From: Acinetobacter sp. A2
GTDB lineage: Bacteria; Pseudomonadota; Gammaproteobacteria; Pseudomonadales; Moraxellaceae
Direction of reading: 5' to 3'
Length of the DNA: 64,000 nucleotides
NCBI RefSeq assembly: GCF_012371325.1
Contig: NZ_JAAZQX010000008.1
Span: 1-64,000 of the forward strand
The notes below the pieces were generated by a model, which worked only from the letters and a program-made list of their open reading frames with translations, ran no database searches and was not told the DNA's origin. The position numbers were made by a program, and so were the translations under genes. Below, piece after piece: positions 1-64,000 of this stretch; position 1 is the first letter of the stretch, and each line of letters starts with the position of its first letter.

Positions 1-290
1 GCAGCACCAGTGATCATGTTTTTAACATAGTCGGCGTGGCCTGGGCAGTCTACGTGCGCGTAGTGACGAGTTGGAGAGTCGTATTCTACGTGAGAAGTAT
101 TAATTGTAATACCACGTGCTTTTTCTTCTGGTGCAGAGTCGATTGCAGCGTAATCTTTCGCTTCACCACCGAATTTTTTTGCACATACAGTTGCAATTGC
201 AGCTGTTAAAGTTGTTTTACCATGGTCAACGTGACCGATTGTGCCCACGTTAACGTGTGGCTTATTACGTTCAAACTTAGCCTTAGCCAT
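1..290 (-). CDS. tuf: Elongation factor Tu, N-terminal part (cut by window edge)
   Basis: EF-Tu is the GTPase that delivers aminoacyl-tRNA to the ribosome. Only the first 96 codons are present; the gene runs off the left edge. The translation opens [20 protein letters not shown] and contains the P-loop GHVDHGKT (about residues 18-25) and the DCPGH G3 motif near residue 81. The ATG at 290-288 follows a strong GAGGAAG Shine-Dalgarno. It lies directly downstream of four tRNA genes on the same strand, the classical thrU-tyrU-glyT-thrT-tufB arrangement, so it is probably co-transcribed with them. Most gammaproteobacteria carry two near-identical tuf copies; by its tRNA context this would be the tufB-type copy. 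Confidence 0.97.
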
Positions 291-438
291 GTTCATCTTC
301 CTCGTTTACGTCGAACACAATGCTGAGTAAAACTCTGCCCCGACATATCGCCTAAAAATCTAGACACCTAATACTTGAAAAGCAGACTAATAAGCCTGCT
401 TTTTAAAAAATTTTTGCGAATAATCGCTAAACTGTATC

Positions 439-513
<75 letters not shown>

Positions 514-527
514 GATAAATCCTTCGA

Positions 528-603
528 TGGAGCGGGAGACGAGGATCGAACTCGCGACATGCAGCTTGGAAGGCTGCCGCTCTACCAACTGAGCTACTCC
601 CGC
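528..603 (-). tRNA. glyT: tRNA-Gly (anticodon TCC)
   Basis: Cloverleaf on the minus strand: acceptor GCGGGAG/CTCCCGC, anticodon stem GCAGC/GCTGC with loop CTTCCAA (anticodon TCC, reads GGA/GGG), T-loop TTCGATC, discriminator T, encoded CCA at 528-530. Second-last tRNA of the operon before tuf. Confidence 0.96.
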
Positions 604-639
604 ATCTATGTTGGTAATTACCACTTCTATCGAAGTTAA

Positions 640-723
640 TGGTGGTGGGAGAAGGATTCGAACCTTCGAAGCTTACGCGGCAGAGTTACAGTCTGCTCCC
701 TTTGACCGCTCGGGAATCCCACC
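640..723 (-). tRNA. tyrU: tRNA-Tyr (anticodon GTA)
   Basis: An 84-nt class II tRNA with the long variable arm typical of tyrosine tRNAs. The acceptor is GGTGGGA/TCCCACC, the anticodon stem GCAGA/TCTGC holds loop CTGTAAC (anticodon GTA), the discriminator is A and CCA is encoded at 640-642. It sits between tRNA-Thr(TGT) and tRNA-Gly. Confidence 0.97.
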
Positions 724-777
724 ATTTCACACTTACTCAGTGTTCGTTCTTTACTTCACGATTTAAACTCTCTAAGA

Positions 778-853
<76 letters not shown>

Positions 854-894
854 GTTTCTTAGTGTTTCGTACGTTTCGTATCGGAACGGTGTGC

Positions 895-922
895 AGTTTA
901 GCAAAACTTGAAATCCGTGCAA
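895..922 (-). promoter_or_regulatory. Candidate promoter of the tRNA-tuf operon
   Basis: On the minus strand a TTGCAC -35 (922-917) is followed after 16 bases by a TAAACT -10 (900-895), about 35-40 bases upstream of the first tRNA. The initially transcribed region begins with G/C-rich bases, as in a stringently controlled discriminator. This is a consensus match only. Confidence 0.6.
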
Positions 923-951
923 GTGTTTTTTTCAAAAAAACCGTTAAAAAC

Positions 952-2445
952 TCATAAAATCAATCCATTTGATGATAATTCAACCGCTTTGATCACTGCG
1001 CGAGCTTTTATTTGGGTTTCATTCCATTCAGATTCAGGATTTGAGTCAGCAACCAAGCCTGCACCTGCCTGCACATAGACCTTATTTTCACGAATTACAC
1101 AGGTACGAATGGCAATCGACATATCCATTTCGCCATGCCAGCCTAAATAACCAACAGCACCACCGAAAACGCCACGTTTTACAGGCTCAACTTCGTCAAT
1201 AATTTCCATAGCACGAATTTTTGGTGCGCCTGAAAGCGTGCCTGCGGGGAAGGTTGCCTGAAAAACATCCAAAGCATCTACATCATCACGCACTTCACCC
1301 TGCACATTGGAGACAATATGCATGACATGCGAATAACGTTCGATCACCATTTGATCGGTGACTTGCACTTTACCAATTTTGGCAATACGTCCAACATCAT
1401 TACGACCTAAATCGATCAGCATTAAATGTTCAGCGATTTCTTTTTCATCTGACAGTAAGTCTTGTTCCAAAGCCAAGTCTTCTTCTTTGGTTTTGCCACG
1501 CGGACGTGTACCCGCTAAAGGGCGCACGGTTGCAATGCCATTTTCCAAACGCGATAAAATTTCAGGTGATGAACCGACTATATGAAACGGTTGGTCGTCA
1601 GCCAAGGTTTTGCCCTGCACCAAAAACAAATACGGCGATGGATTAAGGTGACGTAAGGCACGATAAACCTGTAACGGTTCACCATCAAAATCCGACACCA
1701 TACGATGCCCAGGCACCACCTGCATGACATCGCCTGCACGGATATATTCTTTAACTTTTTCAATTGACGCCAAGAATTTTTCTTTGCCTGTGAGTGATTC
1801 AAAATGTGGCGGTGTATGCTTTTGTGCTTTTAAGCTAATCGGCGTTGCTAAAACTTCTTCTAGTGCATCGAGCTGCTGTTGTGCCTTGTTATAGGCATCT
1901 GCCTGTGCTGCATCGGCATGCACAATTAAAAACAGGGTATCTTTTAAATTATCAAACACGATGACTGTTTTAGACAGCATCATCCAAATATCAGGCAAAC
2001 CGACAGGGTCTGCTGTCGGCACATTTTTCAAACGTGGCTCAATATAACGAACCGCATCGTAACCAAAATACCCAACTAAGCCACCAGTAAAACTTGGCAA
2101 TTCGGGTAAATCGGCCTGTGTAGGCACTTTAAACTGCGCTTGAAAATCGCGGATATATTGAAAAGGCTGTGCACAGTTTTGTTTTTCTACTGAACCATCT
2201 GCATGTTGAATGGTTAACTCGCCTGCATTGCAGGAAAAAACAGTAGATTCACCCAAACCAATAATAGAATAACGTGCCCAGTTTTCGCCCCCTTCTACAG
2301 ATTCAAACAAATAGGCTTGTTGATGCTGTTTCAAACGTGCAAATACTGACAATGGCGTTTCGGTATCGGCCAGACGTTGGCGATATACAGGAATCAGGTT
2401 ATAGCCCGCAGTTTTAAGTTGTTCAAATTGAGTCTGAGTGGTCAT
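952..2445 (-). CDS. trpE: Anthranilate synthase component I
   Basis: Converts chorismate plus ammonia (or glutamine, with TrpG) to anthranilate, the first step of tryptophan synthesis. The 497-aa length is normal. Visible are the N-terminal allosteric motif FESVEGGE, the chorismate-binding stretch IDLGRNDVGRI (about 345) and AGTLSGAPKIRAM (about 400), then GGAVGYLGW. I chose the ATG at 2445 because GGGAG lies six bases upstream; an in-frame ATG eight codons earlier has poor support. trpG/trpD/trpC are not nearby, the usual separated arrangement in Pseudomonas-type bacteria. A 13-codon ORF with one Trp codon lies upstream (see 2515-2556). Confidence 0.96.
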   Translation of the reverse strand: MTTQTQFEQLKTAGYNLIPVYRQRLADTETPLSVFARLKQHQQAYLFESVEGGENWARYSIIGLGESTVFSCNAGELTIQHADGSVEKQNCAQPFQYIRDFQAQFKVPTQADLPELPSFTGGLVGYFGYDAVRYIEPRLKNVPTADPVGLPDIWMMLSKTVIVFDNLKDTLFLIVHADAAQADAYNKAQQQLDALEEVLATPISLKAQKHTPPHFESLTGKEKFLASIEKVKEYIRAGDVMQVVPGHRMVSDFDGEPLQVYRALRHLNPSPYLFLVQGKTLADDQPFHIVGSSPEILSRLENGIATVRPLAGTRPRGKTKEEDLALEQDLLSDEKEIAEHLMLIDLGRNDVGRIAKIGKVQVTDQMVIERYSHVMHIVSNVQGEVRDDVDALDVFQATFPAGTLSGAPKIRAMEIIDEVEPVKRGVFGGAVGYLGWHGEMDMSIAIRTCVIRENKVYVQAGAGLVADSNPESEWNETQIKARAVIKAVELSSNGLIL

Positions 2446-2514
2446 GTGAAGCTCCCTATTTCGATACACTAATTTTTTCGATAAGACGAAGTGAAGAATG
2501 ATTTGCGTTTCTGA

Positions 2515-2556
2515 CTAGTGTCGCCATCGAAATATGGGCATGACAGCCTGACTCAT
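2515..2556 (-). other. Possible short leader ORF upstream of trpE
   Basis: On the minus strand an ATG with an AGGA Shine-Dalgarno seven bases upstream opens a 13-codon frame, MSQAVMPIFRWRH, ending about 70 bases before trpE. It has a single Trp codon and no convincing downstream terminator hairpin, so attenuation is not established. A TATAAA box at 2571-2566 is so close that the Shine-Dalgarno might not be in the transcript. Confidence 0.25.
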
Positions 2557-2590
2557 ATTGATATCCTTTATAGCGGTTTGGGTTGAATTA

Positions 2591-2623
2591 TGAATTGTTA
2601 AGGTTCACATCCTTAACAATTCA
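2591..2623 (-). repeat. Perfect 13-bp hairpin across the gph stop codon
   Basis: TGAATTGTTAAGG (2591-2603) and its exact complement CCTTAACAATTCA (2611-2623) flank a 7-base loop holding the gph TGA stop. There is no U-run after it on either strand, so it is not a standard intrinsic terminator. It may protect the mRNA 3' end or slow the ribosome. Confidence 0.6.
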
Positions 2624-3279
2624 GTTAAATTATCCACGATTTGTTGTGGCTGACAATCGGCAATGGATTCACCATGATTATAGCCATAGCTGACTACAAT
2701 ACAATCAATACCCGCACGACGCGCAGCCTCTACGTCATTGGAAGAATCTCCAATCATTAACACTTGCGAAGGGTCAACCTGATAACGCTCGACACAGTGC
2801 AGCAATTGACGCGGATGTGGTTTACGTTCTTCAAAACGGTCCCCACCAATCACATCATCAAAATAATTTTGCATGTTTAAAGCTTCGATAATGGCACGTG
2901 CAGGTTGTTCAGGCTTATTGGTCACACAAACCAAAGTTTTGTTCTGCGCCTTTGCCCAATCCAAAAACTCAATAATGCCTGCAAAGGGCTGCGTATCGAT
3001 GCACGGTTCAGCATTATAAATGTCTAAAAAGGTATTCAAGAGCTGTTGATGTTGCTCGGGATGCACAACCCCCATTAAATGCATCAACACGCTATGACAA
3101 AAAACAGCAGTGCCCTTTCCAACCCAAGTACGTACTTGCTCTAGAGTCACTAAAGGTAACTGCAGTGCATTCAAACTCATGTTCATGGCACGGTATAAGT
3201 CTGTGGCAGAATCTACTAGCGTTCCATCAAGGTCAAATAAAATAACTTGGCGTGTATCGAGCTGAGCAATAGACATCAT
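2605..3279 (-). CDS. gph: HAD-family phosphatase, probable phosphoglycolate phosphatase
   Basis: A 224-aa haloacid-dehalogenase hydrolase. It likely removes phosphate from 2-phosphoglycolate, a by-product of DNA damage repair. Visible HAD motifs are I DLDGTLVDS (about residues 16-24), II VCVTNKPEQ (about 118), the conserved lysine in ERKPHP, and IV MIGDSSNDVEAARRAG. Starts at 3279 and 3276 (tandem ATG) share a GGGGGG ribosome-binding site; the second has better spacing. It lies between an FHA-protein gene and trpE on one strand, echoing the gph-trpE linkage of pseudomonads. Other HAD phosphatases share these motifs, so the substrate is inferred from length and context. Confidence 0.88.
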   Translation of the reverse strand: MMSIAQLDTRQVILFDLDGTLVDSATDLYRAMNMSLNALQLPLVTLEQVRTWVGKGTAVFCHSVLMHLMGVVHPEQHQQLLNTFLDIYNAEPCIDTQPFAGIIEFLDWAKAQNKTLVCVTNKPEQPARAIIEALNMQNYFDDVIGGDRFEERKPHPRQLLHCVERYQVDPSQVLMIGDSSNDVEAARRAGIDCIVVSYGYNHGESIADCQPQQIVDNLTELLRM

Positions 3280-3298
3280 TCCCCCCTAAATTGACAAA

Positions 3299-3316
3299 GG
3301 CATGCGATTGCATGCC
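3299..3316 (-). repeat. Intercistronic GGCATGC hairpin
   Basis: A perfect 7-bp stem GGCATGC/GCATGCC with a 4-base loop lies between the end of the FHA gene (3339) and the start of gph (3279). On the minus strand it is followed by only TTT, so at most it is a weak terminator or processing site. Confidence 0.45.
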
Positions 3317-3338
3317 CTGATTGTAAAGCAAAGGTCGC

Positions 3339-3989
3339 TTATTTAAACAATACCCATGCCAAAATAGCTAAAATCACCAACACGATTAGTGAAATTAAGC
3401 CAACAGATGCATTTTTTTGTTGTTCTCTCTCTTGTTCCACACGAGAAATAGGCTGCTCTACCGCAACTGGAGTAGGTTCAGCCTGAACCGCATGAATATC
3501 GACACCCTCTGGAATTGGTGCTGGCTTAGGTACAGCAACCCCTTGTGGCATCCCATCACGGTTTAATTGCACCGAACTGTCACGCTGATTCAATTCGGGC
3601 ATGCCTTGCTCATTCATTTGCTGTGCAGCTGTTTTCTCTGTAGCTTCGGTTACTTTTTCTGCCGTTTCTGCCACATCTGCAGCATGTTCAAGTTCAACGG
3701 CTGGTGCAAACACAGAGAACTTCAGGCTAGCAAACTGCACAATATCGCCTTCTTTAAGCAAGGTTTCATCGGCAATGCGCAAATCATTCACAAAAGTGCC
3801 ATTCGAGGAGTTTAAATCTTGCACGTAAAGTGCTTGGTCTTTCACTAAAAAAGCCGCATGTTTACGTGAAATTTCCGCCGATTGCAGCACCAAATCTGCA
3901 CTTTGATGGCGTCCCACCAACATATCACGGTCGATACTAATTTCCTGGCCAGTAAATTCACCGCTAATTGCTTGTATTTTCCAAGTCAT
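3339..3989 (-). CDS. FHA-domain protein with C-terminal membrane anchor
   Basis: A 216-aa protein. Residues about 5-95 form a forkhead-associated phosphothreonine-binding domain, with the hallmark GRHQSADLVL, SRKHA and SSNGTFVND motifs. A low-complexity Glu/Ala/Pro linker (about 100-190) follows, then one transmembrane helix at the very C-terminus (SLIVLVILAILAWVLF). It is therefore a tail-anchored cytoplasmic FHA protein. It sits next to gspD on the same strand, but I see nothing that ties it to the T2SS; FHA proteins of this kind also occur with cell-division or type VI systems. The function is unknown. Confidence 0.85.
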   Translation of the reverse strand: MTWKIQAISGEFTGQEISIDRDMLVGRHQSADLVLQSAEISRKHAAFLVKDQALYVQDLNSSNGTFVNDLRIADETLLKEGDIVQFASLKFSVFAPAVELEHAADVAETAEKVTEATEKTAAQQMNEQGMPELNQRDSSVQLNRDGMPQGVAVPKPAPIPEGVDIHAVQAEPTPVAVEQPISRVEQEREQQKNASVGLISLIVLVILAILAWVLFK

Positions 3990-4058
3990 AAATAATTTCT
4001 CTGGTGTGATTTGGCAACATCATAACATGCCCTTAACCACAATCTGTGCAGGATACGA

Positions 4059-6314
4059 TTAAGGTGTAGCACGAATTGTGGTTGTGGTAACCGTATTTTT
4101 GGTTTTACTCACTTCCTGCTGCGGCAATGCCACGCTTTGACGTTGTACCACAGGCTCAATTGCAACAGGTGTAGTCACCGTTGCCGTACGGTTGGCAGGC
4201 ACAGCCGATGGCAGCGTTTGGTACACCCCTGCTTGTGGTGCAACCCGAGATACGGGCAAACGCTGCTGATAAACATCACTGACATTTTCAGGCAATTTGG
4301 CAAAGCTACCATCGGCATCCATGGCCAGTTGCAAACTATACAATTGACTATAGCGCTGCTGCGAAATACGACGAATATCCTGACTATCACCCACAATAGT
4401 CGGGTGGATAAATATCAAGAGATTACGCTTTTGATTGGATTGACCATCGGAACGGAATAAACGCCCAAGCCCTGGAATCGCACCTAAGCCCGGCACAGCT
4501 TGACGACTGTAAATTGAGTTATCTGAAATTAGACCACCCAAGACAATAGTTTGCCCATGCTCTGCTAAAATAGAAGTTTTAATGGCACGTTTACTGGTTA
4601 CCAAATCCTGTGCCTGACCTTTATTGGCTTTGACATCAGACACTTCTTGTTCCACTTCAAGTCGGAGTGTGCCACCTTCACCAATATGAGGCACAACTTT
4701 TAAAGTCACCCCGACATCTTTACGCTCAATGGTGGTATACGGGTTTGCCACTCCGCCATTGGTGGATAATGAACCCGTTACGAAAGGAACGTTCTCACCC
4801 ACCACAATATAGGCTTCTTCATTGTCCATGGTCACAATAGATGGCGTAGACAATAAATTGGATTTGGTTTTTTCTTTCAGCGCCTGAATCATCGCACCAT
4901 AGAGCTTGCGTGAACCATCACGACTTTCGCGATAATCACCCAAAACCAAAGATGTACCTGCACCAATCGCACTACCTGCACCTGCTGCACCACCTGTCAA
5001 ATAGCCTGCGGCAACATTTTTCAGACTGGCACCGATATTGTCAAAGTTAATCAAGCCAATGCCGCTACTTAAATCTCCTAGCGCCCACTGCACACCGAGC
5101 TGATCAGCATCAGTGCCTTCTACTTCAATAATCGCAGCTTCAATCAACACCTGTTGACGACGAGTATCTAGCTGCTGAATGGCCGATTCAATTTCACGCA
5201 TCAGTTGCGGGTCTGCTTTAACCACCAAGGCATTTTGCGAACCATCGGCAATAATACTGACACCATTGCCATTAAAACTGGTGATGTTGTTTTGATTATT
5301 GCTATTTGAACTACCACCCAAATTAATACTTGGGGTGGAAATTGTAGATGAATTGCCCGTATTGTTATTGTTGTTACTCAGGTTGCTTGTACTACTATTA
5401 TTACTGCTGTTGTTATTTGAGCCAGAACTGCTACTGACTGCTTGCCCCGACACCAAACCTTGCAAAATTTCCGCTAAATTCTGCGCACTGGCATATTTCA
5501 AACGGAAAACTTTTAAGCCGCCCAAACGGTCTGCGGCAGGCACATCCATCATTTCAATCATTTGACGAATGCGTTTACGGGTTGCAGTGTCACCTTTAAT
5601 GATAATGCGATTGGTGCGGTTGTCTGCCACAATGCGCACACGAGAGCCTTTCACATCTTTGGCTGCCCCGGTCGAACTCATCGACTCAAGCAAACCAATG
5701 ACTTCTTCTGCCTGACTAGACTGTAGACTAATCGCTTCAATGTCATTTTGCCCAGTACCATCCAAATTACGAATAATACTTTCTAGCTGGTAAATGTTGC
5801 TAGCACGGTCTGACACGATTAAGGCATTGGTGCCGCCCACTGCAGACAAATGTGCAAACTGTGGCATGAGCGGACGTAAAGCAGGAATCAGGTCATTGGC
5901 ATTGGTATTTTCTAGCCAGATCACACGCGTCACAATTTGATCGCCACGTGCATTTTGACGGCCGTCATAGGGAATACCTGAACTTTTGACATTGCTGTCA
6001 GGCACAAGACGAATGGTATTGCCCGATGGAATGGCGACCACACCATTGACATTCAGCACCCCTAAAAACAGGTCATAGACTTCATTTTTATTTAAGGCTT
6101 TGTTGGAAATCACCGTGACATTGCCACGCACGCGTGGATCGACTGCAAAGTTCTTGCCCGTAATATCGGCCACTTCATTAATAAATGCAGTCAAGTCCGC
6201 ATCACGTAAATTAATTTTCCAGGTTTGCGCATGACTTGCAGTACTCACCATTGCAACAAGCGGTGCAGCAGCCAGTAATGCCCAAAATGGACGCTCATGA
6301 TTCAATAAAGCCAT
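4059..6314 (-). CDS. gspD: Type II secretion system secretin GspD
   Basis: Forms the outer-membrane channel of the type II secretion system. The 751-aa protein has an N-terminal signal peptide ending near ASHA-Q, an N0 domain (residues about 30-105), N1-N3 repeats with RTNRIIIKG-like motifs, and the secretin core (about 430-640) containing VPFVTGS and TIVLGGLI-type sequences. The N3 domain is interrupted by an unusually long Asn/Ser/Gly/Thr-rich stretch (about residues 290-345). The tail after about 660 is Thr/Val/Ala-rich. Upstream on the same strand are gspC and gspN; gspE-M are not in the window, so the system is dispersed. Confidence 0.95.
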   Translation of the reverse strand: MALLNHERPFWALLAAAPLVAMVSTASHAQTWKINLRDADLTAFINEVADITGKNFAVDPRVRGNVTVISNKALNKNEVYDLFLGVLNVNGVVAIPSGNTIRLVPDSNVKSSGIPYDGRQNARGDQIVTRVIWLENTNANDLIPALRPLMPQFAHLSAVGGTNALIVSDRASNIYQLESIIRNLDGTGQNDIEAISLQSSQAEEVIGLLESMSSTGAAKDVKGSRVRIVADNRTNRIIIKGDTATRKRIRQMIEMMDVPAADRLGGLKVFRLKYASAQNLAEILQGLVSGQAVSSSSGSNNNSSNNSSTSNLSNNNNNTGNSSTISTPSINLGGSSNSNNQNNITSFNGNGVSIIADGSQNALVVKADPQLMREIESAIQQLDTRRQQVLIEAAIIEVEGTDADQLGVQWALGDLSSGIGLINFDNIGASLKNVAAGYLTGGAAGAGSAIGAGTSLVLGDYRESRDGSRKLYGAMIQALKEKTKSNLLSTPSIVTMDNEEAYIVVGENVPFVTGSLSTNGGVANPYTTIERKDVGVTLKVVPHIGEGGTLRLEVEQEVSDVKANKGQAQDLVTSKRAIKTSILAEHGQTIVLGGLISDNSIYSRQAVPGLGAIPGLGRLFRSDGQSNQKRNLLIFIHPTIVGDSQDIRRISQQRYSQLYSLQLAMDADGSFAKLPENVSDVYQQRLPVSRVAPQAGVYQTLPSAVPANRTATVTTPVAIEPVVQRQSVALPQQEVSKTKNTVTTTTIRATP

Positions 6315-6373
6315 AATCTACTGTGTTTCCTAACCCTAAATATGCCTCTGCATTATTCAACATGCCGATTCAT

Positions 6374-7213
6374 TTAAAAATTTTGTTGTATGGTCATCAC
6401 CTGATCACCACGTTTTATTTCTAATTTCACCTGACCTTCACGACGCGCCTGTTCCAGTAACTGCACATCGTTTTGCCCTTGCCCGACACTCTGCCCATTT
6501 AAAGACAAAATACGGTCACCTGGTTGTAAGCCTAGTTTATTTCTTAACGCTGCGGGAGTCCGTGTGGTTACCTCATAACCGTTGCCTGTATTGGCCTCAA
6601 CCCCCATTTCTTTTAAATATTGTTCACGGTCTTCCTGAATTCGCTGTACTGCTTGTCCAATTGCATTATTCGGTTGTGCAGGCGCTGTTGGCGCAACCAT
6701 TGCGGGCGTATTACCACTGGAAATTAATGGGGCGATCGGTTGATTTAAACCATTCTCGATACCCTTAAACAATATCTCACGCGTAGCACCACTACTATGA
6801 CGCAAAATCACTCGATCCCAATACACTTCTGCCAATTGATACTGACTAGAATCAATCACATCTCCCACACGGTAACGTTCAGCGACTTCATTCACTTTAA
6901 TCACGGCCGATGAGAACTGACTCGGTTGTCCGACAACAACACCTTGCAAAGTCATATTTAATTGATCGTCTACCGTAGCGGCACGTCCAACTTCATGAAA
7001 TAGTGCAAAAGAAGAAATATTCGGAATCTGTGGTTGCTGTGAGCCCAATTCCACCCGATCTACCTGCATAGCCTGCGGCGGTGCAAGCACCAGCCAAAAT
7101 AAACTCGCCAGTTTCCAACACAAATACAAAATGAGCAGGGTTAACAATACAGGCGCAACACGGTCTACTTGCTTCCAATCTAAGTTGGCCCAACGCTCTG
7201 AAAAATCACGCAT
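6374..7213 (-). CDS. gspC: Type II secretion system inner-membrane protein GspC
   Basis: Links the inner-membrane platform to the secretin. The 279-aa protein has a short cytoplasmic N-terminus, one transmembrane helix (about residues 20-45), a periplasmic homology region (about 85-150) resembling pilus-associated GspC/PilP domains, and a C-terminal PDZ domain (about 200-275; LGLQPGDRILSLNGQ). I chose the ATG at 7213 because it overlaps the gspN stop as TGATG, implying translational coupling. gspD follows after about 60 bases. It resembles Pseudomonas XcpP more in position than in sequence detail. Confidence 0.92.
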   Translation of the reverse strand: MRDFSERWANLDWKQVDRVAPVLLTLLILYLCWKLASLFWLVLAPPQAMQVDRVELGSQQPQIPNISSFALFHEVGRAATVDDQLNMTLQGVVVGQPSQFSSAVIKVNEVAERYRVGDVIDSSQYQLAEVYWDRVILRHSSGATREILFKGIENGLNQPIAPLISSGNTPAMVAPTAPAQPNNAIGQAVQRIQEDREQYLKEMGVEANTGNGYEVTTRTPAALRNKLGLQPGDRILSLNGQSVGQGQNDVQLLEQARREGQVKLEIKRGDQVMTIQQNF

Positions 7214-7953
7214 CAAAAGCCTCCTTTCAGTAAAGGCTGACGGGTACTGATAACATAAGTATCTAGTCCTGCTTTACCTTCATAAGAAGCAATATTCATC
7301 AACAAACGTTGGGTGAGTTGCACATCCAGCATCAAATTCTGATCAAGTGCAATATTCACCATTTTCTGTTCGCGTTGATCTCGGATATCGAATATCAATT
7401 TACCATTTTCGTCCGACAAACTGCCTTTTAAAGCAGGAATATTCATGCGGTCTTGGCGCTGCGCAAAACGATAAAGCAACTCACCCCCTGCCCACTGCAT
7501 TTGTCCTTCTGACTTTGCAAAACCTTGTTGTTTTTTAAAATTTAAATGAACGTCTTTAAGTTGAATCGCATTGCTCGGCCATTGCCAGTCCACAACACTT
7601 TTTAAAGTCTCAGGCGCAATTTGACCTTCGAGTGATTGCAGTAAAATCGTGCCAAAACGATAAGCAACTATGCCTTCCAATTGTGTATTGCCGCTGTGCA
7701 CTTCTACGTCGGCAGCAACACGCAGTAGTACCAAATCTAAAGGACGCGTATTCCAGCTTAAAGTGCCACGTAATTGTCCTTTTTGCCAGTCGGCTTGCCC
7801 CTGCCAAATGTTGCCACTGACATTATGTAAAGTCTGGTTGTTTTTATAAAATTTTGAAATCAACCACGCTGCAGGAATTTGTAATAACACAAAAATCAAA
7901 AATGCAATGAGGGCGAAAATCCACCACGTGATGTATTTGGGTTTCTTTATCAT
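7213..7953 (-). CDS. gspN: Type II secretion system protein N
   Basis: A 246-aa protein with an N-terminal membrane anchor (about residues 9-33) and an otherwise periplasmic beta-rich body (LRGTLSWNTRPLDLVLLRV, LMLDVQLTQRLL). This fits GspN/XcpN, a poorly understood accessory component of some T2SSs. It is the first gene of gspN-gspC-gspD and overlaps gspC by one base. The family assignment rests on these features and the operon position. Confidence 0.85.
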   Translation of the reverse strand: MIKKPKYITWWIFALIAFLIFVLLQIPAAWLISKFYKNNQTLHNVSGNIWQGQADWQKGQLRGTLSWNTRPLDLVLLRVAADVEVHSGNTQLEGIVAYRFGTILLQSLEGQIAPETLKSVVDWQWPSNAIQLKDVHLNFKKQQGFAKSEGQMQWAGGELLYRFAQRQDRMNIPALKGSLSDENGKLIFDIRDQREQKMVNIALDQNLMLDVQLTQRLLMNIASYEGKAGLDTYVISTRQPLLKGGF

Positions 7954-8050
7954 GCCACCACGACCAACCTTACTAATTTTTCTATGAATGACTTTTTATA
8001 ACACTCACACATTATGCACACTTTTTCGGCATCGCCAATTGATACAGATA

Positions 8051-8080
8051 AAAAAAACCAAGCCGTATTGCTTGGTTTTT
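8051..8080 (-). terminator. Intrinsic terminator after hns
   Basis: CCAAGC/GCTTGG stem with a 6-base loop, flanked by A-runs and T-runs on both sides, so it can work in both directions. It lies 37 bases past the hns stop codon. Confidence 0.8.
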
Positions 8081-8116
8081 GAACTCTAAGTCAACTCAAT
8101 GACAAATTGATGAAGC

Positions 8117-8443
8117 TTAGATTAGAAAATCTTCAAGTTTCGCGCCTTTTTCTAATTCAGCAACTAACCAGCGTGGTTGTTTACCACGACCCGTCCAAGT
8201 ATCTGTTGGATTAGTTTTGCTACGATAACGTGGCTCTACTGTTTTACGTGGGCTTTTTTTACGCTTGCTTTCGCCAACTTCAAGAATTTGCTCAATGCTT
8301 AAACCTAAACCATCTGCAATTGCGATAATTTGATTATAGGCATCTTCAATTGCTTGATCTTTTTTCGTGGCAATTAATGCTTCAGCTTCAGCTTGTAAAC
8401 GCTTTAACTCTTCAACAGATAAATTGCTAATATCGGGCATCAT
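8117..8443 (-). CDS. hns: H-NS family nucleoid-associated protein
   Basis: A 108-aa xenogeneic silencer that binds AT-rich DNA. The N-terminal half is a helical oligomerisation segment (LSVEELKRLQAEAEALIATK). The C-terminal DNA-binding domain carries the signature TWTGRGKQPRWLVAELEKG, with the TGRGKQP AT-hook-like loop at about residues 83-90. The linker is Lys/Arg-rich. It has its own terminator and a 144-base AT-rich upstream region consistent with autoregulation. In Acinetobacter, H-NS represses surface and virulence-related genes; here that role is inferred from homology. Confidence 0.95.
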   Translation of the reverse strand: MMPDISNLSVEELKRLQAEAEALIATKKDQAIEDAYNQIIAIADGLGLSIEQILEVGESKRKKSPRKTVEPRYRSKTNPTDTWTGRGKQPRWLVAELEKGAKLEDFLI

Positions 8444-8587
8444 ACTTACTCCAAAAACTATGCTTTTTTATATTCAGTTATTAAATTAAGCAGATTCATT
8501 ACATTTTATCAAACCAAAGCTTTAATAAAAAATCCACTACTCTACGTATAAATAACAGTCGATATATTATGAACTGATTATTCAGTT

Positions 8588-9019
8588 TTAATCAAGAATA
8601 TGCTGTACAGTTTTTTCTATTTTATGAATACTTGCGCGTACATTTTCAGGGATTAAGGTTTTTTGCATATTTACATGATCTACACAAACAATAACTGCTT
8701 CTGCCTGTGCCACTATAGTTTGTTGAGTTTCGCTGTAGATTAAATAATGCATACGCATAGCACTATTACGTAACTCTTCAACTCGAACCCCAATCTTTAA
8801 TACATCAGGATAAACCACTGGGCGCATATATTGGCATTGATTAGATGCCACGACCGTGAACACGCCTTGCTGTAAAATTTTCAATTGATCAAAATAACAT
8901 AAACGTGCACTTTCAATATAACGGTAATACACCACATTATTGACATGCCCAAAAGCATCCATATCACCCCATGCGACACGTTGCTCAAAAATAATAGGAT
9001 AATCTGATAGTGTTAACAC
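8588..9019 (-). CDS. Acyl-CoA thioesterase, 4HBT/YbgC type
   Basis: A 143-aa single hot-dog domain. The catalytic signature WGDMDAFGHVNNVVYYRYIESAR (about residues 17-39) has the Asp of the 4-hydroxybenzoyl-CoA thioesterase family. It probably hydrolyses short or medium acyl-CoAs; the true substrate is unknown. Translation starts at GTG 9019 (GGTGAA ribosome-binding site). It is the last gene of the algZ-algR-hemCDXY cluster, nine bases after hemY, and likely shares its transcript. Confidence 0.85.
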   Translation of the reverse strand: MLTLSDYPIIFEQRVAWGDMDAFGHVNNVVYYRYIESARLCYFDQLKILQQGVFTVVASNQCQYMRPVVYPDVLKIGVRVEELRNSAMRMHYLIYSETQQTIVAQAEAVIVCVDHVNMQKTLIPENVRASIHKIEKTVQHILD

Positions 9020-9028
9020 AATTCACCT

Positions 9029-10222
9029 TTAAATTTTAATTTCGACAAAATTAGAATTATTTTCAAAGATTAAATTTAACTGTTTTAATAATTCAGGCTG
9101 ATCTTTTAAATTAGATTTAACCCTTAAATAACTCATTAATACATGTTCAGGATATAAAGCAAGTAATTGCTCTGCCTCTGAATAGCGTGCTGTTGCTGTA
9201 AAAATATGCCATTTGGCAAAACTAAATACAGGTAATGCAGGGTATTTCTGTTCCCAGATATTTATTTGTTGTTCAATTTTCACATAATCAGGCTGTTGTT
9301 TTAACAACTGTTGCTGGAACCATAAATAAAACACTTCCTGATTAAATTGTTCACTCAACAAATGTACAGCTAACTGTTCATGCTGTTGCGTCATATCAGG
9401 CAAACGTGAAAGTACTTTCAGCCACAACACCTGAATCGCATAACTTTGGCTAAAAATTTGTTCACCTAAATCTAAATAGCGCTGCTGCAATGCCTGTAAG
9501 TTTTCTGCATCTACCTGCTCAAACTGAATCAGTAATTGGGTTAGCCATTGTTGTTTTTTTTCGGCATCTAAATGGCCATATTTAGTCGAACGCAAATAAT
9601 GCCAAGGATATTGCGTAGCAAATTGCCCCCACAAATCAATTAAACGCTTTTGATATGCCGTTTTAACTTTAAATAACCATGGCGATAATTCATGCTGATT
9701 TAGAAACTCTAAATGGGTTAAAGCCTGTTCAGGTTGCTGCTGCGCCAAATAAATTTCAATACGCTGAATTTCTGCCAATTCAAAAGCTGCAGCACTGCTT
9801 TGATTTAAAGCTGCCAAGGCTTGTGGATATTGCTGCTGAATGGAATACATACGTGCTTCCATCACCCCTTTCAGCAAACCTGACTGGGCAAAGACTTGTC
9901 GGACAAATTGGTGCTGATCCTCAGCAGCATCTAATAACCAAATGACTGCCAATTGCTCATAAGGATGTAGGTTTTTAAAATTAAATACCGTTTCGACTTT
10001 ACGCTGCTCGCGGCTAAAATAGCGTTTTAACAGCAACCATAACACTTGCAACGAAACACTGATGGATAAGAAAAAGAACAACAGCAACCAGATATTGGTT
10101 TGTAATTGCCACTCACGCCAATACACATAAACATAGCCTGAACCATGTCCATAACTCAGCAAACTGAGCAGCGCAACGAGTACAAGACTAACCACCACAT
10201 AGGCGAGTAGAATTTGTTTCAT
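9029..10222 (-). CDS. hemY: HemY-like inner-membrane TPR protein
   Basis: A 397-aa protein with two N-terminal transmembrane helices (about residues 5-25 and 43-65; the second followed by RYFSREQ) and a long alpha-helical, Gln/Leu-rich, TPR-like domain. This is the proteobacterial HemY of the hemCDXY operon, not the Gram-positive protoporphyrinogen oxidase of the same name. It probably scaffolds late heme synthesis at the membrane. The ATG directly abuts the upstream stop (hemX), indicating co-translation. Confidence 0.85.
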   Translation of the reverse strand: MKQILLAYVVVSLVLVALLSLLSYGHGSGYVYVYWREWQLQTNIWLLLFFFLSISVSLQVLWLLLKRYFSREQRKVETVFNFKNLHPYEQLAVIWLLDAAEDQHQFVRQVFAQSGLLKGVMEARMYSIQQQYPQALAALNQSSAAAFELAEIQRIEIYLAQQQPEQALTHLEFLNQHELSPWLFKVKTAYQKRLIDLWGQFATQYPWHYLRSTKYGHLDAEKKQQWLTQLLIQFEQVDAENLQALQQRYLDLGEQIFSQSYAIQVLWLKVLSRLPDMTQQHEQLAVHLLSEQFNQEVFYLWFQQQLLKQQPDYVKIEQQINIWEQKYPALPVFSFAKWHIFTATARYSEAEQLLALYPEHVLMSYLRVKSNLKDQPELLKQLNLIFENNSNFVEIKI

Positions 10223-11059
10223 TTATACCGCCCCCAATAAAGCACGTGTTTTTAAGCTTGGCGTAGGTACAATATTTAAATTTTTAATTTTTTCTAATTG
10301 CTGAATCAATTGCTGTGCTTTTTGATCAGGTAATGACTGTAGCAGCTGGATAATGCCATTTAGTTCCTGCTGATATTGCAAATACTGACCTTGCATTAAT
10401 ACCTGACGTGCCAATAACAAACGCAATTGAGCTTCTTTTAAGATAATTTGGCGCTGCATTAAGGTGCTTGCAGGTTGTTTAGCGGCCTCAATACTGAGCC
10501 ACTTTTGCCAAAAATAACGATCCTCTACATCGGCAGGGTTTAGCTCAGGCTGTTGAATTTGCAGTTTTAAATGCTGATCTAGCTGTTGTAACAACTGACT
10601 CACCTGTTGATATTGAGCATCACGCGTGGCAATAAACTGTTGGATTTGTTTTTGATCTTGCTGAATGACCTGATGCAGACTTTGTTTTAAGGCAGGTGCT
10701 AAGGCATAGTCAGTCAAATCATCTGCCAACACACTCATTTTTTCCAAAGCATAATGAAACTGTTGTTGCTGCAATGCGAACTCGACCAAGTCTAATTGCT
10801 GCGACACCACATCCATAGGCTGAATACTATTTTCCTGCACTTCGCTACTATACGCTGCAGATTGCTCTGAAGACGGCTGAGTATAATTACGGCGCTGCAA
10901 AGCCACCAATTGGTCATTTAAATTGGCATTATTTTTTTCGGCAAGATGCAAACTTTGGCTGAGTTGTTGTTGTTGCGCTGAAATTTGCATGACGTCATAA
11001 CTCAATTTGACTATCCAGATCACAGCGATCGACGCAACGATCAGCATCAGTTTCTTCAT
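10223..11059 (-). CDS. hemX: HemX-like membrane-anchored coiled-coil protein
   Basis: A 278-aa protein with one N-terminal transmembrane helix (LMLIVASIAVIWIVKLSYDV) and an extended Gln-rich coiled coil. Its start overlaps the hemD stop as ATGA. Family members (uroporphyrinogen-III C-methyltransferase-like HemX) are usually 350-400 aa, so this one is short. No SAM-binding motif is visible, so a structural role in a HemX-HemY membrane complex is more likely than methyltransferase activity. The name rests on position and architecture. Confidence 0.75.
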   Translation of the reverse strand: MKKLMLIVASIAVIWIVKLSYDVMQISAQQQQLSQSLHLAEKNNANLNDQLVALQRRNYTQPSSEQSAAYSSEVQENSIQPMDVVSQQLDLVEFALQQQQFHYALEKMSVLADDLTDYALAPALKQSLHQVIQQDQKQIQQFIATRDAQYQQVSQLLQQLDQHLKLQIQQPELNPADVEDRYFWQKWLSIEAAKQPASTLMQRQIILKEAQLRLLLARQVLMQGQYLQYQQELNGIIQLLQSLPDQKAQQLIQQLEKIKNLNIVPTPSLKTRALLGAV

Positions 11060-11835
11060 AACTTTCCTTGCATACGCATGATTTGCTGCAATATTAATTC
11101 TGTTTTTAAATTGGTCAACTTCAGTATTTTATATTTTGTGTGATGCTGTGCCTGATAATCGAGCAAAATTTGTTCGAGTCGATCACCCAATACCCAATAA
11201 TGACCTTTATTTAGTAAAGTGGCATCGTGCTGAATCAACATCAACCAATTTAACCAACTGGCCTCACTGCTAATCATCATCCAAAATTCTGAAGTTTGTA
11301 TTAAACGGCTGCGGACTGCTGCCATTTTTTGCACAGAACTGGCAGGACACTCTCGCTGATACAAGACAAAGTTATGTACTTGCATGCCCTGATCAAGCAG
11401 GGTTTGCATCATAAATTGTCGCCCACCTTCGCCACGCCAAAATGCAATTTGCGTACCTGCTGCCAAGTTTTGCAAGCTCGCTAAGCTCAGCATCCCTTCA
11501 GAGGTTTCCACCTGCGGGATATCGCTGTGCACTCCATATTCACGCAGCACTTCTGCAGTTTTTTCACCCACAGCCACCCAGCGAATATGTTGTAAATCCT
11601 GCAATTGCAGATGACTTTGAGCCAAATACGCCATCCCAATTTCAACGGCTGTTGGGCTAACCACCACAATAATATGCGTATTAGGCAATTGGGCATACAG
11701 ACTGGCTAGTTCAGCCGACCAAGGCCGTGCTGACAAGCGCAACAACGGCAAATCAATCACCTCAATGTGCTGTTGTTGCAAAGCCTGACTGAGCGCTTCA
11801 GCACGCCCCTGCGGGCGAGTATTGATAAAAATCAT
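11056..11835 (-). CDS. hemD: Uroporphyrinogen-III synthase
   Basis: Cyclises hydroxymethylbilane to uroporphyrinogen III with inversion of ring D. At 259 aa it has the usual two-lobed length; visible family landmarks are FINTRPQGRAEALSQAL at the N-terminus, VVVSPTAVEIGMAYL and WVAVGEKTAEVL near the hinge, and FWRGEGGRQFM. The family is poorly conserved, but the position 20 bases after hemC and overlapping hemX makes the call secure. Confidence 0.93.
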   Translation of the reverse strand: MIFINTRPQGRAEALSQALQQQHIEVIDLPLLRLSARPWSAELASLYAQLPNTHIIVVVSPTAVEIGMAYLAQSHLQLQDLQHIRWVAVGEKTAEVLREYGVHSDIPQVETSEGMLSLASLQNLAAGTQIAFWRGEGGRQFMMQTLLDQGMQVHNFVLYQRECPASSVQKMAAVRSRLIQTSEFWMMISSEASWLNWLMLIQHDATLLNKGHYWVLGDRLEQILLDYQAQHHTKYKILKLTNLKTELILQQIMRMQGKL

Positions 11836-11854
11836 GGCTTAAAACAACAGACCA

Positions 11855-12778
11855 CTATTGGTACAAAGCTTTGAGCAACTCACCTGCACCTTGCGCCAAT
11901 AAGGCTTGAGCTAATTGTTCACCCAATTGTTCTGCCTGTTCAGGCGCACCAACTTGTACGGCTTTTAAAATAGTTTGCCCATCGACACTGCCAACACGGC
12001 CTTCTATCTGTAATTGACCATCTTGTAAGGTTGCATAGCCTGCAATTGGCACCTGGCAACCACCTTCCAAATAGGCATTAAAGGCACGTTCCGCACGTAC
12101 ACAAACATTGGTGTCTGCATCCATCAACGGTAAAATCAAATCCAATACCGCCTGATCTTGGCTACGACACTCCAAACCTAAAGCGCCTTGCCCAACGGCA
12201 GGTAAGCTCAGATCAGGCTGAATAGTATGACGAATACGCTGCTCCAAACCTAAACGTTTCAAACCTGCACTGGCCAAAATAATGGCATCATATTGACCAT
12301 CATCCAGTTTAGATAAACGTGTTCCCACATTACCGCGTAAATCTATAATTTCTAAATCTGGGCGTGCTTTCAAAATTTGGCATTTACGGCGCAAACTAGA
12401 TGTACCCACTTTAGCGCCCTGTGGCAAATCTGAAAAATGCGCATAGTGATTTGACACGAAAGCATCCAGCGGGTCTTCACGTTCACAAATGACCGCCAAA
12501 TTTAAGCCCTCAGGCAGTGCCATCGGCACGTCTTTCATGGAGTGCACCGCCAAGTCGGCACGACCATCCATCAAAGCAGCTTCTAATTCCTTAACAAACA
12601 GTCCCTTGCCCCCAATTTTTGCCAATGGGGTATCTAAAATTTTATCGCCCTGCGTGACAAAGGTCACCAACTCAACGGTTAAATCGGCATGCAGTGCTTC
12701 CAAGCGGGCACGAATATGTTCGGCCTGCCATAACGCAAGCGGGCTTTGTCGAGTTGCAATTTTCAGGGTTTTCATCAT
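11855..12778 (-). CDS. hemC: Porphobilinogen deaminase (hydroxymethylbilane synthase)
   Basis: Polymerises four porphobilinogens into hydroxymethylbilane. The 307-aa protein contains [13 protein letters not shown], the substrate-binding [11 protein letters not shown], the Arg-rich [10 protein letters not shown] and [12 protein letters not shown] motifs, and [13 protein letters not shown], whose Cys (about 242) carries the dipyrromethane cofactor. Tandem ATGs at 12778 and 12775 are both possible. It lies downstream of algR, as in Pseudomonas algZR-hemCD, and heads the heme genes. Confidence 0.97.
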
Positions 12779-12898
12779 AGTGACTAAGCAAGATCAATTT
12801 TGTTCATCTAAACTTAACCTGATCCCCTAAAAATGCAAGTCTATTTCTCTACCGATTGCTTGATCTATTTACAAAAAATGCTGGATTCTGCACAAAAA

Positions 12899-13639
12899 TT
12901 AGAGTTTTTGGATGCGTTCTCTCAGCAAAGGTAAGTGTCTTCGGCTGACGGCTAAACGCTCATCCAGCTCACGGCAACGTACCTGATATTGTCCTGAATT
13001 GACCACTTCTAGCCCCTCCAAAAACTGAATCGACACTAAGGCATTTCGGTGAATCCGAATAAACTGATCACCAAACTCGGTTTCTAAATCTTTCAGCGTT
13101 TCATCAATCAGGACACTGCCATTTTTATGACGTACAGTGACATATTTCTGATCGGCTAAAAAATAGTAGATATTTTCTATTGGCACCAACTCTACACCGC
13201 GATAGGTTTTCGCCGCGATTTGGTGACGTTTTATTTTTAATTCGTCCATATTTTCTTTTTGTTTTAAATGACTCATCTGCGCTTGCGTGAGTTTTGTTAA
13301 ATGATCTAAAACCTGTTGCAATTCCTGTTGCATTATCGGTTTTAACAAATAGCCTTCCGCATTGGATTTGAACGCATCAAGTGCGTGTTCATCATAAGCG
13401 GTACAAAACACAATGGCTGGCATAGGGTCAAGCTCACGTAAATGCTGAGCACAACTTAGACCATCCATTCCCGGCATTTGAATATCTAATAATATGACAT
13501 CCGGCTGATGTTCATCCGCCAGTTCAATCGCCTGTTGCCCATGAGCTGCCGTTGCCACCACATGATGCCCCAGTTGAGTGACCAAACGTGATAATCGCTC
13601 TCTAGCTAGAGGCTCATCATCACAAATTAGGATGTCCAT
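12899..13639 (-). CDS. algR: LytTR-family response regulator (AlgR type)
   Basis: A 246-aa protein with an N-terminal receiver domain (acidic pair at residues 7-8, phospho-acceptor Asp at about 52 in VILLDIQMPG, conserved Lys in YLLKPI). The C-terminal LytTR DNA-binding domain (about 140-245) contains FIRIHRNALVSIQFL. It probably receives phosphate from the adjacent kinase and regulates type IV pilus, motility or envelope genes. It lies 71 bases after the kinase gene and before hemC. Confidence 0.9.
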   Translation of the reverse strand: MDILICDDEPLARERLSRLVTQLGHHVVATAAHGQQAIELADEHQPDVILLDIQMPGMDGLSCAQHLRELDPMPAIVFCTAYDEHALDAFKSNAEGYLLKPIMQQELQQVLDHLTKLTQAQMSHLKQKENMDELKIKRHQIAAKTYRGVELVPIENIYYFLADQKYVTVRHKNGSVLIDETLKDLETEFGDQFIRIHRNALVSIQFLEGLEVVNSGQYQVRCRELDERLAVSRRHLPLLRERIQKL

Positions 13640-13710
13640 TTTTCCTCCTTTTTAAGTCAATAACTTTATTTTTATCAAGTCTAGAAAAATCAGAGCAATC
13701 ACAGCTTATT

Positions 13711-14865
13711 TTATTTATAACGGTATTGCAGCACCGTGGTGTACATACCATTCCCCGCATAATTTTTGAAAGTAACACTGCGTCCATAATACGCTTTTAA
13801 GCGCTGTTCCACGTTTTGCAGTGCAATCCCATGTCCAGATCTTAAATTTATTTTATCGCTGACATACGGATTTGTAATGACAATATTGACTTGGTTTTGC
13901 AATATTTCGATCAATATACTTATCGTACTCTTTGCTAAAACTTTTTCAACTCCATGAAAAATACTATTTTCTAGCAAGGGTTGTAAAGTTAATAACGGAA
14001 TTTGTACCTGACTGAGCAGTTGCGGTTGTTCAATTTTCCATTCTACCGCCAACCGATCACCCAAACGAATTTGCTCAATCTCTAAATATCGTTGGCAAAG
14101 TTCGATCTCATCTTTCAGGCTCACCAGTTTTAATTCCTGCAAACTGGCACGGAATAAACGAGATAAATTCAGCAGCATCTGCTCGGCTTTATCAGGGTCA
14201 ATTGCAATTAAACTGATCACATTATTTAAGCTGTTAAACAAAAAGTGTGGATGAATACGGGCCTGCATGGCATGCACCCGCGCTTGCAATTCACTATGCC
14301 GCTGCTGAATAGCTTGTTCCCGTACATAGATATAACGAAAACAAAACGCACCCAAAATCACACCATAACTCAAATGCAGTCCAATCCCATGCATCAATTC
14401 ATCCAGACTAAACTGCTGCAAATGAAAATTTTGCCCAAAATGCAATAAGGTATTTAAACTGAGTGTCGTGACCAATACGATGGCTTGCAGCAAGATAAAA
14501 CTCACCATAAATGACAGCGCCAAGCCCATGCGTAAAAAACGTGCCTGAAAAAATTCAACCAAAGCCGCAAAACACAATACTACCCAGTTGATATACAAAA
14601 TATATTGCAGCACCCGAGCAAAACTTAAACCTTGCCAACCCTGTGCTTCAGCCAAAGCCAAGACCATTGCCAAAGCATTGCTGCCAATAAATAGTTCAAT
14701 TAGATATTGCCAACGCCCTATTTTCGTAAAAAAATACACATAATTCTGTTCTGCCTGCGTATCAGCAAAAGTTTGATTGGCTTGTTCTTCGGCAAGTGAA
14801 TCTGAATTTGTTATACTCTTGTCCAAATTACCGCTTTTTACTTTATTGAGCCGATATGACCACAT
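13711..14865 (-). CDS. algZ: LytS/AlgZ-family sensor histidine kinase
   Basis: A 384-aa protein with about four transmembrane helices (roughly residues 50-180), then the His-kinase domain typical of AlgZ/LytS (phospho-His region [11 protein letters not shown] at about 205-215) and an ATPase domain with [11 protein letters not shown] and [13 protein letters not shown]. Partner of the following LytTR regulator. I kept the ATG at 14865 because GAGGA lies eight bases upstream. That start overlaps the divergent argH start by ten bases. A TTG (codon 14) or GTG (codon 43) start would avoid the overlap but has weaker ribosome-binding sites. Confidence 0.87.
14788..14817 (+). promoter_or_regulatory. 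Candidate argH promoter inside algZ
   Basis: TTCGGC (14788-14793), an 18-base spacer and a good TATACT -10 (14812-14817) precede the argH ATG by about 40 bases. The -35 is weak. If used, this promoter lies within the coding start of the divergent kinase gene. Confidence 0.4.
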
Positions 14866-16286
14866 CTTCTAATTCCTCAAATCCGTCACAAGCCCAAACT
14901 TCGGGTATGTGGGGCGGTCGTTTCTCTGAAGCTACTGACGCATTTGTTGCTGAATTTACAGCATCTGTTCAATTTGACCAACGCTTTTATAAACAAGATA
15001 TTGCAGGCTCAATTGCACATGCCACCATGTTGGCAAAAGTGGGCGTACTCACCAGCGAAGAGCGTGATGACATTGTTCAGGGCTTAAACACCATTCAGGC
15101 CGAAATTGAAGCAGGTCAATTTGAATGGCGCATTGATCTTGAAGATGTGCACATGAACATTGAATCACGTTTAACTCAGCGTATTGGCATTACAGGTAAA
15201 AAACTACACACTGGTCGTAGCCGTAATGACCAAGTGGCAACCGATATTCGTCTCTATGTCCGTGATGAAATTGATGCAATTTTAGAATTATTAAAAAAAC
15301 TACAACACGGTATTTTGACACTGGCTGCAAAAAATACTGACACTATTATGCCTGGTTTTACTCACTTGCAAACCGCACAGCCTGTGACCTTTGGTCACCA
15401 TCTGATGGCGTGGTTTGAAATGTTAGTACGTGACTCAGAGCGTTTAATTGACTGTCGTAAACGTGTCAACCGCATGCCATTGGGTTCTGCTGCATTAGCA
15501 GGCACGACTTACCCAATTGACCGTGCTTATACGGCGGAACTACTTGGTTTTGAAGCTGTATCTGAAAACTCGCTAGATGCAGTATCAGACCGTGATTTCG
15601 GGATCGAATTCAATGCCGCTGCATCGTTAATTATGATGCACTTGTCACGTATGTCTGAAGAGCTGATTTTATGGACATCTGCACAATTTAAGTTTGTGAA
15701 TATTCCAGACCGTTTCTGCACAGGCTCATCCATTATGCCGCAGAAGAAAAACCCAGACGTGCCTGAATTGGTGCGTGGTAAAACTGGTCGTGTCTATGGC
15801 GATTTAATGAGCCTATTAACCCTCATGAAAGGTCAGCCTTTGGCTTACAACAAAGACAACCAAGAAGACAAAGAACCTTTATTTGATGCAATTGATACCG
15901 TACGTGGCTCACTCATGGCATTTGCCGACATGATTCCTGCCTTAGTACCAAATATTGCAGAAATGCGTGAAGCAGCATTGCGTGGTTTCTCTACCGCAAC
16001 CGACCTTGCCGATTACTTGGTGAAAAATGGCGTGGCCTTCCGTGATGCGCATGAAATTGTAGGTAAAGCCGTAGCCTTGGGTGTTCAAGAAGGTAAAGAC
16101 CTGTCTGAACTGAGCTTAGCGCAATTACAACAATTCTCTGATTTGATTCAAGCCGATGTATTTGAAAAAGCCTTAACCCTTGAGGCTTCTGTAAATGCAC
16201 GTGATCATATTGGTGGCACTGCACCTGCACAAGTCGCTGCAGCAATTGAACGTGCTCAAGCACGTCTTGCCCAACTTTATGCCTAA
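14856..16286 (+). CDS. argH: Argininosuccinate lyase
   Basis: Last step of arginine synthesis: argininosuccinate to arginine plus fumarate. The 476-aa protein shows [13 protein letters not shown] at the N-terminus, the fumarase/aspartase superfamily signature [12 protein letters not shown] (about residues 290-301) with the catalytic Ser loop, and [12 protein letters not shown] (about 118-130). It overlaps the divergent algZ by ten bases and is followed 13 bases later by yggX on the same strand. Confidence 0.97.
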
Positions 16287-16299
16287 CCGGGAAGTCGCT

Positions 16300-16572
16300 A
16301 TGTCTAAACAAGTGTTTTGTCGTAAATATCAAAAGGAAATGGATGCGATGGATTTTGCGCCATTTCCAGGTGCAAAAGGTCAGGAACTGTTTGAAACCGT
16401 GTCTAAGCAGGCATGGCAAGAATGGCTCAAACACCAAACTACACTCATTAACGAAAAGCGTTTAAATGTGTTTGAAGCCGATGCGAAAAAGTTTCTTGAA
16501 GAGCAGCGTGAGAAGTTCCTGAACAATGATGCTAGCCTTGAAGTCGCTGAAGGTTTAAAACCTCAAAACTAA
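16300..16572 (+). CDS. yggX: Fe(2+)-trafficking/oxidative damage protection protein YggX
   Basis: A 90-aa protein starting [20 protein letters not shown], with the conserved N-terminal Cys (residue 7) and [12 protein letters not shown]. Family members protect iron-sulfur clusters and take part in iron trafficking. I placed the start at ATG 16300, behind GGGAAG, giving the family's exact length; the open frame continues further upstream through argH. A strong terminator follows. Confidence 0.93.
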
Positions 16573-16608
16573 TTTCGCCTGTATTCTAAGCATCAAGAAC
16601 CAATATCA

Positions 16609-16637
16609 AAAAGAGTCTTCACGAAGGCTCTTTTTTT
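16609..16637 (+). terminator. Intrinsic terminator after argH-yggX
   Basis: AAGAGTCTTC pairs with GAAGGCTCTT (one G-U) around a tiny loop, followed by seven Ts. It lies 37 bases after yggX. Confidence 0.85.
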
Positions 16638-16718
16638 ATGCCCTTTTTTGCATGATCTACAGCCATGCAGCAAAACAACTGAAAGAAGATTCAAAAAGTG
16701 AAAGCTGTTGCTGATTTT

Positions 16719-16744
16719 TTAAAGATGAACATTCACATCTTTAA
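16719..16744. repeat. 9-bp inverted repeat in the yggX-phoU gap
   Basis: TTAAAGATG (16719-16727) and CATCTTTAA (16736-16744) flank an 8-base loop. No T-run follows on either strand; the role is unknown. Confidence 0.4.
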
Positions 16745-16889
16745 GCCCTAAAAATAGCGGATTAGGCGATGATTTTAAATAAAATCATAAAAAATAAATC
16801 ACACAAATAACAATGTAATTCTAAAATACATTTGTATATAAAACGCTACATTCCACTACAATAAAGCACATGATTATCGCGCTGGCTTT

Positions 16890-16988
16890 TCCTATACTTA
16901 TTTGCAAGGAGATAAGCAATTGTCTCTTACTATAATAAATATCCCCGATTTCAATCTCAGATTTCCCCCAAAGTCTGGGATTTTTTTT
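16890..16988 (+). ncRNA. Candidate small RNA (unverified) ending at an orphan terminator
   Basis: In the 535-base gap between yggX and phoU, a TATACT -10-like box (about 16893-16898) precedes a stretch that folds into a bulged hairpin (AAGGAGA with TCTCTT), then the terminator at 16954-16988. No credible ORF uses this terminator. Transcript length would be about 80-90 nt. The -35 is poor and I recognise no known sRNA family, so this is inference. The rest of the gap is AT-rich with one inverted repeat. Confidence 0.3.
16954..16988 (+). terminator. Orphan intrinsic terminator
   Basis: ATCTCAGA pairs with TCTGGGAT (one G-U) around a 12-base C-rich loop and is followed by seven Ts. It is more than 300 bases downstream of yggX and past that gene's own terminator, so it belongs to something else. 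Confidence 0.7.
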
Positions 16989-17055
16989 GCCCAAAATTTT
17001 TCAAAATAGGCCAGTTTCTACTCTCAAAGAAATTCAGAAAATTAAAATAGTGGCA

Positions 17056-17086
17056 TAAAAAAGCCCCACCAACAGATGAGGCTTTA
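17056..17086 (-). terminator. Intrinsic terminator after phoU
   Basis: On the minus strand AAGCCTCA pairs with TGGGGCTT (one G-U), followed by TTTTT. It is 22 bases past the phoU stop. Confidence 0.8.
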
Positions 17087-17107
17087 AGACTTACAAGTAA
17101 CTAGAAC

Positions 17108-17830
17108 TTAGCGTTCCTGTACTTTTTCTTCAATTTCTTTGACGCTGGTATGGCGCACATCAAAACCTTTCACCATATAGATGACTTGTTCAGAAATATT
17201 ACGCGCGTGGTCACCAATACGCTCCAATGAACGCAACACCCACATCACATTGATTACACGTGAAATATGACGTGGATCTTCAATCATATAGGTCATCAGG
17301 GTACGGGTTGCAGATTGATATTCACGGTCAATATCGGCATCTGCCAACAATACACGTAAAGCTTGGTCTACATCTAAACGTGCAAAAGCGTCCAGTGCAT
17401 CATGAATCATGACACGTACTTGGTTGCCAATATGACGGGTTTCCATATATCCCCGTGGCGAACCGCCTTCTTCACATAAGTTTTGGGCAATACGTGCAAT
17501 TTTTGCAGCTTCATCACCAATACGCTCTAAGTCAGTATTGGCTTTAGACATGGCAATGACCATACGCAAGTCGATGGCTGCAGGATGACGACGTGCCAAA
17601 ATCAAAGTTAAGGCTTCGTCAATTTCGGTTTCCATGCGGTTTACCACATTGTCTTGGAATTGCACTTCTACCGCCAACGCTGCATCAGTATCCAAGAGTG
17701 AATGAATCGCATTGGCAACCTGCTGTTCTACCAAACCACCCATGGTCATAAATTTGGTATTTACATCCTGCAAATCTTCATTGAACTGAGAAGAAATATG
17801 GTGACTTAACACAGGATTATTCGTACTCAA
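17108..17830 (-). CDS. phoU: Phosphate signalling protein PhoU
   Basis: Negative modulator of the PhoR-PhoB phosphate response and of the Pst transporter. The 240-aa helical protein has two PhoU repeats (about residues 25-115 and 130-215), including DLERIGDEAAKIA and SLERIGDHARNISEQV with the acidic metal-binding clusters. I chose the TTG at 17830 (MSTNNPVLSHHISSQF), six bases after GGAGAG; the open frame extends 15 codons upstream but that extension is not PhoU-like. It stands alone, without pst genes in the window, with its own terminator. Confidence 0.95.
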   Translation of the reverse strand: MSTNNPVLSHHISSQFNEDLQDVNTKFMTMGGLVEQQVANAIHSLLDTDAALAVEVQFQDNVVNRMETEIDEALTLILARRHPAAIDLRMVIAMSKANTDLERIGDEAAKIARIAQNLCEEGGSPRGYMETRHIGNQVRVMIHDALDAFARLDVDQALRVLLADADIDREYQSATRTLMTYMIEDPRHISRVINVMWVLRSLERIGDHARNISEQVIYMVKGFDVRHTSVKEIEEKVQER

Positions 17831-17991
17831 GGAATACTCTCCACAACAAAAGGATAGACTGACGCAATGATTCAATATTAAAGCACAGCAATGATGACGT
17901 TTTTATGACATTTTCTCACCAAACTCTAAAGTCTGATCGTTTCTGTCTTTAAACAACAATCGTGTATTTCGGTTTTCTTCGTGAGTCCATG

Positions 17992-19326
17992 CTACGATGA
18001 CTTTTGCACCAACCAAGCATTCATTTCCTGCAAGTCTTGTTCGGTTAATTGTCCCACCGCAGCTTTAAGCTGCAAGACATGATTTAAATAATCATATTGT
18101 GCATTGAGATAATCTTGCTTCGCCGAAAAAGCATTACGCTGTGCCAGCAATACATCCACCATGGTTTTTAAACCTTCTTGATATTGCGCTTTCGAGGCAC
18201 GTGCCACCAAGTCTGCAGAATTCATGGCTGCTTGGCGTGCCTGCAATTTGGCCTGATCTGTTTCGACTTGTAAATATGCTTTTTTTACTTCGGTCTGAGC
18301 TTTGCGAATTGCGGCATCCAGTTCAGCTTCCGATTTTTGGACTTGCACTGCCGCTTTTTGCACATTTTTACTGACACGCCCACCACTAAACACGTTCCAG
18401 TTCATCTCTACCCCAATCTGATCAAACTGACCATCGGGTGACATCACACTTTCAGGGCTTTGCTTGGCATAGCCATAGCTGCCAACGGCCTCAACTTGTG
18501 GATAGCGCGCAGCCTGCTCGACCCGACGTGTATCTTCAGCATATTGGCGCTGTAAACGGGCCTGTAAAATGGCTAGATTTTGCTGTTGGGCCAACTGTGC
18601 CCAATCTTCTAGACGCTCTGGTACGGGTTTCTGAAATTGAAAATCATCACGCAGTACTGCCAAATTTTCCCGATACGGGCCAATCAATTGTGCCAATTGT
18701 TCTTGTGCCAACACCAGTTGCACATGCGTTGCAATACGATTAGCACGTGCATTTTGATATTGTGCATTGGCTTCACTGACTTCACTTTTAGCCACTAAAC
18801 CTTCACGCAGTTTAGCATTCATCATATTAAGCTGTTCCAGCAGCGCTTTTTCTTCTTGTAAATAGGCGGTGGTTAAGGACTGCTGACGCAACACATTAAA
18901 ATAAGCTTCAGACACATTCAAAATATGTTGTTGCTGTTGTAAACGCAAAGTCACTTCACTCAAGCTCAAAGAGGTTTTCACTTGTTTTAACGCTTGCCAA
19001 GCATCCCAACGGAACAATGGCTGACGCGCAGTTAAAGCCACTTGACGCGAAGTGGATGACGGACTACCAAATATATCATTTGAGGCTGCAGAATTAACCT
19101 GACTCATGTCCTGACTTTTACGAGTAATATTGCCAGACAAGGTCACTGTTGGCAGTAAATTACCTTGGGCAATCCCTAAATTCAGTTGATCGGCTTGATA
19201 CTGCAATTGCTGTGCTTGCCAATTCGGGTCGTTCTGTTGAGCACGTGCATAGGCTTGCAGCAAATCTAAAGCAAATACCCCTGAACTTGCCCACAATAAA
19301 CTCAGACTCAAAACGATTTTTTTCAT
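17992..19326 (-). CDS. tolC: TolC-family outer membrane efflux channel
   Basis: A TolC-like trimeric outer-membrane duct for tripartite efflux pumps or type I secretion. About 444 aa with a signal peptide (MKKIVLSLSLLWASSGVFA) and the duplicated helical OEP domains, for example ALDLLQAYARAQQNDP, VSEAYFNVLRQQ and the second repeat YLNAQYDYLNHVLQLKAAVGQL. An in-frame ATG 12 codons upstream (19362) is possible, but the shorter form gives a cleaner signal peptide. No pump genes are adjacent, as usual for a housekeeping TolC. A 30-base-period direct repeat lies upstream. Confidence 0.9.
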   Translation of the reverse strand: MKKIVLSLSLLWASSGVFALDLLQAYARAQQNDPNWQAQQLQYQADQLNLGIAQGNLLPTVTLSGNITRKSQDMSQVNSAASNDIFGSPSSTSRQVALTARQPLFRWDAWQALKQVKTSLSLSEVTLRLQQQQHILNVSEAYFNVLRQQSLTTAYLQEEKALLEQLNMMNAKLREGLVAKSEVSEANAQYQNARANRIATHVQLVLAQEQLAQLIGPYRENLAVLRDDFQFQKPVPERLEDWAQLAQQQNLAILQARLQRQYAEDTRRVEQAARYPQVEAVGSYGYAKQSPESVMSPDGQFDQIGVEMNWNVFSGGRVSKNVQKAAVQVQKSEAELDAAIRKAQTEVKKAYLQVETDQAKLQARQAAMNSADLVARASKAQYQEGLKTMVDVLLAQRNAFSAKQDYLNAQYDYLNHVLQLKAAVGQLTEQDLQEMNAWLVQKSS

Positions 19327-19792
19327 TGTTTTTCTAACAACCCACTTTTGCGATTTCATCAATCCAATTGCATGTTCTTTTTACTCTGCACATACTAAAG
19401 CTTATTTGCATTTTTTCCGTATGAGTTTCATTACATTGCATTAATTTTCATTTTATTTCAATTCATTGCATAAGCATCAACTCAAAAAAACCTCTGCTTA
19501 CACAAGCTTCACAATTCAGCTTCACATCACAACCATGTAACCAAACTCTAGCAGAATACTACAATTTCTTGCGGCTATTTAACCTTACAATGAGCACTCT
19601 CCCTATCCCTAGTTGTGCAATGAAGTGTATTTCTACAAACCGTCTGCATCGTACGAATGGTCTGGAAATTCTACTTTTTGGCAATGCTTAATTTTTGTTT
19701 GATGACGTATGTTTGTACCACTTTTCTCATGATGGATTGACACTTAGAGATCACCTTCAATGACCAATCAATTTTTATGTTGAATTGCTGTA
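19327..19792. other. Gene-free region between tolC and a lipoprotein gene
   Basis: About 465 AT-rich bases holding the divergent upstream regions of tolC (minus) and the lipoprotein (plus). It contains the direct repeats at 19426-19474 and a TTGACA at about 19737 without a good -10. I see no ORF or RNA gene. Confidence 0.6.
19426..19474. repeat. Imperfect direct repeat, 30-bp period, upstream of tolC
   Basis: TTTCATTACATTGCATTAA (19426-19444) and TTTCAATTCATTGCATAAG (19456-19474) agree at 15 of 19 positions and are spaced 30 bases start to start, about three helical turns. They lie 100-150 bases upstream of the tolC start. They could be regulator-binding repeats; the regulator is unknown. 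Confidence 0.45.
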
Positions 19793-20857
19793 ATGGTTAA
19801 ATTTTTTCGCATGAGTAAACTGATCATACTGCTTAGCAGTTGCTTAGGTTTACTCGCCTGCCAAAACTCGGATACTCCGCCTGTACCTGAGCCGCCACAG
19901 GTGCAGACCAGTGCCAGTGAGCCTGTAGATTTAACCCAAATGTGTGACAACATTCAGCACAACATGCAGCAAATTGATAATACCCGCACCACATTTGCCT
20001 TAGAGCAAATCAATCAGGACTTAAAAGTCTGTTTGCCGCTGTTGCCTTTAGCAGAACAGTTAAAATTGCTCGACCTTTCCACCCAAATGTATCAACGCTT
20101 TTTGCATGTAGAACGTAGTGCTACAGAACAATTAGCGTTTGAACAACACGCCTTTGATATGGCTCAACACCCCACCATTCAGCAAAGTCATTTTGAAAAA
20201 TTTGCTGCGCGTGATCAGTATTTATTGAAACACAAAGGACAAGCCTACTTAGAACTGCATGATGCAGGTGCAAGCAAGCTTGCATACCGACGCAGTCCGC
20301 AATATTTAGCAATTATTTTTGCACCTTATATGCCCGATGCTGAGCAAGTTTTCATTGAAAGACTGGCCAATGACAACATGCAGTCTAGCTTACAAGATGC
20401 AGGATTGACGCTCGATGCGACAGACATCGCAGAACGTGCTTTGTTTTGGGAAGATTATCTACAACGTTATCCAAAAAGTCACTTTATTGCAGATGCACGT
20501 TATCTGGCTGAACTTTATGCCATGCTGTTGTTTAAAGGGACAGCGCAAAGCCCTGTTTCATACGATTATGTCGATGAATCCAGTATTCAGCCCGCTGTAT
20601 TATTTGAAGTTAAAAAACTGGCTGAACTGCAAAAATCTACTTTGGCCAATCAAGCACGCAAATTTATTGCCTTTTTACAAATGAGCGCAGAACAACGCCT
20701 TAATGAAATTTCCGCCCAGCCTACCGCACAACAAAAACGTGAACATGGCGAGCAAGCTTTGGTACACGCACAACTGAATCAATATTTAAACCTCAAGACC
20801 ACGCTCACCAATTCAAAGCGTGACTGTTTCAGTGATGGCATTTGCCTGCCGCTTTAA
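19793..20857 (+). CDS. Putative lipoprotein of unknown function
   Basis: I do not recognise this 354-aa protein. It begins with a lipoprotein signal (hydrophobic LIILLSSCLGLLAC, lipobox LLAC with Cys at residue 23, or 17 if the ATG at 19811 is used), followed by a Pro-rich spacer and a mainly helical body (QMCDNIQHNMQQI, HFEKFAARDQYLLK). The C-terminus has a Cys pair (DCFSDGICLPL). Neither start has a clear ribosome-binding site. It is probably a periplasm-facing lipoprotein. It is monocistronic, between tolC and the thiC riboswitch. Confidence 0.75.
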   Translation: MVKFFRMSKLIILLSSCLGLLACQNSDTPPVPEPPQVQTSASEPVDLTQMCDNIQHNMQQIDNTRTTFALEQINQDLKVCLPLLPLAEQLKLLDLSTQMYQRFLHVERSATEQLAFEQHAFDMAQHPTIQQSHFEKFAARDQYLLKHKGQAYLELHDAGASKLAYRRSPQYLAIIFAPYMPDAEQVFIERLANDNMQSSLQDAGLTLDATDIAERALFWEDYLQRYPKSHFIADARYLAELYAMLLFKGTAQSPVSYDYVDESSIQPAVLFEVKKLAELQKSTLANQARKFIAFLQMSAEQRLNEISAQPTAQQKREHGEQALVHAQLNQYLNLKTTLTNSKRDCFSDGICLPL

Positions 20858-20941
20858 AGGTAATTTTCTACCAAACACCCCACCTGAATAAAAGCACGGT
20901 GAGCCCTGCTTTTATAGTCACAACATGCTACTATTTATACA

Positions 20942-21070
20942 GCTTGACGGAGCGCGAGTAATTCCTCGCTGAGATTGTGTCCATTTTGTGTTCAGCCTAA
21001 AGCAATACACAAGATGTAAACCCAAGTACCGTTGAACCTGATCAGGTTAAAACCTGCGTAGGAATCAAGC
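20942..21070 (+). promoter_or_regulatory. TPP riboswitch (THI element)
   Basis: The conserved THI-box blocks are present upstream of thiC: CTGAGA near 20969, and ACCGTTGAACCTGATCAGG with GCGTAGGAA near 21027-21063. The ends pair as GCTTGA (20942-20947) with TCAAGC (21065-21070). The P3 arm is extended (TTGTGT/ACACAA). It senses thiamine pyrophosphate and turns down thiC; the mechanism may involve the downstream hairpin at 21091-21117. Confidence 0.95.
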
Positions 21071-21090
21071 CACCTAAACACCCCGCCTAA

Positions 21091-21117
21091 AAACTGTTTT
21101 AACTTTTTAAACAGTTT
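21091..21117 (+). promoter_or_regulatory. Hairpin between the TPP riboswitch and thiC
   Basis: AAACTGTTT (21091-21099) and AAACAGTTT (21109-21117) form a 9-bp AT-rich stem, followed by GATTTG rather than a clean T-run. It may be part of the expression platform, but it is a poor intrinsic terminator. Confidence 0.4.
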
Positions 21118-21119
21118 GA

Positions 21120-23072
<1,953 letters not shown>

Positions 23073-23149
23073 ATTGTTTAAAAAGCGTTTGTATTCAATC
23101 AAATCTCAGTTAGGATGAAATCATGCTTTGCTCATCCTGATGAGAGTTT

Positions 23150-23770
23150 ATGAAGATTATTCAACAAGCAACTTATGGTCAACACGATGCACAGATTCAC
23201 CAGCGTGAATACCTGTATCGCGGGTTTATTCAGGTTGAGAAAGTCAGCCTGAGCCATCGCTTGTTTAATCAAACCACCTATACCCCAGTCCTTCAGCGTG
23301 AACTTATTCAACGCCCTGAAGCGGCTGGGGTACTCATTTATGATGCCGCACAACAAAAATTTGCACTGATTGAACAGTTCCGCATTGGTGCAATTGACGA
23401 CAGCGACTCGCCTTGGCAATTGGAAGTGATTGCAGGGGTACTGGATGGCAATGAATCGCCTGAAAGCTGCATTCGTCGTGAAGCCTTAGAAGAGTCAGGC
23501 TGCGAGCTGCAACAATTACAACATTTATTTAGTTTTTACCCTTCTGCAGGGGCATGTGCAGAGTTGTTCCACTTATATAGTGCGAATACCACGCTACCAC
23601 AGGAAGGTGGCGTTTTTGGAATGCCAGATGAGGGAGAAAACATCCAATTACATATTATTGATTATCAGGACATTCCTGACTTACTGACCAATGGTCGGCT
23701 AAAGAACGCACCTGTCATTATGGCATTGCAATGGTTACAACAACAGATTAAAACCGTAAAGGATGTCTAA
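23150..23770 (+). CDS. nudF: ADP-ribose pyrophosphatase (Nudix)
   Basis: Hydrolyses ADP-ribose and related sugar nucleotides. The 206-aa protein contains a complete Nudix box from GVLDGNESPE to REALEESGCEL (about residues 102-125, GX5EX7REUXEEXGU), preceded by the family's WQLEVIAG. Its end overlaps the region of the cpdA start, so the two are probably co-transcribed, as is common for nudF-cpdA in gammaproteobacteria. Confidence 0.93.
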   Translation: MKIIQQATYGQHDAQIHQREYLYRGFIQVEKVSLSHRLFNQTTYTPVLQRELIQRPEAAGVLIYDAAQQKFALIEQFRIGAIDDSDSPWQLEVIAGVLDGNESPESCIRREALEESGCELQQLQHLFSFYPSAGACAELFHLYSANTTLPQEGGVFGMPDEGENIQLHIIDYQDIPDLLTNGRLKNAPVIMALQWLQQQIKTVKDV

Positions 23771-23780
23771 GGGGTCAGGC

Positions 23781-24590
23781 ATGACTTTATTCCCAAATAC
23801 ACACCAGCCAGAGCGCTGGACCATTGTACAAATTTCAGATACACATCTCATGGATCAGGATGATTTAGAGTTTGTGCACATGAATCCTGAACACAGTTTT
23901 CATGCGGTCATGCAGGATATTACACAACAATACCCGCAGGCCGATGCAATTTTTCATACTGGCGATTTAGCACAAGTGCCTGTCGCTGCGACATATCAGC
24001 GCTATTTAAAATTTATGCAGGCATTAAATATTCCGCATTATCAAATTCCTGGCAATCATGATGATGCCGAGGTCTTCCCTTTTTATGTAAAATCCAATCA
24101 AGTCCATGCGATTGAACTGGGTAACTGGTGCGTGATCTTGCTGAATACAGCCGTCAAAAACCGTGTCGATGGATGGATGGATGCAGCACAGTTACAACAA
24201 TTAGATCAGGTTCTGCAACAACATGCGCATCAGTATGTGATCATTGCCTGTCATCATCATCCTTTTGATATGCATTCACACTGGATTGATCAGCACAAGT
24301 TAAAAAACACTGAAGATTTAATTGATGTGTTGGCGCGGCACAGTCAAGTCAAACTGGTGCTGTGCGGTCATGTGCATCAGGACTCGCTCAATGAATGGCA
24401 AGGGATTCAGTTTTACTCAACTCCATCGACCTGCGTGCAGTTCAAACCACACAGCCAACACTTTGCTTTAGGTACAGAAGCCCCGGGTTACCGTGTGTTA
24501 CATTTGAATGCAGATGGCAGTTTTAGCACTCAGGTGCATCGGGTTGAGCATATCGTGCAACAAATAAATTTTGAAATTTCAGGTTATTAA
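23781..24590 (+). CDS. cpdA: 3',5'-cyclic-AMP phosphodiesterase CpdA
   Basis: A 269-aa class III cyclic nucleotide phosphodiesterase with a calcineurin-like metallophosphoesterase fold. Metal-binding motifs are in order: ISDTHL (about 19-24), HTGDLAQ, GNHDD, CHHHP and CGHVHQDS. I chose the ATG at 23781 behind AAGGGG; an earlier ATG at 23763 lies inside the end of nudF and has no spaced ribosome-binding site. It probably sets cAMP levels for Vfr/CRP-type signalling. Confidence 0.92.
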   Translation: MTLFPNTHQPERWTIVQISDTHLMDQDDLEFVHMNPEHSFHAVMQDITQQYPQADAIFHTGDLAQVPVAATYQRYLKFMQALNIPHYQIPGNHDDAEVFPFYVKSNQVHAIELGNWCVILLNTAVKNRVDGWMDAAQLQQLDQVLQQHAHQYVIIACHHHPFDMHSHWIDQHKLKNTEDLIDVLARHSQVKLVLCGHVHQDSLNEWQGIQFYSTPSTCVQFKPHSQHFALGTEAPGYRVLHLNADGSFSTQVHRVEHIVQQINFEISGY

Positions 24591-24764
24591 CTTTTCATTT
24601 TATTTCTTTTGCTTTACTTTATGCCTTCAACGAAAAATGCGATAACACATCCAAACATCAAAGACTATCCATAATCAAAAAAAGTCTATATGATGACGTC
24701 CCCCGAAGATCGAATATTGTTCTTTGGGAGTGGATAAAAACACTTGCATATCACCATATTTTTC

Positions 24765-24781
24765 GCGTACCAATCGTACGC
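24765..24781 (+). promoter_or_regulatory. Small hairpin in the dksA leader
   Basis: GCGTAC and GTACGC form a 6-bp stem around CAATC, seven bases before the GAGGA ribosome-binding site of dksA. A second stem (CCCGAAGA with TCTTTGGG) lies about 60 bases further up. These may affect dksA mRNA; no function is shown. Confidence 0.4.
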
Positions 24782-24802
24782 ATATGATGAGGAATGCCCT
24801 AC

Positions 24803-25330
24803 ATGGCGAATGACAACCAAAATCAAGTCTTGGACGAACAAACAGATCTTGTAGAAGAAAAAGCTACAAAACGCGTGCGTAAGGCAAAGCCAAAGGCTTT
24901 AGAGGGCGGTTCTACAGCTAGCTTATTTGGTATTGCACCTTATCAGCCTAAAAAAAATGAAGAATACATGTCTGAAGGACAACTCGAGCATTTCCGTCAA
25001 ATTCTCATGGCGTGGAAAGAAGAGTTAATGTCAGAAGTTGACCGCACTTTAAACACTATGCAAGACGAAAATACAGCCTTGCCAGATGTAAACGACCGTG
25101 CGACTCAAGAAGAAGAGTTTGCAATTGAGTTGCGTACTCGTGACCGCGAACGTAAATTGATTCGTAAAATTGAACAATCTATTGAAGCGATTAAAAACGA
25201 TGACTATGGTTTTTGTGAAACTTGTGGTGTCGAAATTGGTTTACGTCGTTTAGAAGCACGTCCAACTGCAACGTTATGTATTGATTGCAAAACTTTGGCA
25301 GAGATCAAAGAGAAGCAAAACAACGGTTAA
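24803..25330 (+). CDS. dksA: RNA polymerase-binding transcription factor DksA
   Basis: Works with ppGpp in the stringent response by inserting a coiled coil into the RNA polymerase secondary channel. The 175-aa protein has the coiled coil (about residues 55-130, with acidic tip residues near LPDVNDRATQEEE) and the zinc finger CETCG...CIDC. A Lys-rich N-terminal extension of about 30 residues (ATKRVRKAKPKALEGG) exceeds the 151-aa E. coli protein. I chose ATG 24803 because GAGGA lies nine bases upstream, whereas it abuts the ATG at 24794. gluQ follows. Confidence 0.97.
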   Translation: MANDNQNQVLDEQTDLVEEKATKRVRKAKPKALEGGSTASLFGIAPYQPKKNEEYMSEGQLEHFRQILMAWKEELMSEVDRTLNTMQDENTALPDVNDRATQEEEFAIELRTRDRERKLIRKIEQSIEAIKNDDYGFCETCGVEIGLRRLEARPTATLCIDCKTLAEIKEKQNNG

Positions 25331-25332
25331 TC

Positions 25333-26265
25333 GTGACTGTTGAGAATTACCTAGCCGAACACAGTTCGGAGCTTGAGCAGCAGCGAAACGATGTTTCGCT
25401 CACTCGCTACACAGGTCGGTTTGCGCCATCGCCAACCGGCCCTTTGCATTTTGGCTCACTCATTACCGCAGTAGCCAGTTATTGTGATGCCAAAGCTCAG
25501 CACGGCAAATGGCTCGTCCGCATTGAAGATACCGATATTCCTCGTATCTACCCAGGCAGTGAAAGCCATATTTTGCGCTGCATAGATGCTTTTCAATTTA
25601 AACCTGATGCTGAAATTATTTTCCAGAAAGATCGTCTTGAGCTTTATGAAGCCATATTACAACAGTTACAGCAACAAGATTTAGTCTATGCCTGTCAATG
25701 CACCCGTAAAATGCTTGGCTCTAATCATATTTATGCAGGTACCTGCCGTAATCTAGGGCTAGATTTTGCAGAACAAGCCATTCGCGTTAAAGTGAGCGAT
25801 CAGGACATCTATTTTCAAGACCGTTTACAGGGTCAACAATGTTCCAACCTAACGCAAGACTTGGGAGATTTTGTATTGAAACGGCGCGATGGCATTATCA
25901 ACTATCAATTGGCGGTGGTGGTGGATGACTATCTGCAAGGCATCACGCATGTGGTTCGAGGTGCAGATTTGCTGGACAACACCGCACGACAAATTTATTT
26001 GGGGCAATTGTTAGGCTATCCACGCCTTAATTATATGCACTTGCCTTTAGCCATGAATGCGCAAGGACAGAAACTGTCTAAACAGAACCTTGCTCAGGCT
26101 TTGGACTTAACCCAAGCCTCACAATTGCTACAGGCTGCGTTTACTGCGCTAAATCAGCCCCCAATCACCCTAGACACGCCAGCACGTATGTTGCTGCAAG
26201 GCATTCAACAATGGGATGCATCTCGTATTCCTGTAGGCACTACGTTACACGGTTGCTACTTATAA
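25333..26265 (+). CDS. gluQ: Glutamyl-Q tRNA(Asp) synthetase
   Basis: Attaches glutamate to queuosine in tRNA(Asp). It is a GluRS catalytic-domain paralogue without the anticodon-binding domain. The 310-aa protein has FAPSPTGPLHFGSLI (HIGH-like, about residues 30-44), a zinc cluster formed by CQC and the downstream YAGTC, and a KLSKQ motif equivalent to KMSKS. The only plausible start is the GTG at 25333, two bases after the dksA stop, although its ribosome-binding site is weak. The frame stays open upstream into dksA. dksA-gluQ linkage is widespread in gammaproteobacteria. Confidence 0.93.
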   Translation: MTVENYLAEHSSELEQQRNDVSLTRYTGRFAPSPTGPLHFGSLITAVASYCDAKAQHGKWLVRIEDTDIPRIYPGSESHILRCIDAFQFKPDAEIIFQKDRLELYEAILQQLQQQDLVYACQCTRKMLGSNHIYAGTCRNLGLDFAEQAIRVKVSDQDIYFQDRLQGQQCSNLTQDLGDFVLKRRDGIINYQLAVVVDDYLQGITHVVRGADLLDNTARQIYLGQLLGYPRLNYMHLPLAMNAQGQKLSKQNLAQALDLTQASQLLQAAFTALNQPPITLDTPARMLLQGIQQWDASRIPVGTTLHGCYL

Positions 26266-26321
26266 AATTCCAGATTCGTTTATGCTCAAAGTCACATTCA
26301 CAGATTTAGGCAGAAGCATCT

Positions 26322-26582
26322 ATGTTTTTTATTTTTGGTGTAGGGCCGAAAACCAAAGTCGTGGAAAGCAATCAGTTTACTTGTCCTGTTTGTCGTACCC
26401 ACAGCAGATATGAATTAAGACAACGGCGGCAATATTTTTCTTTATTTTTTATTCCGCTTTTTCCTGTGTCGAAACAGCAGAATGCTACGGTGAAGTGTTT
26501 ACATTGTGGAACTGAAATGCCGAGCATGGTGCTAAACCATGCTCAGCCGAATTCTGCTAAAGAGATGAATCTAGAAGCTTAA
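26322..26582 (+). CDS. Small zinc-ribbon protein
   Basis: An 86-aa protein with two CXXC knuckles (CPVCRT at about residues 21-24 and CLHCG at about 60-63), separated by a Tyr/Phe-rich hydrophobic segment (RQYFSLFFIPLFPVS). This matches the zinc-ribbon family of small proteins of unknown function found in many bacteria. It converges with ftsW with only two bases between stop codons. No ribosome-binding site of note is visible. The function is unknown. Confidence 0.75.
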   Translation: MFFIFGVGPKTKVVESNQFTCPVCRTHSRYELRQRRQYFSLFFIPLFPVSKQQNATVKCLHCGTEMPSMVLNHAQPNSAKEMNLEA

Positions 26583-26584
26583 GA

Positions 26585-27781
26585 CTAGAAACTAGATTCT
26601 TCACGGCTTGGATTGGTTTCATGGGTCGAGGCTTCAATTTTCAGAATTAGACTCACCATGACTGCGCACATAATCAAAGATGAACCACCATAACTAATGA
26701 ATGGTAGCGTCAGACCTTTGGTTGGCAACATGCCCATATTCATGCCCGTATTCACCATAATCTGCAACAAGAAGATGATGCTGATTCCATACGCCAAATA
26801 GCCTGCACGTAAATATTGGTTTTTTAGGGCACGATGACCAATTTTAATACAAGAAACCAGCATCGCAAAAGACAGGCTGATTACCACAAAAATACCCAAA
26901 AAGCCGAACTCTTCACCCAACACAGCCAACATAAAGTCTGTGTGCGCTTCTGGTAAATAGGACATTTTCTGAATACTGTGCCCTAAACCTACACCAACCC
27001 ACTCACCACGACCAAATGCCATTAAAGCGTTAGATAACTGATAGCCAACACCCAAAGGGTCATTCCACGGGTTTGAGAACGACATTAAGCGTTCAAAGCG
27101 ATACGGCTCGAACACCACTAAAAACACAAAGGCGGCAATAATTGCCCCGAAGGCAATCCCGAACTGAATTAACGGTGCACCTGCCAAAAAGAAGACGCCC
27201 AGCATGGTCAAGGCAATCACCACAGTAGCCCCTAAGTCTGGCTCTGCAATCACCAAACCAACGGTCACGGCCATAATCACCGCAAGACGTACCAAGCCTT
27301 TAATATTGTTACGCACTTCTTCGGCACGTCGCACCACATAATCTGCAGTAAATATGGCCATCATGACTTTGGCGACTTCAGAGGCTTGTAAGGTAAATCC
27401 TGCAACCCGAATCCAGCGTTTAGAGCCATTAACCTCAGTACCAACCACCAAAACTGCAATCAATAAGGCAATGGTGACAATCCACAGAAAAAAGGTATTG
27501 TTAAACCATGTATTCAGCGGCACTTTATACACAACAAAAGCAGCAACCAAGGCCACCACAATCGAAATACCATGGCGGAAAACATAGTGAAAAGCATTTT
27601 CATGCATACGCTCTGCATAGGGCATCGACGCCGATGCCACCATAATCGAGCCAATACATAACAATGCCAATACACTAAAAATCAGCACATTACGCACATT
27701 TATTTCCGCAGGCAGTTTTGGCAGCCAACGGTCATAGACCTGATTGAGTTTATTGATTGTTGTCTGAGCCAAGCCAGCCAT
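26585..27781 (-). CDS. ftsW: Peptidoglycan glycosyltransferase FtsW
   Basis: SEDS-family lipid II polymerase of the divisome. The 398-aa protein has about ten transmembrane helices. SEDS landmarks are the catalytic-Asp region IAEPDLGATVVI, RFERLMSFSNPWNDPLG, the large loop with AHTDFMLAVLGEEFGFLG, and the C-terminal LPTKGLTLPFISYGGSS. It starts 19 bases after murD, so it is FtsW rather than RodA. The murD-ftsW pair is separated from the rest of the division cluster in this window. Confidence 0.95.
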   Translation of the reverse strand: MAGLAQTTINKLNQVYDRWLPKLPAEINVRNVLIFSVLALLCIGSIMVASASMPYAERMHENAFHYVFRHGISIVVALVAAFVVYKVPLNTWFNNTFFLWIVTIALLIAVLVVGTEVNGSKRWIRVAGFTLQASEVAKVMMAIFTADYVVRRAEEVRNNIKGLVRLAVIMAVTVGLVIAEPDLGATVVIALTMLGVFFLAGAPLIQFGIAFGAIIAAFVFLVVFEPYRFERLMSFSNPWNDPLGVGYQLSNALMAFGRGEWVGVGLGHSIQKMSYLPEAHTDFMLAVLGEEFGFLGIFVVISLSFAMLVSCIKIGHRALKNQYLRAGYLAYGISIIFLLQIMVNTGMNMGMLPTKGLTLPFISYGGSSLIMCAVMVSLILKIEASTHETNPSREESSF

Positions 27782-27800
27782 ATCTCATCCCTTATTGTTG

Positions 27801-29288
<1,488 letters not shown>

Positions 29289-29318
29289 AAACATCTCAGT
29301 AAAGTTGGACAGATGTGG

Positions 29319-29570
29319 CTATTTCCATTTCACTGCTTGGACTTCAACTTTCTTTTCGGTGGGTTGATCTTTGCTGTCACATCCACAACTGCCACCACAA
29401 CCTGCCACTGCCGCAGGCTTCAACCACTTTGCCAAACCATGCCAACCTTTTTCTGCGCAGGAATTGGACAGTTTTAGAAAAACTGCGCTAGAAGCCTTGG
29501 GAAAGACTTTTTTAAAAACCACTACCGCACTCCACAGTACCAGTGCAGCAACAATCAGAATTTCAATCAT
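29319..29570 (-). CDS. Small Cys-rich membrane protein of the feo operon
   Basis: An 83-aa protein with one N-terminal transmembrane helix (ILIVAALVLWSAVVVF), a central Cys (SNSCAEKG) and a Cys/Gly cluster AGCGGSCGCDS near residues 56-66. It resembles the DUF6587/FeoB-associated Cys-rich group. It follows feoB by about 30 bases and ends at the operon terminator. It plausibly plays the accessory FeoC-like part in ferrous iron uptake, perhaps binding iron or a cluster; this is inferred from context and Cys content. Confidence 0.75.
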   Translation of the reverse strand: MIEILIVAALVLWSAVVVFKKVFPKASSAVFLKLSNSCAEKGWHGLAKWLKPAAVAGCGGSCGCDSKDQPTEKKVEVQAVKWK

Positions 29571-29602
29571 GTTCGTCTTCTCCTGTGAAACCTAAAATAG
29601 CC

Positions 29603-31459
29603 TTAACCCAATAAATATGAGGCTGTTTGATAAGTCAGGAATGACATAAAGTAGGCCAAACCAAATAAATACACCGTCATAAAACTGACTGTACGCCATG
29701 AACCTGTTTCACGCTTTACAGTAGCCAAAGTCGCCAAACAATGCGGTGCATAAATAAACCACACCAACAATGACAAACCTGTCGCCAATGACCAACCAAG
29801 CTCACCACCGCCACTAATTAAAGCGGCCAAACCTTCGGACATGGCATCCTCATCAACTGCAGACAAGGCGTAGACTGTACCCAATGCTGCCACGACTACT
29901 TCACGTGCTGCCATGGCAGGAATCAAAGCAATTACAATCTGCCAGTTAAAACCAATGGGTGCAAAAATTGGCTGTAACACATGCCCCAACATCCCTGCAA
30001 AGCTGTAATCAATCGCAGGCATGGTCGCGCCTTCTGGCGGTTGTGGGAAGGTACACAAAAACCATAGCAAAATAGACAGCGCAAAAATAATGCCACCGAC
30101 ACGCTTTAAGAAAATTTTGGCGCGATCTAGCAAACCAATCCACACACTTTTTAGGTCTGGAAAACGGTAGCTTGGCAATTCCATTAACAACACGTGTTCA
30201 GATTTGTCTTTTTGCAAAAATTTGAGCACAAACGATACGCCCAAGGCACTTAAAATGCCCGCCATATAAAGACCGAATAACACCAAACCTTGTAAATTAA
30301 ACATGCCCCAAACGGTTTGATTTGGAATGAACGCCGCAATCAATAAGGCATATACTGGCAAACGTGCGGAACAAGTCATCAATGGCGCAACCATGATCGT
30401 GGTTAAACGATCACGTGGATCAGCAATGCTGCGGGTGGCCATAATCCCTGGAACTGCACAGGCAAAACTGGACAACAAAGGAATAAAGGCACGACCACTC
30501 AAGCCTGCACTAAACATCAGCTTATCTAGTAGGAATGCAGCGCGGGGCAAATAGCCCGATTCTTCTAAAATCAAAATAAACAGGAACAAAATTAGAATTT
30601 GTGGCAAGAACACTACCACACCGCCTGCACCTGCGATAATGCCATCTACAATTAAGCTGTTCAGCAAAGGATGTGAGATATTTTCCCCAAGCACCTCGCC
30701 TAACCAGCCAAAGAAGCTTTCAATACCATCCATAAATGGTGCAGCCCAAGCAAAAACAGCTTGGAATACAATGAACATCATCACGGCAAGGCTTACCAAG
30801 CCAAACACAGGATGCAGAAAAATTTTATCTAGAAAGTCAGAGCGTTTGTCTTCTTCATCTACAAACTGCACCACATCATGCAAAATGGTTTGAATACGTT
30901 GGTGCTGGCTGCCTTTTAAGCCTGTCAATTCAGTCTGTGGTACCGAAAACTTACCCAAATCCAACGCATTCATTAAATTTTGAATACCTGAATCACGCAC
31001 CGCAACGGTTTCCACCACAGGCACACCCAAACGCTCAGATAGCTTTTGCGTATTAATTTGCATTCCGCGGCGGCGTGCTTCATCCATCATGTTGAGCACC
31101 AATAAAATTGGACGTCCCAACTCAATCATTTCAAGTACTAAACCTAGATGCAGTTTCAGGTTGGTCGCATCGACCACACACAAAAATGCATCTTGCTGAC
31201 CTTCTTCAGCAATTTTGCCCTGCACTACATCACGGGTAATGGCTTCATCTGGGCTGGTGGCTTCTAGGCTGTATGTACCTGGTAAATCCAGTACACGTAC
31301 CGCCTGCCCCGAAGGCAAGTTGAACTGACCCACTTTGCGCTCTACGGTAACACCCGCATAGTTTGCAACTTTCTGACGCGTCCCTGTCAAATGGTTAAAT
31401 AAAGAAGTTTTACCGCAGTTTGGATTCCCTACAAGTGCGATACGTAAGGGATCACTCAT
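29603..31459 (-). CDS. feoB: Ferrous iron transporter FeoB
   Basis: Main GTP-gated Fe(2+) permease of the inner membrane. The 618-aa protein has the cytosolic G-domain with G1 GNPNCGKTSL (about 11-20), G2 region NYAGVTVERK, G3 DLPGTYSL and G4 NMMDEA, then the helical GDI domain and the multi-span core with two Gate motifs (LPRAAFLLDKLM; AAREVVVAALGTVYA). It is shorter than the 773-aa E. coli protein but typical of Acinetobacter-like FeoB. Its start overlaps the feoA stop by four bases. Confidence 0.96.
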   Translation of the reverse strand: MSDPLRIALVGNPNCGKTSLFNHLTGTRQKVANYAGVTVERKVGQFNLPSGQAVRVLDLPGTYSLEATSPDEAITRDVVQGKIAEEGQQDAFLCVVDATNLKLHLGLVLEMIELGRPILLVLNMMDEARRRGMQINTQKLSERLGVPVVETVAVRDSGIQNLMNALDLGKFSVPQTELTGLKGSQHQRIQTILHDVVQFVDEEDKRSDFLDKIFLHPVFGLVSLAVMMFIVFQAVFAWAAPFMDGIESFFGWLGEVLGENISHPLLNSLIVDGIIAGAGGVVVFLPQILILFLFILILEESGYLPRAAFLLDKLMFSAGLSGRAFIPLLSSFACAVPGIMATRSIADPRDRLTTIMVAPLMTCSARLPVYALLIAAFIPNQTVWGMFNLQGLVLFGLYMAGILSALGVSFVLKFLQKDKSEHVLLMELPSYRFPDLKSVWIGLLDRAKIFLKRVGGIIFALSILLWFLCTFPQPPEGATMPAIDYSFAGMLGHVLQPIFAPIGFNWQIVIALIPAMAAREVVVAALGTVYALSAVDEDAMSEGLAALISGGGELGWSLATGLSLLVWFIYAPHCLATLATVKRETGSWRTVSFMTVYLFGLAYFMSFLTYQTASYLLG

Positions 31460-31716
31460 GCAGTTACTCCCTGTTCAATTTCAACGCGATCAGCTTCCAC
31501 TTTGCGCAAGGCAAAACGGGTAAATCCCACCTGAATTAAGATCGGATCTCCACCAAAAATACCTTTGGTAATCACCTGCACAGGCGTTCCAGGCACAAAG
31601 CCCAACGTTTCTAAGCGATTCGCAACCAAATCATTTAGGGATGTTCCACCATCGGCAGTCCGAAGTACCTGACGAATGATGGCTGTTTGTTTTGCTTTGA
31701 GTTCTGACAAACGCAC
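31456..31716 (-). CDS. feoA: Ferrous iron transport protein FeoA
   Basis: An 86-aa SH3-like protein that activates FeoB. It contains DLVANRLETLGFVPGTPVQVI and the C-terminal FALRKVEADRVEIE. It starts at GTG 31716 behind AGGAA and is translationally coupled to feoB. First gene of the operon, just downstream of a Fur-like box. Confidence 0.93.
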   Translation of the reverse strand: MRLSELKAKQTAIIRQVLRTADGGTSLNDLVANRLETLGFVPGTPVQVITKGIFGGDPILIQVGFTRFALRKVEADRVEIEQGVTA

Positions 31717-31742
31717 CGTGAAATTCCTATACTATTTTGCCC

Positions 31743-31772
31743 ATTATATACGCAAATGAGAATAATTAACAA
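31743..31772 (-). promoter_or_regulatory. feo promoter with overlapping Fur-like box
   Basis: On the minus strand TTGTTA (31772-31767), an 18-base spacer and TATAAT (31748-31743) precede feoA by about 27 bases. A 19-base sequence at 31752-31770, GTTAATTATTCTCATTTGC, agrees with 13 of 19 positions of the Fur consensus and covers the -35 and spacer. Iron repression is a fair prediction. Confidence 0.65.
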
Positions 31773-31848
31773 ATAAGGTCAACTTACATTTAATGGTTTT
31801 ATATCACATCGACAGGCTTACTGAATTGGATTAGAGTAGGAAATAACT

Positions 31849-31980
31849 ATGCTTATTATCGATTTCCCCAATCAACATTGGGATTTTTCATGTGATCACT
31901 ATGCTGAACAAAAAACCGCGTATTCCTGCTGCAATTCAAATTCCAGAATCCCTGAGTTTTTTGGAAGGCTATCGCAATGA
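31849..31980 (+). other. Possible upstream ORF overlapping the xerD start
   Basis: ATG 31849, seven bases after AGGA, opens a 43-codon frame (MLIIDFPNQHWDFSC...) that ends inside xerD in another reading frame. No homology is recognised. Its ribosome-binding site looks better than that of xerD, so it could be a translated leader. Confidence 0.3.
31867..31882 (+). promoter_or_regulatory. Hairpin that may mask the xerD ribosome-binding site
   Basis: CCCAAT/ATTGGG with loop CAAC is followed by ATTTTTC. The right arm contains GGGA, the only Shine-Dalgarno-like sequence in front of the xerD GTG at 31892. It could be a weak terminator or a translational control hairpin. Confidence 0.4.
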
Positions 31981-32818
31981 TTTAATTGCACAAAGTGTGA
32001 GCCCACATACACGTAATGCCTATTTATCCGATTTAATTCAGTGCAGCGAATATGTCAGTAAACCCATGCCAGACTGGCAACATGATGATATTTCTGATGT
32101 GTTGATTGCGCTGACCAAACAACAGAAAAGTCCACGCTCGATAGCACGCTGTCTTTCTGCCCTGCGCTCTTTTTACAAATTTTTAAGAGAACACAAACTA
32201 CGTTCCGACAACCCTGTTGCAGCACATAAAACACCTAAGTTAGGTCGTGCTCTACCCAAAGACTTGTCCGAAGCCGATGTCGATGCATTGATTCAAGCAC
32301 CGAATATTCAGACGGCCTTGGGCTTACGAGATCGTGCCATGCTGGAAGTCCTGTATGCCTGCGGTTTACGTGTCACTGAATTACTCAACTTGCGTCTAGA
32401 CTTGATTAACCTCAAACAAGGTTATTTACGCATTGTGGGAAAAGGCAATAAAGAACGCTTAGTACCCATGGGGCAAGTCGCATGTGAATGGATCGAGCAA
32501 TATTTAACAGAATCGCGCCCACAACTGTATAAAACCGCCACAGATTATCTATTTTTAACGCAGCATGGCGGCATTATGAGTCGCCAGAACTTCTGGTACG
32601 CCATTAAACGCTATGCCCTGCAAGCAGGCATTCAGGCCGAGTTATCGCCACACACCTTAAGACATGCATTTGCCACCCATTTGCTGAATCATGGTGCAGA
32701 TTTACGTGTGGTACAAATGCTGCTCGGACACAGTGATTTATCTACCACACAAATTTATACACATGTGGCACAAGTCCGTATGCAGCAACTACATGCCCAG
32801 CACCATCCACGGGCTTAA
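31892..32818 (+). CDS. xerD: Tyrosine recombinase XerD
   Basis: Resolves chromosome dimers at dif together with XerC. The 308-aa protein has an N-terminal SAM-like core-binding domain (about 20-110) and the catalytic domain with the Arg in CGLRVTELLNLR (about 158), HTLRHAFATHLLNHGADLR (about 250-268), LGHSDLSTTQIYTHV and the nucleophile Tyr (about 289). It starts at GTG 31892 or ATG 31901; neither has a free ribosome-binding site. XerD rather than XerC is suggested by the close match of the C-terminal signature and the nearby dsbC (xerD-dsbC linkage). Confidence 0.93.
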   Translation: MITMLNKKPRIPAAIQIPESLSFLEGYRNDLIAQSVSPHTRNAYLSDLIQCSEYVSKPMPDWQHDDISDVLIALTKQQKSPRSIARCLSALRSFYKFLREHKLRSDNPVAAHKTPKLGRALPKDLSEADVDALIQAPNIQTALGLRDRAMLEVLYACGLRVTELLNLRLDLINLKQGYLRIVGKGNKERLVPMGQVACEWIEQYLTESRPQLYKTATDYLFLTQHGGIMSRQNFWYAIKRYALQAGIQAELSPHTLRHAFATHLLNHGADLRVVQMLLGHSDLSTTQIYTHVAQVRMQQLHAQHHPRA

Positions 32819-32907
32819 AATCAAAAACGACGCAGAAGTTTAACGATCACGACTATTTTTTGTTATGCTAACGCTCTATTTTTTACGCCAACAAGAAAGG
32901 GTTGTTT

Positions 32908-33723
32908 ATGACATTTACCCGCTCAACACTTTTGATTGCCTGCTCACTTGCCAGTGCTTTTGCAATCACCGCTTGCTCAAATGCCAATAACGAAGACAAA
33001 AAGCAAACTACGCTCACCGCAAGTGCTCCCGCTACAGGTGAAGCATCGACTCTAATTGAACGCAATGCACAACAACGTCTAAGCACGACCTTGCAGCAAC
33101 ATTTTAAAACTGCAGGCATCAGTGCCAAAATTACCGATATTAAAGCCACTGAAGTACCCAACCTATTTTGGGTCAGCCTAGAAGGCATGTCTTCAGTCTA
33201 TGCCACCAGTGACGGCAAATATATTATTCAAGGTGACGTAATTCGTTTAGGCGACAAAGAACTGCACAACGTCAGTGAAAACCTGCAAGCAGGCGTGAAC
33301 AAAAAAATCTTTGCTGAATTAAAGCAGGAAGATTTACTGGTCTTCCCTGCCAAAGGCAAAACCAAACATGTAATTTATGTCTTTACCGATGTCAGCTGCC
33401 CATATTGCCATCGTCTACATGAACAAATGGATGAAATGAACGGCAAAGGGATTGAAGTCCGTTACATTGCTTGGCCACGTGGCGAACAGCACATGCCAAA
33501 CATGGAAGCGATCTGGTGTAGTGAAGACCGCCATGCAGCCTTTAATGCGGTTATGAATGGTGCAGCAATTGCCCCTGCCAACTGTAAAAACCCAGTTCGT
33601 GCTCAATATCAACTGGGTTTAAATATGGGCGTAAATGGCACGCCCGCAATTTATAATGCTGAAGGCGTTTATTTGGGTGGCTATTTGTCTACTTCAGAAT
33701 TGGTGAAGCGTTTAGAAAACTAA
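32908..33723 (+). CDS. dsbC: DsbC-type thiol:disulfide isomerase, likely a lipoprotein
   Basis: Periplasmic disulfide isomerase. The 271-aa protein has an N-terminal dimerisation domain (about 55-115) and a thioredoxin fold with active site SCPYCHRLHEQM (Cys pair at about 164-167) and the cis-Pro loop NGTPAIYNAEG. The signal sequence ends in FAITAC, a lipobox, so unlike E. coli DsbC it is probably membrane-anchored. I chose ATG 32908 behind AAAGG. It lies about 90 bases after xerD, as in many gammaproteobacteria. Confidence 0.9.
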   Translation: MTFTRSTLLIACSLASAFAITACSNANNEDKKQTTLTASAPATGEASTLIERNAQQRLSTTLQQHFKTAGISAKITDIKATEVPNLFWVSLEGMSSVYATSDGKYIIQGDVIRLGDKELHNVSENLQAGVNKKIFAELKQEDLLVFPAKGKTKHVIYVFTDVSCPYCHRLHEQMDEMNGKGIEVRYIAWPRGEQHMPNMEAIWCSEDRHAAFNAVMNGAAIAPANCKNPVRAQYQLGLNMGVNGTPAIYNAEGVYLGGYLSTSELVKRLEN

Positions 33724-33922
33724 AAATACGCAGTTTTTGGGATGTTTCATCTTGGTCATAAACTAAGATGAAGCGTCCATAGAGCCAATATAAATAACGA
33801 ATTTTTATCTGTGATTTTACTTTTTTTTATATACAAAAGATAAGTGAGATCTGCCCTAGAGTCAGCGCGTTTTTTTAGCTATGATCTAAACTCGCTTAAA
33901 GTTGATTAATATGGAGTGTGAC

Positions 33923-35227
33923 GTGAAACCAGTTCGTCTGGCAATCCTCGGTCTTGGTACTGTGGGTGGTGGTGCCCTTAAACTATTAAAAGAAAATGCT
34001 GCTGAGATTAGACGTCGCACCGGTCGTGAAATTGAAATCACCTATGTGGGAACACGTCGTCCGCGTCCAGACCTCAACTTGCCAGAATCTGTCAAGCAAA
34101 GTGATGACTTGATGGACATCGTACGTCAACCCGATGTAGACGTCGTGGTTGAAGTCATGGGCGGTATTCACCCTGCGTATGAAGTCATCATGGAAGCGAT
34201 GAAACACGGCAAACAAGTCGTGACTGCCAACAAAGCCCTGCTTGCAGAACATGGCAATGAGCTATTTAAAGCAGCAGAAGACAATGCTGTACAAATTGCC
34301 TATGAAGCAGCAGTTGCAGGCGGTATTCCAATTATTAAAGTAATTCGTGAAGGTTTGGCTGCCAACAAAATTGAATGGCTAGCAGGCATCATTAACGGTA
34401 CTGGCAACTTTATTTTAAGTGAAATGCGTGAAAAAGGCCGTACCTTTGAAGATGTCCTGAAAGAAGCGCAAGAATTAGGTTATGCCGAAGCCGATCCAAC
34501 CTTTGACGTTGAAGGTATTGATGCTGCACACAAACTGACCATTTTGGCTTCATGTGCTTTTGGTATTCCACTACAGTTTGACAAAGTCTTTACCGAAGGT
34601 ATTGGCAAAGTCACAGCGCAAGATGTGAAATATGCAGAAGAACTAGGCTTCCGCATCAAACACTTAGGGATTGCACGTCGTACCGACAAAGGGATTGAAC
34701 TTCGCGTCCACCCAACTTTAATTCCTGAAGAAGAATTGATTGCCAACGTCAACGGCGTAAAAAATGCAGTCTTGGTACAAGCCAATGCTGTTGGCCCAAC
34801 TTTATATTATGGTGCGGGTGCAGGTGCAGGCCCAACAGCGTCTGCTGTGGTTGCCGATGTTGTCGACATTGTCCGTGATATTTCATATACCGAAGATGGT
34901 GCAGGTACGATTCCACAATTGGCATTTGAAGCATTAACCGACTTGCCAATTCTAAGCCGTGAAGAAATGACCACTGGCTACTACATCCGTATTAATGCTG
35001 AAGACCAAACTGGTGTTCTTGCCGATGTAACCACCATCTTAAGCCGTGCAGGCATCAGTATTGATGCCATCATGCAACAATCACGCTTAAAAGACCTTAT
35101 TCCTATCGTGATTCTGACTGACCCAGTTCAGGAATCAAAAATGGATGAAGCGTTACAACAAATTCAAGCATTGCCAACCATTCATGGCGAAATTGTACGA
35201 ATTCGTTTAGAATCGCTTGATAACTAA
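33923..35227 (+). CDS. hom: Homoserine dehydrogenase
   Basis: Reduces aspartate semialdehyde to homoserine for Thr and Met synthesis. A 434-aa monofunctional form: NAD(P)-binding GLGTVGGGAL (about residues 10-19), catalytic domain with AGIINGTGNFIL and KLTILASCAFG, and a C-terminal ACT domain (about 355-430; IRINAEDQTGVLADV) for allosteric control by Thr. I chose GTG 33923 because GGAG lies six bases upstream; the frame stays open for seven earlier codons including ATGs. thrC follows 57 bases later. Confidence 0.96.
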   Translation: MKPVRLAILGLGTVGGGALKLLKENAAEIRRRTGREIEITYVGTRRPRPDLNLPESVKQSDDLMDIVRQPDVDVVVEVMGGIHPAYEVIMEAMKHGKQVVTANKALLAEHGNELFKAAEDNAVQIAYEAAVAGGIPIIKVIREGLAANKIEWLAGIINGTGNFILSEMREKGRTFEDVLKEAQELGYAEADPTFDVEGIDAAHKLTILASCAFGIPLQFDKVFTEGIGKVTAQDVKYAEELGFRIKHLGIARRTDKGIELRVHPTLIPEEELIANVNGVKNAVLVQANAVGPTLYYGAGAGAGPTASAVVADVVDIVRDISYTEDGAGTIPQLAFEALTDLPILSREEMTTGYYIRINAEDQTGVLADVTTILSRAGISIDAIMQQSRLKDLIPIVILTDPVQESKMDEALQQIQALPTIHGEIVRIRLESLDN

Positions 35228-35284
35228 TCGGGTGGAGGGGAATATTTCCCCTTGCCAAGCTCTACACACAATTGGAACATCATC

Positions 35285-36424
35285 ATGTCGAATGCCAATC
35301 GTTATACTGGTTTAGTTGACCGTTATCGTGACCGTTTACCAGTGTCTGCAACTACACGTGCAATCTCTCTAGGCGAAGGTAACACGCCGCTCATTAAGCT
35401 TGAGAATATTCCACGCATTATTGGTAAAGATGTTGAAATTTATGTGAAGTATGAAGGCTTAAACCCGACAGGTTCATTTAAAGACCGTGGTATGACCATG
35501 GCAGTGACCAAAGCGGTTGAAGAAGGTTCAAAAGCCATTATCTGTGCATCTACAGGTAACACTTCTGCTGCGGCTGCAGCTTATGCTGCCCGTGCTGGCA
35601 TTAAAGCATTCGTTTTAATTCCAGAAGGCAAAATTGCCATGGGCAAAATGGCACAAGCGATGATGTACGGTGCAATCACCATGCAAATTCGTGGTAACTT
35701 TGACGATGGTATGCGCCTCGTTAAAGAAGTGGCTGACCAAGCACCTGTAACGATTGTGAACTCAATCAACCCTTACCGCCTACAAGGTCAAAAGACCATC
35801 GCTTATGAAATTGTAGATGAGTTAGGTCGTGCTCCAGATTACCACTGCTTACCAGTAGGTAACGCAGGTAACATCACTGCTCACTGGATGGGATATACCG
35901 AAGCAGTTGCCAACCAACCTGCAGATCAATTCGAGCAGGTGGTATATGACGCAGCTACTGACAAATTCACAGGCCCAAACCCTGAAGGCCGTCCAATCAT
36001 GGTCGGTTATCAAGCGTCTGGTGCTGCGCCATTCTTACGTGGTGCGCCTGTTGAAAACCCAGAAACTGTTGCAACTGCAATCCGTATTGGCAACCCACAA
36101 AGCTGGAACCATGCTAAAGCAGTGGTACGTGATTCAGAAGGTTGGTTTGATGAATTGACCGATGCCGAAATTTTAGAAGCACAACGTATGCTGTCTATGT
36201 ATGAAGGCGTATTTGTTGAGCCTGCATCTGCTGCGTCTATTGGTGGTGCAATGCGCGACATCAAAGCGGGTAAAATCAAAGAAGGTTCTGTGATCGTATG
36301 TACCGTAACAGGTAACGGTCTAAAAGACCCTGACACAGCCATGAAACAATGTGCAGATGCTGTTATGTTGTCAATTGATGCCACCATGCAACAAGTAAAA
36401 GACTCGATTCTTTCAAATATGTAA
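35285..36424 (+). CDS. thrC: Threonine synthase
   Basis: Converts O-phosphohomoserine to threonine. The 379-aa short-form PLP enzyme has GSFKDRGM with the PLP lysine (about residue 66), STGNTSAAAAAYAARAG and GNAGNITAHWMGY. I chose ATG 35285 (MSNANRYTGLVDRYRDRL) because the family begins there; the frame has an ATG 11 codons earlier. It is co-transcribed with hom and ends at a strong terminator. thrB is not adjacent, as usual in this group. Confidence 0.96.
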   Translation: MSNANRYTGLVDRYRDRLPVSATTRAISLGEGNTPLIKLENIPRIIGKDVEIYVKYEGLNPTGSFKDRGMTMAVTKAVEEGSKAIICASTGNTSAAAAAYAARAGIKAFVLIPEGKIAMGKMAQAMMYGAITMQIRGNFDDGMRLVKEVADQAPVTIVNSINPYRLQGQKTIAYEIVDELGRAPDYHCLPVGNAGNITAHWMGYTEAVANQPADQFEQVVYDAATDKFTGPNPEGRPIMVGYQASGAAPFLRGAPVENPETVATAIRIGNPQSWNHAKAVVRDSEGWFDELTDAEILEAQRMLSMYEGVFVEPASAASIGGAMRDIKAGKIKEGSVIVCTVTGNGLKDPDTAMKQCADAVMLSIDATMQQVKDSILSNM

Positions 36425-36439
36425 AATTTGAAGTGTCAT

Positions 36440-36468
36440 AAAAAACCCTGCTTTGGCAGGGTTTTTTC
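36440..36468 (+). terminator. Intrinsic terminator after hom-thrC
   Basis: AAACCCTGC/GCAGGGTTT with a 4-base loop and T6 on the plus strand. The A5 run on the left lets it also serve the convergent pbpG. Confidence 0.92.
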
Positions 36469-36538
36469 TTGTTTATATTTCTGTTCAGGTTTTTCAGCCT
36501 TAATCGTGAGAATCACACCATTAAAGCTGAATATTCGC

Positions 36539-37630
36539 TTAAATGCGTTTTGGCAACTGACTTGCCCAGCTCATTAAACGGGTTGCATCATTGGTGCGTG
36601 CTTGTGAAGTATCTGCACCCAAAAGCACCACCACTGCAGGACGGTTATTTAAAGTGGTGTGCATCACCACACAACGCCCTGCCTCATTGATATATCCTGT
36701 TTTAGACAGATTGATATTCCAGCCACCATTACGCACTAACGCATTGGTATTATTAGATTTCAAGACTCGATAACCCAAGTTAAAGTCATACGTTGGCGTC
36801 GTTGAGAATTGACGAATCAAACCATATTGCGAGGCAGTACTTACCAAAATACCCAAATCACGTGCAGAAGAAACGTTACGCGGGTCTAGACCTGTGGCTT
36901 CGGTAAAGCGGGTAGCATTCATGCCCAATTCACGTGCTTTAGCATTCATTGCTGCAACAAAGGCACTTTTTCCCCCTGGGTAGGTACGCGCTAAGGCTGC
37001 TGCTGCTGGGTTTTCAGATTTCATTAAAGCAAATAATAATGCTTCGGCACGGTTGAGCTTGTCACCCACACGCAAAGTCGAACTTGAGTTTTTGCCTGCA
37101 GCGCCTGCAAAGTCTATTGATTGTAAGGTAATTTGTTCAGACATATTCAAACGAGCATCTGAGGTGACCACTGCAGTCATCACTTTGGTCACTGAAGCAA
37201 TTGGCAGTGCTACGTTGGTGTTTTTGCTGTACAGCACTTCACCAGTTTGTGCATCCATCACCAAAGCCGCGCGCGCATTGACAGAAGGCTGGCTGCTATA
37301 GGCAGAGGTATCTAAAATACGGACGGTTTTTGGCGTAGTAGACGCGGGTGCAACACCATTGCTGCTACGTACAGTTGTGGTAATTTTGGTTGAACCTGGC
37401 GGTGTAGGCTCTGCAACATAAGTGTCTGGTGTAGCCTGAGCGCTCGCACTGCTACTTGCTAGGTCACCATTTAAGAATTGACCGGCTTGCTCTGAAGACC
37501 AACTTAATGTCGCCTGACCGTCGCTCCCAGAGGAAGGATTGATGACAAGTTCAGCAAAACTGACAGAACTTAGGCTGAGCATCATAGATGCGATCAGCAC
37601 ATGCATTAACGACTTCTTAGAATTTTTCAC
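36539..37630 (-). CDS. pbpG: D-alanyl-D-alanine endopeptidase (PBP7 family)
   Basis: A low-molecular-weight penicillin-binding protein that cuts DD-peptide crosslinks. The 363-aa protein has a signal peptide (about 1-26) and a Ser/Thr/Pro-rich spacer (about 30-105). The S11 catalytic domain follows, with SVTK (active Ser at about 147), SEN in place of SxN (about 204), and KTG in SKTGYINEAG (about 310). The N-terminal spacer is longer than in E. coli PbpG. It converges with thrC. Confidence 0.9.
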   Translation of the reverse strand: MKNSKKSLMHVLIASMMLSLSSVSFAELVINPSSGSDGQATLSWSSEQAGQFLNGDLASSSASAQATPDTYVAEPTPPGSTKITTTVRSSNGVAPASTTPKTVRILDTSAYSSQPSVNARAALVMDAQTGEVLYSKNTNVALPIASVTKVMTAVVTSDARLNMSEQITLQSIDFAGAAGKNSSSTLRVGDKLNRAEALLFALMKSENPAAAALARTYPGGKSAFVAAMNAKARELGMNATRFTEATGLDPRNVSSARDLGILVSTASQYGLIRQFSTTPTYDFNLGYRVLKSNNTNALVRNGGWNINLSKTGYINEAGRCVVMHTTLNNRPAVVVLLGADTSQARTNDATRLMSWASQLPKRI

Positions 37631-37849
37631 GACTGCTTACTCAACTCAGGGAGGTAAGATACATTTGCGTATTACCTCAAATATGCCTTACATTTAATAA
37701 AAAATACAACAATGAATAGTTTTTGCCAGGATATTGTGCAGAACTTTTCATTCTGGATTAAGAATAGCATTGCTAATTTTGTCGTTTCATTGCAAGCTAA
37801 TTTTGCTTTATGTAACAAAAAAGATGATTTTTTCAAAGGGAGAGTGTAG

Positions 37850-38485
37850 GTGATCACAGTTTTAGTAGTGGACGATCATGAATTGGTACGTACTGGGATT
37901 TGCCGTATGCTCGAAGACCATGCCGATGTACAGGTGATTGGACAGGCTGAATCTGGTGAAGAAGCGATTACCTTAGTACGTCAGCATCATCCCAATGTGG
38001 TGTTATTAGATGTGAACATGCCTGGCATTGGGGGTGTAGAAACCACGCGTCGCTTGTTGCAGACTGCACCCGACACTAAAGTTTTGGCGGTTAGTGGTTT
38101 GGCAGAAGAACCGTACCCATCTTTACTGCTCAAGGCGGGAGCAAAAGGCTACATCACCAAAGGTGCACCAGTGAGCGAGATGGTACGTGCCATCAAAAAA
38201 GTCATGCAGGGCGGCAAATACTTCAGTGCCGATATTGCCGAGCAACTGGCCAGTTCATACTTATCTGACACGCAACAATCGCCTTTTGATAGTCTGTCAG
38301 AACGTGAAATGCAAGTGGCAATGATGGTGGTGAACTGTATCAGCGCACAGGAAATTGCCGATAAACTCTTTGTCAGTGTAAAAACGGTGAATACCTACCG
38401 CTACCGTATTTTTGAAAAATTAAATATTGATAGTGATGTCAAACTCACGCACCTTGCGATTCGTTATGGATTGATTAAGCCTTAA
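37850..38485 (+). CDS. gacA: LuxR-type response regulator, GacA/UvrY family
   Basis: A 211-aa protein. The receiver domain has Asp8-Asp9, phospho-acceptor Asp54 (VVLLDVNMPG) and Lys in YITKG. The C-terminal LuxR HTH (about 145-205) includes LSEREMQVAMMVVN and LFVSVKTVNTYRYRIFEKL. GacA partners with a hybrid kinase (GacS) encoded elsewhere to activate CsrB-type sRNAs. It starts at GTG 37850 behind AAAGGGAGAG. pilS begins 52 bases later, but the regulator type does not match PilS. Confidence 0.9.
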   Translation: MITVLVVDDHELVRTGICRMLEDHADVQVIGQAESGEEAITLVRQHHPNVVLLDVNMPGIGGVETTRRLLQTAPDTKVLAVSGLAEEPYPSLLLKAGAKGYITKGAPVSEMVRAIKKVMQGGKYFSADIAEQLASSYLSDTQQSPFDSLSEREMQVAMMVVNCISAQEIADKLFVSVKTVNTYRYRIFEKLNIDSDVKLTHLAIRYGLIKP

Positions 38486-38537
38486 TCTTTACTGTGTGCT
38501 TGTTGTGCATTTTATCCGTGTATAAGACGATGACCCT

Positions 38538-40106
38538 ATGCCAGATTTAAAACAACATTCTGAGTTAAATCAGTATCATCTTGGCATGTGGTATGGTGCG
38601 TATCGGCTTTTAATTGCCTTTTGTTTACTGCTGATTACCCTACTCACCTTTCAGCAGCTTGGTTCACAGTATCAACATCCTGGTTTATATCTGTATACAC
38701 TGGTCTGCTATTTTGTGTTTAGCTGTGTGCAACTGATCAGCTATAAATATATTCCCTTCAAAAGCAGCCAACAACTGACTCTATTTTTTGCGGTTGATAT
38801 TATTGCGCTGAGTAGCCTGACTTTTGCAACCGATGGACCCAACCTCTATTTAAGTTTATTGTTTGTGATCACGATTTTTGCGGCATCGTTATTGCTGCAA
38901 AAACGTAAAGCCTTAGCCATCACCCTCATTGCCATGATTATGGTGATTTACCAACATTTTGTTGGCAGCTTACTGGCCTTTTCTTCACTGAATAATATTG
39001 GTCATAGTGCCCTGCTGGCATTTTTATTTTGGGTGGTCTATGGCAGTGGCCGTATTGCGGTACGACGCTTTCAGCTGTTAGAAAATCTCAACTTTTCGCA
39101 ATCTTTAGAACTGCACCGCCTACAAAATATTAATCGGTATATTTTAGAACAAACGGAAATGGGTTATTTGGTGCTAGATGAAAATTGTCATGTGGTTTTA
39201 AGCAACCCTGCGGCCTGTTATTTATTGGGTATTCCTGCACAATACGCACACTCAACCTATCCACTGTATAAAATTCAGCCCGATTTATTTGATCTGTTCA
39301 AATTTGACCAGTTACAAGATGGTGAAAAATTTCAGTTTGAATCACAACTCAGCAATTTTCACGTGCATATTCAGGTGCAAAAACTCAAAGTACCGCATCA
39401 AACATTAACCTTATTGGCACTTCAGGATGGACAAAAAATAAATCAACAAGTCCAGCAACTCAAACTGGCGGCCTTAGGGCAATTATCAGCCAGTATTGCC
39501 CACGAAATCCGTAATCCACTGGCTGCCATTGTACAGGCCAATACGCTCCTCAGTGGCAGTGACGCAGCACAACAACAATTGTTGTCCGGCATGATCAGTA
39601 AACAAGCGGCCCGGATTGATAAAATTATTCACGACACCTTAAGTATGGTGAAAAACAAACAAACCACACCTGTAGTGATTCAGCTAAACCAATTTTTGCC
39701 GCAACTCATTAGGGAAGATTTACCCGATGCTGCCAGTAAAATTCGGCTGCAACTTGAAAATCAAATCAGTATTCTGTTTGATGAATTACAGTTACGCCAA
39801 GTGCTAATAAACCTGATTCGCAATGCCATTCGACACAATTCAGCAGATCAGCAAGCCATAGAAATTCATGCATATCATCAAGCAAGTCATATTTACATTG
39901 ATGTACAGGATTTTGGCTCAGGGGTTGCCAGTCAGGATATTCGCTATCTGTTCCAACCATTTTTCAGTACCGAAATTAATGGAACTGGTTTAGGATTATA
40001 TTTATCACATAGTTTTTGCGAAGCCAATCAAGCCAAGCTAAGCTATGTAGAACAAAAACAAGGGGCATGTTTCAGAATTAAATGCCAATGCCCACCCGCG
40101 ATTTAG
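38538..40106 (+). CDS. pilS: Sensor histidine kinase PilS
   Basis: Controls type IV pilin transcription with PilR. The 522-aa protein has six N-terminal transmembrane helices (about residues 20-185), a PAS-like region, the phospho-His box HEIRNPLAAI (about 320-330) and ATPase motifs RNAIRH (N box), DFGSG (G1) and GTGLGLYLS (G2, about 480). pilR follows 43 bases downstream. Confidence 0.94.
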   Translation: MPDLKQHSELNQYHLGMWYGAYRLLIAFCLLLITLLTFQQLGSQYQHPGLYLYTLVCYFVFSCVQLISYKYIPFKSSQQLTLFFAVDIIALSSLTFATDGPNLYLSLLFVITIFAASLLLQKRKALAITLIAMIMVIYQHFVGSLLAFSSLNNIGHSALLAFLFWVVYGSGRIAVRRFQLLENLNFSQSLELHRLQNINRYILEQTEMGYLVLDENCHVVLSNPAACYLLGIPAQYAHSTYPLYKIQPDLFDLFKFDQLQDGEKFQFESQLSNFHVHIQVQKLKVPHQTLTLLALQDGQKINQQVQQLKLAALGQLSASIAHEIRNPLAAIVQANTLLSGSDAAQQQLLSGMISKQAARIDKIIHDTLSMVKNKQTTPVVIQLNQFLPQLIREDLPDAASKIRLQLENQISILFDELQLRQVLINLIRNAIRHNSADQQAIEIHAYHQASHIYIDVQDFGSGVASQDIRYLFQPFFSTEINGTGLGLYLSHSFCEANQAKLSYVEQKQGACFRIKCQCPPAI

Positions 40107-40149
40107 TCTTTATTTAACGATGTAGTTTTTGTGTTGTTTTGGGGAAAAT

Positions 40150-41577
40150 ATGCACGCTGTTCAACCTTTGGTTTTATTGGTCGATGACGAAGAAGACCTT
40201 TGTACTCTTATGCAAATGACTTTGGCTCGCATGGGCATTCAAACTCATGTGGCCTACCGTCTGGAACAAGCGAAACAGCGTTTGGCTGAACATCATTATG
40301 ATGCTTGTTTAACCGACTTAAACCTACCCGATGGCAATGGTATACAACTGGTGGAATTCATTGCAGAGCAATATCCCAATTTACCCGTAGCCGTGTTAAC
40401 AGCTTATGGCAATATGGAAATTGCAATTGCGGCATTAAAGGCGGGTGCATTTGACTTTGTTAGCAAACCAGTTAATCAGATGCATTTGCAGCAACTCCTT
40501 GAAAAAGCGCTAAATAAGCCGTTTGATAAAGCCGAACCAAACAGCCAAGATCAACTCGAATACAAAATGTTGATTGGGCAATCTTTGCCTATTCAGCAAT
40601 TACGCAGCACCATCAAAAAAATTGCCCGCTCGCAAGCGCCTGTGTTTATTACAGGCGAATCAGGTACAGGGAAAGAAGTAGTTGCCAATTTGGTACACCG
40701 TTTAAGTAACCGCAATGAAGGGCCATTTATTGCAATTAACTGCGGGGCAATTCCAACCGAGCTCATGGAAAGCGAGCTGTTTGGGCATAAAAAAGGCAGC
40801 TTTACAGGCGCAACCCAAGACAAACAGGGTTTGATTCAATCTGCACATGGTGGCAGCTTGTTCTTAGATGAAATAGCCGAGTTGCCACTGAGTATGCAAG
40901 TCAAACTGCTGCGTGCGGTTCAGGAAAAACGGATTCGTCCTGTCGGTTCAGACACCGAAATTGATGTCGATTTTCGTGTGATCAGTGCCAGTCATCAAGA
41001 CTTAGAAAGTTTGGTTCAGCAAGGACGTTTCCGTCAGGATTTATTTTTCCGTATTCATGTGATGGATTTGGTTTTGCCTGCCCTGCGTGAACGTGAACAA
41101 GATATTTTATTACTGGCAGATCACTTCATTCAAAAAGTCGCACAAGAATGGGATATTCCTGCTAAACAGCTCACCCCACGGGCCCAGCAATTTTTACTGG
41201 AACAATACTATCCTGGCAACGTGCGTGAATTACGCAATATTATTGAACGCGCCATGACCCTGAGTGATGATGCCGTCATTGATCTACAACACCTGCAAAC
41301 TGCGCCATTACGACAGTTTAGTATGGAAACTAGCACTGAGACTCCGTCATCCTCAGACACAAATAACACACTCATGTCAGATGCGATGCCAACAGGACGT
41401 AAACTGCCAGAAGAAGGTTTAGAAGCTTATTTAGAAAAAGTGGAAAAAGATATTTTACTGAATGCCCTGAATCTAACCCACTGGAACCGCACCTTAGCCG
41501 CAAAAAAACTGGGGATGTCTTTCCGTTCTTTACGTTATCGTTTGAAAAAATTTGGGCTTGATACTGAAGATGAATAA
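40150..41577 (+). CDS. pilR: Sigma-54-dependent response regulator PilR
   Basis: A 475-aa NtrC-type activator with a receiver domain (DDEED, phospho-Asp in CLTDLNLPDG, Lys in FVSKPV), an AAA+ domain with Walker A GESGTGKE (about 168), the sigma-54 loop GSFTGA (about 216), Walker B FLDEIAELP, and a Fis-type HTH at the C-terminus (NRTLAAKKLGMSFRSLRYRL). Drives pilA from a -24/-12 promoter. I chose ATG 40150 behind GGGGAAAA; an in-frame TTG seven codons earlier is unlikely. Confidence 0.95.
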   Translation: MHAVQPLVLLVDDEEDLCTLMQMTLARMGIQTHVAYRLEQAKQRLAEHHYDACLTDLNLPDGNGIQLVEFIAEQYPNLPVAVLTAYGNMEIAIAALKAGAFDFVSKPVNQMHLQQLLEKALNKPFDKAEPNSQDQLEYKMLIGQSLPIQQLRSTIKKIARSQAPVFITGESGTGKEVVANLVHRLSNRNEGPFIAINCGAIPTELMESELFGHKKGSFTGATQDKQGLIQSAHGGSLFLDEIAELPLSMQVKLLRAVQEKRIRPVGSDTEIDVDFRVISASHQDLESLVQQGRFRQDLFFRIHVMDLVLPALREREQDILLLADHFIQKVAQEWDIPAKQLTPRAQQFLLEQYYPGNVRELRNIIERAMTLSDDAVIDLQHLQTAPLRQFSMETSTETPSSSDTNNTLMSDAMPTGRKLPEEGLEAYLEKVEKDILLNALNLTHWNRTLAAKKLGMSFRSLRYRLKKFGLDTEDE

Positions 41578-41593
41578 GCACTATTCATCTTCA
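41565..41593 (+). repeat. Perfect 12-bp hairpin across the pilR stop codon
   Basis: TGAAGATGAATA (41565-41576) and TATTCATCTTCA (41582-41593) flank a 5-base loop; the left arm contains the last pilR codons and most of the TAA. No T-run follows on the plus strand. Same design as the hairpin at the gph stop. Confidence 0.6.
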
Positions 41594-41633
41594 AACTGTA
41601 TGCGTTGTAATTTGTGAATGACCAATGATCGTA

Positions 41634-42803
41634 TTAACGACGACTGAGCAACAAGTTTGCCACATGCTCTAAATAGGCATCCTCTTTCATCTCTGCAGTT
41701 TGGATATATTGCTGATTCGGCTGAATCCCTACGCCTTCAATCATTTGATCGCGTGGGGTGTAGTAATGCGAAACCGTCATTTGCAAGGCTGAACCATCGC
41801 TGAGAGGAAACAGCTTCTGTACCACACCTTTGCCATAGCTTTTTTCACCCATGACCCAAGCTCGTGCGTGATCTTTCAAAGCAGCAGTAAAGACCTCTGC
41901 GGCCGAAGCCGAACGCTGATTAATCAGTACCCCTACTTTTAAATTTTGAAATTCAAAACTTGGTAATGCCTGAAATTGCTGATCGCCCTCAGAACGACTT
42001 TTGGTCGATACAATCACACCCTGATTTAGAAATAAATCGGCAGATTCTACTGCAGCAGACAACAAGCCCCCTGGGTTATTACGCAAGTCAATCAATACAG
42101 CTCTTAAACGTGGTGTACTATGTTCTTCAATTAAGCGTTTGATTTCATTAGCAGTATCTTGCTGAAACACGCGGACCTTAAGCAACAAGACCTGATTCGG
42201 AAGCATTTGTGCCTGAATATCAGTTTCCACTTTTTTGTTGCGCACCAATAACATAGAGGGCTGATTGGCCGCACGCTGTACACTTAAAGTCGAACCTACT
42301 GAACCTGTGAGCAAGTTATTGACCTGCTCTGCAGTGAGTTTTCTTAATTCCTGATCATCAATTTTGAACAGGCTATCACCATTACGCAGTCCTTGTTTGG
42401 CAGAGTCTGCATCGGTATTTAAGTTCTGAATTACCCACTGCTGCTGGGCCATTTCATAACGTAAATTAAAATCGACCGAAGCCAAATCGCCTTCGGTATA
42501 TTGTAGAAGCTGTTTATATTCTTCTGCAGTTAAATAACGCGAATAGCGGTCTAAACCGCTCACCAAGCCACGAATGGCTTGCTGAAATAAGGCATCGTCA
42601 CTTTTTTCAGTCACGTAGTTGTCTTTGACTATGCCATAAATTTGTACAAACTCCTGAATCGCCTCGACAGGCACATCTACATAATCCTGTGCCTGTGTTG
42701 GCCCATCCAGCTCTAACTCATCAGGTGCAGCCCAAGTCTGGGAATGACCAACCCACAACAGCAATGTCGTCAATGCCAATGCATAAATTTTGTGAGCCGT
42801 CAT
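41634..42803 (-). CDS. ctpA: S41 carboxy-terminal processing peptidase
   Basis: A periplasmic serine protease of the Tsp/CtpA family. The 389-aa protein has a signal peptide (about 1-25, cleaved near TWA-AP), an N-terminal helical part, a PDZ domain (about 115-190; GLRNGDSLFKIDDQEL) and the peptidase core with RSASAAEVFTAALKDH (catalytic Ser at about 297) and the Lys in GEKSYGKGVVQ (about 320). It is probably involved in envelope or peptidoglycan-hydrolase turnover. It follows gpmI by 18 bases, a linkage shared with other proteobacteria. Confidence 0.92.
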   Translation of the reverse strand: MTAHKIYALALTTLLLWVGHSQTWAAPDELELDGPTQAQDYVDVPVEAIQEFVQIYGIVKDNYVTEKSDDALFQQAIRGLVSGLDRYSRYLTAEEYKQLLQYTEGDLASVDFNLRYEMAQQQWVIQNLNTDADSAKQGLRNGDSLFKIDDQELRKLTAEQVNNLLTGSVGSTLSVQRAANQPSMLLVRNKKVETDIQAQMLPNQVLLLKVRVFQQDTANEIKRLIEEHSTPRLRAVLIDLRNNPGGLLSAAVESADLFLNQGVIVSTKSRSEGDQQFQALPSFEFQNLKVGVLINQRSASAAEVFTAALKDHARAWVMGEKSYGKGVVQKLFPLSDGSALQMTVSHYYTPRDQMIEGVGIQPNQQYIQTAEMKEDAYLEHVANLLLSRR

Positions 42804-42821
42804 TCCATCACCAGTCTGAGG

Positions 42822-44369
42822 TTATGCCTGTAGGCAAATTAAGTTACGACCTTGCATGTCTGCAGGGACAGGCAATTGCATCAAATTCAGTAAAGTTGGC
42901 GCAACGTCTGCCAACACACCACCTTCTGCAATAGTCGCCTGTGTTGGGCCTACATAAATGAATGGCACCAATTCAGTCGTATGTTGCGTGTGTACCTGAC
43001 CACTGTCATAGTCTTGCATTTGTTCAACGTTACCATGGTCAGCAGTAATAATCATGTGACCCTGTTTCGCCATCACCGCTTCATAGACGCGACCCAAGCA
43101 GGTATCGACCGCTTCAACCGCTTTCACTGCAGCATCAAAAACACCAGTATGACCGACCATATCGCCATTGGCATAGTTCACCACCAACAAGTCATACTCA
43201 CCTGAATTGATTGCAGCAACCAGTTCATCGGTCACTTCATAAGCACTCATTTCTGGTTTTAAGTCATAAGTTGCCACATTTGGTGATGGAATCAGGATGC
43301 GTTTTTCACCCGGATATTCATCTTCACGGCCACCACTAAAGAAGAAGGTCACGTGTGCATATTTTTCAGTTTCGGCAATACGCAACTGGGTTTTACCTAA
43401 GTCTGATAAGTACTCACCAATTGAGTTTTTCAAATCTTCTGGCATATACGCCACAGGCGCAGCAATACTGGCTTGATAACGGGTCAACATCACAAATTTA
43501 GACAATTGCGGCACAACTTTTCGCTCAAAGCCAGCAAAGTCCTGTTCCACAAAGGCTTTGGTTAATTCACGCGCGCGGTCAGCACGGAAATTCATGAATA
43601 CCACGCTGTCGCCATCTTGAATCTGGGCAATTTCACCAATACGAGTGGCTTTAACAAACTCATCGCTTTCATCTGCTGCATAAGCCGCTGCCAAGCCCTC
43701 TACCGCAGTTGCAGCAGTACGCACTGCCTCACCTTCAGTGAGTAGACGATAGGCTTGTTCTACACGATCCCAACGGTTGTCACGATCCATTGCAAAGTAA
43801 CGGCCAATTAAGCTAGCAATACGCCCCTGACCTGGATATTGTGCAAATAATGCATCCAGTTTTTCTAAAGAAGGCTGTGCGCTTTTGGGTGGTGTATCAC
43901 GACCATCTAAAAAGGCATGTAGATACACTTTTGCACCACGTTTAAGTGCCAATTCTGCCATCGCCACAATGTGATCTTCATGCGAATGCACACCACCTTC
44001 AGACAATAAACCCAAAATGTGCACTGCACCGTTAGCAGCTTTGGCTTTTTCTACAGCATCCACCAACACCTCATGCTCAAAAAAAGCACCTGTGCGGATG
44101 TCTTTGGTAATACGGGTAAAGTCTTGGTATAACACGCGCCCTGCGCCCAAGTTCATGTGACCCACTTCAGAGTTGCCCATTTGACCATCTGGCAGGCCAA
44201 CATCTTCACCAGAACCAGAGATCAAACCATGCGGATGCTTTTCCTGCATAGCAGTCAAATTTGGTCGTTTCGCTGCTAAAAACGCGTTGTCTTCGACCGC
44301 TTCGCGATGACCCACACCATCCATAATCACCAATACGTGAGGGATTTTGCCAGCAGTTGCATCCGCCAT
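42822..44369 (-). CDS. gpmI: 2,3-bisphosphoglycerate-independent phosphoglycerate mutase
   Basis: Interconverts 3- and 2-phosphoglycerate using two Mn ions. The 515-aa alkaline-phosphatase-superfamily protein has LVIMDGVGH at the N-terminus, the phospho-Ser in [16 protein letters not shown] (about residue 64), the HEDH region, DGRDTPPKS, and the C-terminal [10 protein letters not shown] metal site. The open frame begins with a TTG two codons earlier; ATG 44369 is the better start. Confidence 0.97.
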
Positions 44370-44513
44370 AATCAATACTCTTTTTCGTCTACAAATTAAT
44401 CATGCTATCTTAACGAATTTTGCGTCAAGACTCTATGTTCAGAAGATGGTTTCCACCACTGATTCAGATAGGTTTAGCCAATCAAACAGAAAAGCAGCAG
44501 CATCGGTGCGCAC

Positions 44514-45584
44514 TTAGCGTGCACGATGCAATAAATAGCCGCCGATGACAAACATCAGAACAATAGGAATAAATACGAACCACGCAGGCGATGGTGCATA
44601 AACCAAGCTTGCATAGCCCAAGAAATCCTGCAAATAAAAGAAGGTTAAACCCACAAATAAGGCAATCACCAAACGAAAACCCATAGATTGCTGACGTAAC
44701 GGCCCAAAAATAAAGGAACAGGCAATCACCACCAAGGCAATTAGGGCAAATGGCGCACCAAGTTTTTGCCAAAAGGCCAATTGGTAAGTTTTTGGCACTT
44801 GGCTGTATTCATGCATATAACTCATGAAACTCACCAACTGGCTAGGTGATAAATCTTCAGGGTCGATGGTGACCATGTGCACATATTTCGGCTGCAAAGC
44901 CAAAGCCAATGCTTGTTGGCTATTTTTGGCCAAGGTCGCGTTACCTGCTTGCAAAATATCCATCTGTTCAGTTTGATTCAACAACCAGCTTCCATCTTTA
45001 ACAAACTGCCCTTGATCGGCAGACAGCGTGCCACGCAGACGATAGTTCTCATCAAAGTCGACCACTTGCACATTTTTTAGCTGACCTTGGGCATTAGCAT
45101 AGTCAATATAAATAAATCGATTGCCTTCACGTGACCAATAGCCACGAACTTCGCCCAACTCTGCTACGCTGCGGTGACTTTTAACGCTTTTGGCCTGTTC
45201 GTTGGTATACGGTATCACCCATTCACTAAGTACAAACGACAGAACGACCAACACCAAAGCGGAACGAATGACCCATCCCACAATACGCCACAGACTAATT
45301 CCTGCAGAACGCATCACAATCAATTCACTGTTGGATGCCAAAGTACCCAAACCTAAAACTGCACCAATTAAGGCAGAAATAGGTAAAATTTCATAAAGAT
45401 AGGTTGGCGCACCCCATAACACATACAGTAGCGCCTGCCATGCACCATAACCCTCTTTGAGTGAACCCAACTCTCCCAAATAGGTAAACAACACCTGCAA
45501 ACCAGACAGAATTGCGGTGGCACCAAACATAGCCAGTGCCGTGGTCTTGATAACGTGTTTTGCAACTATACGACGTGCCAACAT
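44514..45584 (-). CDS. lptG: LPS export permease LptG
   Basis: Inner-membrane half of the LptB2FG ABC transporter that lifts lipopolysaccharide to the outer membrane (lipooligosaccharide in Acinetobacter). The 356-aa protein has three N-terminal and three C-terminal transmembrane helices around a periplasmic beta-jellyroll domain (about residues 130-265), the YjgP/YjgQ layout. Its ATG follows the lptF stop after one base, so the two subunits are tightly coupled. Confidence 0.95.
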   Translation of the reverse strand: MLARRIVAKHVIKTTALAMFGATAILSGLQVLFTYLGELGSLKEGYGAWQALLYVLWGAPTYLYEILPISALIGAVLGLGTLASNSELIVMRSAGISLWRIVGWVIRSALVLVVLSFVLSEWVIPYTNEQAKSVKSHRSVAELGEVRGYWSREGNRFIYIDYANAQGQLKNVQVVDFDENYRLRGTLSADQGQFVKDGSWLLNQTEQMDILQAGNATLAKNSQQALALALQPKYVHMVTIDPEDLSPSQLVSFMSYMHEYSQVPKTYQLAFWQKLGAPFALIALVVIACSFIFGPLRQQSMGFRLVIALFVGLTFFYLQDFLGYASLVYAPSPAWFVFIPIVLMFVIGGYLLHRAR

Positions 45585-45585
45585 C

Positions 45586-46686
45586 TTAAGACCTCACTCG
45601 CTGAATTTGCTGCTTAATTTTAGGTGCCAGTTTTTGTTTACGCGAGAACAAGGCTGCGGCAATGGCATACGCCAACAATACCAGTGGATAGGCAATCATG
45701 CCCATCTCTTCCTTGCTAACACGAGTTTTAACTGCCATCAGTGCCACAATCAAACTGGCGAAAATTAACAAAGCTGGAAATAGTTTTAAATAACGTCCCT
45801 GCCGTGGACTCACTTCTGATAATGCCACTGCTAAAAACAGCGCCACCACAATTGCAAACGGCACAAAAATACGCCAACCTAGCTCACTGGCCACCACAGG
45901 GTCTTCACGGTTTTCCCAGAGTTGTGACGTGGTTAAAGCTTCGACTTCAGCACTTTCAAATTTGGCTTCTTTGTCATTTTCTAAACGTAAACGATAACTT
46001 TGGAATTCTGCCTGGGAATATTTGGCTGTGCCTGGGAATATTTCATAACGGCGACCTTCAACCAAATCCACCACATTGGCAGGATCATTTTCCAGTTCTA
46101 CCCGTGTGGCCTCTTTGGCTAAAATCATCACATCTGGGCGGCCTGCTTTTTCAGCCCGTTGATAGAAGAAAATATCTTTCAGGTTTTTACGGTCTTCAGA
46201 TAAATCGCCTGCATAAATGGTGTATGGCCCCGAAGAAATAAATTCTTTGGGTCGCACCAAATCAAAACCTGTACGCACCGCCTGACTAGTGGTCAGTGCT
46301 TCAAACTGACGAATCCCCCAAGGCGATGCCCACAGCATCAAAAAGCCTTGCACAATCAGAAACACCAACGTCATAGGTACCAATAAACGTGCCAACTGAT
46401 GTCGACTCACACCACTACTGTTGAGCACTGCCATTTCATGATCGACATATAAACGACCAAAGACCAGCATCAGACCAATAAAGAAACCTAAAGGTAAAAT
46501 CAGCGTCAAAAATTCAGGCAAGCGATAGCCAATGATGCTGAATAAAATACTCGCATCCAAACGCCCTTGCGCGGCTACGCCAAAATACTTGATCAGTCGA
46601 CCACCCATCATGATCAAGGTCAGTAAGGCAATCACAACCAAGGATGTCGACACAACTTGCTTGACCAAATAACGCCGAATAATCAA
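45586..46686 (-). CDS. lptF: LPS export permease LptF
   Basis: The partner permease of LptG. A 366-aa YjgP/YjgQ protein starting MIIRRYLVKQVVSTSLVVIA, with six predicted membrane helices and a central periplasmic domain. It is the first gene of lptFG, divergent from pepA across a 155-base region that contains an inverted repeat. Confidence 0.95.
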   Translation of the reverse strand: MIIRRYLVKQVVSTSLVVIALLTLIMMGGRLIKYFGVAAQGRLDASILFSIIGYRLPEFLTLILPLGFFIGLMLVFGRLYVDHEMAVLNSSGVSRHQLARLLVPMTLVFLIVQGFLMLWASPWGIRQFEALTTSQAVRTGFDLVRPKEFISSGPYTIYAGDLSEDRKNLKDIFFYQRAEKAGRPDVMILAKEATRVELENDPANVVDLVEGRRYEIFPGTAKYSQAEFQSYRLRLENDKEAKFESAEVEALTTSQLWENREDPVVASELGWRIFVPFAIVVALFLAVALSEVSPRQGRYLKLFPALLIFASLIVALMAVKTRVSKEEMGMIAYPLVLLAYAIAAALFSRKQKLAPKIKQQIQRVRS

Positions 46687-46771
46687 ATTATTTCTTCCAA
46701 AATGTGAGGGAATCCAATTCGCGTTAGTTTACCTGAATGTGCAAAATATAAAACCTATCACCTTGTTATAC

Positions 46772-46802
46772 ATTGAAACTCGACGCATAAAAATGTTTCA
46801 AT
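46772..46802. repeat. Inverted repeat in the lptF-pepA divergent promoter region
   Basis: ATTGAAAC (46772-46779) and GTTTCAAT (46795-46802) are exact complements, 23 bases centre to centre (about two helical turns). The position suits an operator for one or both genes; no regulator is recognised. Confidence 0.4.
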
Positions 46803-46841
46803 GGTTGCATAGTTTGCACATTTAGATAGGCATAAAATCCA

Positions 46842-48293
46842 GTGATAAAATTTAGCTTAAGTACGTCATTCCCAGCGCAAAGCGCCAATGAATATTTGTT
46901 GATTTTAGTGGCTGCAGAGCAAGTTCCACAGGCAACTGCTGCTTATCAAATCAAGGATTTAGACCGTATTCTTGATGCCACACAATTTAAGGCAGGCCTG
47001 AATGAAAGTCTAAGTCTGGTGGCCAATGTTGCAGAATGTGCACATAGCGCTCTGATTGGCTTAGGTAAAGTTGAAGAATTACAGCCTGCAAAACTGGCAA
47101 AAATTGCACAAAGCATTATCAAATCTTCACAAAAAAAATTTAAACAGATCAGCATTGATCTGTCTGCCTTGCCAAGCGAATTGCATTATGTATTTGCACT
47201 TAGCCTCACGCAGGCAGCTTACGCCTTTGATGAATTCAAAAGCAAAAAGAATGAATTTAATCTTGAACAGATCAACTTAATTGCCAAAGAAAGCTCACTC
47301 ACTGCCGATCAGTTGCAGTTAATTGAAGCTGTGCAATCAGGGCAAAACATGGCGCGTGACTTGGGTAACCGTCCGGGCAACATTTGCTTCCCTGAATATT
47401 TGGCAGAACAGGCTCAAGCCTTGGCGGCAGAGTTTCCAGACCTGCTCAAAGTCACCATTTTAGATGAAGCACAAATGGCGGAACTGGGCATGGGTGCATT
47501 CCTTGCAGTCAGTCAGGGTTCAGACCGTCCAGGGCGCATCATTAGTCTTGAATACCAAGCGCAGCGTGATGAAGCCCCTGTGGTCTTAGTGGGTAAAGGG
47601 ATTACTTTTGATACAGGCGGCATTTCACTCAAACCTGGCTTAGGCATGGATGAAATGAAATTTGATATGTGTGGTTCTGCCTCAGTCTTAGGCACCATGC
47701 GCGCACTGTGCGAAGCACGTTTGCCAATTCATGTGGTCGGCACCATTGCTGCGGCTGAAAATATGCCTTCAGGTAAAGCAACCCGCCCAGGTGATATTGT
47801 GACCAGTATGAGCGGTCAAACCATCGAAATTTTAAATACCGATGCCGAAGGTCGTTTGGTACTGTGCGATACCCTTACCTATGTGAAACGCTTCAACCCT
47901 GCGTTGGTGATTGATATTGCCACTTTAACAGGCGCGTGCGTGGTTGCACTCGGTTCAGTGCTAACCGGTATGTTTAGCCCTGACGATGAACTGGCAGCAG
48001 AATTGGAAGCCGCAGGACAAACTGCATTTGACCGTGTATGGCGCATGCCTGTAATTGATGACTATCAGGAACAACTGGATTCACCATTTGCCGACATTGG
48101 CAACATTGGTGGGCCAAAAGCAGGTTCAGTGACTGCAGCTTGTTTCTTGCAGCGCTTTACCCGTGACTACCGTTGGGCGCACCTAGATATTGCAGGTACA
48201 GCATGGAACTCAGGCAGCAATAAAGGTGCAACAGGCCGTCCTGTTCCATTATTGATGCAATTCCTTGCACAACGTGCAGGCCATAATGGCTAA
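46842..48293 (+). CDS. pepA: Leucyl aminopeptidase
   Basis: M17 metallopeptidase removing N-terminal residues; E. coli PepA also binds DNA at Xer recombination sites. 483 aa. The N-terminal macro-like domain is divergent. The C-terminal catalytic domain carries [17 protein letters not shown], the signature [10 protein letters not shown] (about residue 333) and [14 protein letters not shown]. It begins at GTG 46842 with a weak ribosome-binding site. holC overlaps its end by eight bases, the pepA-holC order seen in gammaproteobacteria. Confidence 0.95.
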
Positions 48294-48693
48294 AGTCAGC
48301 TTTTATTTGTTTGAAAAAAGCCCTGAACGGCAAGTGGAAAGCACTTGCCGTTTATGCCGCAAAATTATGCGGCAGCAGGCGCGCATTTGGCTGCACTGCC
48401 CTGACGCTGACTTGCAACAAGCCTTAGATGAACGTCTATGGAGCTTTGATGCCAGCAGTTTTATTCCTCATGGCATCAACCAAACACAGGCCAGTGTATG
48501 TATTTCTGCCGAATTACCGCTTGAATCGGACTGGATTGTGTTTAATTTTAACAGTCAGGCACTTGAAGCCTATGCAAAATTTAGTCACATTATTGAGATT
48601 ATTGAAAATCACGACACTGCCAAAGTGCTTGGGCGTGAAAAATTTAAACAATATCGACGTTTGGGCATAGAACCACAGACGTTTAAGCTTTAA
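48286..48693 (+). CDS. holC: DNA polymerase III subunit chi
   Basis: Chi links the clamp loader to SSB. The 135-aa protein begins [14 protein letters not shown] at ATG 48286 inside the pepA end and contains [34 protein letters not shown] and the C-terminal [15 protein letters not shown] further upstream ATG (48265) lies in pepA and is less likely. In E. coli valS follows; here an unknown gene does. Confidence 0.92.
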
Positions 48694-48740
48694 TTTTAAA
48701 ACGATTTTTACAAATACTGCTCAGAATAAGGAGAGTTGTT

Positions 48741-49361
48741 GTGACCTTAAATGTCGGCTCAGATTTTAAACAGCGCTGGTTAACTGCGCCTCAGGCTGTG
48801 CGCCAGACATTTATGGATGACCTTTACCGCATCTGTGAAGTCTTGCAACCTGAAACGAATTTGCAAAACTGGATTGCCCAAGATCAACGTGCACAACAGC
48901 AATCTCAGAACACCATTGAACAAGCTTATGCCAATTTAAAAGCACGCTTGATTGAAGAAGCCCGCCAGCGTCGTCAGTTGGCCTTAGAGAAAAAACTGGA
49001 GCAGCAGCGTGCAGAACAAGCAGCCTATGCTGCACAGTTACAACAAGATGAAGCTCAGCGTTTTGCAGAGCAAACCCAGACCCTAGCCATTATGCGCCAA
49101 AGTTTGGATCATGAAATTTCAACCTATACCGCACGTTATCAGAAAAATCCTGAATTCCCTGCACTGAGTTTTAATAAAGCAGCTTTAAGTGTTAGTGATG
49201 ATCAAATCCTGTCTGAATTGGAAAGTGTGCGTTTGCGTTTAGAATTAGAAGCAGAAACCCAGATTGAACAAGCAGTGACCATTTTCCGTGCACGCCTGCA
49301 TGCTGCTGCTCAGGAAGAAATAGACTATATTTTAAAAAATTCAAATTTTTCTAAAGAGTAA
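48741..49361 (+). CDS. Hypothetical coiled-coil protein
   Basis: I do not recognise this 206-aa protein. It begins at GTG 48741 behind AAGGAGAG. After about 50 residues it becomes a long charged, Gln/Glu/Ala-rich coiled coil (about 55-135; ARLIEEARQRRQLALEKKLE), then a second helical segment. There is no signal peptide or membrane helix, so it is cytoplasmic. It follows holC by about 47 bases and may be co-transcribed with pepA-holC; a link to replication is possible but unproven. Confidence 0.75.
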   Translation: MTLNVGSDFKQRWLTAPQAVRQTFMDDLYRICEVLQPETNLQNWIAQDQRAQQQSQNTIEQAYANLKARLIEEARQRRQLALEKKLEQQRAEQAAYAAQLQQDEAQRFAEQTQTLAIMRQSLDHEISTYTARYQKNPEFPALSFNKAALSVSDDQILSELESVRLRLELEAETQIEQAVTIFRARLHAAAQEEIDYILKNSNFSKE

Positions 49362-49447
49362 TTTTACTTTTTATACAAAATTAACCCAAAGTTTTAACCC
49401 AAGTGTCATTAAACTGCAACATTTCTGTCACATCATGAGCGCTCGGA

Positions 49448-49469
49448 AAAAGTTGAATTTTCAACTTTT
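49448..49469 (+). terminator. Hairpin after the pepA-holC-coiled-coil genes
   Basis: AAAAGTTGAA/TTCAACTTTT with a 2-base loop, followed by ATTTCCTTTT. It could terminate the upstream genes weakly or act as a leader structure for the small gene at 49506. Confidence 0.4.
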
Positions 49470-49505
49470 ATTTCCTTTTATGACTTTTGCAATCATGGGT
49501 TTCAA

Positions 49506-49724
49506 ATGGATATCTTGACGAAAATTTCAGGAAAAATCGACCATCTACATACGGGCGAACAGTGGAGTATTCGTGCTCAGGATCTATGGATGAGTCGTGC
49601 AGACTTCCAATCATTATGCATGTACTTATCTAAAGAGGCTGAAAAAGGTGAGTTTTCAATTCAAAGCGATAACGCAATTGTGCCACGTTTAGGTGGTACT
49701 GAGTTGACAGTCATCAAACACTAA
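49506..49724 (+). CDS. Small hypothetical protein
   Basis: A 72-aa soluble protein (MDILTKISGKIDHLHTGEQW...) with a helical middle (RADFQSLCMYLSKEAEKGEF) and a basic, beta-prone end. I recognise no domain. It has its own upstream spacer of about 145 bases and a good terminator downstream, which supports it being a real gene. No strong Shine-Dalgarno is visible. Confidence 0.65.
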   Translation: MDILTKISGKIDHLHTGEQWSIRAQDLWMSRADFQSLCMYLSKEAEKGEFSIQSDNAIVPRLGGTELTVIKH

Positions 49725-49737
49725 AACCAAATATGAT

Positions 49738-49764
49738 CAAAAGTCCACACTGTGGGCTTTTTTT
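49738..49764 (+). terminator. Intrinsic terminator after the small gene at 49506
   Basis: AAAGTCCACA/TGTGGGCTTT (one T-G) around one central base, followed by TTTTT. It lies between convergent genes, so it may also stop dedA transcripts weakly. Confidence 0.82.
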
Positions 49765-49791
49765 AGCACTAGCCAAAATAAAATTAAGGGT

Positions 49792-50337
49792 TTAAATCCA
49801 ATCACCCAACCAAGATAAAATATTACCTAAACCGTAACCTATTGCCATTAAAGAAAAAATCCACACAGCAGCACCGACTACGTTATACACAGTAAAAGTC
49901 GCCAAAGGCATATGCCCCGACCCTGCTGCAAAGGGTGCAAAAGACCGCACGAAAGGTATAAAACGTGCCATTAAAATAGTTTTACCGCCATGTTTCATAA
50001 AATAATGGTTGGTTTTTACAATATATTCGGGTTTGAAATAACGTGAATGCTGATGAAAGTATTTTAGTCCCAATATGCGTCCAGTGTAGTAGTTGACGCT
50101 ATATCCCAAGACCGCAGCAACAAAAAGCAAAATGCCCATATAGTGCAAATGCACCACGTCAGTGGTAGAGCACAGCGCACCAATGGCGATCAGCAAGCTG
50201 TCACCTGGCAAAAAGAACATAAACACGGAACCTGTTTCTGCAAAAATGATCAGAAACAAAATGGCATAAATCCACACCCCATAATTATCGAGTAATATGG
50301 GCAGCCAGTATTCCAAATTCATTAAAATATCAATCAT
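49792..50337 (-). CDS. DedA-family membrane protein
   Basis: A 181-aa inner-membrane protein with about five hydrophobic segments. DedA landmarks are an early acidic E (IIFAETGSVFMFFLPGDSLL, about 31-50) and the FARFIPFVRSFAPFAAGSG-like segment (here MARFIPFVRSFAPFAAGSG). Family members are undecaprenyl-phosphate or phospholipid flippases or proton-dependent transporters that support envelope integrity. It stands alone, convergent with the gene at 49506. Confidence 0.9.
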   Translation of the reverse strand: MIDILMNLEYWLPILLDNYGVWIYAILFLIIFAETGSVFMFFLPGDSLLIAIGALCSTTDVVHLHYMGILLFVAAVLGYSVNYYTGRILGLKYFHQHSRYFKPEYIVKTNHYFMKHGGKTILMARFIPFVRSFAPFAAGSGHMPLATFTVYNVVGAAVWIFSLMAIGYGLGNILSWLGDWI

Positions 50338-50403
50338 CTACAATAAACCAATGCATCATCCATGATGAAAAAATGACTTTATTCGGCTGAATTATCCCTA
50401 AAA

Positions 50404-50440
50404 ATAAAAAAACAGTCTAATTTTTCAATCAGACTGTTTG
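50404..50440 (-). terminator. Intrinsic terminator after the rib operon
   Basis: On the minus strand AAACAGTCTGATT pairs with the matching AT-AGACTGTTT arm, followed by T-rich sequence. It is 19 bases past the ribE stop. Confidence 0.85.
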
Positions 50441-50458
50441 AATTTAACGGCGTTGTGC

Positions 50459-51118
50459 TTATTTTAAAAAGCCATTTTCAGCCAAAAACTCCATGCTGAT
50501 TTTGGATTGCTGTGTGGTTTCTGCAGCTTTATCACCCAATAGCAAACGCTCAATATAGCGTGCCAATACATCCACTTCTAAATTGACTTTGCTGCCGACT
50601 TTCCACGTACCAATATTGGTGCGTTCTGCCGTATGCGGAATTAAATTTAGGCTGATGATGCTGCCACGTAAATGGTTAATAGTCAGGCTAATGCCATCTA
50701 CCGTCACCGAGCCTTTTTCTGCCAAATATTTGGCAATTTCTGCAGGTGCAGTTACTTCATAGTAAATCGAGCGTGCATCTTCACGTACCACGGTAATTTC
50801 ACCCACGGCATCTACGTGCCCACTCACGATATGCCCACCAAAACGTGTGGTTGGCAGCATGGCCTTTTCAACATTGACAGGTTGACCGACTTTCCATGTA
50901 CCTAAAGTGGTGCGGTTCAGACTTTCACGCGACACATCTGCCGCATACCAGTTATCGCCCCACTCAATCACGGTTAGACAAATACCATTGGTGGCAATCG
51001 AGTCACCCAAATGCACATCTGACATATCTAAATCTGTCTGAATACGCAAACGTACATCACCGCCCACACTTTGCAGGCTTTCCACTTTACCTAAACTTTC
51101 AATAATGCCTGTAAACAT
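50459..51118 (-). CDS. ribE: Riboflavin synthase, alpha chain
   Basis: Dismutates two lumazines into riboflavin. The 219-aa protein has the diagnostic start MFTGIIESLGKV and two lumazine-binding repeats: the first with IATNGICLTV, the second (about 100-200) with GSVTVDGISLTI, and SGHVDAVGEI between them. It is the last gene of nrdR-ribD-methyltransferase-ribE, 33 bases after the methyltransferase. Confidence 0.95.
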   Translation of the reverse strand: MFTGIIESLGKVESLQSVGGDVRLRIQTDLDMSDVHLGDSIATNGICLTVIEWGDNWYAADVSRESLNRTTLGTWKVGQPVNVEKAMLPTTRFGGHIVSGHVDAVGEITVVREDARSIYYEVTAPAEIAKYLAEKGSVTVDGISLTINHLRGSIISLNLIPHTAERTNIGTWKVGSKVNLEVDVLARYIERLLLGDKAAETTQQSKISMEFLAENGFLK

Positions 51119-51151
51119 AATTCTTTCTCTAATGTGTTCATTAAGGTGGGC

Positions 51152-52444
51152 TTACCACAAGGCCAGCTGGGTACTCACCCCTGAGGTATCGACACCGCCC
51201 AATTCTGCAAAATGGTACAACTGACCCAGCAACTGACGAATTGGCGGGCCTGATTTGGCATGGGTGTCGGTAATCACAATAAATTCCAGCACGCGCGCAC
51301 GTTCAGACTGACGCTGCTTACTGACACGATAACGTGGCACATCTTGCGTCAATAATGTCACGCGGCCACGTTTCAAGTTAGCTTGTAGCAAGTCAGTGGC
51401 ACTGATATTACCATCGGTAGAATAGCTGGTCAGAATAAAACGTGCATTGATGGTTTCCAATAAGGTTTCATAAGCCTCTTTGGCATACTTGGAAGAGTTG
51501 TATGGACTTGGACGTTCCTTACGCCACGCACGGTCAATACCACTTTTAAAGCCTTTGGTGTCTGGAGTGGGTAAATCGACCTGATCCCACAGCGTTAAAG
51601 CATTTAAAACATGATAGTTACTGCTATAGGCATGTTGGTTATATGGAGGGTCCAAATACGCGACATCAACCTCAAAACCACTCATTTGATTAGCCAGATG
51701 CTGTGCATCAACACACCACATTTCTGCAGCAGGTTTGCTGGCATCGCCAATTTCACAAAAACGGCTTGGAGTGAGCCACAATAACGATTCAATTCGTTCT
51801 AGTGCAGTTTTAGTTTTACCACCCCAACCATGGTGGAAGCTTTTAAATACCCCACTGGTATTGCTGACAAAACTGGCAGAATAGAGTAAAGGTGCCAACA
51901 AGGCCGACATCTCAACATCATCAATTGCACCCTGCGCTTGCCACGTGGCAATTTGCTGACGAATCGCATCAATACGCATACCGTTACGACGTTTAAAAAA
52001 TAAACGGTCACGGCTCGGGTCATAAATTTCGTCGTTACGTGGGCATAAGTTATGCGTTACCCAGCCTTTGACTTCAGGCAAGCGGTTCAAATAATCAATG
52101 GCTTTTTGATAACCGCCTAATTCTTTAAACGCAGGTGCTTCGGTGCAGGCCAAAATCGCATGGTTTAAGGCATGGCTGTAGGGTTCCCAGTCATTGGCAA
52201 TTACCCGATAGCCATTTTGGCGAGCCAAACGTGATACCACGCCTGAGCCTGCAAAAAAGTCAGCAAAAATTGGGGCACGACCATCTTTAGGATGTAGCGT
52301 TCCTGTCTGTTCAAGGGCTTCTAAAATCAGATGCAGTAAACGGCGTTTATTGCCCAAATAAGGCACCAATTGATGAAATAAGTATTCATCGGTGGTGCGT
52401 GCCGCATGACGACGTTTGTGATAAACCGTTGACTCTGAACTCAT
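51152..52444 (-). CDS. D12-class N6-adenine DNA methyltransferase, orphan
   Basis: A 430-aa protein. A YLGNKRRLL motif (like D12 motif X) lies at about residues 29-37, SAM-binding FADFFAGSGVVS at about 55-66, and the catalytic motif IV YLDPPYNQ at about 260-267, followed by YSSNYHVLNAL. This order (X-I-IV) fits the D12/alpha-type adenine methyltransferases. No restriction endonuclease gene is adjacent, so it is probably an orphan with a regulatory role. It starts inside the ribD stop (ATGA). A. baumannii is known to have an orphan adenine methyltransferase called AamA; orthology is plausible but unverified. Confidence 0.85.
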   Translation of the reverse strand: MSSESTVYHKRRHAARTTDEYLFHQLVPYLGNKRRLLHLILEALEQTGTLHPKDGRAPIFADFFAGSGVVSRLARQNGYRVIANDWEPYSHALNHAILACTEAPAFKELGGYQKAIDYLNRLPEVKGWVTHNLCPRNDEIYDPSRDRLFFKRRNGMRIDAIRQQIATWQAQGAIDDVEMSALLAPLLYSASFVSNTSGVFKSFHHGWGGKTKTALERIESLLWLTPSRFCEIGDASKPAAEMWCVDAQHLANQMSGFEVDVAYLDPPYNQHAYSSNYHVLNALTLWDQVDLPTPDTKGFKSGIDRAWRKERPSPYNSSKYAKEAYETLLETINARFILTSYSTDGNISATDLLQANLKRGRVTLLTQDVPRYRVSKQRQSERARVLEFIVITDTHAKSGPPIRQLLGQLYHFAELGGVDTSGVSTQLALW

Positions 52445-53574
52445 AGTGTCTCTTGAGAAGGAATTAACCTAAGGCGCACGTCATCACCCAATTGAGTGAC
52501 GTCGCAAAGTTTAAATCGAAGTTGCTCTGCCATCTGCTCAAATTCTGCATTAAACATGGCACGTGCTGATTGCCCTAATAATGTAGGCGCCACATAGCTG
52601 ATGACTTCATCAACTAAGCTTTCTTGCAAGAAAGCGGTAGATAAAGTTGCGCCTGCCTCAACCAGTACATCATAAATTTGATGCTGTTTGACCAGTTCAG
52701 CCAGTAAGCTTGCCAAAGGCTGTACCGCCAATTGTATCACGCCTAAGGCTGCCAACTCTGCACGATACGGCCCCATCACCATCACGGTTTCAGGTTGCTG
52801 CAGAATTTGTGCGCTCAAAGGCAAACGACCTTGACGGTCTAAAATAATCCGTTTTGGCTGTACCACATTGTGAAGATCATCCACCGCTGCCAACTGACGT
52901 ACATTGAGCAGACAGTCATCGGCCAGTACCGTATCAATACCCGTAATGACTGCTGCAGAAATTGCACGCCAATGTTGCACATCTGCACGTGCTGCAGCCC
53001 CTGTAATCCATTTAGATTCACCCGAAGCCATGGCGGTACGACCATCCAAACTAGAGGCAATTTTTAAACGCACATAAGGCATACCTGTAGCCATAGCTTT
53101 TAAAAAGCCTGCATTTAACTGTGCTGCTTCAGCTTCTGCCACGCCCACACTGACCTGAATACCTGCATCCTGTAAAATCTGAACGCCTTTACCTGCCACC
53201 AATGGATTTGGGTCTGGACAAGCCACAACCACTTTGACCACGCCTGCATCAACCAAGGCTTTGGCACATGGTGGTGTGCGCCCATAGTGTGCACAAGGTT
53301 CCAAGGTCACATAGGCGGTTGCACCCTGCGCTTGTTCAGCGGCCTGACGCAAAGCAAAGACTTCGGCATGTGGCTGTCCTGCACGCGGATGGAAACCTTC
53401 GCCCAATAATTGGGCATCTTTAACAATAACGCAGCCCACGTTCGGATTTGGCTTAGTGCTGTATTGCCCCAAACGTGCCAGTTCAATGGCACGACGCATC
53501 CAAAAAAGATCATCAGGTTGCGCGTCAGTATTGAGTTCAGTCATGGATGGATGCTGTGGAATAGATGCTGGCAT
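52441..53574 (-). CDS. ribD: Bifunctional riboflavin deaminase/reductase RibD
   Basis: Catalyses deamination and then reduction of the GTP-derived pyrimidine in riboflavin synthesis. In the 377-aa protein, the N-terminal deaminase has zinc ligands in PHAEVFAL (about 68) and EPCAHYGRTPPC; the C-terminal reductase begins about residue 160 (VRLKIASSLDGRTAM). It starts at 53574, or at ATG 53544 ten codons later. It is six bases after nrdR and overlaps the methyltransferase by four. No FMN riboswitch is visible upstream. Confidence 0.94.
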   Translation of the reverse strand: MPASIPQHPSMTELNTDAQPDDLFWMRRAIELARLGQYSTKPNPNVGCVIVKDAQLLGEGFHPRAGQPHAEVFALRQAAEQAQGATAYVTLEPCAHYGRTPPCAKALVDAGVVKVVVACPDPNPLVAGKGVQILQDAGIQVSVGVAEAEAAQLNAGFLKAMATGMPYVRLKIASSLDGRTAMASGESKWITGAAARADVQHWRAISAAVITGIDTVLADDCLLNVRQLAAVDDLHNVVQPKRIILDRQGRLPLSAQILQQPETVMVMGPYRAELAALGVIQLAVQPLASLLAELVKQHQIYDVLVEAGATLSTAFLQESLVDEVISYVAPTLLGQSARAMFNAEFEQMAEQLRFKLCDVTQLGDDVRLRLIPSQETL

Positions 53575-53580
53575 TGTGCT

Positions 53581-54039
53581 TTATTGCTCACGCGACTGCA
53601 TTTGTTCAATTTGGCGACGGAAGGCTTCAACATCCTGAAAGTCTTGATACACCGAGGCAAAACGTACATAAGCGACATGATCCAATGCAAATAAAGCCTG
53701 CATAACAACCTCACCAATGGTACGTGATTTCACATCACGCTCTCCCAAACGGCGAATTTGCAGTTGGATGTCACTAAGTACCGTTTCAATTTGCTCTTGG
53801 GTCACAGGACGTTTTTGCAAAGCATGCATTAACGAACGACGCAACTTGGCTTCATCGAAAGGCTCACTTTTACCATCGGATTTAATTACCCGAGGCATGA
53901 CCACTTCATAACTTTCAAAGGTGGTAAAGCGTTCACCACAGCCAATACACTCACGACGTCGGCGAATTTGGCAGCCTTCTGCCGCCAAACGTGAGTCAAT
54001 CACTTTACTGTCTGCAGTGTTGCAAAATGGACAATGCAT
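53581..54039 (-). CDS. nrdR: Transcriptional repressor NrdR
   Basis: Represses ribonucleotide reductase genes when dATP is high. 152 aa. The N-terminal zinc ribbon is [17 protein letters not shown] and CIGCGERF; the ATP-cone (about 50-140) starts [18 protein letters not shown]. First gene of the nrdR-ribD cluster, the order common in proteobacteria. Confidence 0.96.
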
Positions 54040-54120
54040 AGCGGTTTAATTGCACAAATTTAAATGAAAATGCAGTGTAGCAAAATTTCCAAACTTTGTA
54101 GAGTTTTACGCAACATATAG

Positions 54121-54148
54121 AAAAAAAACAGCCCCGAAGGGCTGTTTT
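54121..54148 (-). terminator. Intrinsic terminator after glnK-amtB
   Basis: AAAACAGCCC/GGGCTGTTTT with a CGAA loop, followed on the minus strand by T8. It is 31 bases past the amtB stop. Confidence 0.9.
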
Positions 54149-54178
54149 ACACAATATATTGATTATGTGCTGTCTGAA

Positions 54179-55591
54179 TTATTCTACACGTTCACCATGT
54201 TGGCTTAAGTCGAGTCCCATACGCTCATCTTCTGCAGCCACACGAATACCGATGGTTAGATCAATTACTTTTAAGATGATGAAAGTCAGTATAGCTGAGT
54301 AAGCAATGGTCGCTAACACACCTTCAACTTGCACCCAAAGTTGGCTCATCAAGTTGCTTGGTGCAGCATCGCCCATAATAAACTCGCTGGCAAAGAAGGC
54401 GGTTAAAATTGCACCGACAATACCACCTACACCATGTAGTCCAAAGGCATCTAGAGAGTCATCAGCTTTCAGGGCGCGTTTTAAGGCAGTAATACCCCAG
54501 AAACATACGACACCACCAATTAAACCCATCGCTAATGCACCACCAACAGTCACAAAACCTGCTGCTGGAGTAATCACCACCAAACCTGCAACAGCACCCG
54601 ATGCAGCACCTAATACCGAACCTTTACCACGTACCAGTTTTTCAACAACAAGCCATGCGATTGCTGCGGCTGCGGCTGCCACTTGAGTCACAACTAAGGC
54701 ATAACCCGCTGCACCATTCGCGCCTAAAGCAGAACCACCGTTGAAACCAAACCAGCCCACCCAGAGTAAACTGGCACCCAGTACAGTCAAAGTCAGGTTA
54801 TGCGGAGCCATAGATTCACGGCCCAAGCCCATACGTTTGCCCAACATGTATGCAGCAACCAAACCTGCAACACCCGAGTTAATATGAACAACAGTACCAC
54901 CAGCAAAATCAAGTGCACCATCATTGCCTAACCAACCACCACCCCATACCCAGTGGGTAATTGGTGCATAGACCACGACCACCCAGATCGCGATAAAGGC
55001 AACAAAGGCACCAAACTTCATTCGTTCTGCAATTGAACCACTGATAATTGCCACAGTAATAATGGCAAAGGTCATTTGGAATATCACAAATAGAATTTCA
55101 GGAATACTGCCACTGAGCGCATCGGTACCAATGCCCGCCAGCATGACTTTGTCTAGACCACCAATAAAGGCATTACCTTCACCAAAAGCCAAACTATAGC
55201 CCACTGCCACCCAGGCAATACTGACCACGGCTGCTGCTACAAAGCTATAGGCCATAGTATTGAGTACGTTTTTCTTGCGTACCATACCGCCATAAAACAG
55301 TGCCAAACCAGGAATGGTCATGAGTAAAACTAAAGCAGTCGAAACTAAAATCCAAGCGGTATCGCCTGTATCTAATACAGCTTCTGGTTCAGCAGCTTCA
55401 GTCGTGCTGACTTCTGCTACAGCTGCAACTTCTGTTGTTGCATTTGTTGTTTCGATAGGAGATGTTTCGGCAGTTTCAAGCACTGCAACATCTGAAGTTG
55501 GTGCGGTGGCTGTTACGGCTTCTTCAGCCCAAGCAACAGAACCACCAAGAAGTGCGCCTGATAGACTCAGCGCGAGTAGCATTTTTTTCAT
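54179..55591 (-). CDS. amtB: Ammonium transporter AmtB
   Basis: Trimeric ammonium channel of the inner membrane, gated by PII. The 470-aa protein has a signal peptide (about 1-22), an unusual Thr/Ala/Glu-rich low-complexity extension (about 23-75), then eleven transmembrane helices with the Amt core: DTGDTAWILVSTALVLLMT, ALFYGGMVRKKNVLNTM, FAGGTVVHINSGVAG and GLHGVGG. glnK lies 63 bases upstream; both likely share the sigma-54 element at 56035-56050. Confidence 0.95.
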   Translation of the reverse strand: MKKMLLALSLSGALLGGSVAWAEEAVTATAPTSDVAVLETAETSPIETTNATTEVAAVAEVSTTEAAEPEAVLDTGDTAWILVSTALVLLMTIPGLALFYGGMVRKKNVLNTMAYSFVAAAVVSIAWVAVGYSLAFGEGNAFIGGLDKVMLAGIGTDALSGSIPEILFVIFQMTFAIITVAIISGSIAERMKFGAFVAFIAIWVVVVYAPITHWVWGGGWLGNDGALDFAGGTVVHINSGVAGLVAAYMLGKRMGLGRESMAPHNLTLTVLGASLLWVGWFGFNGGSALGANGAAGYALVVTQVAAAAAAIAWLVVEKLVRGKGSVLGAASGAVAGLVVITPAAGFVTVGGALAMGLIGGVVCFWGITALKRALKADDSLDAFGLHGVGGIVGAILTAFFASEFIMGDAAPSNLMSQLWVQVEGVLATIAYSAILTFIILKVIDLTIGIRVAAEDERMGLDLSQHGERVE

Positions 55592-55654
55592 TTGTGTCCC
55601 CCGACCTTTGTTTTTGTGAGTTATTAGGTACTCAGCAAACTTCGTGCCATTTTC

Positions 55655-56029
<375 letters not shown>

Positions 56030-56034
56030 TTATG

Positions 56035-56050
56035 TTCAAATTCCATGCCA
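56035..56050 (-). promoter_or_regulatory. Sigma-54 (-24/-12) promoter candidate for glnK-amtB
   Basis: On the minus strand TGGCATGGAATTTGAA matches the TGGCAC-N5-TTGCA consensus except at C6 and C15, with correct spacing of the invariant GG and G. It lies 42 bases upstream of glnK. I found no clear NtrC dyad in the sequence further up to 56268. Confidence 0.6.
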
Positions 56051-56268
56051 AAGTTCTAAGGTCGGGGGAAATTAGAAACCGTGACATGAGTTTTCTTTAT
56101 ACCTTATTTTATACATTTATATGGTTTTGATCTTCAAAAAATAGACATATTTACTAGAAGATTTACGATTTTACTCATCGAATAAATCCATATTTCGTCT
56201 GAAATGCTATAGTCTATTAAAGACCAGTGCTACACTGCCTACCTTTGTCCATCTGTGTGGAAACAACA

Positions 56269-56496
56269 ATGATTGAAACTTTATTACAAGCCATTTTGGA
56301 ACAAATTGAACAACCCAAAAAAGATTTAGAACATAATTTACGTGCTTTACTGAATGAAGCCGTGACAAAAATGGATTTGGTCTCTCAAGATGAGCTAGAT
56401 CGTCAGCGTACTGCGCTGAATAATGCCAATTTGCGTTTAAATGAATTGTTAAAACAAGTCGAAATGCTCGAACAAAAGATGCAGCTCAAAAAATAA
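56269..56496 (+). CDS. ubiK: Ubiquinone biosynthesis accessory factor UbiK
   Basis: A 75-aa YqiC/BMFP-type protein. It begins MIETLLQAILEQIEQPKKDL and ends in a trimerising coiled coil (LRLNELLKQVEMLEQKM). UbiK assists the UbiJ-containing aerobic ubiquinone complex. I chose ATG 56269 because homologues start there; the frame is open 14 codons further up. It is immediately followed by comM, the order seen in Pseudomonas-type genomes. Confidence 0.85.
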   Translation: MIETLLQAILEQIEQPKKDLEHNLRALLNEAVTKMDLVSQDELDRQRTALNNANLRLNELLKQVEMLEQKMQLKK

Positions 56497-56565
56497 GCAC
56501 CAATTTAGTGCCATAAAAGACCAAACACCTATAAAAATAACGCACCAAAACGGATCATAATAATA

Positions 56566-58054
56566 ATGTCTTTTGCCAAAGTTTATACACGGGGGCTATT
56601 GGGTCTGCACGCCCCTGCCATTGAAGTCGAAGTCCATTTAAGTCAGGGTTTACCCTCTTTGACGATTGTCGGCTTAGCCGAAGCGGCAGTCCGTGAAAGT
56701 AAAGATCGGGTACGGCTCTGCCATTATCAATAGTGGTTTTCAATTTCCAAGCAAACGTCTAACCATTAATTTAGCACCAGCAGACTTACCTAAAGATGGT
56801 TCTCGCCTTGACCTTGCCATTGCTTTGGGCATTTTGATTGCTTCAGGTCAACTGCCCGAACACAGTAGCGATGGTTTAGAATTTATTGGTGAACTGGCTT
56901 TAGATGGTCAATTGCGTCCAACTACAGGTACGCTGAGTATTGCGATTGCCTGCCAACAGGCACAGCACTGTTTAGTTTTACCCGAACAAAATGCGCAAGA
57001 AGCCGCACAATTACCAGACTTTGAAGTTTTTGCTGCCAATCACTTAAAACAAGTTTGTGAGCATTTGGCACAACATCAGCCACTTCATAAAGTCACGCCA
57101 GTAAACCAGCCTTTGCTCTCGGCTTCGGCTTTTGATCTGGCAGATGTAAAAGGGCAATTACGCCCAAGACGTGCTTTGGAAATTGCAGCAGCAGGCGGAC
57201 ACTCCTTGTTGTTTAAAGGCCCGCCAGGCACAGGTAAAACCTTGTTGGCTTCTCGCCTTGCCAGTATTTTACCGCCCTTAGATTTACAAGAAAATTTACA
57301 AGTTGCGAGTATCTACTCAGTCGCCAACACACCGCATACTTTTGGGCAACGCCCATTTCGTGCCCCACACCATACTGCCTCTGCCGTAGCATTGGTCGGG
57401 GGTGGCTCATATCCAAAACCTGGCGAAATCACGCTGGCGCACTTAGGCGTGTTGTTTTTAGATGAATTACCTGAGTTTGATAAGAAAGTATTAGAAGTAT
57501 TGCGGCAACCGTTGGAGTCTAAAGAAATTGTGATTTCTCGGGCATCGCGACAAATTACCTTTCCAGCGAACTTTCAATTGGTGGCTGCAATGAACCCCTG
57601 CCCCTGTGGTTATGCTTTTAATCAGGACGTGCGCTGTCAATGCTCTACAGAAAGTATTAAACGCTATCAAAATCGTATTTCAGGGCCACTGTTAGACCGC
57701 ATTGATTTACATATTGATGTTCCACCACTACAAGCCCATGAATTACAAGACAGTAGACCTGTTGAAGATTCCGAAACGGTGCGAAAACGCGTAATTCAAG
57801 CTTATGAATTGCAAATGCAACGACAAAAGGGCTTAAATATGTCGCTCAGCCCAAAACAATTAGAACAGTTTGCCCTATTAGATGGCACTGCACAGGATAT
57901 TTTAACCATTGCACAACAACGGTTAAATTTGTCTGCACGCGCTTATCATCGGGTGTTACGCGTCGCACGTACTATTGCAGACTTGGCGCAAAGTGAACAG
58001 ATTCAAAGCGGCCATTTGAGTGAAGCATTGTCTTATCGTGGCAATCCAGCCTAG
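56566..58054 (+). pseudogene. comM: comM, Mg-chelatase-like AAA+ ATPase, broken by a +1 frameshift
   Basis: ComM is a hexameric branch-migration helicase for natural transformation. Frame 1 from ATG 56566 reads MSFAKVYTRGLLGLHAPAIE through EAAVRESKDRVR and stops at TAG about 56732. The rest (SAIINSGFQFPSKRLTINLAPADLP onward) continues in another frame to 58054. One extra G in TACGGCTC at 56714-56715 explains the shift; removing it gives an uninterrupted 495-aa ComM with Walker A FKGPPGTGKT, Walker B LFLDELPEF and the Cys-rich CPCGY region. The gene may be inactive, or this may be a sequencing or assembly error. Confidence 0.9.
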
Positions 58055-58071
58055 GCGAAAATATTGAGATA

Positions 58072-58106
58072 TAAAAACAGCCCATTGCCATGTCTAAGCA
58101 ATGGGC
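58072..58106 (-). terminator. Intrinsic terminator after the TorF-type porin gene
   Basis: GCCCATTGC/GCAATGGGC with a 9-base loop, followed on the minus strand by TGTTTTT. It is about 70 bases past the stop. Confidence 0.75.
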
Positions 58107-58176
58107 GAGTTATCTTGTTATTCTTTTGGATGTTACTCCCAATTGGAGCTTCTTATTTATCCTAAATACAGAGGAC

Positions 58177-58929
58177 TTAGAATGCTTTGGTCAAAGTAAA
58201 CACAGCACCTGTTTCAACACCACGCTTCGCAGCGTGTGACATGCCATCTGTATCAATATCTGTACCAACTGCAGCCAATTCAGCAGATAAACCTTCTACT
58301 GATGCAAAGCTATAGCTCACACCTGCTTTCCAGTCGATATAACTGTCTTCACCACCACCAAAATCAAAATCATCTGCTAGGGTGTAACCAATACCCGCAA
58401 CACCTGAAAAACCTGTATCTGCAAACGGTACGCTATAAGTTGCATTGAAATACCAAGCATCTGTATCACCACCTAGAAAATCATTGGAGTAGTTAATTGC
58501 GGTAGATAAGCTGGCATCTTTAAATCCTACATCGCTAAAGCCCAATTTGGCATAGGCTTCCAACCAGTTTAAATCGCTTTCACTTGGGTAAAGGTAATAC
58601 CATAGACCCACGTCTAATAATGGCTTGCTGGCAAAACTGTCTAAAGTAGTGGCATAACCCAAATAAGGGTCAAGTTCTAAATGTGCTGTGCCGCCAAAAT
58701 CGACATTGGAACCCCACACACCTGCATAAAGGCCTGAATCATGGCTCAACGCAAAACCCGCTTGCACCGCAGGATCACTCATTGTTTGTGTCATGCCACG
58801 AAAACGATAATCACTGGTCATTGCCGCAGTACCACTAAAAGACAATGCTGAAGTTGATTCTGATGCCATGCTTAGACCAGATGCTGCCATCATCGCTGCT
58901 GCAAAAAGTGTTTTAAATCCCATGTTCAT
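58177..58929 (-). CDS. TorF-family putative outer-membrane porin
   Basis: A 250-aa predicted beta-barrel with a signal peptide (about 1-23, ending MAS-E). The family hallmark follows: SGTAAMTSDYRFRGMTQTMSDPAVQAG, then alternating aromatic strands and a terminal Phe (TLTKAF). This matches the Gcw_chp/TorF group, whose substrate is not established. GGGGG lies eight bases before ATG 58929. A perfect sigma-54 promoter element sits about 64 bases upstream (58993-59008). With glnK-amtB 2.2 kb away, a nitrogen-related uptake role is plausible but inferred. Confidence 0.85.
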   Translation of the reverse strand: MNMGFKTLFAAAMMAASGLSMASESTSALSFSGTAAMTSDYRFRGMTQTMSDPAVQAGFALSHDSGLYAGVWGSNVDFGGTAHLELDPYLGYATTLDSFASKPLLDVGLWYYLYPSESDLNWLEAYAKLGFSDVGFKDASLSTAINYSNDFLGGDTDAWYFNATYSVPFADTGFSGVAGIGYTLADDFDFGGGEDSYIDWKAGVSYSFASVEGLSAELAAVGTDIDTDGMSHAAKRGVETGAVFTLTKAF

Positions 58930-58992
58930 GATTATTCCCCCTGCATCTGATGAGATGCTTGTGTCTATTGTTGTTTAACTCACATGGAGAAT

Positions 58993-59008
58993 TGCAAACC
59001 GTGTGCCA
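58993..59008 (-). promoter_or_regulatory. Consensus sigma-54 promoter of the TorF-type porin
   Basis: On the minus strand TGGCACACGGTTTGCA is an exact match to TGGCAC-N5-TTGCA. Transcription would start near 58981, giving a leader of about 50 bases before ATG 58929. A sigma-54 activator (NtrC, PilR or other) would be required; its site is not evident. Confidence 0.8.
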
Positions 59009-60085
59009 ACATTCAAAAAAACAAGATTTCCCATACTTAGAATAGCCTCACAACCACATATAAATAATTGTTATTTATATTTATTTTCAAATTAATAAAT
59101 TTCTTATTTTTATCACTGTGGCCTATAAGATACTTTTTTTATTCTTTTTAGGTAGATGTTTAAGTCATATTTACTGTGCAGATACCGAATACATTGCAAT
59201 ATTTTTGATGTGCCTGACTTAGAACTCCATTTTAAACTACCTAAAAAAGTGCAATAACATTTATTCCCACATCTTTGCATATACTAAAAACTGGGACAAA
59301 GTCATTACTCATATGCTTATAGCCCCTTGCCCATTAAGGGCAAACAGCATGTTTGGCCTAGAAAAAATATTTTTGAATGCGAATAATTTTTTTGCACCAA
59401 GAACATGCATATCATTCAAATTGTTAAACCGAATAGCCAATGTGAGATTTCAGCAGCATTGTGGCAGGCCGATGCAATCTCTTCTGAAGTTATTACACTT
59501 AAAAATTTAGCGAAAAGAGAAATACTAATTGGGTCAAATTCATCAAAAACAGCGCAAATAAAACACTGTATTTCACATGAAATACCTCATAGCTAAAAAC
59601 TATTAGTTACCCCATAAACACCTTTCTATTTTTTATACTTTTAGTTCAAATAAAAACCAAAATATCCAACTTTATCTATTTTTAAATTTAAAACCGCACT
59701 TTTGAAGAAATACTTAACAAGATGAAATAAATATAAAACTTTAGGTTTTTACTTACTTATTTCGCCATAAATTCTTAACTTAAACTGCTGAAATATTAAA
59801 CAAAGATGATTTTATGGCTAAAATTTACAAAAAACTTAAAGCATTGCTCCCAAGTCATCCATTCTAGCTGTTCAGCTCATTTAAAATTATGTTTATGTTT
59901 TTACTAAAAATTAAAATAATTATTAAACTTTTAAAAATTCAATATTTTTAATGACCCTACAGTTTATCGAAAAAATGCTTAACTTTAGTGTCATAAGCAC
60001 CTTAAAAATGATATTTTCGCGCCTAAATAGCGATACAATTCGGCTACGTTTCAACTACACATTTACTGCATGAGGCTCTCTCCCA
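59009..60085. other. AT-rich gene-poor region between the two porin genes
   Basis: About 1.08 kb without a gene I can support. It contains a perfect palindrome (59058-59080), a TTGCCC/GGGCAA hairpin (59327-59343), two overlapping short ORFs (59313-59510 and 59405-59596) with no recognisable family, and a TACAAT -10-like box at 60034-60039 ahead of the OprD-type gene. It could hold regulatory DNA, a decayed gene or an unrecognised RNA. Confidence 0.5.
59058..59080. repeat. Perfect 10-bp palindrome upstream of the TorF-type porin
   Basis: ATATAAATAA and TTATTTATAT flank TTG. It lies 50 bases upstream of the sigma-54 element, a distance at which enhancer-binding or repressor proteins can act. 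It loosely resembles AT-rich Fur-type sites but is not a good match. Confidence 0.5.
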
Positions 60086-61408
60086 ATGCTGAAATCTAAA
60101 AAACTGACACTTGCGTTATTGATCAACGCAGCGCTTATTTCAACTGCATTTGCTAGCGAACAAAGTGAATCTAAAGGCTTTATAGAAGACGCAAACGGTT
60201 CGGTTTTATTCCGTACAGGCTATTTAGCTCGTGACTATAAAGATGTAGCCCCTGATACAGATACCAGTTCATTTGCACAAACAGCAATCATAAAATTAGA
60301 TTCAGGCTTTACCAAAGGTGTAGTCGGTTTTGGTGCAGGGATTATTGGTGATGCTTCATTCAAGCTAGGCGAAAATGCGCATACGGGCAACGGAATGATT
60401 CCAACACATAATGATGGCTCTGCTTATGACCATTGGGCACGTGGTGGTGCTTATGTAAAAGCACGTATTTCCAATACAACAGCAACTTACGGTACACAAG
60501 TACTCGATTTACCTGTATTAGCTAGCAACACTGCCCGCTTAGTACCTGAATATTTCACGGGTGTACTCGTTCAAAGCAATGAAATTGATAACTTAAACTT
60601 GGTTGCAGGTAAATTTACTGAAAACCAATATTCAAGCCAAATCAATTCAGATGGTAATCAATTAGACCGTGCTGTGGTATGGGGCGCGAAATATACATTT
60701 AATGATGACTTAAAAGCATCTTATTATGGTGTTGATGTTAAGGATAAATTAGATCGTCACTATGCCAATGTGAACTATAACCACGGCTTAAAAGATGATG
60801 CTGCTCTTAACTTTGATCTAAGCGGCTACCACACAAAATTCTCTAAAGATGCTTCAACTTATTCAGCAACAGGTACGATTGCAAACACTGCCTATGGTAC
60901 AAATGCAGAGAATGGTGGAATTGCAGGAACAGAGAAAACCAATGACATTTGGGCGATCTCTACCTCATATAGCAAAGATGTACACAATGTGATGTTGGCT
61001 TACCAACAAAACTTTGGTGATGTAGGCTATGACTACGGCGGCAACGCAGATGGTGCTCAATCTATTTATGTACCTAACTCGTATTTGTCTGATTTTGTAG
61101 GCAATGACGAAAAATCTTTAGGCTTACAATACAACTATAACTTTAAAAATCATGGTCTTCCAGGTCTAAACTGGACAACTGCTTTTGTTTACGGTTGGGA
61201 TATTGATGTTCGTGACCAAGCAAAAGAAGGACAAGAACGTGAATTCTTTAACCAAGTGAAATACACCGTTCAATCAGGTTTTGCGAAAGATGCTAGCTTA
61301 CGTCTACGTCATTCATACTACCGTGCAAACGATGAATACAAGAGCGTATATATGCCAGACACCAACGAATGGCGTATCTGGTTAGATATTCCTGTGAAAT
61401 TATTCTAA
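60086..61408 (+). CDS. OprD-family outer-membrane porin
   Basis: A 440-aa protein with a signal peptide (MLKSKKLTLALLINAALISTAFA) and an 18-strand-type OprD barrel. The N-terminal GFIEDANGSVLFRTGYLARDYKD is diagnostic of the OprD/OccD-OccK family, followed by YGTQVLDLPVLASNTARLVPE and a terminal Phe (IPVKLF). Such channels carry amino acids, carboxylates or small aromatics; the substrate cannot be told from sequence. It is monocistronic with a strong terminator. Confidence 0.9.
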   Translation: MLKSKKLTLALLINAALISTAFASEQSESKGFIEDANGSVLFRTGYLARDYKDVAPDTDTSSFAQTAIIKLDSGFTKGVVGFGAGIIGDASFKLGENAHTGNGMIPTHNDGSAYDHWARGGAYVKARISNTTATYGTQVLDLPVLASNTARLVPEYFTGVLVQSNEIDNLNLVAGKFTENQYSSQINSDGNQLDRAVVWGAKYTFNDDLKASYYGVDVKDKLDRHYANVNYNHGLKDDAALNFDLSGYHTKFSKDASTYSATGTIANTAYGTNAENGGIAGTEKTNDIWAISTSYSKDVHNVMLAYQQNFGDVGYDYGGNADGAQSIYVPNSYLSDFVGNDEKSLGLQYNYNFKNHGLPGLNWTTAFVYGWDIDVRDQAKEGQEREFFNQVKYTVQSGFAKDASLRLRHSYYRANDEYKSVYMPDTNEWRIWLDIPVKLF

Positions 61409-61430
61409 TTTCTCAGAATAGAAACCCAAT

Positions 61431-61463
61431 AAAAAACCTGCACAAAAATTGTGCAGGTTTTTT
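61431..61463 (+). terminator. Bidirectional terminator between the OprD-type gene and ppa
   Basis: AAAACCTGCACAA/TTGTGCAGGTTTT with a 3-base loop; A6 on the left and T6 on the right let it serve both convergent genes. Confidence 0.93.
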
Positions 61464-61505
61464 ATCTCAGCTTTAAAATAAAAAGCTTAGCAGGCTAAGC
61501 GCAAA

Positions 61506-62042
61506 TTATGGATTTGCTGCTTTATAACCTTCAATTGAGTTCAATACTTCTTGTTTTGCAACATCTGCACCTTCCCAACCACTTAACTTCACCCATTTAC
61601 CTGGTTCTAAGTCTTTATAGTGTTGGAAGAAGTGTTCAATTTGGCTGATCAACAATGGTGGAAGATCAGTATATTCTTGAACATCTTTATAAATTGGGGT
61701 TAGTTTTTCGTGCGGAACAGCAACCAGTTTCGCATCAATACCACCGTCATCTTCCATGTTCAATTTACCCACTGGGCGGCAACGAATCACAGAACCTGGC
61801 TCTACTGGATGTGGTGTTACGACCAATACGTCTAACGGGTCACCATCCAATGAAAGTGTATTTGGTACATAACCGTAGTTCGCTGGGTAGAACATTGCTG
61901 TACCCATAAAACGGTCTACAAATAACGCATCAGAATCTTTATCAATTTCGTATTTGATTGGCGCTGCATTGGCAGGAATTTCAATAATTACATAGATGTC
62001 ATTTGGTGCATCTTTACCCGCAGGGATATTGCTGTAGCTCAT
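61506..62042 (-). CDS. ppa: Inorganic pyrophosphatase
   Basis: Hydrolyses pyrophosphate released by biosynthesis. A 178-aa family I enzyme with the signature [10 protein letters not shown] (about residues 66-75), [10 protein letters not shown] and the Lys/Tyr active-site residues. I chose ATG 62042 ([15 protein letters not shown]) over a TTG six codons earlier; AAGAG lies eight bases upstream. Single gene. Confidence 0.97.
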
Positions 62043-62166
62043 AGCATCACTCTTTAACAAGTTAAATCTTTTTAAAACCGCGTCAATTATAACGGTATTC
62101 GGTCTGGAATTACTGCGAGATTATACATCTGCCAAGTAAAAATACATATTTTCAGACCTGACTTGA

Positions 62167-62565
62167 TCAGGTCAGTTTAATCACCATCAATAAAATACAA
62201 ATTGGGCAAAGCAATGACAAAATCCAGACAATTGAGCGTAAAGTGGCCCAATTGGCTAAATAGCAAATGCCGTAAGCAATACGCAGTACAATATAAGCAA
62301 TACCAAACATCATCACTACCACTTGTGGGATGACCATATATTCGGCCATCAATACTGCTGCCACAAATAATGGTAGGCTTTCAAAACTATTTTGTTGCAC
62401 TGCATTGGCACGTGCCGCTAAGCCTGTTGTTTTGGCTAAAAATTCACGTGGATTTTGATTATCTTCACTTTTAAAACCACCTGCCATTTTGGCCACTACC
62501 GTAAAAACATAGGGCAATAGGCATGCAATAATAATCAGATAAACCACCCCACTTATGCTTTGCAT
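62167..62565 (-). CDS. MAPEG-family membrane protein
   Basis: A 132-aa protein with four transmembrane helices. The MAPEG (eicosanoid and glutathione metabolism) hallmark RANAVQQNSFESLPLFVAAV lies at about residues 52-71. Bacterial members are of unknown function, perhaps glutathione-dependent. ATG 62565 is preferred to the TTG one codon earlier. No operon partner. Confidence 0.88.
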   Translation of the reverse strand: MQSISGVVYLIIIACLLPYVFTVVAKMAGGFKSEDNQNPREFLAKTTGLAARANAVQQNSFESLPLFVAAVLMAEYMVIPQVVVMMFGIAYIVLRIAYGICYLANWATLRSIVWILSLLCPICILLMVIKLT

Positions 62566-62669
62566 CAATTTTTTCTCATAAACTGTGTTTAGAACTTATC
62601 ATAACATGGCATTTCTTGAATAAATTTTGTTAAATAGCATGTTTTAAGCAATTGTATAAAGGATCCATT

Positions 62670-63050
62670 ATGGTCAGCCCTGATCAAAAGGAAATGTTCG
62701 ATGTACTTGAAAAGCAGCGCCAACATCAACTGCGAGTGGATCGTGTTTTAAAAATTGTCTTACCCATTGTGGCATTTTTATTGATGGTGATTTGCGCCAA
62801 CATGAACGTATGGTCCACCATTTTTACGTTTATCGTATTGTGGGTTGCGTTTTATGCCGTGGGTATTAAGCGTTTACCGCTGTGGCACTGGCTAATTGTG
62901 ATTGTGGTGTATTGCCTGATTGATAATATTTTAAGTTATGGCAGTTTCAATCAGTCTGGGTTTAGCCGACAATTTGGCGCTATGTTTATTTTCTTAGGCA
63001 TTGTTGGTGTTGGCCGTCGTTATTTTGACCGCTGGCTCATGAAAGAATAA
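62670..63050 (+). CDS. Small integral membrane protein, unknown
   Basis: A 126-aa protein. A soluble charged N-terminus (about 1-30) is followed by about four transmembrane helices (LKIVLPIVAFLLMVICANM; WSTIFTFIVLWVAFYAVG; WHWLIVIVVYCLIDNIL; FGAMFIFLGIVGVG) and a basic end (RRYFDRWLMKE). I chose ATG 62670, nine bases after AAAGGA. I recognise no family. Confidence 0.75.
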   Translation: MVSPDQKEMFDVLEKQRQHQLRVDRVLKIVLPIVAFLLMVICANMNVWSTIFTFIVLWVAFYAVGIKRLPLWHWLIVIVVYCLIDNILSYGSFNQSGFSRQFGAMFIFLGIVGVGRRYFDRWLMKE

Positions 63051-63099
63051 TGCTGTTTTGTTCTAAGATATAACGATTGGTTTTCTAAAAAAGAACCAT

Positions 63100-63135
63100 A
63101 AAAAAATGCCCCTGAATGTTCAGGGGCATTTTTTA
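63100..63135 (-). terminator. Bidirectional intrinsic terminator
   Basis: AATGCCCCTGAA/TTCAGGGGCATT with a 2-base loop and runs of A and T at the flanks, between the convergent gene at 62670-63050 and the fadD-like gene. Confidence 0.93.
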
Positions 63136-63151
63136 GAATATGCTGAATGAA

Positions 63152-64000
63152 TTATGCAGTTTTACGCAAATCTTTACGTAAGATTTTACCCACGTTCGAT
63201 TTTGGCAATTCATCCATAAACTCTACATAACGTGGGCGTTTATAACCAGTTAAGTTCTCTTTAGCAAATGCCAATACTTCTTCTGTCGTCAATGAAGGGT
63301 CTTTCTTCACTACAAACAGTTTAGGCACTTCACCTGATTTTTCATCAGGTACACCAATGGCAGCCACTTCTAAAACTTTAGGGTGTTTAGACACAACTTC
63401 TTCAATTTCAGATGGGTAAACGTTAAAGCCAGACACCAAAATCATGTCTTTTTTACGGTCTACAATTTTCACATAACCACGTGAATCCATCACACCAATG
63501 TCACCCGTACGGAAGAAACCATTGATCATAACTTTTTCAGTTTCGTCTGGACGGTTCCAGTAACCACGCATCACTTGCGGACCACGGATTGAAATTTCAC
63601 CTTGTTCACCCAGTGGAACTTCATTACCGTCATCATCCAAAATAGCCACTTCGGTTAATGGCAATGGAATACCAATCGTACCGCTAAATTCTTCAGATGC
63701 AGGTGGGTTTGCAGTCGCAACAGGAGAAGTTTCAGATAAACCATAACCTTCAATAATGTTGGTACCTGTGACTTTTTTCCACGCTTCAGCTGTTGATGGC
63801 AATACTGCCATACCACCGCCCATCGCCATCTTCAATTTGCTGTGATCGAGCTGTTTAAACTCTTCATTGTTCACTAACGCATTGAATAACGTGTTTACTG
63901 CAGGGAAGAATGTCGGCTGATATTTACGCAATTCTTTCATTACCGCAGGTAAGTCACGCGGGTTTGGAATTAGTACGTTAGCCTGACCTTTATACATGCC
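63152..64000 (-). CDS. fadD: Long-chain acyl-CoA ligase, C-terminal part (cut by window edge)
   Basis: Activates fatty acids to acyl-CoA through an acyl-adenylate. The visible 283 residues include IIEGYGLSETSPV (ATP/AMP and acid-binding), FFRTGDIGVMD, the hinge VDRKKDMILVSGFNVYPSEIE and the C-terminal catalytic Lys in LPKSNVGKILRKDLR. The reading frame continues beyond 64000, so the true start is outside. The FadD signature (YKRPRYVEFMDELPKS) favours a long-chain fatty-acid ligase over other AMP-forming enzymes. Confidence 0.92.
   Translation of the reverse strand, partial: GMYKGQANVLIPNPRDLPAVMKELRKYQPTFFPAVNTLFNALVNNEEFKQLDHSKLKMAMGGGMAVLPSTAEAWKKVTGTNIIEGYGLSETSPVATANPPASEEFSGTIGIPLPLTEVAILDDDGNEVPLGEQGEISIRGPQVMRGYWNRPDETEKVMINGFFRTGDIGVMDSRGYVKIVDRKKDMILVSGFNVYPSEIEEVVSKHPKVLEVAAIGVPDEKSGEVPKLFVVKKDPSLTTEEVLAFAKENLTGYKRPRYVEFMDELPKSNVGKILRKDLRKTA

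Follow-up and report, generated by a model that had tools for sequence, protein, structure and literature searches.

A TorF-family porin of Acinetobacter with a conserved sigma-54 element and a probable place among the nitrogen-starvation genes

The porin locus

The window, i.e., the whole stretch of 64,000 nucleotides of Acinetobacter sp. A2 that was analysed, carries on its minus strand a gene (58177-58929) encoding a 250-aa porin of the TorF family (TIGR02001/PF09694), with a likely signal peptide. Its divergent neighbour on the plus strand (60086-61408) encodes an OprD-family porin. On its other side lie two plus-strand genes, yifB/comM (56566-58054) and an ubiK-like gene (56269-56496), the latter scoring over the cut-off of PF04380 and below that of the UbiK equivalog model. 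Beyond them, two minus-strand genes identified by profile matches encode the PII regulator GlnK (55655-55993) and the ammonium transporter AmtB (54179-55591). In the plasmid collection, four records match a 16-kb stretch of the window by megablast, and all of them are from A. baumannii.

The yifB/comM gene of the window shows one frameshift near 56712 in the assembly, which is either a true break or a sequencing error. In several congeners (genomes G141, G001, G069 and G025), the yifB/comM matches come in two pieces, about 22 kb apart in G141. An A. baumannii record (L386) has aminoglycoside resistance genes near an ATP-binding-protein gene located beside glnK and taken for a comM remnant. These observations agree with the comM resistance-island site, which would lie between the porin gene and glnK. 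Just past oprD, a perfect palindrome (TGCACAAAAATTGTGCA, 61439-61455) could be either a terminator or a regulator site.

The TorF-family porin

The protein scores 154.9 bits against a cut-off of 47.15 for TIGR02001 (profile positions 6-244 of 244) and 138.1 against 24 for PF09694. Its predicted structure has 12 strands (pLDDT 86.7, pTM 0.80) and its C-terminal residue is F, so that it is predicted to be an outer-membrane beta-barrel. The nearest listed folds are KdgM (4pr7_A; Z 17.1, rmsd 2.5 over 170) and NanC (2wjq; Z 16.3, rmsd 3.1 over 194), with 8-9% identity in these rows; the nearest folds include acidic-oligosaccharide porins and the nucleoside channel Tsx. A profile search of solved structures found no relative up to E 1. 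Elsewhere in the same genome, a second TIGR02001 match is weak (49 bits, G000:C3:37644-38267).

As predicted by strand alternation, the charged residues facing the lumen are seven acidic and two basic ones. The 12-strand porins KdgM and NanC are lined by basic residues, whereas the conserved residues predicted to face the lumen of the window porin are acidic. E85 is found in 349 of 349 aligned ORFs, a set in which the window porin is counted twice (as L007 and, under the unlinked members, as L073; it appears once in the tree). D87, D106, E124 and D199 are present in all 100 first-lineage sequences from Acinetobacter loci. In the second lineage (n=65), D87 is found in 54 sequences and E or D at position 124, while D106 and D199 are not kept. 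These acidic residues are also kept in most members that are not linked to glnK-amtB, and hence represent a family trait rather than a signature of a nitrogen branch. An acidic net charge was also considered as a mark of linked barrels and rejected, the medians being -6.5 for linked barrels and -18 for unlinked ones.

Sigma-54 elements of the window

On the minus strand, at 58993-59008, the sequence TGGCACACGGTTTGCA shows no mismatch to TGGCAC-N5-TTGCW, with its GG and GC correctly spaced. The preliminary description had claimed an exact TGGCAC-N5-TTGCA about 64 nt before the porin ATG, and this stands: 64 nt separate the last base of the element from the ATG (58929), and the transcript is rightly expected to begin near 58981-58982. 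The element overlaps no listed ORF and is the single exact -24/-12 match of the window, about 0.02 being expected from base composition. When up to two mismatches are allowed, the window holds no surplus of sigma-54 sites (46 versus 38.9 expected), so that the weight of the case rests on the exactness, position and conservation of the porin element.

The whole genome (2.70 Mb, 71 contigs) contains six exact matches, versus two for a reversed control pattern, and four of the six fall within ORFs. The fifth exact match stands 40 nt ahead of a Met codon at 1556 of L004, which is a likely start of a persulfide-dioxygenase-like gene; the mechanical ORF of this gene begins earlier and thus covers the match. 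This gene is adjoined by a gene encoding a FisR-like activator. The same arrangement of element, gene and activator is described for the FisR system of A. baumannii in the accessible part of PMC7315123.

A weaker element with correct spacing had also been indicated before glnK, and it is indeed present on the minus strand (TGGCATGGAATTTGAA, 56035-56050). Its form is conserved, since TGGCAY-N5-TTGAA lies about 57 nt before the glnK ATG in 47 of the 47 Acinetobacter loci read (window included), GA replacing GC in the -12 half of all of them. Several genera of the family besides Acinetobacter also have a TTGAA -12 half, unusual for a sigma-54 promoter, before glnK (L359-L379).

Two features had been overlooked, an NtrC-type palindrome (see below) and a sigma-54 element of amtB on the minus strand (TGGCACGAAGTTTGCT, 55634-55649; one mismatch). 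The latter is located between glnK and amtB, 5 nt past the glnK stop and 43 nt ahead of the amtB ATG. It was found in all 45 loci that have sequence there, 2-7 nt past the glnK stop, two of the 47 loci ending before that stretch. An A. baumannii record likewise has both the glnK and the amtB elements. The possibility that glnK and amtB share a single weak element was rejected, as amtB carries its own, better one. Judging from the sequence, the porin gene, glnK and amtB have one candidate sigma-54 promoter each.

Conservation of the porin element in Acinetobacter

A relative of the porin is present in 146 of 149 Acinetobacter genomes. The 140 loci read comprise the 30 best (window included), 80 regions hand-picked among the matches listed, and 30 yifB loci from the 37 genomes with a low-scoring match or none, i.e., without a close porin relative. 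A porin was called syntenic when it lies at the yifB/oprD place, and a site was scored when it has at most two mismatches with GG and GC fixed.

The preliminary description had made its case depend on conservation of the element before orthologues. Such conservation was found, 113 of the 118 syntenic loci (window included) having at least one porin there with a sigma-54 site. Counted per hit, a site precedes 129 of 142 syntenic porins, while mononucleotide-shuffled upstream regions give one in 15 of 7600 cases. The conserved form is TGGCAY-N5-TTGCW, mostly located 75-89 nt above the aligned start. The element is eroded or lost at five syntenic loci with 47-52% identity (L313, L316, L318, L319 and L324).

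Ten porin copies were scored as located elsewhere, and eight of them have no sigma-54 site. In the other two (L020 and L027), a site is present and the 1.5 kb of sequence covered shows neither yifB nor oprD, so that they count only provisionally as lying elsewhere. Many congeners (L011, L018, L023, L052 and others) have, next to the first lineage at the same locus, a second and distant one of the TorF family. Of the 43 syntenic hits with less than 37% identity, a site precedes 35 and is absent before eight. In 12 of the 140 loci, the porin hit is too short or absent for scoring; a TGGCAT...TTGCA element is nevertheless visible in two of them (L254 and L258).

A porin relative with 69% identity is carried by the Psychrobacter plasmid pPsychbacter006 (L385), with TGGCACGCCCTTTGCT 90 nt before its start. 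An A. nosocomialis plasmid (L387) carries a TorF-family porin gene with no sigma-54 element in 600 nt, near a gene of the glutamine synthetase family.

Candidate activators and the NtrC-type palindrome

The genome encodes RpoN (498 bits versus a cut-off of 277) and three proteins with strong matches to PF00158 (E below 1e-60), namely NtrC, a PilR-like and a FisR-like regulator. The other six PF00158 matches listed, among them YifB, are weak (E 1e-6 or more). NtrC scores 757 bits versus a cut-off of 620 and its neighbour NtrB 328 versus 240. Both ntrC and ntrB are among the fitness genes in the accessible part of PMC12604733. The PilR-like regulator, which scores below the NtrC cut-off, is encoded within the window (40129-41577) and is called so from its place and its kinase, whereas the FisR-like one was judged from its neighbours. 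The plus-strand region 38538-41577 as a whole encodes a sensor kinase followed by this sigma-54 response regulator, a pair that is PilSR-like by position.

A palindrome matching TGCAC-N7-ATGCA exactly (TGCACCAAGAACATGCA, 59393-59409) lies 385 nt above the -24 element of the porin, an unusually long distance, in the space shared with the divergent oprD, which it could serve instead. TGCAY-N7-RTGCA corresponds to the outer portion of the classical NtrC site, so that this palindrome is a putative NtrC site. It was scored first against an E. coli-type NtrC consensus, which was then simplified to TGCAY-N7-RTGCA after the upstream regions had been viewed. The Acinetobacter counts, for both porin and glnK upstream regions, are thus not blind, whereas in other genera the simplified form is put to a separate test.

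In the 450 nt above the porin element, an exact palindrome is found in 25 of 111 loci (window included), versus a mean of 0.35 and a maximum of 1 in dinucleotide shuffles. With at least 9 of 10 positions matched, it is found in 80 of the 111 (shuffles: mean 6.5, maximum 14). Eleven other half-sites, used as controls above the porin element, give 0-1 exact matches each. Over the whole genome, there are 21 exact copies versus 11 for the reversed pattern, so that most copies, taken alone, carry no weight; one copy lies 210 nt before ntrB. In 75 glnK upstream regions, which were selected for a TTGAA-type element and hence give no measure of its frequency, the palindrome is exact in none and matched at 9 of 10 positions in six.

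Gene order in other genera

TIGR02001 matches occur in 105 of 200 genomes sampled from the phylum (E 0.001), 92 of them over the cut-off, and a class-wide sample has the family in 119 of 229 genomes. Genes for ammonium transporters (amt) were searched for in the first 80 of the 118 porin-bearing genomes besides that of the window. In at least 45 of these 80 genomes, a TIGR02001 gene and an amt gene are no more than 5 kb apart (chance expectation about 0.6), and in 44 of them the porin is within 1 kb of amt. In up to 35, no amt gene was found within 5 kb of the porin among the matches listed.

The 80 best relatives listed for a Collimonas-type linked porin, a set that is biased to linked relatives as it was picked around a linked porin, show the order porin then glnK in 72 cases, 60 of which have a sigma-54 site. 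For the remaining eight, another copy stands in front of glnK in seven genomes. Gene order elsewhere thus supports the tie between porin and AmtB that had been proposed from the window. When all loci are scored together, a sigma-54 site precedes 94 of 119 linked porins (leaving 25 without a scored site), 10 of 48 unlinked ones and 69 of 2380 shuffles. The palindrome, matched at 9 or more of 10 positions, accompanies 59 of the 94 site-bearing linked loci (shuffle mean 3.8), and in most linked loci its distance above the -24 element is about 80-130 nt.

In many other Gammaproteobacteria (beta groups included), a sigma-54 element is followed by an operon of porin, glnK and amtB, in this order; elsewhere in the phylum, some genomes have the porin gene after amtB instead. 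In 12 of 26 glnK loci from Moraxellaceae outside the genus, it either separates ubiK from glnK or immediately precedes glnK. One of these genera (g370) already has the TTGAA-type glnK element, behind the porin gene. Genera without a porin here also have this type of element (g3, 3/3 loci; g368, 2/3 loci). The order yifB, ubiK, porin, glnK, amtB is taken as ancestral, on the basis of these sequence comparisons.

In the window, the porin gene is not directly in front of glnK-amtB, since yifB and ubiK, on the opposite strand, stand between them. It is therefore read as a displaced relative of nlmA, the gene that opens the nlmA-glnK-amtB operon of Herbaspirillum seropedicae, and not as an operon member. 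The gene orders seen in the other genera of the family lead to the reading that it moved past yifB together with a sigma-54 promoter. In the tree, the window porin joins a linked porin of the same family (L077) with an SH-aLRT of 94, under the threshold of 95. Descent of the window porin from a linked gene is thus supported but not settled.

It should be added that all 14 control genomes match amt and that one of the 14 matches the TIGR02001 family, which indicates that AmtB needs no such barrel in general.

Comparison with known systems

According to the accessible part of PMC3023670, the nlmA-glnK-amtB operon of H. seropedicae is strongly induced under nitrogen limitation in an NtrC-dependent manner. 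NlmA was seen in membrane extracts and its authors place it most probably in the periplasm; the words "porin" and "outer membrane" do not occur in the main text. The likeness to the locus studied here lies in a membrane-protein gene ahead of glnK and amtB. The TIGR02001 identity comes from Herbaspirillum sp. RV1423, in which the gene in the nlmA position scores 163 bits, and not from H. seropedicae itself. Besides, the porin gene of the window differs from nlmA in being separated from glnK and amtB by yifB and ubiK, and each of these three genes has a sigma-54 element to itself.

In the same way, NB46_00251 of the OM43 methylotroph NB0046 belongs to a putative operon with the genes for PII and AmtB, and was about 1,900-fold up in a nutrient-depleted regime without added nitrogen and vitamins, the largest change among all genes (PMC5120137, accessible part). 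A TorF-family gene occupies this operon position in two Methylophilaceae loci (L190 and L208). The accessible part of that paper gives no family for NB46_00251, so that the likeness is one of operon position. Neither NlmA nor the NB46_00251 protein is called a porin in the accessible parts of PMC3023670 and PMC5120137.

The family presumably owes its name to TorF of Shewanella oneidensis (SO4694). In the accessible part of PMC5955497, SO4694 is named a TMAO reductase system outer membrane porin and is not linked to nitrogen starvation. With TorF filed as a porin of the TMAO system, the family is not restricted to nitrogen starvation.

Literature searches on TIGR02001, Gcw_chp or "TorF family putative porin", on nlmA, and on glnK/amtB with porin gave no result among the papers listed, and the accessible parts of PMC8674442, PMC5491218 and PMC5979394 hold nothing on the TIGR02001 family. 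For Acinetobacter, the papers listed in a search on RpoN and NtrC yielded no expression data, and transport data did not come to light either.

A probable porin of the nitrogen-starvation module

We consider it likely that the window porin is a displaced NlmA, i.e., the outer-membrane member of a nitrogen-starvation module made of porin, GlnK and AmtB. When fixed nitrogen is short, NtrB would phosphorylate NtrC, which, bound to palindromes upstream of the promoter, would remodel the sigma-54 RNA polymerase at the -24/-12 element, so that porin, GlnK and AmtB would be produced at the same time. The predicted 12-strand barrel could then give ammonium, or some other small nitrogen compound in short supply, a way through the outer membrane, and this supply would keep AmtB and other inner-membrane systems from being starved of substrate. 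The porin gene, once located ahead of glnK, would have been displaced beyond yifB and would have kept a sigma-54 promoter.

The steps of this explanation are not equally firm. Nitrogen control of the porin is well supported by the sequence comparisons. NtrC is very probably its activator in this genus, and a strong induction of the porin under nitrogen starvation is to be expected there with the same high confidence. That the barrel is a channel for nitrogen compounds is somewhat favoured, whereas ammonium itself as the substrate is rather doubtful. Several observations count against the explanation: the palindrome lies unusually far from the promoter and could serve oprD, glnK upstream regions lack it, some linked porins have no scored sigma-54 site while some unlinked ones have one, a few syntenic loci have lost the element, many genomes show no amt gene near the porin, TorF is filed under TMAO respiration, and AmtB does without the barrel in most control genomes. 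The preliminary description had proposed an outer-membrane channel of nitrogen starvation acting with AmtB; the conservation of the element, the gene order in other genera and the published expression of genes in the same operon position in two other bacteria all argue for a nitrogen-starvation barrel tied to glnK-amtB, which may or may not act as a channel together with AmtB. In nitrogen-starved cells, the pore is thus probably an outer door for scarce nitrogen.

Among the other explanations, the one that survives best accepts co-expression under nitrogen starvation and gives the barrel another task, either envelope adjustment or the passage of organic nitrogen or other solutes (amines, peptides, nucleosides) rather than ammonium. 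It would agree with the filing of TorF under TMAO respiration (PMC5955497, accessible part), with the presence of acidic-oligosaccharide porins and Tsx among the nearest folds, and with the 13 amt-positive control genomes out of 14 that have no match to the TIGR02001 family. Most linked loci, however, place the porin with glnK-amtB itself, and we regard this explanation as a serious possibility but not as the leading one.

It could also be argued that sigma-54 control is real and that the activator is not NtrC but the PilR-like or the FisR-like regulator, the porin then belonging to a surface or sulfide response. Both regulators are encoded by the genome, the PilR-like one within the window itself, and another exact element adjoins the FisR-like gene, as in A. 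baumannii (PMC7315123, accessible part). Nevertheless, the NtrC-type palindrome is enriched above the porin and also found before ntrB, and in other genera the sigma-54 element and the porin open a glnK-amtB operon of the kind that depends on NtrC in H. seropedicae (PMC3023670, accessible part), which makes control by PilR or FisR improbable. Finally, a chance -24/-12 match before a constitutive porin gene, which the four genomic matches inside ORFs and the lack of near-match excess in the window might suggest, is extremely improbable and was rejected because the element recurs in 113 of 118 loci, its distance hardly varying in most of them, versus 15 of 7600 shuffles.

A bolder proposal, which we hold to be rather unlikely on the present predictions, is that the TorF/NlmA barrels linked to glnK serve specifically to admit ammonium or small amine cations through the outer membrane. 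If true, such a gate would supply the outer-membrane half that high-affinity ammonium scavenging has been missing. The acidic ring predicted to face the lumen throughout the family would select cations, a property that would account for TorF of TMAO respiration as well as for the members linked to AmtB.

At the strength given above, the displaced-NlmA explanation assigns a probable outer-membrane barrel to the gene at the head of a known nitrogen operon, and it raises the question of whether ammonium scavenging includes a dedicated outer-membrane step. In Acinetobacter, three separate sigma-54 elements would allow the porin, the PII regulator and the channel to be controlled separately. For a family such as TIGR02001/Gcw_chp, annotated so far as porin or protein of unknown function, the tie of a large gene-order group to the NtrC/sigma-54 nitrogen-starvation response and glnK-amtB gives a role that can be tested.
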